From positions 1-29,559 of the IMG/VR virus record IMGVR_UViG_3300028025_002882: a stretch of DNA of 29,559 nt. One strand, given 5' to 3'. The stretch comes from a virus. Position numbers and translations under genes: made by a program. Below the pieces are notes generated by a model. The model did no database searches and had not been told where the DNA came from. It was given only the letters and a program-made list of their open reading frames with translations. Of the stretch, positions 1 through 29,559 are shown one piece after another (position 1 is the first letter of the stretch; each line of letters starts with the position of its first letter).

Positions 1-124
1 CTAACTTGTATTGTGCCTTGCGAGCAGGGTATGTCGCAATGTCGTTATCTATCTCAACAATCTTCTGCTCAATCATCTCAATGACTTTGCCTGTTGGGAT
101 TTTTACTGAAATGGCTCTTGCCAT
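1..124 (-). CDS. Hypothetical phage protein, C-terminus cut by window edge
   Basis: The first 41 codons of a minus-strand gene are present and the reading frame runs off the left edge. The start MARAISVKIPTGKVIEMIEQ is followed by a charged, probably helical stretch. An AAAGAGA purine run lies about 8 nt before the ATG, and a copy of the early promoter module (174-196) lies 50 nt upstream. I do not recognise the family. That it is a real gene rests on the promoter, the ribosome-binding purines and the uninterrupted frame. Confidence 0.7.
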   Translation of the reverse strand, partial: MARAISVKIPTGKVIEMIEQKIVEIDNDIATYPARKAQYKL

Positions 125-173
125 AGTGGTTATCTCTTTTCTTGTTAGTAGGGTTTTGTTTCTTACAAGGTCT

Positions 174-196
174 ATTATAGCGGAGACCACCGACAT
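174..196 (-). promoter_or_regulatory. Early promoter module 1
   Basis: On the minus strand the 11-mer ATGTCGGTGGT (186-196) is followed by 6 nt and TATAAT (174-179). It points to the partial gene at the left edge. There is no -35 hexamer upstream of the 11-mer. Confidence 0.8.
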
Positions 197-210
197 TTTA
201 TACTCCGTAG

Positions 211-243
211 AGTGAGCAGTTATTTTATGCCAGACTTACTCAG
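211..243 (-). other. Hairpin-forming segment after the 53-residue gene
   Basis: The minus strand can pair CAGAC with GTCTG (loop CTGAGTAA). It shares the words CCTGAG, AAGT, TATAAAA and CTGCTCAC with the segment at 820-852, which also follows a gene stop. No T-tract follows, so it is not a clear intrinsic terminator. A shared regulatory or processing element is possible. Confidence 0.35.
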
Positions 244-263
244 GTCTGCCCCATAAATGGGAC

Positions 264-425
264 TTAGTTTAGGACAGTGCCTTTGGTGGAAGTCCAGTGG
301 GACTTTCCGTCAATGTCCAAGCGAAGACGCTGTGAGCCGTTTGGGTTCGTTAGGATTTCCTGAACTACACCGACAAACTTGTTAGTCTTGGTCTCGTAGC
401 GGTCGCCTACCTTGATTTCTGGCAT
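264..425 (-). CDS. Small hypothetical protein, 53 aa
   Basis: The ORF starts MPEIKVGDRYETKTNKFVGV and ends KGTVLN. The alternating hydrophobic and charged residues, with KVGDRYE at the start and a Gly-Ser turn in the middle, suggest a small all-beta (SH3- or KOW-like) fold, but that is inference. A GGGAGAAAAGAGA purine stretch precedes the ATG. Two promoters lie upstream: a canonical TTGACT-17-TATAAT (489-517) and a copy of the phage module (596-618). No family recognised. Confidence 0.65.
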   Translation of the reverse strand: MPEIKVGDRYETKTNKFVGVVQEILTNPNGSQRLRLDIDGKSHWTSTKGTVLN

Positions 426-488
426 TTGTTTCTCTTTTCTCCCGAAGGGTTGTGTTGCTGTTTTATACCAACTTTTGTTGATACTTCT

Positions 489-517
489 ATTATACAGGAA
501 GAGAACTCATAAGTCAA
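489..517 (-). promoter_or_regulatory. Canonical sigma70-type promoter on the minus strand
   Basis: TTGACT (512-517) and TATAAT (489-494) are separated by exactly 17 nt on the minus strand. It lacks the 11-mer found in the other early promoters and lies about 64 nt before the 53-aa gene. It may serve host-polymerase transcription without the phage-specific element. Confidence 0.65.
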
Positions 518-595
518 GCATTTTCTGGAAAAACTTTTGTGTCTTCGTAAATGATTTCTGTCTTGCTCTGTATTGCTCTCTTGCTGTATGTTTCA

Positions 596-618
596 ATTAT
601 ACAGGAGACCACAGACAT
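596..618 (-). promoter_or_regulatory. Early promoter module 2
   Basis: 11-mer variant ATGTCTGTGGT (608-618), 6-nt gap, TATAAT (596-601). It stands about 170 nt from the next start codon, the longest leader in the series. I see no ORF in the gap. Confidence 0.7.
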
Positions 619-872
619 TATGGGGATTTGGGGAACGTTTCGTAAGGTTCGTAACACAATCGTTACCAAAAATTTTTGCCCAAAAAATTTGGTGGGTGGT
701 AGTTTTTCGTGTTTCAGCGTAGCCTTGCGACTATCGCCCTCACTACCAACGCCGTGTGAATCTCCACACAGAGAACCAGAGCCGACACATCTGCAGACAA
801 TCGCTACTGGCTTGTAAAGGGTGAGCAGTTTTATAACTTGCTCAGGTTAGTCTTAGAGAAAGAAAGGGAACT
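619..872 (-). other. Non-coding stretch with paired segments and T-tract
   Basis: There is no convincing gene here. The minus strand has a bulged hairpin just after the 158-aa gene (about 824-844: GAGC, AGTT, loop ATAA, AACT, GCTC), a GTGTG/CACAC hairpin, a GCGA-TAG-TCGC hairpin and a possible GTAGC/GCTAC closing stem. It ends in TTTTTTGGGCAAAAA near 667-690. About 130 nt look more structured than a simple terminator, so a small RNA or long 3' end is possible. Confidence 0.35.
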
Positions 873-1349
873 CTAAGACACATCACGCCAATCGTTTACA
901 TCGTGGTCGGTCTCCAAGACTTCGGCATCTTCAAAGTCGGTGTAGAACTCAACACGCTCAACATAGGTGGAACTTGCTACATCATCAGGGTCAGCACCAT
1001 AAGGCACTTCAATAGTGGCGGTAGCCTGAATGTCGTACTGAATGGTAATCTGCTTAGTTAGTGAAATGCTATCAAAGATGTCTGCGATTTCTTTGGCATA
1101 CTCTAACTCAATGGTTTCATCATCAAGCAACTCTTTTAGTTTTGCTTCAAGTGAATACTCAGCGGTGCGATACTTATCTCTAAGTTGTAGAATGCGAGCG
1201 TCTTTCTCAGCAACAAGAGCATTGGTTCGCTCTACCTGTGCTTCAAGGTCAGCAATCTTTGTTTGTAGTGTTAGCAATACAGGGTGGTTGCTAACGGCTG
1301 GTGGAACATACTCTCCAAAAGTGCCTGTGTTGTTTTCGTTTTCTGTCAT
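873..1349 (-). CDS. Coiled-coil hypothetical protein, 158 aa
   Basis: The product starts MTENENNTGTFGEYVPPAVS. Residues about 25-80 form a strong coiled-coil candidate (LQTKIADLEAQVERTNALVA and onward, rich in Leu, Glu, Lys), followed by a beta-rich acidic tail ending NDWRDVS. It has no signal peptide or membrane segment. An AAGAAGAAA purine run precedes the start and promoter module 3 (1377-1399) lies 28 nt further up. A role as a small oligomeric DNA- or protein-binding factor is possible, but I do not recognise the family. Confidence 0.8.
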   Translation of the reverse strand: MTENENNTGTFGEYVPPAVSNHPVLLTLQTKIADLEAQVERTNALVAEKDARILQLRDKYRTAEYSLEAKLKELLDDETIELEYAKEIADIFDSISLTKQITIQYDIQATATIEVPYGADPDDVASSTYVERVEFYTDFEDAEVLETDHDVNDWRDVS

Positions 1350-1376
1350 TTTCTTCTTTCTTGTTTGTGTAGTTCT

Positions 1377-1399
1377 ATTATAAGGGATACCACCGACAT
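1377..1399 (-). promoter_or_regulatory. Early promoter module 3
   Basis: ATGTCGGTGGT (1389-1399), 6 nt, TATAAT (1377-1382). It feeds the 158-aa gene. Its far edge touches the stop codon of the upstream 40-aa gene. Confidence 0.85.
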
Positions 1400-1521
1400 T
1401 ATAGGAAATCTATAATGTCTCCGTCGAATCGGGCAGTCTCTAGTTCTTCCATAAGTTCAAGGGTGTCAATCTCTCCAGCGTGGTACTGGTTGAAGATTTC
1501 TTGAATGTAGTTGTCTTCCAT
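1399..1521 (-). CDS. Small acidic hypothetical protein, 40 aa
   Basis: I chose the ATG at 1521 (MEDNYIQEIFNQYHAGEIDT) because AAGGAGA lies 6 nt before it and the promoter lies just upstream. An in-frame extension to 1605 would read through the promoter itself and is rejected. The product is acidic and helical, with an LELMEELE core, and has no cysteine or membrane segment. Small acidic proteins of this kind in phages are often inhibitors of host enzymes or DNA mimics, but nothing here shows that. Confidence 0.75.
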   Translation of the reverse strand: MEDNYIQEIFNQYHAGEIDTLELMEELETARFDGDIIDFL

Positions 1522-1548
1522 TGTGTCTCCTTCTTTGTTGATAGTACT

Positions 1549-1571
1549 ATTATACAGGGGACCACCGACAT
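1549..1571 (-). promoter_or_regulatory. Early promoter module 4
   Basis: ATGTCGGTGGT (1561-1571), 6 nt, TATAAT (1549-1554). Start codon of the 40-aa gene is 28 nt downstream. Confidence 0.85.
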
Positions 1572-1603
1572 TGTAGTGCAACGACACGCTAAAATTTTTG
1601 GGC

Positions 1604-1628
1604 AAAAAAGTAGAGGCTATGCCCCTAC
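1604..1628 (-). terminator. Intrinsic terminator overlapping a stop codon
   Basis: On the minus strand GTAGGGG pairs with CCTCTAC (one G-U) around the loop CATAG, then six T. The stem contains the stop codon of the 183-aa gene. The T-tract continues as GCCCAAAAATTTT. Confidence 0.75.
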
Positions 1629-2168
1629 CTTCTCTCTCTCTGCGTAAGCAATCTCAAACGCTTCCAGATACTCTTCGTTTGTTGGCAACTCTCTAAGCGG
1701 AAATACAACGGTCGTGCCATTGTGAATGCTTGTAAAGTATTCGCTCTGGTAGTTTACAGAATAGATACCTTCACACATCAAAGTATCTTCTGCGAAATCA
1801 CTAGCGTCTGCGAGCAATACTTCTCCAACTGAATAAGCAACTACTCCAAGAATGTCTGCTCCTGTATCACGCACTAGGTTTGGATAGTGAAGACTGAAAT
1901 ACTTTTCGTCTTCTGCTCCAACATAGTTCATCTCTGGATACTTGTTGTAAAGGTCATTGAGTTCACTATCACTAGCAAACTTAGTTCTCTTCATTCCTTT
2001 TAGGATAGGGCTAACTAACTTGCCGTAGTAGTCTAGTCTGGTAGTCATTCGTAGCCAGTTCAACATCGCTACGCCCTGCCCCGAAGGGTAGCCGTCCCAT
2101 TGTCCGTATTGTGCTACTTTTAGTTCGCCTTCTGCGTCAAAGGCAGTAATAAGGTGTCTAGTTCCCAT
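1617..2168 (-). CDS. Conserved phage protein with MGTRHLI / YGQWDGYPSG start, 183 aa
   Basis: The N-terminus MGTRHLITAFDAEGELKVAQ and the following YGQWDGYPSGQG motif match a conserved phage protein family of unknown function that recurs in tailed phages of many hosts. The conserved GTR and QWDGYP signatures suggest a shared fold or active site, but no activity is known to me. The start has a GAGAGAGA purine run. It is the only gene in its unit, between promoter module 5 and the terminator at 1604-1628. Confidence 0.85.
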   Translation of the reverse strand: MGTRHLITAFDAEGELKVAQYGQWDGYPSGQGVAMLNWLRMTTRLDYYGKLVSPILKGMKRTKFASDSELNDLYNKYPEMNYVGAEDEKYFSLHYPNLVRDTGADILGVVAYSVGEVLLADASDFAEDTLMCEGIYSVNYQSEYFTSIHNGTTVVFPLRELPTNEEYLEAFEIAYAEREKVGA

Positions 2169-2194
2169 TTATCTCTCTCTTTCTTAGTAGTTCT

Positions 2195-2217
2195 ATTATA
2201 CTTGATACCACCGACAT
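2195..2217 (-). promoter_or_regulatory. Early promoter module 5
   Basis: ATGTCGGTGGT (2207-2217), 6 nt, TATAAT (2195-2200). It abuts the stop codon of the 75-aa gene and drives the 183-aa gene. Confidence 0.85.
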
Positions 2218-2445
2218 CTATTCTTCCACTTTTTCTACATAGATAGCGTGATAGTCAAGATTGCTAGTCATGTATTCCCAAAGTTCGTCAGCAAAGAAAC
2301 GCTTTATCTCTTCTTCGGTTCTAGGCTTAGAGCCATAATCTTCTAGCATCTCTTCTGGGGTAAGACCATACTCACTCTCCCATTCAAGATAACCATTCTC
2401 GTCTGGTTCAAAAGTCATTTCGATAAATGCTCTGTATGTCGTCAT
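2218..2445 (-). CDS. Acidic hypothetical protein, 75 aa
   Basis: Starts MTTYRAFIEMTFEPDENGYL. The first strand-like segment (YRAFIEMTFE) and an acidic helical second half (TEEEIKRFFADELWEYMT) suggest a small alpha/beta protein. It is the last gene of a three-gene unit. Its ATG overlaps the stop of the 97-aa gene by 4 nt (ATGA), so the two are probably translationally coupled. No family recognised. Confidence 0.8.
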   Translation of the reverse strand: MTTYRAFIEMTFEPDENGYLEWESEYGLTPEEMLEDYGSKPRTEEEIKRFFADELWEYMTSNLDYHAIYVEKVEE

Positions 2446-2735
2446 TCTTCTTCTCCTAGCATTTCAATAATCTCGTCTTCGTCCATACCCTCGTTCCAAT
2501 GTTCGCAAACTTGGCAAGCGGTATAGGTGTGTGGCTCTTGGTCGTGAGTTTGGTTCTCAACATACCAACGCATAAAGTCTGGTCTCTGCCATTCATTCAC
2601 TTCATCAAGGAAATCGCTAAAGTGTCCGTCTAGTTCCTGAACATTTATAATCACTACATCACTAGCGTCTCCATAACTGCCATCGCCAGCGAAATACATA
2701 AGGTCGTCCTTAATAGTGTTGTTGTATTCAATCAT
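2442..2735 (-). CDS. Acidic hypothetical protein with CxxC, 97 aa
   Basis: Starts MIEYNNTIKDDLMYFAGDGS and has one CQVCEHW motif near residue 75, with His and Glu nearby that could complete a metal site. Very acidic C-terminus (MDEDEIIEMLGEEE). The gene overlaps both neighbours: its ATG shares a base with the stop of the 31-aa gene (TAATG), and its stop overlaps the 75-aa start. Function unknown. Confidence 0.8.
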   Translation of the reverse strand: MIEYNNTIKDDLMYFAGDGSYGDASDVVIINVQELDGHFSDFLDEVNEWQRPDFMRWYVENQTHDQEPHTYTACQVCEHWNEGMDEDEIIEMLGEEE

Positions 2736-2830
2736 TAGTATCCTGCTTTCTCTAGAATGGATAGTAGTTGGTCTACTTGCTCTGGGGTTAGTTCTTGTAT
2801 TGCGTCTTCGTTGATTACATTTTCAAACAT
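2735..2830 (-). CDS. Small hypothetical protein, 31 aa
   Basis: Start MFENVINEDAIQELTPEQVD at 2830, chosen because AAGGAAA precedes it and promoter module 6 lies 24 nt upstream. A longer frame from 2947 would read through the promoter and is rejected. The ELTPEQVDQLLSILEKAGY part resembles a short amphipathic helical hairpin. First gene of a coupled three-gene unit. Confidence 0.7.
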   Translation of the reverse strand: MFENVINEDAIQELTPEQVDQLLSILEKAGY

Positions 2831-2854
2831 CGGTTTTCCTTTCTTGATAGTTCT

Positions 2855-2877
2855 ATTATAGACCCAACCACCGACAT
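2855..2877 (-). promoter_or_regulatory. Early promoter module 6
   Basis: 11-mer ATGTCGGTGGT (2867-2877), 6 nt, TATAAT (2855-2860). Drives the 31/97/75-aa unit. Confidence 0.85.
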
Positions 2878-2935
2878 TATAACTGGGGGATTTTTTAATA
2901 CCTTCGTAAATGAAACCAGGCAAAAAATTTTGGGC

Positions 2936-2961
2936 AAAAATCCTCACCCTATTGAGCGAGG
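2936..2961 (-). terminator. Intrinsic terminator
   Basis: CCTCGCTC pairs with GGGTGAGG (two G-U) around AATA on the minus strand, followed by ATTTTT and GCCCAAAA. The stem includes the stop region of the 22-aa gene. Confidence 0.7.
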
Positions 2962-3017
2962 AAGATTAGCAAAACGATAACGCCTATTGCTATAGCGGCG
3001 AACAAACAACTTTCCAT
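2949..3017 (-). CDS. 22-residue membrane peptide
   Basis: The reading is MESCLFAAIAIGVIVLLIFL plus AQ. Apart from the first three residues it is one continuous hydrophobic segment, long enough to cross a membrane once. GAGAGG lies 5 nt before the ATG, and the gene starts 10 nt after the gp88-like gene stop, so it is the second gene of that unit. It may be a regulatory or toxic micro-peptide, but no homologue is known to me. The 19-aa peptide at 9310-9369 looks alike. Confidence 0.6.
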   Translation of the reverse strand: MESCLFAAIAIGVIVLLIFLAQ

Positions 3018-3026
3018 AGTAGCCTC

Positions 3027-3746
3027 TCATTTCTTTGTCGCAGAGAATAGAATGTCATTGCGAGCAAAGATACATTGAGAGCAAACAACACAAGCCGAAC
3101 CCTTTTCACTAATCATTGGTATCTTCTTGTTGTTTTCAGGGCAGGGTACGGCAGACTTTTCTTGTTGCTCATTGAAATCTTTTTTACCAGTAGCAAAATC
3201 TTTAGATAGATACGCTAACTTGACACCATACTGCTTCTTTAGTTGCCACGCTAATTCTTTGTTAGCACTATCGGCAGAGAAATAAAATCCTAGATTAGGA
3301 ATGTCAATCAGAATTGGTACAGCAAAATCACTTCTAGTGTAAGCCCAGAATTGTACATCAGGATGTTTTAGGATTACTGCTCGCCACGCAACAGTGTATT
3401 CTTCATCAAAGAAATCGCCGTCCCAGTGAATGCGGAATAACTTTTCTGCTCCACGCTTTTCGCAATCAGCAACAAAATCATTTATCATCTCGTCTAGCAA
3501 ATCTATCTTACCAAATAGACCTACGCTAGTTAGTTGTTCATAGTTAGAGGTAATCACTTCACGAATACCCTTGAATACTTTTTCTAATCTGCCAGCATAA
3601 CAAATAGTTTCGCATACACTTGTTGCTCCAGGGCAACTAAACGCTTTTCCAGAGGGTAGCCCGAATGCGTTAGCGATGTTAGCCTGAGTGCCAGACTTGT
3701 TTACAGAGTTAGTTACTTTTCTATCTTTTGAGCGTACTAGGGGCAT
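3027..3746 (-). CDS. Gp88-like conserved phage protein, 239 aa
   Basis: Resembles the gene product 88 family known from mycobacteriophages and other actinobacteriophages, whose function is unknown. Near residues 35-52 there is a Cys cluster, FSCPGATSVCETICYAG (C-x5-C-x3-C). The middle has FRIHWDGDFFDEEY and FWAYTRSDF, and a second Cys group (CVVCSQC) lies near the C-terminus. The Cys spacing and barrel-like strand pattern would fit an Fe-S or zinc protein, but this is inference. The purine run AAGAAGA precedes the ATG. It is the first gene after promoter module 7. Confidence 0.85.
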   Translation of the reverse strand: MPLVRSKDRKVTNSVNKSGTQANIANAFGLPSGKAFSCPGATSVCETICYAGRLEKVFKGIREVITSNYEQLTSVGLFGKIDLLDEMINDFVADCEKRGAEKLFRIHWDGDFFDEEYTVAWRAVILKHPDVQFWAYTRSDFAVPILIDIPNLGFYFSADSANKELAWQLKKQYGVKLAYLSKDFATGKKDFNEQQEKSAVPCPENNKKIPMISEKGSACVVCSQCIFARNDILFSATKK

Positions 3747-3769
3747 TAGTCTTCTTTCTTTATACCTCT

Positions 3770-3792
3770 ATTATACAGGCGACCACTGACAT
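3770..3792 (-). promoter_or_regulatory. Early promoter module 7
   Basis: 11-mer variant ATGTCAGTGGT (3782-3792), 6 nt, TATAAT (3770-3775). Drives the gp88-like gene and the 22-aa peptide. Confidence 0.8.
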
Positions 3793-3817
3793 TATGGTGA
3801 GCGGTATTTTTTTGCCC

Positions 3818-3848
3818 AAAAAATCTGCTGGCATTTCTGCCAGACAGA
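3818..3848 (-). terminator. Strong intrinsic terminator with GAAA loop
   Basis: CTGGCA-GAAA-TGCCAG, extended by TCTG/CAGA across one bulged base, followed by TTTTTTGGGCAAAAAA on the minus strand. It ends the 161-aa gene transcript. Confidence 0.85.
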
Positions 3849-3856
3849 CTATCTTG

Positions 3857-4342
3857 TTACTCTTCGTCTTCGTGAGTGAAGTAAGCGTTTGAACATTCAA
3901 TACACATACCTAACTCTTCTGCGTGTATGTCTTTCACAACTGGGTCTCCACACTTGTCGCAACCCTTGTAAATCTCAAAGGTAAATAAGCCAGTGCCAAC
4001 TGGTTCATCGTGAGACCAACGGCGAGCGGTAAGTGTTGCGTCTTCCAAATACCATTCAATCTTGAAATCGCCATTGAGAGATAACGCTCCGTGAAGTTCA
4101 AGTATGTCGGTGTCCTTGTGTCCGCTTCTGCCTTGCCAACCAACACTACTAGCGTTGATACGGATAATGTCGTCTTCATCTACATTGTTTAGTAGTTGCC
4201 ATTCGCCTAGTAGTGCGAACACATCTTCTTTCTGCCATTCGTAGCAGTCGCCAGAGCAGTATTCGGTTAGGTAGTCGGTATCACCTTCACCGCATAGGCA
4301 GTCGGTAGTTACAGAAACGGTTTGCTTGTTGATAGTAGTCAT
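3857..4342 (-). CDS. Cys-rich zinc-ribbon-like protein, 161 aa
   Basis: Starts MTTINKQTVSVTTDCLCGEG. Two Cys clusters are visible: CLCGEG...CSGDC near residues 15-33 and CDKCGD...CIEC near residues 128-150, the second spaced like a zinc ribbon. The middle holds a beta-rich stretch (DFKIEWYLEDATLTARRW). The N-terminal cluster may bind a second metal. Purines AAGAAAAGA precede the start. Single-gene unit between promoter module 8 and a strong terminator. Nucleic-acid or protein binding is plausible, function unknown. Confidence 0.8.
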   Translation of the reverse strand: MTTINKQTVSVTTDCLCGEGDTDYLTEYCSGDCYEWQKEDVFALLGEWQLLNNVDEDDIIRINASSVGWQGRSGHKDTDILELHGALSLNGDFKIEWYLEDATLTARRWSHDEPVGTGLFTFEIYKGCDKCGDPVVKDIHAEELGMCIECSNAYFTHEDEE

Positions 4343-4368
4343 TCTTTTCTTTCTTTTAGGGTAGTTAC

Positions 4369-4391
4369 ATTATAGCGTGAGCCACTGACAT
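4369..4391 (-). promoter_or_regulatory. Early promoter module 8
   Basis: 11-mer variant ATGTCAGTGGC (4381-4391), 6 nt, TATAAT (4369-4374). It abuts the stop of the 44-aa gene; no terminator separates the two units here. Confidence 0.75.
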
Positions 4392-4526
4392 CTATTCAGC
4401 GGTAAGTGAAGTGAGCGAAACATCTAGCGGTCCAGCCTCGGTATAGATAACATACCAGTCACCGTCACCGAACATAGACTCTCGCAAGACTTTCATCTCT
4501 ATTAGTTTTTCTATTGATACATTCAT
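4392..4526 (-). CDS. Small hypothetical protein, 44 aa
   Basis: Starts MNVSIEKLIEMKVLRESMFG, ends SLTSLTAE. AAGGAGC lies 5 nt before the ATG at 4526, which decides this start over the second ATG 4 nt further on in another frame. Last gene of a four-gene unit (4892 to 4392). The sequence looks like one helix followed by strands. No family recognised. Confidence 0.7.
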   Translation of the reverse strand: MNVSIEKLIEMKVLRESMFGDGDWYVIYTEAGPLDVSLTSLTAE

Positions 4527-4535
4527 TTTTGCTCC

Positions 4536-4613
4536 TTAGTCTTCGTCTTCTTCAAAAGTTTCGTTACATCCACAAGGGCAGGGTCCCCAAATACCATCGC
4601 TGATATCAATCAT
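4536..4613 (-). CDS. 25-residue Cys-rich peptide
   Basis: Reads MIDISDGIWGPCPCGCNETF then an acidic EEDED tail. Three Cys in CPCGC form a compact metal-binding knot typical of half a zinc ribbon. Its ATG overlaps the stop of the 40-aa gene by one base (TAATG), and AAGGAG lies 8-9 nt upstream. Short but well placed between coupled genes. Confidence 0.6.
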   Translation of the reverse strand: MIDISDGIWGPCPCGCNETFEEDED

Positions 4614-4735
4614 TACATACTCTCCTTAGTTTCAAATTGGTATAGGTCTTCATCGTGAGTAGGGCATACAGCGTAATAGCCTTGAGATACATCTTCATAG
4701 ACTACTGGCGTTTCACAGCGACTACATACTTTCAC
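4613..4735 (-). CDS. Mini zinc-ribbon protein, 40 aa, GTG start
   Basis: Begins GTG (read as Met) with KVCSRCETPVVYEDVSQGYY then AVCPTHDED. CSRC and CPTH are spaced like a one-loop zinc ribbon. The start lies inside the end of the 56-aa gene in another frame (14-nt overlap), and the stop shares a base with the next ATG. The GTG is inferred, as no ATG is available upstream of the first Cys pair. Confidence 0.65.
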   Translation of the reverse strand: MKVCSRCETPVVYEDVSQGYYAVCPTHDEDLYQFETKESM

Positions 4736-4892
4736 TAATAGCCTTACGCTTGTTTGAGTGGCGTGAGCCTTTACGCTCGGTAGGGGTAATGACTAAGTGC
4801 TTGTTCAGCATTAGTGAGCGAAACAACTCGGCAGAGTGTGCGTTGCGTGTCGCCTGAGCAACTTTATTTAGTGGTGGCTTTCTTTTCTTCAT
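4722..4892 (-). CDS. Very basic hypothetical protein, 56 aa, leaderless
   Basis: Starts MKKRKPPLNKVAQATRNAHS and ends SNKRKAISESM. The strong positive charge at both ends suggests nucleic-acid binding or binding to an acidic partner. The ATG at 4892 is only 6 nt after the TATAAT box, so the transcript probably begins at the A of the ATG with no leader. A start 15 nt further up would lie inside the promoter. First gene of a four-gene unit. Confidence 0.75.
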   Translation of the reverse strand: MKKRKPPLNKVAQATRNAHSAELFRSLMLNKHLVITPTERKGSRHSNKRKAISESM

Positions 4893-4898
4893 AGTCTT

Positions 4899-4921
4899 AT
4901 TATACACCTACCCACCGACAT
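4899..4921 (-). promoter_or_regulatory. Early promoter module 9, leaderless
   Basis: 11-mer variant ATGTCGGTGGG (4911-4921), 6 nt, TATAAT (4899-4904), then AAGACT and directly the ATG of the 56-aa gene. Confidence 0.85.
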
Positions 4922-4989
4922 TGAATCTGGGAAAATCTGGGGGAAATCTTAAATGTATCGTAAATCAATCCTGGTTGAAAATTTTGGGC

Positions 4990-5018
4990 AAAAATTCTAC
5001 CCCCTAAAAAGGAGGCAG
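4990..5018 (-). terminator. Intrinsic terminator
   Basis: CTGCCTCC pairs with GGGGGTAG (two G-U) around TTTTTA on the minus strand, then AATTTTTGCCCAAAA. It overlaps the 3' end of the 51-aa gene. Confidence 0.75.
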
Positions 5019-5159
5019 AACCAATCTTGCGATTTCTTGTTTTTGTTTTTCAATAAGTTTCAACGCTCTATCTAGCATTACTGCCAGATAAAGAGAATAA
5101 GCACCGCTAAGAAGAATAAGAGAAAGAGCGACATAGAAAAAAGTATCTCCCTTAGTCAT
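5004..5159 (-). CDS. Single-span membrane protein, 51 aa
   Basis: Starts MTKGDTFFYVALSLILLSGA. Residues 7-28 form one membrane segment, followed by a basic and charged helix (DRALKLIEKQKQEIARLV), so the C-terminus is probably cytoplasmic. The start overlaps the end of the 66-aa gene by 8 nt. A small membrane anchor, inhibitor or holin-type accessory is possible. No family recognised. Confidence 0.7.
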   Translation of the reverse strand: MTKGDTFFYVALSLILLSGAYSLYLAVMLDRALKLIEKQKQEIARLVLPPF

Positions 5160-5352
5160 TCTCTACTTCTTCCCAGCAAGCGTTATCAAAACGCTCTGCC
5201 TGAAAACGCTCGTTATCATTTTCAAACATCTCAGCAAAGTCAGCGACAAGATTGCCGAAGATGTCTTCGCCTTCTGCTCCTAGTGAGATGATTGCTTCTC
5301 GGCTATCGGCAAGAATGCGAGCAGTTTCAACATAGTCTTTTCGGGTCATCAT
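5152..5352 (-). CDS. Small acidic phage protein (MTRKDYVETA type), 66 aa
   Basis: Starts MMTRKDYVETARILADSREA. This beginning is typical of a widespread small phage protein family of unknown function. The rest is acidic and helical, ending ACWEEVEND. Either of the first two Met codons could start; AAGGACA lies about 8 nt upstream. Second gene after the 67-aa gene, one base from its stop. Confidence 0.8.
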   Translation of the reverse strand: MMTRKDYVETARILADSREAIISLGAEGEDIFGNLVADFAEMFENDNERFQAERFDNACWEEVEND

Positions 5353-5353
5353 C

Positions 5354-5557
5354 TTAGGCGTTGTCCTTGTCTTCTGCGTTGATTAGTAGTTTGATTAGTT
5401 CCATTCGCTCTGTGTCTGTAAGTTCCAGACCCATTTCTACTGTGTGGCTTGTGCCATACCCAGCGTGGTTGCGAATAGCGATTGTTAGATTGAATAACTT
5501 TTGACTTCCAAAAGTGAAGCCACCAAAAGTGTATCTTTTTAGTTCGTTGTTTTCCAT
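5354..5557 (-). CDS. Hypothetical protein, 67 aa
   Basis: I place the start at 5557 (MENNELKRYTFGGFTFGSQK), where AAGGAAAAA precedes the ATG. A longer frame to 5608 would run through the promoter 11-mer. The product has an aromatic beta-rich N-terminal half and a helical C-terminal half (LTDTERMELIKLLINAED). First gene of a unit with the 66- and 51-aa genes. Not recognised. Confidence 0.75.
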   Translation of the reverse strand: MENNELKRYTFGGFTFGSQKLFNLTIAIRNHAGYGTSHTVEMGLELTDTERMELIKLLINAEDKDNA

Positions 5558-5585
5558 TTCGTTTTTCCTTTTCTGTTGTGTTTCC

Positions 5586-5608
5586 ATTATAGCGTGAGCC
5601 ACCGACAT
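5586..5608 (-). promoter_or_regulatory. Early promoter module 10
   Basis: 11-mer variant ATGTCGGTGGC (5598-5608), 6 nt, TATAAT (5586-5591). The stop of the upstream 50-aa gene overlaps its last base; no terminator lies between. Confidence 0.85.
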
Positions 5609-5760
5609 TATAGTTCGTCAGCCCACTCGTCTAGGTCTTCGCCTAGATAGATTAGTGTTTCTTTGTTTAGTGGCATTATCCCTTTGTATTCTTTACAAGG
5701 GTAGCAAGCATAAGCGTCAGCAGAATAAACTGCCATACAAAATACGCAAATAGTTTTCAT
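5608..5760 (-). CDS. Mini zinc-ribbon protein, 50 aa
   Basis: Starts MKTICVFCMAVYSADAYACY. CVFC and CYPC are 11 residues apart, a compact zinc-knuckle spacing, followed by an acidic helical tail ending DEWADEL. The ATG at 5760 has AAAGGAAAACGA upstream and lies 25 nt after the TATAAT box. Longer in-frame starts would read through the promoter and are rejected. Function unknown. Confidence 0.75.
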   Translation of the reverse strand: MKTICVFCMAVYSADAYACYPCKEYKGIMPLNKETLIYLGEDLDEWADEL

Positions 5761-5784
5761 TCGTTTTCCTTTCTTGATACTCTT

Positions 5785-5807
5785 ATTATACAGCCTACCA
5801 CCGACAT
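5785..5807 (-). promoter_or_regulatory. Early promoter module 11
   Basis: ATGTCGGTGGT (5797-5807), 6 nt, TATAAT (5785-5790). Drives the 50-aa gene. Upstream GCGTGTCG is shared with module 4 (about 1583-1592). Confidence 0.85.
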
Positions 5808-5839
5808 TGAACGGTAGCGACACGCCAGATTTTTTGCCC

Positions 5840-5862
5840 AAAAAAACTAGGGGTTGCCTAGT
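5840..5862 (-). terminator. Intrinsic terminator
   Basis: ACTAGG pairs with CCTAGT around CAACC, followed by TTTTTTTGGGCAAAAAA on the minus strand. It lies at the end of the 68-aa gene. Confidence 0.8.
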
Positions 5863-6064
5863 CTTCAAAGTAGTCTTCTGGGACATTGAACTTAGCGAGA
5901 ACCAATCGCTTATAGCCTTCCCAATCTACTACTTGTAGCACAGACAGAAGGTTGCCGATACGCTCTAAGCGTGGGTCTGTGCCTTCATCAGTGCTGCTGC
6001 CCTTCACACCTTCGGCTTCACACTCAGCCATTAGTGCGTATAGTTCGGTTTCAATCTCAGTCAT
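5858..6064 (-). CDS. Hypothetical protein, 68 aa
   Basis: Start at 6064 (MTEIETELYALMAECEAEGV) with GAGGAGAAC before it. The product is acidic and mostly helical, with WEGYKRLVLAKFNVPEDYFE at the C-terminal end. No Cys pair, no membrane segment. Single-gene unit from promoter module 12. Not recognised. Confidence 0.75.
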   Translation of the reverse strand: MTEIETELYALMAECEAEGVKGSSTDEGTDPRLERIGNLLSVLQVVDWEGYKRLVLAKFNVPEDYFED

Positions 6065-6088
6065 TTGTTCTCCTCTGTTCGTAGTTCT

Positions 6089-6111
6089 ATTATAACCCCA
6101 ACCACCGACAT
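6089..6111 (-). promoter_or_regulatory. Early promoter module 12
   Basis: ATGTCGGTGGT (6101-6111), 6 nt, TATAAT (6089-6094). Drives the 68-aa gene. Confidence 0.85.
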
Positions 6112-6166
6112 TTATTATTGGGGAAACTGGGAAAAATATTCTTAACTCGTAAATCTTTTTTTGCCC

Positions 6167-6197
6167 AAAAAAGTTATACACAAGGGCTGTGGATAAC
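6167..6197 (-). terminator. Intrinsic terminator built from DnaA-box-like arms
   Basis: On the minus strand GTTATCCACA pairs with TGTGTATAAC (9 of 10 positions) around GCCCT, followed by TTTTTTGGGCAAAAAA. It ends the 48-aa gene transcript. The arms are also DnaA-box sequences (see 6174-6208). Confidence 0.65.
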
Positions 6198-6208
6198 CCT
6201 GTGGATAA
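6174..6208. promoter_or_regulatory. Cluster of three DnaA-box-like 9-mers
   Basis: TTATACACA (6174-6182, one mismatch to the consensus TTATCCACA) and two perfect reverse copies TGTGGATAA (6188-6196, 6200-6208). Three boxes in 35 bp could bind host DnaA. Two of them also form the terminator stem, so the similarity may be incidental. Confidence 0.5.
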
Positions 6209-6355
6209 CTACTTGGTAGTTGAGTAAAGAATAGTGAAGCCGTGACCTCTAACCGATTCTTCGGCGGTATCAACGGTGAAATAATCGCCGTCATACGATA
6301 GTGGAATAATCTCACCCTTAGAGTAGCAGTAAACGGTTATGATTTTTTTAGTCAT
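6209..6355 (-). CDS. Small beta-rich hypothetical protein, 48 aa
   Basis: Starts MTKKIITVYCYSKGEIIPLS and ends ILYSTTK. The alternating pattern suggests four or five short strands. Its ATG overlaps the stop of the 36-aa zinc-finger gene by one base (TAATG). Third gene of the unit led by structured leader A. No family recognised. Confidence 0.65.
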   Translation of the reverse strand: MTKKIITVYCYSKGEIIPLSYDGDYFTVDTAEESVRGHGFTILYSTTK

Positions 6356-6465
6356 TACTTACCTATCTTTCTTAGTTTCTTACAATTCTCGGAGTGTTTG
6401 AAATAGTCACGCATAAGCCACGCCTGAGCGTGACCGCAATAGTTACACTTGAAATAACTTTTCAT
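6355..6465 (-). CDS. Mini zinc-finger protein, 36 aa
   Basis: Begins MKSYFKCNYCGHAQAWLMRD. The pattern CNYCGH, then HSENC, resembles a classical C2H2/C2HC finger: a CxxC knuckle, about 13 residues, then H and C on a helix, followed by a basic tail (KKLRKIGK). DNA or RNA binding is plausible. Coupled to both neighbours by short spacing or overlap. Confidence 0.7.
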   Translation of the reverse strand: MKSYFKCNYCGHAQAWLMRDYFKHSENCKKLRKIGK

Positions 6466-6469
6466 TAGG

Positions 6470-6598
6470 TTAGGCTACCCTTACCTTAGCGTCTGGGTGT
6501 TCTCTTAGGAATGAAGAGATGTCGTAGATGTGAATAGCAGAAACAACCTTAGAGCCGTTTAGTGTGTATTCGAATAGTGTGTATCTTGACTTTGGCAT
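6470..6598 (-). CDS. Small hypothetical protein, 42 aa
   Basis: Starts MPKSRYTLFEYTLNGSKVVS, ends DAKVRVA. Reads as a short beta-alpha-beta unit. AAAGGG lies about 8 nt before the ATG. Its leader contains the paired RNA element at 6621-6682. First gene of a three-gene unit. Not recognised. Confidence 0.7.
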   Translation of the reverse strand: MPKSRYTLFEYTLNGSKVVSAIHIYDISSFLREHPDAKVRVA

Positions 6599-6620
6599 TA
6601 GTAGCCCTTTCTTAGTTTGA

Positions 6621-6682
6621 AGGATTTATTTGCTTAGGCTCATTCGAACATTTGTTCGACTTATTTGCTAAGGCTCATTCCT
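6621..6682 (-). ncRNA. Structured leader RNA element A
   Basis: Minus-strand RNA. Order: AGGA, UGAGC, CUUAG, CAAAUAA, UCGAAC-AAAU-GUUCGA hairpin, UGAGC, CUAAG, CAAAUAA, UCCU. CUUAG pairs with CUAAG and AGGA with UCCU, so each UGAGC strand faces a CAAAUAA strand as an internal loop. Lies in the 5' leader about 22 nt before the 42-aa gene. Elements B (8315-8386) and C (9802-9864) share the loops with different but still complementary stems. I do not match it to a known RNA family. Confidence 0.7.
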
Positions 6683-6706
6683 ATTTATTTATTTTGTTAT
6701 GTTCCT

Positions 6707-6729
6707 AGTATAAGGGTGACCACCGACAT
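6707..6729 (-). promoter_or_regulatory. Early promoter module 13
   Basis: ATGTCGGTGGT (6719-6729), 6 nt, TATACT (6707-6712). Transcribes leader A and the 42/36/48-aa unit. Confidence 0.8.
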
Positions 6730-6793
6730 TTTAGGGAGGTTAGGGGGTGTTTTGAGCCATTGTTACCAAACTGTTACATTTGAATTTTTGGGC

Positions 6794-6824
6794 AAAAATT
6801 TTGGGGTATCCCTTGCGAGATACC
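6794..6824 (-). terminator. Intrinsic terminator with GCAA loop
   Basis: GGTATCTC pairs with GGGATACC (one G-U) around the GNRA loop GCAA, then CCAAAATTTTTGCCCAAAA on the minus strand. Ends the 76-aa gene transcript. Confidence 0.75.
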
Positions 6825-6830
6825 ACCAGA

Positions 6831-7061
6831 CTAAACGCTAGGGCAGTAGTCAATACTCCTAGATTTAGTTGATAGCCCATTCTGTTCCAGAATGAGAGTG
6901 TGTTCCCATTTTCCAACTAGGCTTGAATTGGTTACTCGTTCATTACAAACCGAGCAGTTACCAAACCATAGGCGGTTATCTTTTCGGTATCCGTCAGCAG
7001 GGTTTAGAACACTAAATCCGTTGCCGATACCCTTTTCTCTAATTTCCCAAAAATCACTCAT
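6831..7061 (-). CDS. Hypothetical protein with Cys pairs, 76 aa
   Basis: Start at 7061 (MSDFWEIREKGIGNGFSVLN) with AAAGGAAACC before it; longer starts are rejected. CSVC near residue 36 and a final YCPSV give three Cys, a possible zinc-ribbon-like site. The ATG overlaps the stop of the 55-aa gene (ATGA). Last gene of a four-gene unit (7518 to 6831). Function unknown. Confidence 0.75.
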   Translation of the reverse strand: MSDFWEIREKGIGNGFSVLNPADGYRKDNRLWFGNCSVCNERVTNSSLVGKWEHTLILEQNGLSTKSRSIDYCPSV

Positions 7062-7225
7062 TTGGTTTCCTTTCTGTTTTCTAAAATCTTTTCCATTTGC
7101 TCTTTGGTTAGGTGAGCGGTTGCGATACCCCAAAGGATAGCGTAGGTTAGGTCTAGGCGATTAGGGTTTTGCTCTTTTACAATCGCTTCAATCTCGTTTT
7201 GGATTTCGCTGAAAGTCTTTTCCAT
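7058..7225 (-). CDS. Helical hypothetical protein, 55 aa
   Basis: Preferred start MEKTFSEIQNEIEAIVKEQN at 7225. Two in-frame starts further up are possible: 7237 (MENKMEK) and 7276 (MSAPTAKLNLSK), the last directly after the stop of the 33-aa gene. I prefer 7225 because the preceding AAAAGAAATGGAAAATAAA is a repeated initiation cassette (five copies) in which only the second ATG is always the true start. Mostly amphipathic helices, with LTYAILWGIATAH in the middle. Not recognised. Confidence 0.65.
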   Translation of the reverse strand: MEKTFSEIQNEIEAIVKEQNPNRLDLTYAILWGIATAHLTKEQMEKILENRKETK

Positions 7226-7276
7226 TTTATTTTCCATTTCTTTTGATAGGTTCAGTTTAGCAGTAGGGGCAGACAT

Positions 7277-7378
7277 TTATTTGAAACGCTTGTCTATACG
7301 CTTGTCTGTCCAGTAAACAATTATCCAAATTGCACGAACAATGCCAACCTGAGAGATTAGAGTTTTTAGTCTTTTCAT
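7277..7378 (-). CDS. Basic single-span membrane peptide, 33 aa
   Basis: Starts MKRLKTLISQVGIVRAIWII and ends TDKRIDKRFK. A hydrophobic stretch (about residues 7-24) lies between basic ends, which would suit a membrane-inserted or membrane-surface peptide. It sits between the 42-aa and 55-aa genes. No strong Shine-Dalgarno; AGGAATAACTA precedes the ATG. Confidence 0.55.
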   Translation of the reverse strand: MKRLKTLISQVGIVRAIWIIVYWTDKRIDKRFK

Positions 7379-7389
7379 TAGTTATTCCT

Positions 7390-7518
7390 TTACTTTACAC
7401 ATCGGTTACATAGAAACTTGTTGCCAGCGATTTTCATTATCTTCAAAAAGTCAGCAGGGCGAGAGCAGATAACGCAAGGGTTTTGACGGCTCTCAGCAGG
7501 GGTTAGTTTGATTTTCAT
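7390..7518 (-). CDS. Mini zinc-ribbon protein, 42 aa
   Basis: Starts MKIKLTPAESRQNPCVICSR and ends KFLCNRCVK. CVIC and CNRC are 18 residues apart, a typical zinc-ribbon spacing. The ATG overlaps the TGA of the short frame ATG AGA AAT AAA TGA within the repeated initiation cassette. First gene after promoter module 14. Probably binds nucleic acid or protein via zinc; family not recognised. Confidence 0.7.
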   Translation of the reverse strand: MKIKLTPAESRQNPCVICSRPADFLKIMKIAGNKFLCNRCVK

Positions 7519-7548
7519 TTATTTCTCATTTCTTTTGTTCTTACTCTA

Positions 7549-7571
7549 AGTATAAGGGCAACCACCGACAT
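7549..7571 (-). promoter_or_regulatory. Early promoter module 14
   Basis: ATGTCGGTGGT (7561-7571), 6 nt, TATACT (7549-7554). Paired GTTACGA motifs with an 11-bp period lie upstream (7603-7620). Confidence 0.85.
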
Positions 7572-7631
7572 TTATTATCTCAAACACGCCTTTTCAGCCT
7601 ATTGTTACGAATTGTTACGAAAAATTTGCCC

Positions 7632-7654
7632 AAAAAATGAGGAGATTTCTCTCC
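7632..7654 (-). terminator. Intrinsic terminator with GAAA loop
   Basis: GGAGA-GAAA-TCTCC, then TCATTTTTTGGGCAAA on the minus strand, after the 31-aa Cys-rich gene. Confidence 0.8.
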
Positions 7655-7663
7655 CCATCCGTT

Positions 7664-7759
7664 CTACCAGTTGTTAGGGTCGTGAGGGTCGTGAGAGTTT
7701 GAGTAGAGGTCAGCAATGGAGTCGCAACCACAGCAAGGGCGGTCTTCGCAATCACACAT
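7664..7759 (-). CDS. 31-residue Cys/His-rich peptide
   Basis: Begins MCDCEDRPCCGCDSIADLYS. Five Cys in the first 12 residues are followed by the repeated HDPHDP near the C-terminus, giving many metal ligands in a tiny protein. AAAGG lies 10-11 nt before the ATG at 7759. Single-gene unit from promoter module 15. Could bind zinc or another metal; no family known to me. Confidence 0.6.
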   Translation of the reverse strand: MCDCEDRPCCGCDSIADLYSNSHDPHDPNNW

Positions 7760-7792
7760 AGGGATAGCCTTTCATAGGGGATAGATAAGATA

Positions 7793-7815
7793 AGTATACC
7801 AAGACCCACAGACAT
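7793..7815 (-). promoter_or_regulatory. Early promoter module 15
   Basis: 11-mer variant ATGTCTGTGGG (7805-7815), 6 nt, TATACT (7793-7798). Drives the 31-aa peptide gene. Confidence 0.75.
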
Positions 7816-7860
7816 TTACAAGCCTGGTCGGTAACAGATTAGTAACGAAAAATTTGGGCA

Positions 7861-7885
7861 AAAAATTTGAGGGTATTGCTACCCA
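7861..7885 (-). terminator. Intrinsic terminator with GCAA loop
   Basis: GGGTA-GCAA-TACCC followed by TCAAATTTTTTGCCCAAA on the minus strand, after the 64-aa gene. Confidence 0.8.
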
Positions 7886-7890
7886 CATTT

Positions 7891-8085
7891 TTATTTACGA
7901 GCGTTAGCAATCATCTCGCCAGCAATTCTGTATGCTTCCGCATCAAAATCAGTTCCAGCAATTCTGTAATTTACTAATTCAGTAATTCCGTCAAAACACT
8001 TTTCTTTTAAATCAAATCTAAAATACTTAGCGTTCCCCTTGTATGTCATTCCACACTTAGGGCATTCAGCAATATATTTTTCCAT
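7891..8085 (-). CDS. Zinc-ribbon-like hypothetical protein, 64 aa
   Basis: Start MEKYIAECPKCGMTYKGNAK at 8085; an in-frame ATG 12 nt upstream belongs to the repeated initiation cassette. One CPKCG knuckle near residue 8 and a single Cys at 30, followed by helix (YRIAGTDFDAEAYRIAGEMI). The first half resembles the start of many zinc ribbons, but the second Cys pair is incomplete. Last gene of a unit with the 56- and 47-aa genes. Function unknown. Confidence 0.7.
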   Translation of the reverse strand: MEKYIAECPKCGMTYKGNAKYFRFDLKEKCFDGITELVNYRIAGTDFDAEAYRIAGEMIANARK

Positions 8086-8116
8086 ATTATTTCTCATTTC
8101 TTTTTTAGTTATTTAT

Positions 8117-8287
8117 TTAGTTTTCGTTTTCAAGTCTACGCTTGATTATGTTGATTGCGTATTGAAGACCAACGCAAACATCACATTCTTTTACATCTTC
8201 ATTACAAGTGTGAATAGAGTTTTGGATTTCTTGAATTATCTTCCAGCGTTCAACTTCTCTGGTTAGCATTTCAATTCGTTCGTTCAT
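8117..8287 (-). CDS. Helical Cys-containing protein, 56 aa
   Basis: Starts MNERIEMLTREVERWKIIQE: a likely coiled-coil first half, then CNEDVKECDVC and a basic helix (INIIKRRLENEN). The Cys spacing (C-x6-C-x2-C) could bind metal. The ATG overlaps the TGA of a four-codon frame (ATG GAA AAT AAA TGA) in the repeated initiation cassette. RNA element B lies between this gene and the 47-aa gene. Confidence 0.65.
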   Translation of the reverse strand: MNERIEMLTREVERWKIIQEIQNSIHTCNEDVKECDVCVGLQYAINIIKRRLENEN

Positions 8288-8314
8288 TTATTTTCCATTT
8301 CTTTTTATTGTTGC

Positions 8315-8386
8315 GATTAGTTTTTTATTTGCTAATAAGTTTATTTGCGATTTCTCGGCTCACCTTATTAGGCTCACAAACTAATC
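8315..8386 (-). ncRNA. Structured intercistronic RNA element B
   Basis: Minus-strand RNA with a nearly continuous stem: GAUUAGUUU/AAACUAAUC (9 bp), an internal loop UGAGC facing CAAAUAA, CUAAUAAG/CUUAUUAG (8 bp), a second UGAGC facing CAAAUAA, and a CGA-GAAA-UCG tip. This copy shows most clearly how the two strands oppose each other. It starts 8 nt after the 47-aa gene stop and ends about 27 nt before the 56-aa gene, so it may control that gene separately. Confidence 0.75.
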
Positions 8387-8394
8387 AAGTTTAT

Positions 8395-8538
8395 TTATTT
8401 GTAGTTTTTCATTCTTAGCAATTTTGCTAATTCTTCAAACTCAAAGTTAGACATAAAGTCTCCAAATTGAGCAATCCACATCAACTCACGATAACGAGCG
8501 TTTTGTTCGTGTGTTAGTGCTGACTTTACTTTTGCCAT
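8395..8538 (-). CDS. Small hypothetical protein, 47 aa
   Basis: Start MAKVKSALTHEQNARYRELM at 8538, the second ATG of the repeated initiation cassette. Helical and slightly basic, with FEFEELAKLLRMKNYK at the end. First gene after promoter module 16. A longer frame would cross the promoter and is rejected. Not recognised. Confidence 0.65.
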   Translation of the reverse strand: MAKVKSALTHEQNARYRELMWIAQFGDFMSNFEFEELAKLLRMKNYK

Positions 8539-8567
8539 TTTATTTCTCATTTCTTTTAGGTATTTAT

Positions 8568-8590
8568 AGATTAGCAGTTGCCACCGACAT
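8568..8590 (-). promoter_or_regulatory. Early promoter module 16 (weak -10)
   Basis: 11-mer ATGTCGGTGGC (8580-8590). At the fixed 6-nt distance the -10 is TAATCT (8568-8573), a poor match; a better TATAAA lies 5 nt further down (8563-8568). May be a weaker or shifted promoter. Confidence 0.65.
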
Positions 8591-8634
8591 TTAGGGGACA
8601 TTTAGGGGTATGTCGCCTAAGCGTTACCAAATTG

Positions 8635-8718
8635 TTACTTTTTCTTTTCTGCTTCCAACTTGGCGTTATTAGCACGGACGATTTGAGCCATTAGGGCTTT
8701 TAGTTGTTTTTCATTCAT
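8635..8718 (-). CDS. 27-residue basic helical peptide, leaderless
   Basis: Reads MNEKQLKALMAQIVRANNAK then LEAEKKK: one amphipathic helix with a lysine tail. The ATG at 8718 stands 6 nt after the -10 box (TACCAT), so the mRNA probably begins at the start codon. No terminator hairpin follows before the next promoter module. Function unknown. Confidence 0.6.
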   Translation of the reverse strand: MNEKQLKALMAQIVRANNAKLEAEKKK

Positions 8719-8724
8719 ACCTAT

Positions 8725-8747
8725 ATGGTAGCACGACCCACTGACAT
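8725..8747 (-). promoter_or_regulatory. Early promoter module 17, leaderless
   Basis: 11-mer variant ATGTCAGTGGG (8737-8747), 6 nt, TACCAT (8725-8730), then ATAGGT and the ATG of the 27-aa peptide. Confidence 0.7.
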
Positions 8748-8808
8748 TTAAGGGATATATAGGGGTGTTTTGCGTTAGTGTTATCAAACTGTTATCAAAA
8801 ATTTGCCC

Positions 8809-8836
8809 AAAAAAAATGGGGGGTAGTTACCTACCC
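8809..8836 (-). terminator. Intrinsic terminator with GTAA loop
   Basis: GGGTAG-GTAA-CTACCC, then CCCATTTTTTTTGGGCAAA on the minus strand. Ends the 59-aa membrane-protein transcript. Confidence 0.85.
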
Positions 8837-8844
8837 ACCCAGGG

Positions 8845-9024
8845 CTAACGCTTGTCTAGGTAGTCAATCAAGAATGCGAATGCCATAACCATTAGAGCAA
8901 CGCTAACAATCATACCCAAGACAACAACGCTGTATAGGGCAGGGGCAAAGAATACGAAGAATAGCGAGATGAAGCAGATAGGGGCAATGTAGATTAGTAG
9001 GAAGTTACGGATTTCTTTTGACAT
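8845..9024 (-). CDS. Two-span membrane protein, 59 aa
   Basis: Starts MSKEIRNFLLIYIAPICFIS. Two hydrophobic stretches (about 8-27 and 30-52) are separated only by a Pro-containing turn, and the end is charged (DYLDKR), giving a hairpin with both termini probably inside. It is produced from a long leader holding the tRNA-like fold at 9056-9161. It could be a holin or antiholin-like or superinfection-exclusion protein, which is speculative. Confidence 0.75.
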   Translation of the reverse strand: MSKEIRNFLLIYIAPICFISLFFVFFAPALYSVVVLGMIVSVALMVMAFAFLIDYLDKR

Positions 9025-9055
9025 TAGTTATCTTTCTTTTAGGGGGTTACTGCGT

Positions 9056-9161
9056 GGGCTAGGTGAGTAACGCTCTCACACTTATTCAATCTAGTAGGTG
9101 CTTATCTGTTTCCAGTGTAGCGTCCCTAACGCTGTTGATACTCTCTTTGAGTTACTAGCCC
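9056..9161 (-). ncRNA. tRNA-like multibranched leader RNA D
   Basis: Minus-strand 106-nt fold: GGGCUAG/CUAGCCC closing stem (7 bp); UA; ACUC-AAAGA-GAGU arm; AGCGU/ACGCU arm with loop UAGGG; CUG-GAAA-CAG hairpin; GUGAG-AGCGUUA-CUCAC arm (5 bp, 7-nt loop) directly abutting the closing stem as the T arm does in tRNA. Loop UAGG can pair with a downstream CCUA (pseudoknot). It lacks the conserved tRNA D- and T-loop bases, so it is not a normal tRNA. There is no ORF in it. Likely a regulatory leader of the 59-aa gene. Confidence 0.6.
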
Positions 9162-9198
9162 TTATTTAGTTATTTATTCTTTGTTTCTTTATGTTATT

Positions 9199-9221
9199 AG
9201 TATACAGGGGGCTACCGACAT
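9199..9221 (-). promoter_or_regulatory. Early promoter module 18
   Basis: 11-mer variant ATGTCGGTAGC (9211-9221), 6 nt, TATACT (9199-9204). Transcribes the tRNA-like leader D. Confidence 0.8.
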
Positions 9222-9266
9222 TTATTACCATATTAGGTAACGGATTGATAACGAATTTTTCTGGGC

Positions 9267-9303
9267 AAAAATTGGGGGCATATACCAATTAAGGTATATA
9301 CCC
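9267..9303 (-). terminator. Intrinsic terminator
   Basis: GGG-T-ATATACC pairs with GGTATAT-G-CCC (10 of 11) around TTAATT, followed by CCAATTTTTGCCCAG on the minus strand. Confidence 0.75.
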
Positions 9304-9309
9304 ACCATG

Positions 9310-9369
9310 TTACTGATTGATAAACAACCATACGCCTATGCCTATGATGATAAGGGCTACTATCTCCAC
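9310..9369 (-). CDS. 19-residue membrane peptide, GTG start
   Basis: GTG start read as MEIVALIIIGIGVWLFINQ: almost entirely one hydrophobic span. The GTG overlaps the stop of the 54-aa gene (TAGTG), which suggests coupled translation, and a terminator follows at once. It resembles the 22-aa peptide at 2949-3017 in size and composition. A 21-codon frame on the opposite strand exists but fits no plus-strand transcript. Confidence 0.5.
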   Translation of the reverse strand: MEIVALIIIGIGVWLFINQ

Positions 9370-9533
9370 TAGACACCTGCCTTTACACAAGGACACTTAG
9401 CATAGGTGATACGATTACCTTCTAGCGATACATAGCCGATAGTAGAGCATTGCCTACACGCATACGCCTTGATGATAGGCATAGCCTTAGCCTTGACGAT
9501 ACGGATAGCGGTGCGGATTAGAATGTCTTTCAT
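9369..9533 (-). CDS. Basic mini zinc-ribbon protein, 54 aa
   Basis: Starts MKDILIRTAIRIVKAKAMPI, a basic amphipathic helix, then CRQC and CPC 19 residues later. Reads as a helix plus a zinc ribbon, suited to nucleic-acid binding. AAAGAAAGATAA precedes the start, the same leader ending as in the 59-aa genes at 9024 and 9767. Driven by the degenerate module 19. Confidence 0.65.
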   Translation of the reverse strand: MKDILIRTAIRIVKAKAMPIIKAYACRQCSTIGYVSLEGNRITYAKCPCVKAGV

Positions 9534-9565
9534 AGTTATCTTTCTTTTAGTGGGGGTATTACTCT

Positions 9566-9588
9566 ATTATAGCGGTAGCCTACGACAC
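9566..9588 (-). promoter_or_regulatory. Early promoter module 19 (degenerate 11-mer)
   Basis: 11-mer variant GTGTCGTAGGC (9578-9588), 6 nt, perfect TATAAT (9566-9571). The 11-mer differs at three positions but the spacing is kept. Confidence 0.6.
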
Positions 9589-9767
9589 TATGAAGCAGAG
9601 CCAAACCATACTAGGTCACCATTGTCGTCAGTGATACGAACAGATACAGGGGTAGCCTGTGGCTCATTGACCATAGCGGTATAGAATGCGATGATGCTAT
9701 CCTTGTGTGATGGCTCATAGACAGGGTTTAGTGTGTTGCCGTTAGCCCATACGATTGATACGTTCAT
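9588..9767 (-). CDS. Hypothetical protein, 59 aa
   Basis: Starts MNVSIVWANGNTLNPVYEPS and ends DLVWFGSAS. Beta-rich, with one central helix (KDSIIAFYTAMVNE). AAAGAAAGATAAC precedes the ATG. Its leader carries RNA element C (9802-9864). First gene after promoter module 20. Not recognised. Confidence 0.65.
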   Translation of the reverse strand: MNVSIVWANGNTLNPVYEPSHKDSIIAFYTAMVNEPQATPVSVRITDDNGDLVWFGSAS

Positions 9768-9801
9768 TAGTGTTATCTTTCTTTTAGTAGTTATCTCATT
9801 A

Positions 9802-9864
9802 GGAGAGAGACTTATTTGCTAGGCTCACCCTTTCGGGATTATTTGCTAGGCTCTTTCTCTCTCC
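9802..9864 (-). ncRNA. Structured leader RNA element C
   Basis: Minus-strand RNA: GGAGAGAGA pairs with UCUCUCUCC (9 bp); inside are two copies of GAGC-CUAG-CAAAUAA flanking a CCC-GAAA-GGG hairpin. The two CUAG words are self-complementary and can pair with each other, giving the same layout as element A (outer stem, loop, short stem, loop, hairpin). Located about 36 nt before the 59-aa gene start at 9767. Confidence 0.7.
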
Positions 9865-9877
9865 TGCTGATACTCTA

Positions 9878-9900
9878 AGTATACAGGCTACCACCGACAT
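9878..9900 (-). promoter_or_regulatory. Early promoter module 20
   Basis: ATGTCGGTGGT (9890-9900), 6 nt, TATACT (9878-9883). Last module of the series; transcribes leader C. Paired GTTACA motifs with an 11-bp period lie at about 9933-9952. Confidence 0.85.
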
Positions 9901-9966
9901 TTATTATCTAATTAGTCATTATCTATCGTGTTGTTACACAACTGTTACAATCGATTTTTTGCCCAA

Positions 9967-10051
9967 ATCGGGTATGCGTATGGTGTACATTTTCAAACAT
10001 ATCGACTATGCGTATAGGGGTGTGTGCTCACTATATCGGGTATGCGTATAG
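9967..10051. repeat. Three direct repeats, 34-bp period (possible iterons)
   Basis: ATCGGGTATGCGTATGG at 9967, ATCGACTATGCGTATAG at 10001 and ATCGGGTATGCGTATAG at 10035: 17-nt units starting exactly 34 bp apart. Next to them (10070-10160) is a very AT-rich stretch. This is the layout of iterons beside a DNA-unwinding region, at the turn between leftward and rightward genes. Operators of the neighbouring helix-turn-helix gene are the alternative. Confidence 0.6.
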
Positions 10052-10138
10052 TATCATTTCCTGTATCATACATCTTTAAAAAATATTCAGATTTTGGTAA
10101 TTATGAAAATAAAAATTTTTTCAGATTTGCCTGGTATG

Positions 10139-10234
10139 CTAAATATTAAGTAACAATTTGATAACGAATTGGTAATACCACATAAACATGGGAATAAATA
10201 TGACAGCAGCAGTTAGATAAAGTGCTTTTTTCAT
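10139..10234 (-). CDS. 31-residue membrane peptide
   Basis: Reads MKKALYLTAAVIFIPMFMWY then YQFVIKLLLNI: a basic start followed by a hydrophobic span. Its ATG follows the stop of the helix-turn-helix gene directly (TAAATG), so translation is probably coupled. No function recognised. Confidence 0.5.
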   Translation of the reverse strand: MKKALYLTAAVIFIPMFMWYYQFVIKLLLNI

Positions 10235-10423
10235 TTATGGGAAGTTCATTTCGGGGGTACGTTTAACTAAATCATGTTTGACTAGCCACACATTGACTAA
10301 TTTGTATGATACATGACAGTATTTGCTAATATCTTTCGCAGACATGCCTTCTTTGAGACAATCTTGCAAGAATTCTTTTGATTCGTAGTATTTGATGAAT
10401 GGAAGTGCATCCAGAATAGCCAT
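10235..10423 (-). CDS. Small helix-turn-helix DNA-binding protein, 62 aa
   Basis: Starts MAILDALPFIKYYESKEFLQ. Residues about 27-50 (MSAKDISKYCHVSYKLVNVW) fit a helix-turn-helix: AKDIS as the first helix, a CHVS turn and YKLVNVWLVKH as recognition helix. A single domain of this size could act as a repressor or activator. TAGGAGA lies before the ATG and a TGCTATACT promoter before that. It stands beside the 34-bp repeats and opposite the rightward genes, a good place for a regulator. The DNA target is not known. Confidence 0.75.
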   Translation of the reverse strand: MAILDALPFIKYYESKEFLQDCLKEGMSAKDISKYCHVSYKLVNVWLVKHDLVKRTPEMNFP

Positions 10424-10448
10424 TTTCTCTCCTATGGTAGGTTATAAG

Positions 10449-10457
10449 TATAGCATA
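10449..10457 (-). promoter_or_regulatory. Promoter of the helix-turn-helix gene
   Basis: Extended -10 TGCTATACT on the minus strand, about 26 nt before the ATG. It has no ATGTCGGTGGT element, so this gene is set apart from the early modules. Confidence 0.6.
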
Positions 10458-10705
10458 AAAAATTTCGGGTACACAAGTGCGAAGCACTCTTGATTTGGTC
10501 TCAATTAACACCTATAGGAACACCTCTACATGTCAATGTTTATAAGGAAGTGTAAATTAGACCGTATGTGAGTTCGTCGGATAGGAGGAAAATCGATTCT
10601 AGGGGCATTCTGGGGCTATTTGGGCTATGTTTATTATGTTCATCCCTATCGCATTTTTGTAAATGCATATTGGATGGAGGTACTCTATTCCGCCGCTTTT
10701 AAAAC

Positions 10706-10748
10706 CGAACTTTTGCCTTCTCAAAAACGAACTTTACCGTCGAACTTT
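10706..10748 (+). repeat. Three CGAACTTT direct repeats upstream of late promoter
   Basis: CGAACTTT at 10706-10713, 10728-10735 and 10741-10748. The last copy ends 23 bp before TATAAT (10772-10777), in the place of a -35 box. They look like activator or repressor sites for the first rightward gene. Confidence 0.55.
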
Positions 10749-10771
10749 AAATCAGAATATAAATAGTCATG

Positions 10772-10777
10772 TATAAT
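10772..10777 (+). promoter_or_regulatory. Late promoter of the holin-like gene
   Basis: TATAAT preceded by TG and followed by 7 nt to the ATG at 10785, so the transcript has essentially no leader. No -35 match. Confidence 0.65.
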
Positions 10778-10784
10778 TGGGAGT

Positions 10785-11072
10785 ATGACTTTAATAGAAT
10801 CTATCCTGGCTTTAACTGTTAGTTTAATCACAGTTATCACGTCAACAGCACTAGGAGTTAGATGGTTAACCAAACACTACTTTGATGAAATCAAACATGA
10901 GATGAAACCTAATGGTGGTCAATCAATGAAGGACCAGGTTAATAGAATTGAAACAGATATTTTAGATTTAAAGAATCAGAACCTAAAAGGTGAAGACTAC
11001 CACGAGAAACTAGATAATAAAATCGACGAACTTACAAGATTGTTTGTTGAATATGTTTCTCGCCAAAAGTAA
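10785..11072 (+). CDS. Holin-like membrane protein, 95 aa
   Basis: Starts MTLIESILALTVSLITVITS: one N-terminal membrane span (about residues 4-28), then EMKPNGGQSMKDQVNRIETD, then a coiled-coil (LDLKNQNLKGEDYHEKLDNK). The PNGG-S-KD-V-RIE signature after a single membrane span resembles small holin-like proteins (DUF2746 type) of actinobacteriophages. First gene of the rightward block, with a leaderless promoter. It may cooperate with the NlpC/P60 hydrolase, though the two are 5.5 kb apart. Membrane-anchored structural protein is the alternative. Confidence 0.7.
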   Translation: MTLIESILALTVSLITVITSTALGVRWLTKHYFDEIKHEMKPNGGQSMKDQVNRIETDILDLKNQNLKGEDYHEKLDNKIDELTRLFVEYVSRQK

Positions 11073-11306
11073 ATCCGATTATTATATATAATATAGTATA
11101 TATATCTTATATATTAATATATATTATAGCCCTAAATCCTTATATTTAGAGGGTATCACACATTCTGTGTTTTGTCAAATTAGTTGGTAACGAAAACGTA
11201 ACGATTATTCTATGATACAATTTAAGAGAGCCAGTGCTTGATAACTCTCTCTCTCTCATACCCACTTTCAGGCACTGGTTCTTTATTTATGGTGTATAAT
11301 AATCTT
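11073..11306 (+). other. AT-rich intergenic segment with hairpins
   Basis: A run of TATATA repeats (about 11080-11130), a CCCTAAAT/ATTTAGAGGG hairpin, an ACACA-TTC-TGTGT hairpin followed by TTTT (possible weak terminator), paired GTAACGA motifs near 11190-11207, and a long-range stem GAGCCAGTGC (11228-11237) with GCACTGGTTC (11272-11281) enclosing a CT repeat. No gene seen. Confidence 0.5.
11295..11300 (+). promoter_or_regulatory. Leaderless late promoter
   Basis: TATAAT preceded by TG and followed by AATCTT and the ATG at 11307. Confidence 0.65.
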
Positions 11307-11687
11307 ATGACTAATTGTGCTATTCCCGATAACTTTGGTGCTGACCCAGCGTCAGTACAATGGAAAGTTGTTCGTGGTGATACCGCCCGAATCCGTATTG
11401 AATTTTATGAAACCGATGGGGAAACACTCTATAATATCACAGGTTGGACGTTTGTATCAAGTGCCTATGACCTGAAGAATGGTGGCTTTGATGCACTGAC
11501 AGTTACTGCTGGAACTGGCTATGTTGATATCACTGCCCCTGCTAGTCTAACCAAAACATGGGGAACAGGTCAATCATCTGTAGTCACGGAACTATCATTT
11601 GACCTTCAAGTAACCATCAACTCAGAAATCTGGACACCAGTTATCGGTAAGATTACCGTACTTGCTGATGTGAGCATTAACGCCTAA
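11307..11687 (+). CDS. Beta-rich phage virion-type protein, 126 aa
   Basis: I start it at 11307 (MTNCAIPDNFGADPASVQWK), 6 nt after a TATAAT box; a start at 11238 would lie upstream of the promoter. WKVVRGDTARIRIEFYETDG and the following strands resemble immunoglobulin-like or baseplate-upper-protein-like domains that begin fibre or base proteins. Its stop overlaps the next ATG (TAATG). It probably belongs to a tail-tip complex with the following collagen-like proteins. Confidence 0.75.
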   Translation: MTNCAIPDNFGADPASVQWKVVRGDTARIRIEFYETDGETLYNITGWTFVSSAYDLKNGGFDALTVTAGTGYVDITAPASLTKTWGTGQSSVVTELSFDLQVTINSEIWTPVIGKITVLADVSINA

Positions 11688-11983
11688 TGCCTACCTACTA
11701 CTCGCCAGCAATCTTAGGGCAAGTTGTTCCTAACAATACTACCGACGTTATTATTAAAATTATTAACCAGGAAAATAACGCTGCCCTTAAACTTGTTCCA
11801 ATGCCTGGAAATAAAGGCGACACAGGAAATACAGGTCCTACTGGACCAACTGGACCTACAGGACCACAAGGTATCCAAGGTCCTCCAGGAGCATTGGGGA
11901 ACCTTACTGTTGGCGAAGGTCTTGCCTACGACGAAGAAACAAACACTTTGATTATTGAAAAAATGGATGGCGGTGTAATCTAA
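11687..11983 (+). CDS. Collagen-like repeat protein, 98 aa
   Basis: Starts MPTYYSPAILGQVVPNNTTD. A beta-rich N-terminal part is followed by Gly-X-Y triplets (GDTGNTGPTGPTGPTGPQG, residues about 44-70) and a short C-terminal segment. Such triplets form trimeric collagen helices in phage fibres. It overlaps the genes on both sides by one base, so the three are likely made together and may form one fibre. Proline hydroxylation is not expected; stability would come from Thr/Gln triplets. Confidence 0.8.
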   Translation: MPTYYSPAILGQVVPNNTTDVIIKIINQENNAALKLVPMPGNKGDTGNTGPTGPTGPTGPQGIQGPPGALGNLTVGEGLAYDEETNTLIIEKMDGGVI

Positions 11984-12552
11984 TGGCTAATATTGTTAAG
12001 ATTGTTCCTAAAACTATTACCCCTGCAATTGTGAAGATTGCTGGACTTGTTGGACCTACAGGTGCAACAGGTGCAACAGGACCTGCTGGACCAGCACTCA
12101 ATCCAGTAGCAGTTAGATGGTCGCCAACATTTCAAGCAACAGGACTAACGTTTACTGGCTCTGGAGCAACCTATCCAACATACAACTCATACTACATTAA
12201 GGTTGGTCAAGTTGTTACATTTAATATTAAAATTGAAATGACTACAGTTACTAACTTTGGCACTGGTCAGTTTAAGGTAGACTTGCCTTTTCCAGCACTA
12301 CCGTCAGCGTCTAATCACTTTTCTATGTGGGGTTGGGTAAATCCTGCTCTACCACCAGACGAACTTAATGGGCACATTCAAATGGTTGCTGACCATCTTC
12401 CAGGTTCTCAGACTCTAGACATGCACTGGCTAAAAGAAACAACAGCCAGCCCAAAGCCACTTATTGAGAGTATTCTTTCTCAGGGTACACCTACTACCTT
12501 TACAACAACAAGCATATTTTACGTCAACGGAACTTACATCGCAGCCAGTTAG
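11983..12552 (+). CDS. Collagen-like fibre protein with C-terminal domain, 189 aa
   Basis: Starts MANIVKIVPKTITPAIVKIA. A short collagen stretch (GPTGATGATGPAGPA, about residues 23-38) leads into a roughly 150-residue beta-rich domain (RWSPTFQATGLTFTGSGATY onward) that looks like a trimeric receptor-binding or C1q-like head. Continues the coupled gene series; a tail-fibre tip is the likely role. Confidence 0.8.
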   Translation: MANIVKIVPKTITPAIVKIAGLVGPTGATGATGPAGPALNPVAVRWSPTFQATGLTFTGSGATYPTYNSYYIKVGQVVTFNIKIEMTTVTNFGTGQFKVDLPFPALPSASNHFSMWGWVNPALPPDELNGHIQMVADHLPGSQTLDMHWLKETTASPKPLIESILSQGTPTTFTTTSIFYVNGTYIAAS

Positions 12553-12555
12553 TGC

Positions 12556-12561
12556 TATACT
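12556..12561 (+). promoter_or_regulatory. Late promoter of first glycosyltransferase
   Basis: TATACT preceded by the extended -10 TGC. The start codon is 24 nt downstream with AAAGGA as ribosome-binding site, so this one has a leader. Confidence 0.6.
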
Positions 12562-12585
12562 AGATATCTAACAAAGGATTTAGGT

Positions 12586-13539
12586 ATGAAAATCGCTGTT
12601 TATACAATTGCTCTTAACGAAGAAAAGCATGTAGAACGCTGGTACAACTCTGTAAAGGATGCAGACTATTTATTGATTGCGGATACTGGTTCAACTGACC
12701 GTACCGTGGAAATTGCAAAGTCACTAGGCATTAACGTTTACAACATCTCAATCAAACCATGGAGATTTGACGTAGCCAGAAACACAGCCCTGGCGTTGCT
12801 ACCAGACGACATTGATATGTGCGTATCCCTTGACATGGACGAAACTATTTCCGAAGGCTGGAGAGAAATCCTAGAAAAGACTACAGGAAATCAAATTACC
12901 TACGTCTTCGATAACTTCCATAAGCAACACAGCATGATTAACAACAAGATTCATTCTCGTCACGGATATGTTTGGAAGTTCCTAATGCACGAAGGTATTG
13001 TTCAAGATAGAACAGAGCCAGAGATTGAGTTTGCCTATGGTCTTGAAGTTTACCATCTTCCAGATACCGAAAAACCTCGTAGCCAATATCTAGACTTAAT
13101 CAAAGCGGCATTGGACGAGAACCCAAATATTACACGCTATTACAAATACTATACAGACGCTTTAGTATCACTTGAACGCTACGAAGAGGCAGAGACTTGG
13201 TATCTTGAAATGATGAAGGTCCCAGGATTTAACGATACCGATACCGCTCATGTTTACAAGTTGATGGCAGATATCATTCCAGAAAAGCGAGAGCAATACT
13301 TGCTGAAGTGTCTTGCCTTTGCCACAGAACGACGAGAGCCATACTACTATCTTGCAAAGTATTACGCAGAGCAGGAAGACTGGAAACTTGCCAAGAGTTA
13401 TATTGACCAAGGACTTCAGATTACCTTTAGAGCACTGGATGTGTTTAATAACAAGGATGTTTGGAATGGGGCATTGGAAAGATTGCAAGCCCACATCGAC
13501 GAATGCTATAATGTAAATGAACAAAGGATTAAAGAATGA
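12586..13539 (+). CDS. Family-2 glycosyltransferase with TPR-like tail, 317 aa
   Basis: Starts MKIAVYTIALNEEKHVERWY, the usual GT-A start of family 2. ADTGSTDRT (about residues 33-41) and SLDMDE (about 81-86, the DxD-type metal and nucleotide-sugar site) are present. Residues about 165-317 are helical, with repeated ALVSLERYEEAETWYLEM-like units typical of TPR repeats. It would transfer a sugar from a nucleotide donor to a protein or glycan. Its place among fibre genes suggests modification of virion proteins. Overlaps the next gene by 4 nt. Confidence 0.85.
   Translation: MKIAVYTIALNEEKHVERWYNSVKDADYLLIADTGSTDRTVEIAKSLGINVYNISIKPWRFDVARNTALALLPDDIDMCVSLDMDETISEGWREILEKTTGNQITYVFDNFHKQHSMINNKIHSRHGYVWKFLMHEGIVQDRTEPEIEFAYGLEVYHLPDTEKPRSQYLDLIKAALDENPNITRYYKYYTDALVSLERYEEAETWYLEMMKVPGFNDTDTAHVYKLMADIIPEKREQYLLKCLAFATERREPYYYLAKYYAEQEDWKLAKSYIDQGLQITFRALDVFNNKDVWNGALERLQAHIDECYNVNEQRIKE
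13507..13512 (+). promoter_or_regulatory. Internal promoter of second glycosyltransferase
   Basis: TGC-TATAAT inside the end of the first glycosyltransferase gene, with AAAGGATT before the ATG at 13536. It has the same layout as the first copy (12556-12586), as if duplicated with the gene. Confidence 0.55.
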
Positions 13540-14588
13540 AAATTGCGGTATACACAATTGCCCTAAACGAAGAAGCAAACGTTCAGCAATGGTACGACTC
13601 TGCTAAGGATGCAGACTACCTGCTGATTGCTGACACAGGCTCTACAGATAAGACTGTTAGACTTGCTAAGAAACTTGGTATTAATGTTATTAAGATTTCT
13701 ATCAAGCCTTGGAGATTTGATGATGCTCGTAATGCTGCATTGGCTTCACTACCCGACGACATTGATTTGTGTATCTCGCTTGACATGGATGAAGTGCTTG
13801 CTCCAGGTTGGAGAAAAGCGTTGGAAGAACTTGATGAAGATGTAACTCAGGTTAACTACAAATATACTTGGTCGTGGAGAGACCCCACTTCTAGAACTCA
13901 GCCACAAGTTGTTTATATTGCTAACAAGGTTCATGCTCGTCATGGATACCGTTGGAAATATCTAGTTCACGAAGTTCCTTTTCCAGACAGAAACGATTCT
14001 CACAAATTTGGGTATGCCGAAGACTTTGAAATCCATCACTACTCAGATGCCGAAAGAAGTTCTCAGAGATACAACGAGATGGTCTATCAGACTTGGGAAG
14101 AAAACAAGGACGACAAGAGATACTGGGTATATAAGTTTGAATGCCTAATCTCTGAAGATGTCCAAAAGACACGAGACACCGTTTTTGAATACCTAAAGAA
14201 GTTTAAAGATGATTTGAGCAACGAAGAAAAGTCCAGGGCATATCACATGATATTCCTGACCGACAATGTTAAGTATTACAGAATGCTCAAGAAGGCAAAT
14301 AAACTAGCACCAAGCCTCAGAGACTACTGGGTTGATATGGCTATTATTGAGTTTGGTCGTGGTCATTTGAGACGTGCTAGGCGGTATGCAAAAAAGGCAA
14401 TGTCAATAACCACTAGAAAACTAGACACCACCTACAAAGAATATGTCTGGGGATACCTGATGAAGAATATGCTTTATGTCTGTAATTATAACCTAAAGTT
14501 TAAAAACAGAAAGACCAAGATTGCTTTCAACACAGGAACAATTACCAGTTCTAGTTTTGACTTATTTAAAGAGACAGACGTGGTATAA
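13536..14588 (+). CDS. Second family-2 glycosyltransferase, 350 aa
   Basis: Starts MKIAVYTIALNEEANVQQWY. It is a paralogue of the preceding protein: the same ADTGSTDKT, ISIKPWRFDDARNAALASLP and SLDMDE stretches over the first 100 residues, then divergence. The second half is helical and basic (RGHLRRARRYAKKAMSI) with no clear membrane segment. Tandem duplication followed by change of acceptor specificity is the simplest reading. Possible targets are fibre proteins or host surface glycans. Confidence 0.85.
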   Translation: MKIAVYTIALNEEANVQQWYDSAKDADYLLIADTGSTDKTVRLAKKLGINVIKISIKPWRFDDARNAALASLPDDIDLCISLDMDEVLAPGWRKALEELDEDVTQVNYKYTWSWRDPTSRTQPQVVYIANKVHARHGYRWKYLVHEVPFPDRNDSHKFGYAEDFEIHHYSDAERSSQRYNEMVYQTWEENKDDKRYWVYKFECLISEDVQKTRDTVFEYLKKFKDDLSNEEKSRAYHMIFLTDNVKYYRMLKKANKLAPSLRDYWVDMAIIEFGRGHLRRARRYAKKAMSITTRKLDTTYKEYVWGYLMKNMLYVCNYNLKFKNRKTKIAFNTGTITSSSFDLFKETDVV

Positions 14589-14589
14589 T
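14584..14589 (+). promoter_or_regulatory. Leaderless late promoter
   Basis: TGG-TATAAT, then TAACCC and the ATG of the glycine-rich adhesin at 14596. It overlaps the stop codon of the glycosyltransferase. Confidence 0.75.
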
Positions 14590-14595
14590 TAACCC

Positions 14596-16581
14596 ATGTC
14601 TACCGCACTTTCATTTCCAACAATTACTGGTGTAACTGGTGCTCCTAATATGCCAGACCTTTCCGAGGCTGCAAATATTCAAACAGCCCTAAAGTATCTA
14701 TATTTTGGTAGCACAGGTGCAGCAGCCCCAGCCGACGGTATCTATGGTGCTTTGCATAGACTATATGTTGGAAACCCAACACTTGCTGGTAACGTAACAA
14801 TTACTGGAGACCTAACAGTAAATGGAGACACTACAACTATTAACGTTTCCAACCTTCTGGTAGAAGATAAAGAAATTGTTATAGGAAACGTAGCATCGCC
14901 AACAAACACTACCGCTAACGGTGGTGGAATTAGACTTGAAGCAGGTGCAGGTGTTGATAAAACCATCACTTGGGATTCTACAAACTCTAACTGGACAACA
15001 TCAGAACACTGGAACTTGGCTTCTGGAAAAACCCTTAAACTTAACAACGTAACAATTCTTGACACAAATGCTCCAAAGTCAATGGCGACTTTGATGGGGT
15101 ATACTTCTACAGCAACAGCAGCAGGAACAACAACCCTTACAAACACAAGTTCTTATTATCAACAGTTTACAGGCTCAACAACTCAAACAGTAGTTTTGCC
15201 AGTGACTAGCACATTGATTACAGGCTGGACATTCCACATTGTAAATAACAGCACAGGAAACTTGACGGTAAACTCTTCTGGAGGTAACTTAGTTATTACA
15301 GTTATTCCTGGAACTACTGCTATGGTTACTTGTATTGGAACTGCTCTAACTACCGCCGCTGACTGGGAATCTGGTCTTACTGATTTTGCTACATACACAG
15401 GAACTGGTTCAGTTGTTTTGGGAACATCTCCAACAATCACCACCCCAACAATTACATCTATTGTAAACTCAGGAACACTTACTGTTCCAACTGGAGGTGG
15501 CACAATTGCCACTACCGCAGGTGTAACTAACTCAATTATTCAATCTTTAGAACCAATTTTCTTTGGAGATGGTTCCGATGGAGATGTAACAATAACAACA
15601 CCCACATCACTTACTCGTGACATGCTTTATAACAACTTGACAATCTCTGGTGCTACTGGAGTTCTTGCAACTAATGGTTATCGTGTTTTTGTGGCTGGTA
15701 CTTTGGATGTTACAGGAGCAGTAGCAAATGCTATTTCTCACAATAATTCAACTGGTGTTGCTTCTCCAGGCTTAGGTTCTTCAACTTCAACAGCAGGTTT
15801 AGCAGGTGGCACAGACACTACTGCAGGACCATTGGGAGGAACTTCTGGAACAGCAGGTGGCAACGGAGGAGCATCGTCAGGTTCTGGTGGAGCAAATGGA
15901 ACCTCGTATGCAAACACAACGTCAGTATTTCCAAATGGATTTTACGCAGCACCAAGTGGTAATAATGGAAGTGCTGCTACTGGAACCGCACCATTGGGTG
16001 CAGGTGGCACTGGTGGCGGAAGCACTAACCCAACACTAACTTTTCCTGGTCGCCGTGCATGGGTAGACTGGACACCACTGGCTGCAGGTAAACTACTTTC
16101 TGCTGCACCTGGTCTCGGCGGCGGTGGTGGCGGTGGTCATTCATCTGGCGGCGGCGGCGGAGGCGGCGGCGGTGGAGCAGGATGTTATGGACTTGCTATT
16201 TATGCAAACACAATTAATAGGAGTTCTGGAACCGCAGCAGGATTTATCAACATGGTTGGTGGTGCTGGTGGTGCTGGTGGCTCAGTTCCAGCAGGAACTG
16301 GTGGCAAGGGAGGCGGAGGCACTGGTGGACAGGGAGGTTTTGTTTACATTGTTTACGGAACCTTGACTGGAACATCTAAGGCAGGAGCAATAAAGTCAAC
16401 AGGTGGTCAGGGAGGAAACCATGGTAGCGGAGGAACTCAGGGTGCAACTGGAGGACACTCTGGTGCTGTAATCCTAGTTAATCTAGGTGCTGGAACAATT
16501 TCCTATACTGCTCCTGTAGCAGGTTCTAACGGTGGTGTTCCTACTGGTGGTGCTGGCGGAGTTGCATCAGTCACTCTATAA
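14596..16581 (+). CDS. Tail fibre/adhesin with glycine-rich C-terminal domain, 661 aa
   Basis: Starts MSTALSFPTITGVTGAPNMP. Around residues 65-120 is the module GNVTITGDLTVNGDTTTINV, common in phage fibres and also in the 566-aa protein downstream. From about residue 380 on the protein is dominated by Gly with Ala, Ser and Thr, including long poly-Gly runs near residues 507-530. Such domains pack as polyglycine sandwiches in phage adhesins (compare gp38-type adhesins) and often decide host range. Low-complexity GGC/GGA codons are prone to slippage. Confidence 0.85.
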   Translation: MSTALSFPTITGVTGAPNMPDLSEAANIQTALKYLYFGSTGAAAPADGIYGALHRLYVGNPTLAGNVTITGDLTVNGDTTTINVSNLLVEDKEIVIGNVASPTNTTANGGGIRLEAGAGVDKTITWDSTNSNWTTSEHWNLASGKTLKLNNVTILDTNAPKSMATLMGYTSTATAAGTTTLTNTSSYYQQFTGSTTQTVVLPVTSTLITGWTFHIVNNSTGNLTVNSSGGNLVITVIPGTTAMVTCIGTALTTAADWESGLTDFATYTGTGSVVLGTSPTITTPTITSIVNSGTLTVPTGGGTIATTAGVTNSIIQSLEPIFFGDGSDGDVTITTPTSLTRDMLYNNLTISGATGVLATNGYRVFVAGTLDVTGAVANAISHNNSTGVASPGLGSSTSTAGLAGGTDTTAGPLGGTSGTAGGNGGASSGSGGANGTSYANTTSVFPNGFYAAPSGNNGSAATGTAPLGAGGTGGGSTNPTLTFPGRRAWVDWTPLAAGKLLSAAPGLGGGGGGGHSSGGGGGGGGGGAGCYGLAIYANTINRSSGTAAGFINMVGGAGGAGGSVPAGTGGKGGGGTGGQGGFVYIVYGTLTGTSKAGAIKSTGGQGGNHGSGGTQGATGGHSGAVILVNLGAGTISYTAPVAGSNGGVPTGGAGGVASVTL

Positions 16582-16583
16582 AA

Positions 16584-16609
16584 ATACCCCCAGATTTCTC
16601 TGAGGGTAT
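16584..16609. terminator. Bidirectional intrinsic terminator
   Basis: ATACCC-C-CAGA pairs with TCTG-A-GGGTAT (10 of 11) around a 4-nt loop. It lies between the convergent adhesin and NlpC/P60 genes. TTTTT follows on the minus side; the plus side is T-poor. Confidence 0.8.
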
Positions 16610-16614
16610 CTCTA

Positions 16615-17199
16615 TTAATTCGTTTCTACTATCCTAACAAACTTTATCTTGTCACCTTTAAAGTTTTTAAGCGATTGAACTACTGTTGTTCCATGCCAAC
16701 TATTTCCATCGACAATCATTCCATTGCCTAGGTAAATTCCAGAATGGTAATACCAGTAATCGCTACCGTTACTAAAGGTCACAATGTCTCCAGGCTTTGC
16801 ATTTTTATAACTAACCTTTTGACCAGAGTGTGCTTGTGCGGTTGCAGAATGTTTTAGTTCTATGTTGAATTGTTTATAGGTCCATAATACTAGACCAGAG
16901 CAGTCCCATCCATATCTAGGATTTGACCCAGCAAACACATATGGGGTCTTGTGTTTTCTACTCTTTAAATACTTCAAGACTTTATCCATCTTTGTAGTAT
17001 TTCTTTCTACCTTTTCAAGGCGTTGTCGTTCTTTCTGTGCAAGCATCATTTTATCAATTACGCTCACTACGGATTGTTTATGAACGACAGTTTTTGTTTC
17101 TATATTTAGTTGTTCTGCATCAGCGATATCGCCAGTACAGTTTGTAAGCGATAGAATTACTGCTAATCCTATACCTACTGCAGCAAATTTTTTATTCAT
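16615..17199 (-). CDS. NlpC/P60 cell-wall hydrolase, probable lipoprotein, 194 aa
   Basis: Starts MNKKFAAVGIGLAVILSLTN with a Cys at residue 21: a signal peptide with a lipobox-like end (LTNC, although Asn before Cys is unusual). After a charged helical linker (about 40-75) comes an NlpC/P60 domain with the nucleophile in WDCSGLVLW, the His in YYHSGIYLG and a further His in NSWHGTTVV. The family cleaves peptide bonds of murein stem peptides. It is the only minus-strand gene in the right block and has its own promoter, long leader and terminator. It could be an endolysin with export signal or a surface lipoprotein expressed outside lysis. Confidence 0.85.
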   Translation of the reverse strand: MNKKFAAVGIGLAVILSLTNCTGDIADAEQLNIETKTVVHKQSVVSVIDKMMLAQKERQRLEKVERNTTKMDKVLKYLKSRKHKTPYVFAGSNPRYGWDCSGLVLWTYKQFNIELKHSATAQAHSGQKVSYKNAKPGDIVTFSNGSDYWYYHSGIYLGNGMIVDGNSWHGTTVVQSLKNFKGDKIKFVRIVETN

Positions 17200-17327
17200 T
17201 TTGCTACCTCCTTATTTTTTATGTTGTTACTCTACCGCCCATGTAGCACGGTATTCTGGCAGACAGTATTCTTTATGAAGTAGAGTCTTGTAAAGCAAAA
17301 CTTCCTTTTGAGGGGAAGCATCCTTCC
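17200..17327 (-). other. Long structured leader of the NlpC/P60 gene
   Basis: About 125 nt between the promoter and the start. Complementary segments include ACTCTAC with GTAGAGT (7 bp) enclosing an alternative hairpin UACCG/CGGUA, and GGAAG/CTTCC near the 5' end. The ribosome-binding site AAGGAGG stands alone just before the ATG. No ORF seen. Competing folds could regulate translation of the hydrolase. Confidence 0.45.
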
Positions 17328-17353
17328 ATTATAGCACCATTATGTGCTATAAT
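17328..17353. promoter_or_regulatory. Divergent promoters within a 26-bp palindrome
   Basis: ATTATAGCAC (17328-17337) and GTGCTATAAT (17344-17353) are perfect inverted copies separated by 6 bp. Each arm is an extended -10, TGCTATAAT: one reads left to the hydrolase, the other right to the 79-aa gene. Each -10 lies where the other promoter would need its -35 region, so only one side can be used at a time; a dimeric regulator could bind here. Confidence 0.7.
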
Positions 17354-17400
17354 CTAGTAGTATCATAAAATTGATATCAAAATATTTTGAAAGGAACCAC

Positions 17401-17640
17401 ATGTCTAACAATTTTAGTGCTTATCTAACAGACGAGCAGAAGCAGAACATTATCGCACAGCGTATTCAGCAGTTTGCTGTTGAGGGATACCAAATCTCTA
17501 TCAACCGCAAGGTAGCAGAAGCAACTGGCGACGAAGCAGTAATTGCAGAGATTGACAAGAATATCGAAACTCTCACAAGCGTAATTGCAGCATACCAGGC
17601 TGAACTAGATGCTCTGCCAAAGACTGAGGTAACAGAATAA
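17401..17640 (+). CDS. Helical hypothetical protein, 79 aa
   Basis: Start MSNNFSAYLTDEQKQNIIAQ at 17401, with AAAGGA 6 nt upstream; an in-frame start 30 nt earlier lacks one. Mainly helical with a heptad-like C-terminal half (EIDKNIETLTSVIAAYQAEL). Stop and next start are 1 nt apart, so it is coupled to the fibre-type gene that follows. It may be a fibre assembly chaperone or linker, which is inference. Confidence 0.75.
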   Translation: MSNNFSAYLTDEQKQNIIAQRIQQFAVEGYQISINRKVAEATGDEAVIAEIDKNIETLTSVIAAYQAELDALPKTEVTE

Positions 17641-17641
17641 C

Positions 17642-18001
17642 ATGCCAACCATGCAGCAGAAGAGAGGATTGGCAAGTCGCTGGACTTCGACTAATCCCAT
17701 TCTGCTTGCTGGAGAGATTGGAGTAGAAACCGACACCAACAAAATGAAAGTTGGTGATGGAGTCACTCAATGGAACAGTCTAGGCTACACGAAAGTGGAC
17801 CCACAAAGCATTTCCTATACTCACACACAGAATGCACTTCTTTCTGTATGGGATATTACACATAACCTGTCTTTTAAGCCAAATGTCGTAATAACAGATT
17901 ATAATGGTAATATCCTAGAAGGCGATATTACTTATGTTGGTAACAGTGGAGTCACTGTAACACTTTCGGAACCGCATATAGGATATGCGTACTTGTCTTA
18001 G
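17642..18001 (+). CDS. Fibre protein with Mtd-like N-terminal domain, 119 aa
   Basis: Starts MPTMQQKRGLASRWTSTNPI. The pattern KRG-W-NPILLAGEIGVETDTNK-KVGDG-WNSLGY (residues about 7-50) is the N-terminal domain seen in the major tropism determinant and many phage fibre proteins. A second beta-rich part follows (SVWDITHNLSFKPNVVITDY), typical of short carbohydrate-interacting ends. Short for a fibre; it may be an adaptor or one chain of a composite fibre. Confidence 0.8.
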   Translation: MPTMQQKRGLASRWTSTNPILLAGEIGVETDTNKMKVGDGVTQWNSLGYTKVDPQSISYTHTQNALLSVWDITHNLSFKPNVVITDYNGNILEGDITYVGNSGVTVTLSEPHIGYAYLS

Positions 18002-18015
18002 AAGGAGAATAAGAA

Positions 18016-19716
18016 ATGTCTAGAAAATTTTTAACCAACATAGATTTAAATACTAATCTACTGTTGAATGCAACGCTTAATAACGTAACGCTGAACACAC
18101 ACTCAGCAGGAACAGCCGCAGGTGCTTTGGCATACTCAAGCGGAAGAATCGCAATTGGAAATGGGTCTGCAGCAGTAAGCACAGCCCTTAGTACAGACAC
18201 TATTACTGTTGGTAGCACTGCTATCACAATTGGCGGTAGTGCAACAACTATTGCAGGTCTATCATCTGTAACCTCAACAACTTTTGTAGGTGCTCTTACA
18301 GGCAACGCATCCACCGCAACTTCAGCGGCAACCCTTACAACTGCTAGAACAATTAACGGAACCTCCTTCGATGGCTCTGCCAATATTACCGTTACCGCAG
18401 CAGCAGGAACTCTTACTGGCAACACACTTGCCTCTGGCGTTACAGCATCATCTCTGACAAGCGTAGGAACTCTAACTAGCCTTACAACATCTGGCAACGT
18501 AACCATTGGCGGAGACCTAACTGTTAATGGTACAACCACGACTATCAACTCAACTACCATTACTGTTGACGACAAGAATCTAGAACTTGGTGCTATTGCA
18601 TCTCCAACAGACACTAGTGCCGATGGAGCAGGTATTACAGTAAAGGGTGCTACAGATAAGACTTTCAACTGGGTAAACGCAACTGCAGCCTGGACATCAT
18701 CTGAAGACCTAAACCTTCTAACTGGCAAAGTTTATGAGATTAATGGAACAACTGTTCTATCATCAACAACTCTTGGTTCTGGCGTAGTTAACTCTTCACT
18801 TACAAGCGTTGGAACAATTGCTACTGGTACTTGGAATGCAACAACAATTGCTACCAACAAGGGTGGTACTGGTCTTACATCGTTTACTTCTGGTGGTGCT
18901 GTTTACGCAACCTCTACTTCGGCTCTAACAACTGGAACTCTTCCTGTTACCGCTGGTGGTACTGGAATCACAGCATTTGGAACTGGAGTTGCTACCGCTC
19001 TTGGAGTTAACGTAGGTTCGGCAGGGGCTTTTGTAACATTCAATGGTGCTCTTGGAACACCTTCATCTGGTACTCTAACTAACGCTACAGGACTTCCAGT
19101 AGCAACTGGTATTTCTGGTCTAGGAACTAACGTAGCCACTGCTCTTGCAGTCGCAGTTGGCTCTGTAGGTGCTGTCGTTACTAATGGTGGAGCACTTGGC
19201 ACACCATCAAGCGGTACACTAACAAATGCTACTGGTCTTCCAATTAGCACTGGTGTATCTGGTCTAGGTACAGGTGTTGCAACATTCCTTGGAACTCCTT
19301 CAAGTGCAAACCTTCGTGCAGCCTTGTCTGACGAATCAGGTTCGGGTGCTCTAGTATTTGCAGGTGGTGACATCGGTGCAGCAACTGCTACTACTGCTAC
19401 CGCTGGTAACTCTAGCACACTTGTTGCTACTACAGCATTCGTTGCTAACGCAGTTTCTGCATCTGGAACAAAGAAATATACAGCAACCAACCCATCCCTG
19501 ACACCTTCATCTGGAATGGTAACATGGACAGTTGCAGCAGCAACTCACGGTATTGGTGCAGTTGGTTCAATAATTCCATCACTAAAAGAAGTATCTTCTG
19601 GTTACACAGTAGAACCAGACTTCCACATTAACGACACTACTGGAGAAGTTAGGGTTGAGTGGAACGCTACTTCGACAGTAACTCTTGGAACATACAGACT
19701 AACACTTATTGGCTAA
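18016..19716 (+). CDS. Repetitive tail-fibre protein, 566 aa
   Basis: Starts MSRKFLTNIDLNTNLLLNAT; GAAGGAG stands before the ATG. Residues about 155-215 contain the DLTVNGTTTTINS-type module shared with the 661-aa adhesin. Residues about 318-425 hold about 2.5 copies of a 47-residue repeat (ISGLGT-VATAL...GALGTPSSGTLTNATGLP). The last 100 residues (about 465-566) form a different, probably C-terminal head domain. Repeats of this kind form long trimeric shafts. The Thr/Ser/Ala-rich composition is typical of phage fibres. Confidence 0.85.
   Translation: MSRKFLTNIDLNTNLLLNATLNNVTLNTHSAGTAAGALAYSSGRIAIGNGSAAVSTALSTDTITVGSTAITIGGSATTIAGLSSVTSTTFVGALTGNASTATSAATLTTARTINGTSFDGSANITVTAAAGTLTGNTLASGVTASSLTSVGTLTSLTTSGNVTIGGDLTVNGTTTTINSTTITVDDKNLELGAIASPTDTSADGAGITVKGATDKTFNWVNATAAWTSSEDLNLLTGKVYEINGTTVLSSTTLGSGVVNSSLTSVGTIATGTWNATTIATNKGGTGLTSFTSGGAVYATSTSALTTGTLPVTAGGTGITAFGTGVATALGVNVGSAGAFVTFNGALGTPSSGTLTNATGLPVATGISGLGTNVATALAVAVGSVGAVVTNGGALGTPSSGTLTNATGLPISTGVSGLGTGVATFLGTPSSANLRAALSDESGSGALVFAGGDIGAATATTATAGNSSTLVATTAFVANAVSASGTKKYTATNPSLTPSSGMVTWTVAAATHGIGAVGSIIPSLKEVSSGYTVEPDFHINDTTGEVRVEWNATSTVTLGTYRLTLIG
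18970..19299 (+). repeat. In-frame 141-bp repeat in the fibre gene
   Basis: Two nearly identical 47-codon units plus a partial third. The protein word GALGTPSSGTLTNATGLP occurs twice, 141 bp apart. DNA identity is lower than protein identity, so codon choice has drifted and the duplication is not recent. Confidence 0.7.
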
Positions 19717-19721
19717 TCTGC

Positions 19722-19727
19722 TATAAT
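19722..19727 (+). promoter_or_regulatory. Leaderless late promoter
   Basis: TGC-TATAAT, then TGTTAA and the ATG at 19734. Confidence 0.75.
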
Positions 19728-19733
19728 TGTTAA

Positions 19734-20819
19734 ATGAGAAGTTTTTTATCTGGTGTACAAATACCATCCTTAGCAAGATTAAATGTTGATGGTGAATTCA
19801 CCCTAGACTCACTTGCTGGAACATCTGGTCAAATACTAACTTCTGCAGGTGCAGGAAATACCCCAACTTGGAATAGCGATATTAGCGTTTCTGGAAATAT
19901 CACTGCTGGAACAAATTTACGTTCCTCATACTCAGCAGGTGACGAAGGTGGACAGATTTTTCTAAACAAATCTGTAACAAACACAAGCATTATCAGCGGT
20001 GTCAACATCGATGTTTATCAAAATAGACTTCGTATTTGGGAAGACGGTGGAACTAACCGTGGAGTCTATATTGACATGACGACCGTAGGTGCAGGAGTCG
20101 GGACTAACTTGGTTGGTTCTTCATTTACTGGTGGAACACTTTCAAGCGACCTAATTCTTGCAGCAGGTTCTGGAAGTGTGGAGCCTATAACATTTCAAAC
20201 AAACTCTGCTACCCCAGCCACAACCTCTGGTGCAATGGATTACGACGGAACCGTTTTTTATGCAACGTCAAAGACCAACCCTGGCAGAGCATTGCTTACA
20301 CAAAACTACTACTATTTGTCAAGTGCAGATGTCAGCATCGACATGTCAAGTGCTTCGCTACCGCTAAGTCTTCTGACCACAGCCACTACAGGAATAACAG
20401 TTCCTGCTGGAACAACCTATGACTATGAGGCAATGTTTGCAATACGAGGAACATTTATTGTGACAAGCCAAACACCAACAATAACAATTAGCAATCTTAG
20501 CGGCACGGCAACCGTGGCTCACACAACAATTATTGAAACAGGTAATAATACTACAGGATTTACAACTGCATCAACTCTTGGTACAACTAGAATCACAGCA
20601 GGACAGGCACTGACTGCCTTGAGTGCAGGAAGCAGATACTACATAGTGAAAATGCGTGGGGTAATACGAGTAACTGGTTCTGGGACTGCCGAGATTGCTC
20701 CTACAATTAGACCAAACACAGGTTCAGCAGATAACGGCTGGCTGGTGCAATCAGGGGCAATGTTTAAACTTACTCCAATTGGAAATGGAACTGTAACAAC
20801 AGTAGGAACGTGGGCATAA
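19734..20819 (+). CDS. Tail-fibre protein, 361 aa
   Basis: Starts MRSFLSGVQIPSLARLNVDG. Contains fibre-type segments (LDSLAGTSGQILTSAGAGNT, SGNITAGTNLRSSYSAGDEG) followed by a beta-rich C-terminal region with SASLPLSLLTTATTGITVPA, which looks like a receptor-binding head. Composition and length match its fibre neighbours. The stop overlaps the start of a 41-aa gene (TAATG), which may be a fibre assembly partner. Confidence 0.8.
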   Translation: MRSFLSGVQIPSLARLNVDGEFTLDSLAGTSGQILTSAGAGNTPTWNSDISVSGNITAGTNLRSSYSAGDEGGQIFLNKSVTNTSIISGVNIDVYQNRLRIWEDGGTNRGVYIDMTTVGAGVGTNLVGSSFTGGTLSSDLILAAGSGSVEPITFQTNSATPATTSGAMDYDGTVFYATSKTNPGRALLTQNYYYLSSADVSIDMSSASLPLSLLTTATTGITVPAGTTYDYEAMFAIRGTFIVTSQTPTITISNLSGTATVAHTTIIETGNNTTGFTTASTLGTTRITAGQALTALSAGSRYYIVKMRGVIRVTGSGTAEIAPTIRPNTGSADNGWLVQSGAMFKLTPIGNGTVTTVGTWA

Positions 20820-20944
20820 TGAATGAAATAAAAGAACTTTTAGAACAATGGAAAGAAAGTGGACTAACAAATCCAGATTCTTTAGAGAAAGCATACCAAG
20901 CAATCTTGTTATTGATTGAAGAAGTAGAAAAACTTCAACAGTAG
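20819..20944 (+). CDS. Small helical protein, 41 aa
   Basis: Starts MNEIKELLEQWKESGLTNPD and ends IEEVEKLQQ. Acidic and fully helical, coiled-coil-like (AYQAILLLIEEVEKL). It overlaps the fibre gene stop by one base and ends 77 nt before the reductase gene. Could be a small fibre chaperone; no family recognised. Confidence 0.65.
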   Translation: MNEIKELLEQWKESGLTNPDSLEKAYQAILLLIEEVEKLQQ

Positions 20945-20958
20945 GTTTAAGGTAGTGT

Positions 20959-20986
20959 TTGACAAATTCTAAAACAGTGGTATACT
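20959..20986 (+). promoter_or_regulatory. Sigma70-type promoter of the reductase
   Basis: TTGACA (20959-20964), 16 nt, TATACT (20981-20986) preceded by TGG. It is the only rightward promoter with a perfect -35. Confidence 0.85.
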
Positions 20987-21008
20987 TGTATCAATCACAG
21001 TTTTAGAA
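20967..21008 (+). repeat. Inverted repeat around the reductase -10 box
   Basis: TTCTAAAACAGTG (20967-20979) and CACAGTTTTAGAA (20996-21008) are inverted copies (12 of 13) separated by 16 bp that contain the -10. As the left arm lies upstream of the expected start point, this is a DNA operator rather than an mRNA hairpin. Confidence 0.7.
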
Positions 21009-21021
21009 AGGTGGAAACACT

Positions 21022-23061
21022 ATGTCAGATTTTTTCTCATTTACCCTACCGAATGATTTTGTCGAAAAGTACAAATCAGTCGAATCACCCTTTGGATTCG
21101 TGGATGCAGGTGGCAACGCACTAGGTGAAATTACCTTCGTTCGCACTTACTCACGAGTCAAAGAAGACGGAACCAAAGAACGCTGGTACGAAGTCGTACG
21201 CAGAGTTATCGAAGGTATGTACTCTGTCCAGAAAAACCATGCAAAGGAGAACCGTCTCCCATGGAATGACTACAAGGCACAGAAGTCAGCACAAGAAGCA
21301 TTCGATAGAATGTTCAACCTAAAGTGGACACCACCAGGTCGTGGCATGTGGACTTTTGGTACACCACTCACAATGGAAAAGCGTAATTCTGCTGCTTTGC
21401 AGAACTGTGCAATGGTGTCAACTAAGGACTTAGACAAGAATGACCCAGGACAGTTGTTCTCATGGGTTATGGATGCTCTAATGCTCGGTATTGGAGTTGG
21501 ATTCGACACCCTTGGTAAAGATAAGAACTTCCCAATCTATGCACCATCAGAGCCAGAAGTAACCTACGTTATTCCTGATACTCGTGAAGGCTGGGTAGAG
21601 GCAACTCGTTTGCTAATCAACTCATTCCTCCGTGCAGGTCAGAACATTCAGAAGTTTGACTATTCTGAAATTCGTCCAGAAGGTGCTCCAATCAAGGGAT
21701 TCGGTGGCGTAGCCTCTGGTCCTGCACCGCTAATCAAACTACATGAGCGTATTGCTCACGTTCTAGGTCAGCGTGTTGGAGACAACCTAGACGCTCGTGC
21801 CATTGTTGACCTAGTTAACCTTATTGGTACTTGCGTTGTTTCTGGTAACGTTCGTCGTTCTGCTACCCTTGCTTTGGGTGCAGAGGGTGACGAAGACTTC
21901 CTAAACCTAAAGAATGCAGAAGCATTCCCAGAGCGTAACTCATATGACCCAGAGAACCCAGGTTGGGCTTGGATGTCAAACAACTCAGTTGCTGCAACTG
22001 TAGGTATGGATTACTCAAAGTATGTAGACCGCATTGCAGATAACGGAGAGCCAGGTTTTATCTGGCTAGACGTTGCTCGTAACCACGGTCGTCTTGCAGA
22101 CGCTCCAGATGGTAAGGACTATCGTGTAATGGGCTTCAACCCATGTGCGGAACAGCCACTAGAATCATACGAACTATGTACTCTAGTTGAGGTTCACCTA
22201 AACCGTCACGAGAGCAAGGAAGATTTCCTACGCACTCTAAAGTTTGCCTACTTGTATGGAAAGACTGTTACACTTCTTCCTACACACTGGCAACAGACCA
22301 ACGGTATCATGCAGCGTAACCGTCGCATTGGTACATCGCTAACAGGCATTGCATCATTTGCTGACGAGCATGGTCTACCAACTGTCCGTACATGGATGGA
22401 CGAGGGCTACAACAAGATTCGTTTCTATGACCGCAAGTACTCAGAATGGCTATGTGTTCGTGAATCAATTCGTGTAACCACAGTCAAGCCATCTGGTTCT
22501 GTATCAATTCTTTCTGGTGCAACACCTGGTGTTCACTGGGGTCCAGGGGGAAAGTTCTACCTAAGAGCAATTCGCTTCGGTAACGGAGACCAGATGCTAC
22601 ACCTATTCCGTGCAGCAGGGTACAAGGTAGAGGCAGACCTAGTGTCAGCAAATACATCAGTTGTATACTTCCCAATTTCATCTGGACACAAGCGAGCAGA
22701 AAAGGATGTAACTCTATTTGAAAAGACAGCCCTTGCTGCTACAGCCCAGAAGTACTGGTCAGACAACGGTGTATCAGTAACTCTATCCTTTGACAAGGAA
22801 ACTGAAAAGCAGCACATTACTTCCGTACTAAACATGTACGAAGGTCAACTAAAGGCTGTATCGTTCCTATCAATGGGTAAGGATGTTTATCCACAGATGC
22901 CTTACACAGAGATTACAGAAGACGAATACGACTACTACATTGGTCGCCTTGCAAAGATTGATTTCTCTGCAATTTACGACGGTGTAGAGAATCTAGATGC
23001 CATGGGAGAAGCATACTGCACAACAGATGCCTGTGAGATTAAGATTCCAGACAAGAAGTAA
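21022..23061 (+). CDS. nrdJ: Adenosylcobalamin-dependent ribonucleotide reductase (class II), 679 aa
   Basis: Converts ribonucleotides to deoxyribonucleotides, supplying precursors for phage DNA synthesis, with B12 as radical source. Visible: an N-terminal cone-type region; LQNCAMVST near residue 127 (first catalytic-redox Cys); GTCVVSGNVRRSA near 270; NPCAEQPLESYELCTLVEV near 374 with the Asn, Cys and Glu of the radical site and the second redox Cys; and a C-terminal CTTDAC pair for reduction by thioredoxin. The length fits the monomeric triphosphate-reductase type. AAAGGTGG precedes the start. No NrdR box or B12 riboswitch is seen. Its own promoter and terminator make it a separate cassette among fibre genes. 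Confidence 0.92.
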   Translation: MSDFFSFTLPNDFVEKYKSVESPFGFVDAGGNALGEITFVRTYSRVKEDGTKERWYEVVRRVIEGMYSVQKNHAKENRLPWNDYKAQKSAQEAFDRMFNLKWTPPGRGMWTFGTPLTMEKRNSAALQNCAMVSTKDLDKNDPGQLFSWVMDALMLGIGVGFDTLGKDKNFPIYAPSEPEVTYVIPDTREGWVEATRLLINSFLRAGQNIQKFDYSEIRPEGAPIKGFGGVASGPAPLIKLHERIAHVLGQRVGDNLDARAIVDLVNLIGTCVVSGNVRRSATLALGAEGDEDFLNLKNAEAFPERNSYDPENPGWAWMSNNSVAATVGMDYSKYVDRIADNGEPGFIWLDVARNHGRLADAPDGKDYRVMGFNPCAEQPLESYELCTLVEVHLNRHESKEDFLRTLKFAYLYGKTVTLLPTHWQQTNGIMQRNRRIGTSLTGIASFADEHGLPTVRTWMDEGYNKIRFYDRKYSEWLCVRESIRVTTVKPSGSVSILSGATPGVHWGPGGKFYLRAIRFGNGDQMLHLFRAAGYKVEADLVSANTSVVYFPISSGHKRAEKDVTLFEKTALAATAQKYWSDNGVSVTLSFDKETEKQHITSVLNMYEGQLKAVSFLSMGKDVYPQMPYTEITEDEYDYYIGRLAKIDFSAIYDGVENLDAMGEAYCTTDACEIKIPDKK

Positions 23062-23074
23062 AGTGGATGTTGAG

Positions 23075-23106
23075 ATGCCCTGTCTTTAATTAGGCAGGGC
23101 ATTTTC
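23075..23106 (+). terminator. Intrinsic terminator after the reductase
   Basis: ATGCCCTG pairs with CAGGGCAT (8 bp) around TCTTTAATTAGG, followed by TTTC. Confidence 0.85.
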
Positions 23107-23114
23107 TTATGTGG

Positions 23115-23120
23115 TAGAAT
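23115..23120 (+). promoter_or_regulatory. Leaderless late promoter
   Basis: TGG-TAGAAT, then AGATATC and the ATG at 23128. Confidence 0.65.
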
Positions 23121-23127
23121 AGATATC

Positions 23128-26100
23128 ATGGTCAATCCTTCCAATCTTTACGCAGAACGTATATATGCAGAGCACCCAATTTCTTTATGGGCATTAGACG
23201 ATAATGCAGACTACCTAAGAATGATGAATGACACAAATTTAACCTTAGATTTGGCAACATTAACAAAGTCAAACCTTACAACAGCAGACATCACAACTTT
23301 TAGTAGTTATCAGACACCTCCACTTTTTGATAATGAAACAACAGAAATTGAGTTATCAAATTCTGCATTTTCTGGAGGCACAGCAACTGCTTCACTATTT
23401 CATACAACAGGAACATCCGTAAACTCCAGCACCAACTCTTTCACTGTTAGTTTTTACTATTATTCTGCAAACCCATACATAACATCAATCAAAGTTGGCT
23501 ATAAAGTAGGAGGAACAACAATTGCCTCAGAAACATTTACCTTGTCCGATTCACACAATTGGAAATTTATAACAAAAACATTTAGCAATCCCTCTACACA
23601 AGTTGTTCAACTTTTTCTAGAGTTTGGCTATACCGAAAATCCAGCACTTTTAGGAACCTTGGACGTTTACAAAATCCTTATTAATGGATTTTCAATGGGG
23701 CATTCATCAGAGGAGTTTAACAAAAATTCTGTGGGAATATCCCAATCAGTGTATGCAGCAACAGACCTTGACACAACCATTGATGCTTTTTCTTCTGGAA
23801 CATATGGCGTTGTTGCAGATGCATATGGGATAAGTTCTACCACTTCTAATGGATATTACTGTGTTCGTTGGAACAGGCTTCTTGCAAAAAATTCTGGTCT
23901 TCCAATGGTTTTTGGTTCATCAAACTCAACAATTGTTTACCCAAACCCAACAGAGGCAGACCCATCTATGATTTTTCCAGCACAGGGATTTTTAAATCAA
24001 GTAGGGAAGAACAACCTCTACACATTTGAATTCTGGTTAAAAACAAGAGTAGTTAAAAACAATGCTGTTCATAAAATATTTGGTCCAGTATCATCAACAG
24101 ACGGACTTTACATAAACAAAAACTCTATGGTTCTTAAGATTGGAAACAAGAGCGGTTCGTACTATGTAGGCGAATGGTATAGACCAATGCTAATTGATAT
24201 CAAGTACAGCCCGACACAAGCATCCTTGATGGTAAATGGAGAAACTGTAGTTGCGTTTTCTTTAGACTCAGCAGACCTAGCCCTTTTCCCAGAAGAAATA
24301 ATTTCATCAAAGAATGCAAACTGGGTTGGATTTTATGCAAACTCTTCAAAGTCAGTAAACAGTTTAGAACTAGATGGTGTTGCTATCTACCCATACCACG
24401 TTGATTCAGCCTTAGCAAAACGCAGATATGTTTTTGGTCAGGGCGTAGAGTTCCCACAAAACGTCAATGTGGCATATAACGGAAAGTCGTTCTTTATTGA
24501 CTATGCCGCTGCAAACTATTCAAACAATTACAGATACCCTGGAATTAAAAGGTGGGATTCAAAAACAAATGACAACTTTAATACCAATGATGGAACCTTG
24601 TCCACCCCAAGCCTATCCTTGCCAACTTTATCCTATTCAGACGGCAAAACATACTCGGACCTGTATTCTCTTCAAACAACAACCGCATACTACAGAATAA
24701 ATACAACTGGGTACAACGGACACCTTTCTTATGAATCATTAAACATTCTGAATAGTTCTAGTGTAAAAGGATTTATTGTTTCGGCATATCCAGGAGCCTA
24801 CGTTGTAGGAACAGATAACACAATATTTAAATTGGTCAATAAAAATACTGGGGATTACTTTATTGCAAAGATGGTTCCTTCCACAACAAGCAGTGCAACA
24901 ATGACTTACGCATATAAAATAGGAGATGCCGCAGAGGCAGTACTTGACGCATCACTAAACTACACCGTAGCAAGCAACTCTGCAACAACGGTTGGAATAG
25001 ATTTCTCTACAATTTCGCAAAGGTATGCCTCTACGATTGGTTCACTCCTTTCAAACCCAACAAACCTTAAGTTATATATTGGAAATGATGAAAACTTTAC
25101 AAGTGCCTTTATTGGAAGATTCTATACCATTGGATTTATGACACCAAGAAATTTTGACAAAACAGTTGCTACATACTTTAATTCAAGTGGGGTAATGACA
25201 AACACTGGGACTGGAAGAACAGCATCACAAACTCAGGTAATAGTTACCGCACTGTCATATACATATAAACTATCAATGAAAAATCCACTAGGAGATACAT
25301 CAAAGTATGCATTTGAAATAGGTGCAAGTTCTTATTGGGAAGACTACGTTCCTATTAAAACTTTGTCTAAGACAATAGACTCAGGAGCCTATGACCTGGA
25401 TTTTGTTCAGTTTAATGTAGATTATCCAGAGCCAATTGCTTTTGTAAATACTGGCGGCATAGATTATTACGATACCTCAACATCAGACGTAAAGACTTAT
25501 GTAATATTTAGATACTTGTCGGATGGAACTTATGTAGACACGTCTAGTTTTACATCTGTTGGTATGCCAAAGCATGGTGCTCAGATACCAGATTCTTCAT
25601 GGGCAACCAAAAAATATGAAGTTGTAGATGGCTCTATTGTCTATCCACCAAGCAACCTTGATGTGGGAAAGACTATTAACGACTTGGCTATGGTTGTTTC
25701 CGTGGAATCGAACAACTCAACAACCTTGTCAGCACCAACAAAGATTCGCTCAATACAGTTGGCATCAATGACATTTAATGACGTTCAGTCGTATTCTCCA
25801 GACTATTCAAGCGGTATTGGAACTAAGTCTGGAGAGCAAATATATCCATATACATATACGATTGCTGGAATAACGAAAACATTTGATTATAAAGAAAAAA
25901 ATCCTTATAGAATCTACAAACAGACAAGTCCATATCTATATCTAACCAAAGATTCTGGAGTAAGAATTTTGTCAGAATATGACAATGGCGTGTCAGATTC
26001 AAGGGGAATATCTATACCAATTAACCTGGGGCTGGTTGCAGACTACAACCTAAGTTCCTTGCAAATGGCTGTAAGGTTTGATGGGGTAACATTTCCAACA

Positions 26101-26691
26101 TCAGAAACTAAAGTCTTTTCTTTAGAGTATGAAACAGACGGAGACCCAGCAGTAATAGATTTCTACATGATTGCAACAACCACTGCGGCAAATAGGGGAA
26201 AGATTTATGCCAAAGTAGGTTCTACAGCATTCGAAGATATCTTCTATTTCCTAAATAGCAATGAGGTTGCTAATCCAGTACTTGCTGTAGGAGAGTGGGC
26301 AAACATCGGGATTGCTTTTGACCCACTACTTGACTTTGACAACTTTGTTGGAGACCTAAGATTGGTTGGTCCACTTACATTTAACAACATATCTTATTAT
26401 CAATATACAGGTCTTCAGGACAACACTAAGTATGCAGACCAAAGATGGAACTTTTACGAACACAGCCAGTGGGGAGACTACGACACAGAAAAGACTTGGG
26501 GACTGTTCTTAGCCTCTACATATTCTGCGGTATCTGGTGTAAACCCAATTGAAGTTTACAATGTTAGTATTGGTACAAATAAGATTATTGTAGACAATAC
26601 TGCAGATGAAACAACATTGACGCTATCAGAACGTTCAAAAAAGGTTGTTGGCTCAGTTGAGTGGCAATCTAAAACACTAAAACCTGTATAA
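23128..26691 (+). CDS. Large minor tail/fibre protein with LamG-like domains, 1187 aa
   Basis: Starts MVNPSNLYAERIYAEHPISL; the AEHPISLWALDD start is typical of phage structural proteins with concanavalin/LamG folds. Around residues 285-420 the strand pattern (NLYTFEFWLKTRV, GLYINKNSMVLKIGN, WVGFYANSSKSV) matches such a domain, and a second lies near residues 965-1135 (SSLQMAVRFDGVTFPTSETK, WANIGIAFDP). The remainder is beta-rich, low in Cys, with no signal peptide. A carbohydrate-binding side fibre or baseplate protein is the likely role. The gene has a private leaderless promoter directly after the reductase terminator. Confidence 0.8.
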   Translation: MVNPSNLYAERIYAEHPISLWALDDNADYLRMMNDTNLTLDLATLTKSNLTTADITTFSSYQTPPLFDNETTEIELSNSAFSGGTATASLFHTTGTSVNSSTNSFTVSFYYYSANPYITSIKVGYKVGGTTIASETFTLSDSHNWKFITKTFSNPSTQVVQLFLEFGYTENPALLGTLDVYKILINGFSMGHSSEEFNKNSVGISQSVYAATDLDTTIDAFSSGTYGVVADAYGISSTTSNGYYCVRWNRLLAKNSGLPMVFGSSNSTIVYPNPTEADPSMIFPAQGFLNQVGKNNLYTFEFWLKTRVVKNNAVHKIFGPVSSTDGLYINKNSMVLKIGNKSGSYYVGEWYRPMLIDIKYSPTQASLMVNGETVVAFSLDSADLALFPEEIISSKNANWVGFYANSSKSVNSLELDGVAIYPYHVDSALAKRRYVFGQGVEFPQNVNVAYNGKSFFIDYAAANYSNNYRYPGIKRWDSKTNDNFNTNDGTLSTPSLSLPTLSYSDGKTYSDLYSLQTTTAYYRINTTGYNGHLSYESLNILNSSSVKGFIVSAYPGAYVVGTDNTIFKLVNKNTGDYFIAKMVPSTTSSATMTYAYKIGDAAEAVLDASLNYTVASNSATTVGIDFSTISQRYASTIGSLLSNPTNLKLYIGNDENFTSAFIGRFYTIGFMTPRNFDKTVATYFNSSGVMTNTGTGRTASQTQVIVTALSYTYKLSMKNPLGDTSKYAFEIGASSYWEDYVPIKTLSKTIDSGAYDLDFVQFNVDYPEPIAFVNTGGIDYYDTSTSDVKTYVIFRYLSDGTYVDTSSFTSVGMPKHGAQIPDSSWATKKYEVVDGSIVYPPSNLDVGKTINDLAMVVSVESNNSTTLSAPTKIRSIQLASMTFNDVQSYSPDYSSGIGTKSGEQIYPYTYTIAGITKTFDYKEKNPYRIYKQTSPYLYLTKDSGVRILSEYDNGVSDSRGISIPINLGLVADYNLSSLQMAVRFDGVTFPTSETKVFSLEYETDGDPAVIDFYMIATTTAANRGKIYAKVGSTAFEDIFYFLNSNEVANPVLAVGEWANIGIAFDPLLDFDNFVGDLRLVGPLTFNNISYYQYTGLQDNTKYADQRWNFYEHSQWGDYDTEKTWGLFLASTYSAVSGVNPIEVYNVSIGTNKIIVDNTADETTLTLSERSKKVVGSVEWQSKTLKPV

Positions 26692-26696
26692 TGTGG

Positions 26697-26702
26697 TATA
26701 CT
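26697..26702 (+). promoter_or_regulatory. Leaderless late promoter
   Basis: TGG-TATACT, then AGTGGTT and the ATG at 26710. It lies just after the stop of the large fibre gene. Confidence 0.7.
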
Positions 26703-26709
26703 AGTGGTT

Positions 26710-27105
26710 ATGAATATAGACGTTAATAAAGATTTTGGGCAAGTAATGCCTAACCAGATTGGTAAAACAAAGGTATCAATCGTAGAAGAACCATTTTCCG
26801 ACTATGGAATTTATGTATGGCAGTTGCGTTCTGGCAAGTTTTTCACAGACGACTCTGGTAATGCCCTCAGCATTGACTCAATGAAAGGTGACGAATCTCG
26901 TATTGCTCTGCTCCGTGCAGAAGCATCCTGGAACGGTCAACCAGATGGTCAGGCTGTTTTCTTCCCGAATGTTCGCAAGGTATCCGATGAAGAGTATAGT
27001 GAGCAGATTGACCGTATGCAACAGGGATACATCCCTTCAGAAACAGACCTTGGTGCAATGATTGCAGCCAAGAAGACACAACTAGAATTTGGGAATGAAG
27101 AGTAA
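26710..27105 (+). CDS. Hypothetical protein before the portal, 131 aa
   Basis: Preferred start MNIDVNKDFGQVMPNQIGKT at 26710, 7 nt after TATACT; a GTG 6 nt earlier would give two more residues. The product is soluble, with mixed strands in the first two thirds and an acidic helical end (SETDLGAMIAAKKTQLEFGN). It overlaps the portal start by one base (TAATG), so it is made with the portal and may act in packaging or head assembly. No family recognised. Confidence 0.75.
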   Translation: MNIDVNKDFGQVMPNQIGKTKVSIVEEPFSDYGIYVWQLRSGKFFTDDSGNALSIDSMKGDESRIALLRAEASWNGQPDGQAVFFPNVRKVSDEEYSEQIDRMQQGYIPSETDLGAMIAAKKTQLEFGNEE

Positions 27106-28703
27106 TGAGTTACTACGAATACGCAAACACACCTGCTCGCCTAGATGAAGTCCCTCAAGAGGTTGACCTATTCAAAGACCTAGACCCATTCATTAAGTCT
27201 TGGGACGACATTAAGTCATTCAATGGCATGAACACTAATTTCAAGCGTAGAAGCACAAGAATGGCTAAGGCTCTTGGAGACGACGCTTACCTAGAATCTG
27301 CTGGAGCAATCCAGATGGGTACAGGTGGAGCACGTTCAAACGCTATCAACCCAGGTGTGGTATTCCGTAATGCATACGCATTGTTTGACGTAATTACTCC
27401 ACCATACAACCTATACGAACTTGCAACATACTACGATACCTCATTCGCTAACCACGCTGCTATTGATGCAAAAGTTGAGAACACTGTTGGTCTTGGTTAT
27501 GACTTTGCTGTATCGGACAAGACAGGTCTTAAACTTGAGGCTGCTAATGCAGAACAGATGGCTCGTGCTCGTAAGCGTATCGAACGCCTAAAGGTGCAAC
27601 TCCGTGACTGGCTAGAAGGTCTAAACCAAGACGAGTCATTCTCTTCCGTAATGGAAAAGGTTTACACAGACGTTCACGCAATGGGTAACGGATACATTGA
27701 AGTTGGCAGAACAACTACTGGAGAGATTGGCTACATTGGTCACATCCCTGCTGCTACTATGCGTGTACGCAGACTGCGTGACGGATACGTTCAGATTATT
27801 GCGAACAAGGTTGTTTACTTCCGTAACTTCGGGGCAAAGAATGTAAACTACATTACTGAAGACCCACGACCTAACGAGATTATCCACATCAAGGAATACT
27901 CTCCACTAAACACTTTTTATGGTGTACCAGACGTTATGGCTGCTATGCCATCTCTTCTAGGTGACGCACTTGCATCACAGTACAACATTGATTACTTTAA
28001 TAATAAGGCTGTGCCACGTTACATCGTAACCCTAAAGGGTGCACAACTTACTCCAGAAGCCGAAGATAAACTGTTCCGCTTCCTACAGACTGGTCTAAAG
28101 GGTCAGTCACACCGAACACTGTACATCCCACTTCCTGGAGATACAGAGGGTAACAAGGTTGAGTTCGCCATGAATCCTATTGAGAATGGAATCCAGGAAG
28201 GTTCATTCTCTCAATACCGCAAGCAGGTTCGTGACGACATTCTTGTTGCTCACCAAGTTCCACTTTCAAAACTTGGCGGTAGCGATGCATCACAGATTGC
28301 AGCATCTCTGTCACAAGACCGCACATTTAAGGAACAGGTTACTCGTCCTGCACAACGTAATCTTGAAAAGATTCTTAACAAGATTATCCGTGAGAAGACA
28401 GATGTTCTAGAACTTAAGTTCAATGAACTAACTCTGACAGATGAACTTGCTCAGTCACAGATTATCACTAACTATGTAAAGAACCAAATTATGGCTCCTA
28501 ACGAGGCTCGTGATATTCTTAACCTTGCAGAACGTCCAGACGGAGATGCAATGATTCAGCCAACTGCTAGACAGGCTGCTGACTCTAATGCCAACAATGC
28601 AGGTGACAGAACTCGTGACGATGAACGTCAACAGGCTCAGGCAGATAGCACTGCAACTGCTGCTGGAAGAAATCCTAAAGGGGAAGGACGACGCTCCCAA
28701 TAA
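27105..28703 (+). CDS. Portal protein, 532 aa
   Basis: Forms the dodecameric ring at one head vertex through which DNA passes and to which terminase and tail attach. Starts MSYYEYANTPARLDEVPQEV. The run VFRNAYALFDVITPPYNLYE, WLEGLNQDESFSSVMEKVYTD, GNGYIEV, YSPLNTFYGVPDVMAAMPSL and VPLSKLGGSDASQIAASLSQ follows the order of PBSX-type portals (wing, stem, crown). The C-terminal 50 residues are a polar, disordered tail. Length is normal for the family. It is followed by the protease gene, as expected, but no terminase gene precedes it. Confidence 0.9.
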   Translation: MSYYEYANTPARLDEVPQEVDLFKDLDPFIKSWDDIKSFNGMNTNFKRRSTRMAKALGDDAYLESAGAIQMGTGGARSNAINPGVVFRNAYALFDVITPPYNLYELATYYDTSFANHAAIDAKVENTVGLGYDFAVSDKTGLKLEAANAEQMARARKRIERLKVQLRDWLEGLNQDESFSSVMEKVYTDVHAMGNGYIEVGRTTTGEIGYIGHIPAATMRVRRLRDGYVQIIANKVVYFRNFGAKNVNYITEDPRPNEIIHIKEYSPLNTFYGVPDVMAAMPSLLGDALASQYNIDYFNNKAVPRYIVTLKGAQLTPEAEDKLFRFLQTGLKGQSHRTLYIPLPGDTEGNKVEFAMNPIENGIQEGSFSQYRKQVRDDILVAHQVPLSKLGGSDASQIAASLSQDRTFKEQVTRPAQRNLEKILNKIIREKTDVLELKFNELTLTDELAQSQIITNYVKNQIMAPNEARDILNLAERPDGDAMIQPTARQAADSNANNAGDRTRDDERQQAQADSTATAAGRNPKGEGRRSQ

Positions 28704-28749
28704 AACTGTGTTATAATAACATTTGTATAACACTTCAGTAAAAGGGGGC

Positions 28750-28755
28750 TATAAT
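28750..28755 (+). promoter_or_regulatory. Leaderless late promoter of the protease gene
   Basis: GGC-TATAAT, then TAGTCT and the ATG at 28762. A second TATAAT lies near 28710. Confidence 0.7.
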
Positions 28756-28761
28756 TAGTCT

Positions 28762-29559
28762 ATGAGTATTCAGAAAGCACACTTCGACATTGACGGAAAT
28801 AACGTCCGTATTTCAATGCCGCTCACAAAAGTAGACGCTGAACGCAGAATCGTTTCTGGCTTTGCCACCCTTGACAACCTAGACCGCCAGAACGACATCG
28901 TTACTCCAGAGGCTTCCCTAGAAGCATTCTCAAAGTTCCGTGGCAACATCCGTGAAATGCACCAGCCAAAGGCTGTTGGCAAAATGGTTGCTTTTAAGGA
29001 AGACAAGTATTTCGACCCAGAAGAAAAGAAGTTCTACTCTGGCATTTATGTATCTGCATATGTTTCAAAGGGTGCTCAGGATGCATGGGAGAAAGTTCTA
29101 GATGGAACATACACTGGTTTCTCAATCGGTGGTAAGATGAACAAGTGGGACGATGCCTACGACGAAAAGATGGATGCAAGTATCCGTATTATTAAAGACT
29201 ACACTCTTGTAGAATTGTCACTAGTTGACAGCCCAGCCAACCAGTTTGCTAACATCATCTCTGTGGAGAAGGTAGACGGCGTTGACACCATCGTTGGCGA
29301 GGGTACAGAAACAATCCTTGAGAATGTGTTCTGGGACAAAGAATCGGGATTAGTAACAATCTCAGAAGAGGAATCTGCAAACAGCCCAGTAACAGGTGCT
29401 AGTATGCAGAACATAGGTTTTGTTGAGAAGTCAGATGCTGACAAACTTGACATGATAAAGTTCTTAGTAGATAGTGCTAAAGGCATTAATACTTCTAAGA
29501 CTATTAAAAAGGAGAATGATAACATGACTGAAAACGAAAACGTTGAATCAGTAGATGTC
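28762..29559 (+). CDS. Head-maturation protease (XkdF-like), cut by window edge
   Basis: 266 codons are present, starting MSIQKAHFDIDGNNVRISMP, and the frame is open at the right edge. The protease core holds GFATLDNLDRQNDIVTPEAS, a His in REMHQPKAVGKM and the likely nucleophile Ser in TGFSIGGKM, followed by VELSLVDSPAN, as in XkdF-type prohead serine proteases. It would cleave scaffold and capsid precursors in the head. After about residue 190 the sequence becomes low in structure, and a good internal start lies at 29524, so the C-terminal part may also be made as a separate scaffold. Confidence 0.85.
   Translation, partial: MSIQKAHFDIDGNNVRISMPLTKVDAERRIVSGFATLDNLDRQNDIVTPEASLEAFSKFRGNIREMHQPKAVGKMVAFKEDKYFDPEEKKFYSGIYVSAYVSKGAQDAWEKVLDGTYTGFSIGGKMNKWDDAYDEKMDASIRIIKDYTLVELSLVDSPANQFANIISVEKVDGVDTIVGEGTETILENVFWDKESGLVTISEEESANSPVTGASMQNIGFVEKSDADKLDMIKFLVDSAKGINTSKTIKKENDNMTENENVESVDV
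29524..29559 (+). CDS. Possible internal in-frame start for a scaffold protein (partial)
   Basis: ATG at 29524 is codon 255 of the protease frame, preceded by AAGGAG at a good distance (8-9 nt). The product would begin MTENENVESVDV and continue past the edge. Several phages make their scaffold from an internal start of the protease gene (lambda C/Nu3 is the classic case). The alternative is that the purine run is fortuitous. Confidence 0.4.
   Translation, partial: MTENENVESVDV

Follow-up and report, generated by a model that had tools for sequence, protein, structure and literature searches.

Three structured leader elements in the window

The window is the whole stretch of DNA analyzed here, 29,559 nucleotides at positions 1 to 29,559 of the IMG/VR virus record IMGVR_UViG_3300028025_002882. 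Its minus strand carries three related structured elements, E1, E2 and E3, on the same strand as the neighboring genes to the left of ~10.4 kb. The repeating unit is a module, an asymmetric internal loop in which 5'-UGAGC lies opposite 5'-C(A/G)AAUAA, usually with a purine-purine mismatch on its far side. Modules are stacked between an outer stem (P1), a middle stem (P2) and a tip (P3), and face each other in F-R elements or share one orientation in F-F elements.

6621..6682, minus strand: E1, F-R type, two facing modules with a 5-bp P2 between them
6679-6682 / 6621-6624, minus strand: E1 P1, AGGA / UCCU
6673-6677 with 6626-6632, minus strand: E1 module F, UGAGC with CAAAUAA
6668-6672 / 6633-6637, minus strand: E1 P2, CUUAG / CUAAG
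6661-6667 with 6638-6642, minus strand: E1 module R, CAAAUAA with UGAGC
6654-6659 / 6644-6649, minus strand: E1 P3, UCGAAC, loop AAAU, GUUCGA
6707..6728, minus strand: promoter-like site TGTCGGTGGTCACCCTTATACT upstream of E1
8315..8386, minus strand: E2, F-F type, intercistronic, two same-orientation modules with 8 bp between them
8378-8386 / 8315-8323, minus strand: E2 P1, GAUUAGUUU / AAACUAAUC
8372-8376 with 8325-8331, minus strand: E2 outer module, UGAGC with CAAAUAA
8364-8371 / 8332-8339, minus strand: E2 P2, CUAAUAAG / CUUAUUAG
8358-8362 with 8341-8347, minus strand: E2 inner module, UGAGC with CAAAUAA
8348-8357, minus strand: E2 tip, CGA GAAA UCG
8395..8601, minus strand: open reading frame with its stop codon just upstream of E2
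9276..9303, minus strand: strong hairpin resembling a terminator, between the E3 operon and the next promoter
9802..9864, minus strand: E3, F-R type, two facing modules with a 4-bp P2 between them
9856-9864 / 9802-9810, minus strand: E3 P1, GGAGAGAGA / UCUCUCUCC
9850-9854 with 9812-9818, minus strand: E3 module F, AGAGC with CAAAUAA
9846-9849 / 9819-9822, minus strand: E3 P2, CUAG / CUAG
9839-9845 with 9823-9827, minus strand: E3 module R, CAAAUAA with UGAGC
9828-9837, minus strand: E3 tip, CCC GAAA GGG
9878..9899, minus strand: promoter-like site TGTCGGTGGTAGCCTGTATACT upstream of E3

The observation in the window is real. The strands and stems described in the original prediction were recovered in all three elements, except that the first strand of E3 reads AGAGC rather than UGAGC, a variant shared with a similar element in locus L151. 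Each element had been placed 20-40 nt before a start codon, and the distance from element end to start codon, taken in the minus-strand direction, is indeed ~24-35 nt. E2 is classed as intercistronic because the open reading frame at 8395..8601 (minus strand) stops just upstream of it, and it was compared with copies in the same kind of position in L138 and L151.

In the window, every short operon is equipped with a promoter and a terminator of its own. Between 195 and 9899 on the minus strand lie at least 16 promoter-like sites, in which TGTC(G/A/T)GTGG precedes TATA(A/C)T at fixed spacing; most of these sites stand immediately before small genes. The TGTCGGTGG box of these promoters occupies the position of the -35/-10 spacer, so that it could serve as a site for an activator or as an operator, or else be an atypical -35. 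A further recurrent motif, TTTTTGGGCAAAAA on either strand, is found between operons (e.g. near 3820, 5840, 6170, 6790, 7630 and 8800), in most cases close to a terminator-like hairpin and ahead of the next promoter.

Fold, architecture and occurrence of the family

The bare strand order is present three times in the window and in 0 of 300 Markov shuffles of it. A covariance model (R1), built from 45 sequences that include E1 and E3 and exclude E2, matches the window at exactly the three element sites (E = 8e-18, 5e-16 and 3.5e-7). In the alignment of 45 elements, the paired fraction of stem cells is 88.3% versus 61.3% after shuffling, and the covariation score is 0.546 versus 0.127 for shuffled data (0/500). 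This covariation strongly supports what had been proposed from three copies, an RNA fold under selection that contains a tandem internal loop. Among the matches listed, P2 pairs in all 112 distinct F-R elements, with variants that include CUAC/GUAG, CUAU/AUAG, CUAAU/AUUAG and CUGAG/CUCAG, and P1 reaches at least 4 bp in 91 of the 112 versus 17 when arms are swapped between elements. Among the same listed matches, the strand left unconstrained by the search pattern reads C(A/G)AAUAA in 101 of 102 cases, and an A-G or G-A mismatch lies beyond the loop on the P3 side in 73/112 F-R elements. Facing modules are always separated by a P2 of 4 or 5 bp, the search pattern having permitted a wider range. 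Within interior P1, G-U pairs (9) are no commoner than A-C mismatches (14), so wobble asymmetry gives no confirmation of the sense strand, which is assigned from promoter direction and the fold.

A pattern scan of IMG/VR that demanded three of the four strands exactly matched at least 120 stretches, nearly all of which show the full fold. The distinct elements among the matches listed comprise 112 of F-R type, 13 of F-F type and 27 with three modules in the order F-F-R, these last drawn from a further scan together with the collected loci. The pattern for F-F order matched 44 stretches, about two thirds of them genuine, and the pattern search for the reversed topology, with an R module outermost, returned no matches. 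Scrambled motifs gave one match in 40 trials over 2.2 Mb of collected loci. Two F-R elements in direct succession downstream of one promoter occur at L037 1-400 and in the corresponding part of L050; the second has the variant strands GAGCG and CAATTAA.

The apical hairpin raises the question of whether part of the conservation belongs to DNA. Among the matches listed, P3 is TGTGA-N6-TCACA or close to it in 42/112 F-R elements, and a second promoter of TGTCRG type follows all 42 of these versus 2 of the 70 with another P3. The distance from the palindrome center to the -10 of the second promoter is 52 nt in 39 of the 42 listed cases, and the same distance recurs at 36 of the 52 upstream promoters that have a CRP-type site (among the matches listed). 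We take a CRP-type palindrome at such a fixed distance to fit a class I activator site of the CRP/GlxR type. A tip of LexA-box form, GAAC-N4-GTTC, is found in 4/112 F-R elements among the matches listed, window E1 included; it is seen at TCGAACAAATGTTCGA (6644-6659 of the window) and in the element tips of L062, L071, L135 and L065. The hairpin of one large subgroup thus appears, by its sequence and spacing, to double as a CRP-type operator for the second promoter, and since tips in the CRP- and LexA-type groups also match DNA operators, their P3 complementarity alone is no evidence for RNA. These operator-like tips would suit an array that works at the DNA level, with the fold incidental, an explanation we regard as scarcely tenable: UGAGC and CAAAUAA are not complementary to each other, 66 of the 112 F-R tips among the matches listed resemble neither operator, and the covarying P1 and P2 require folding. 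The rearranged elements furnish the strongest argument for a selected fold over a DNA site, as F-F and F-F-R alter the strand order yet preserve identical folded modules, which only folding explains.

The model R1 at E <= 0.001 matches one to three times in each of 30 related phage records of 11-112 kb, which had been picked for already containing pattern matches. WhiB is reported to be exclusive to Actinobacteriota (PMC10202952) and is encoded in 19 of 29 records; the portal protein of the window is 44% identical to those of Streptomyces phages, e.g. Birchlyn; and the portal, a B12-type ribonucleotide reductase and other genes are common to the window and the compared records. Hosts are therefore probably actinobacteria, and we infer freshwater Nanopelagicales. 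Against isolated phages, BLAST with three versions of the element gave only chance matches of ~20 nt, and R1 did not match Birchlyn or Coruscant, two Streptomyces phages related through portal and capsid protease. GTDB genomes contained four pattern matches, three of them without the full fold. The one real element, L123, is on a 7.9 kb contig (CANHQP010000079.1) of a Flavobacteriia MAG and is the sole R1 match in that 3.4 Mb genome; the contig is probably a misbinned phage fragment.

At the gathering cut-offs Rfam 15 gave no match on the window, permissive comparison of the stretch 6500-10000 gave only chance-level matches (E up to 5), and eight related loci matched tRNAs only, in agreement with the original view that no named RNA family has this pattern. 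Literature searches found no description of a UGAGC/CRAAUAA element. Many related phages, by contrast, hold the further covarying copies that the original prediction called for, recovered with both patterns and R1; neither a lack of such copies nor a known family, the two outcomes named as speaking against it, was found. The family is clearly real, undescribed in Rfam and the literature searched, and so far confined to uncultivated phages apparently infecting actinobacteria. The elements belong to a new family of cis-acting structured RNAs that is found in actinophages, probably freshwater ones.

Promoter placement and candidate functions

Among the matches listed, 100 of 123 elements have a -10-like sequence, by a strict pattern, whose end is 19-47 nt upstream of the first UGAGC, against 13% expected by chance. 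Most of the remaining 23 have a promoter that is recognizable by eye and was missed by the strict pattern, and the true exceptions without a near -10 are E2-like elements placed after a stop codon. Most elements begin within ~40 nt of a promoter -10 and, with transcription starts placed from promoter sequence, appear to begin close to the start of transcription. Within co-directional gene arms, taken as blocks delimited with a simple ORF caller, they are concentrated toward the 5' start (mean relative position 0.21, KS p = 0.00045). Four records (G016, G017, G020 and G027) have elements on both divergent arms, and arms with elements often look early and have small genes.

The 113 distinct proteins encoded first downstream fall into 35 families at E<0.01, and these first genes are small. 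Several of the families (LETF.GS..., EYTLNG..VVSAIH... and ITYS.WQG..., e.g. the window gene from ~6597 on the minus strand, and L003) resemble small beta-beta-alpha-beta proteins and could be distant relatives of each other. Because first genes span 35 families, the element is a portable cassette rather than a gene-specific switch: a real, selected, modular leader RNA. The same spread makes ligand binding, one of the roles first suggested, less likely. Conserved loops in 5' leaders are what a metabolite riboswitch would show, yet that reading is very improbable, given that identical modules are repeated, that the element contains neither a switching partner nor a terminator, and that first-gene families are unrelated where functionally related genes are expected.

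Two further roles had been raised in the original prediction, protection from RNase and binding of a phage or ribosomal protein. In a 5' stabilizer or processing cassette, host RNase E/J would enter or cleave at the A/U-rich stretch upstream, and the stacked element, being rigid, would shield the mRNA behind it. Among the matches listed, 108 of 123 elements have a conserved leader containing AAATA in the 45 nt upstream, which suits this possibility, as do independence from the first gene and placement at the 5' end or between genes, E2 included. It is harder to reconcile with the one to three copies per genome despite many promoters (two of the 16 listed on the window arm are directly followed by an element), and near-invariant loop bases exceed the needs of a stem barrier. 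We hold stabilization to be a tentative explanation, nearly as likely as an RNA that acts on the polymerase.

Invariant loop bases, repeated sites and an inner module found in either orientation would be natural for an RNA-binding protein of phage or host that occupies one site per loop module and switches early transcripts off or on. A second promoter stands directly after many elements and gives transcripts without the element, and these would escape such control. The element leaves the ribosome binding site uncovered, however, and a shared-gene comparison of 10 records (genes common to 9-10) yielded no candidate protein. A protein-controlled switch seems rather unlikely.

Our leading guess, to which we give a probability of about one in three, is that the leader RNA acts on the transcription machinery, by analogy with put of phage HK022. 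The folded leader would dock through its loop modules on the machinery leaving the promoter, either RNA polymerase or a bound factor, and would alter pausing or termination of that polymerase along the gene arm; the put-like action would come about through a different fold from that of HK022 put. An effect on polymerase is favored because the element is tied to promoters and not to genes, occurs in few copies per genome near arm starts, and conserves its loops beyond what a barrier needs, which gives it a narrow lead over mRNA protection and over a protein-controlled switch. The intercistronic position of E2-type elements, the bypassing of many elements by a second promoter, and the separate promoter and terminator of each short window operon count against it. 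The fullest version is improbable as a whole: a modular RNA, independent of protein, whose new, stackable internal-loop motif would let it reprogram the RNA polymerase of actinobacteria at early phage promoters and whose tip would double as a DNA operator for the next promoter.

Comparison with known systems

With its strict spacing rules, the stacked module looks to be a new 3D building block for RNA. It resembles the kink-turn and UAA/GAN motifs in its asymmetric internal loop and likely G-A pair, UAA opposite GAG recalling UAA/GAN. In a kink-turn, a 3-nt bulge leads into tandem sheared G-A pairs; as a candidate it was rejected, since by sequence the tandem G-A signature is absent, the first G-A being replaced with U-A and an extra C being present. 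The EAR element of Bacillus eps operons, which is structured, can occupy an intergenic position within an operon and brings about processive antitermination, is similar to the actinophage element in intercistronic placement (E2) and differs in fold and host. A large, well-supported RNA family absent from Rfam and the literature searched is in itself of interest, and an RNA hairpin that overlaps a CRP-type operator at fixed distance would be an unusual dual use of one sequence.

The closest functional parallel may be the put RNAs of HK022, ~70 nt long and two per genome, which lie downstream of divergent early promoters (PMC9378689), fold into a V of two side-by-side stem-loops with a triplex, and suppress pausing and termination by binding the zinc-binding domain of the RNA polymerase beta' subunit. 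Like putL and putR, the actinophage elements are phage leader RNAs of ~70 nt, few per genome, and they may lie downstream of divergent early promoters: a -10-like sequence is present upstream of most elements, and the early nature of these promoters is judged from position in the arm. The two share no fold, the actinophage element being one continuous rod with a single tip and repeated UGAGC/CRAAUAA loops, and we regard put as a parallel in function and not as a relative. Should the element act on RNA polymerase, put-type control, known from lambdoid phages, would extend to actinophages.
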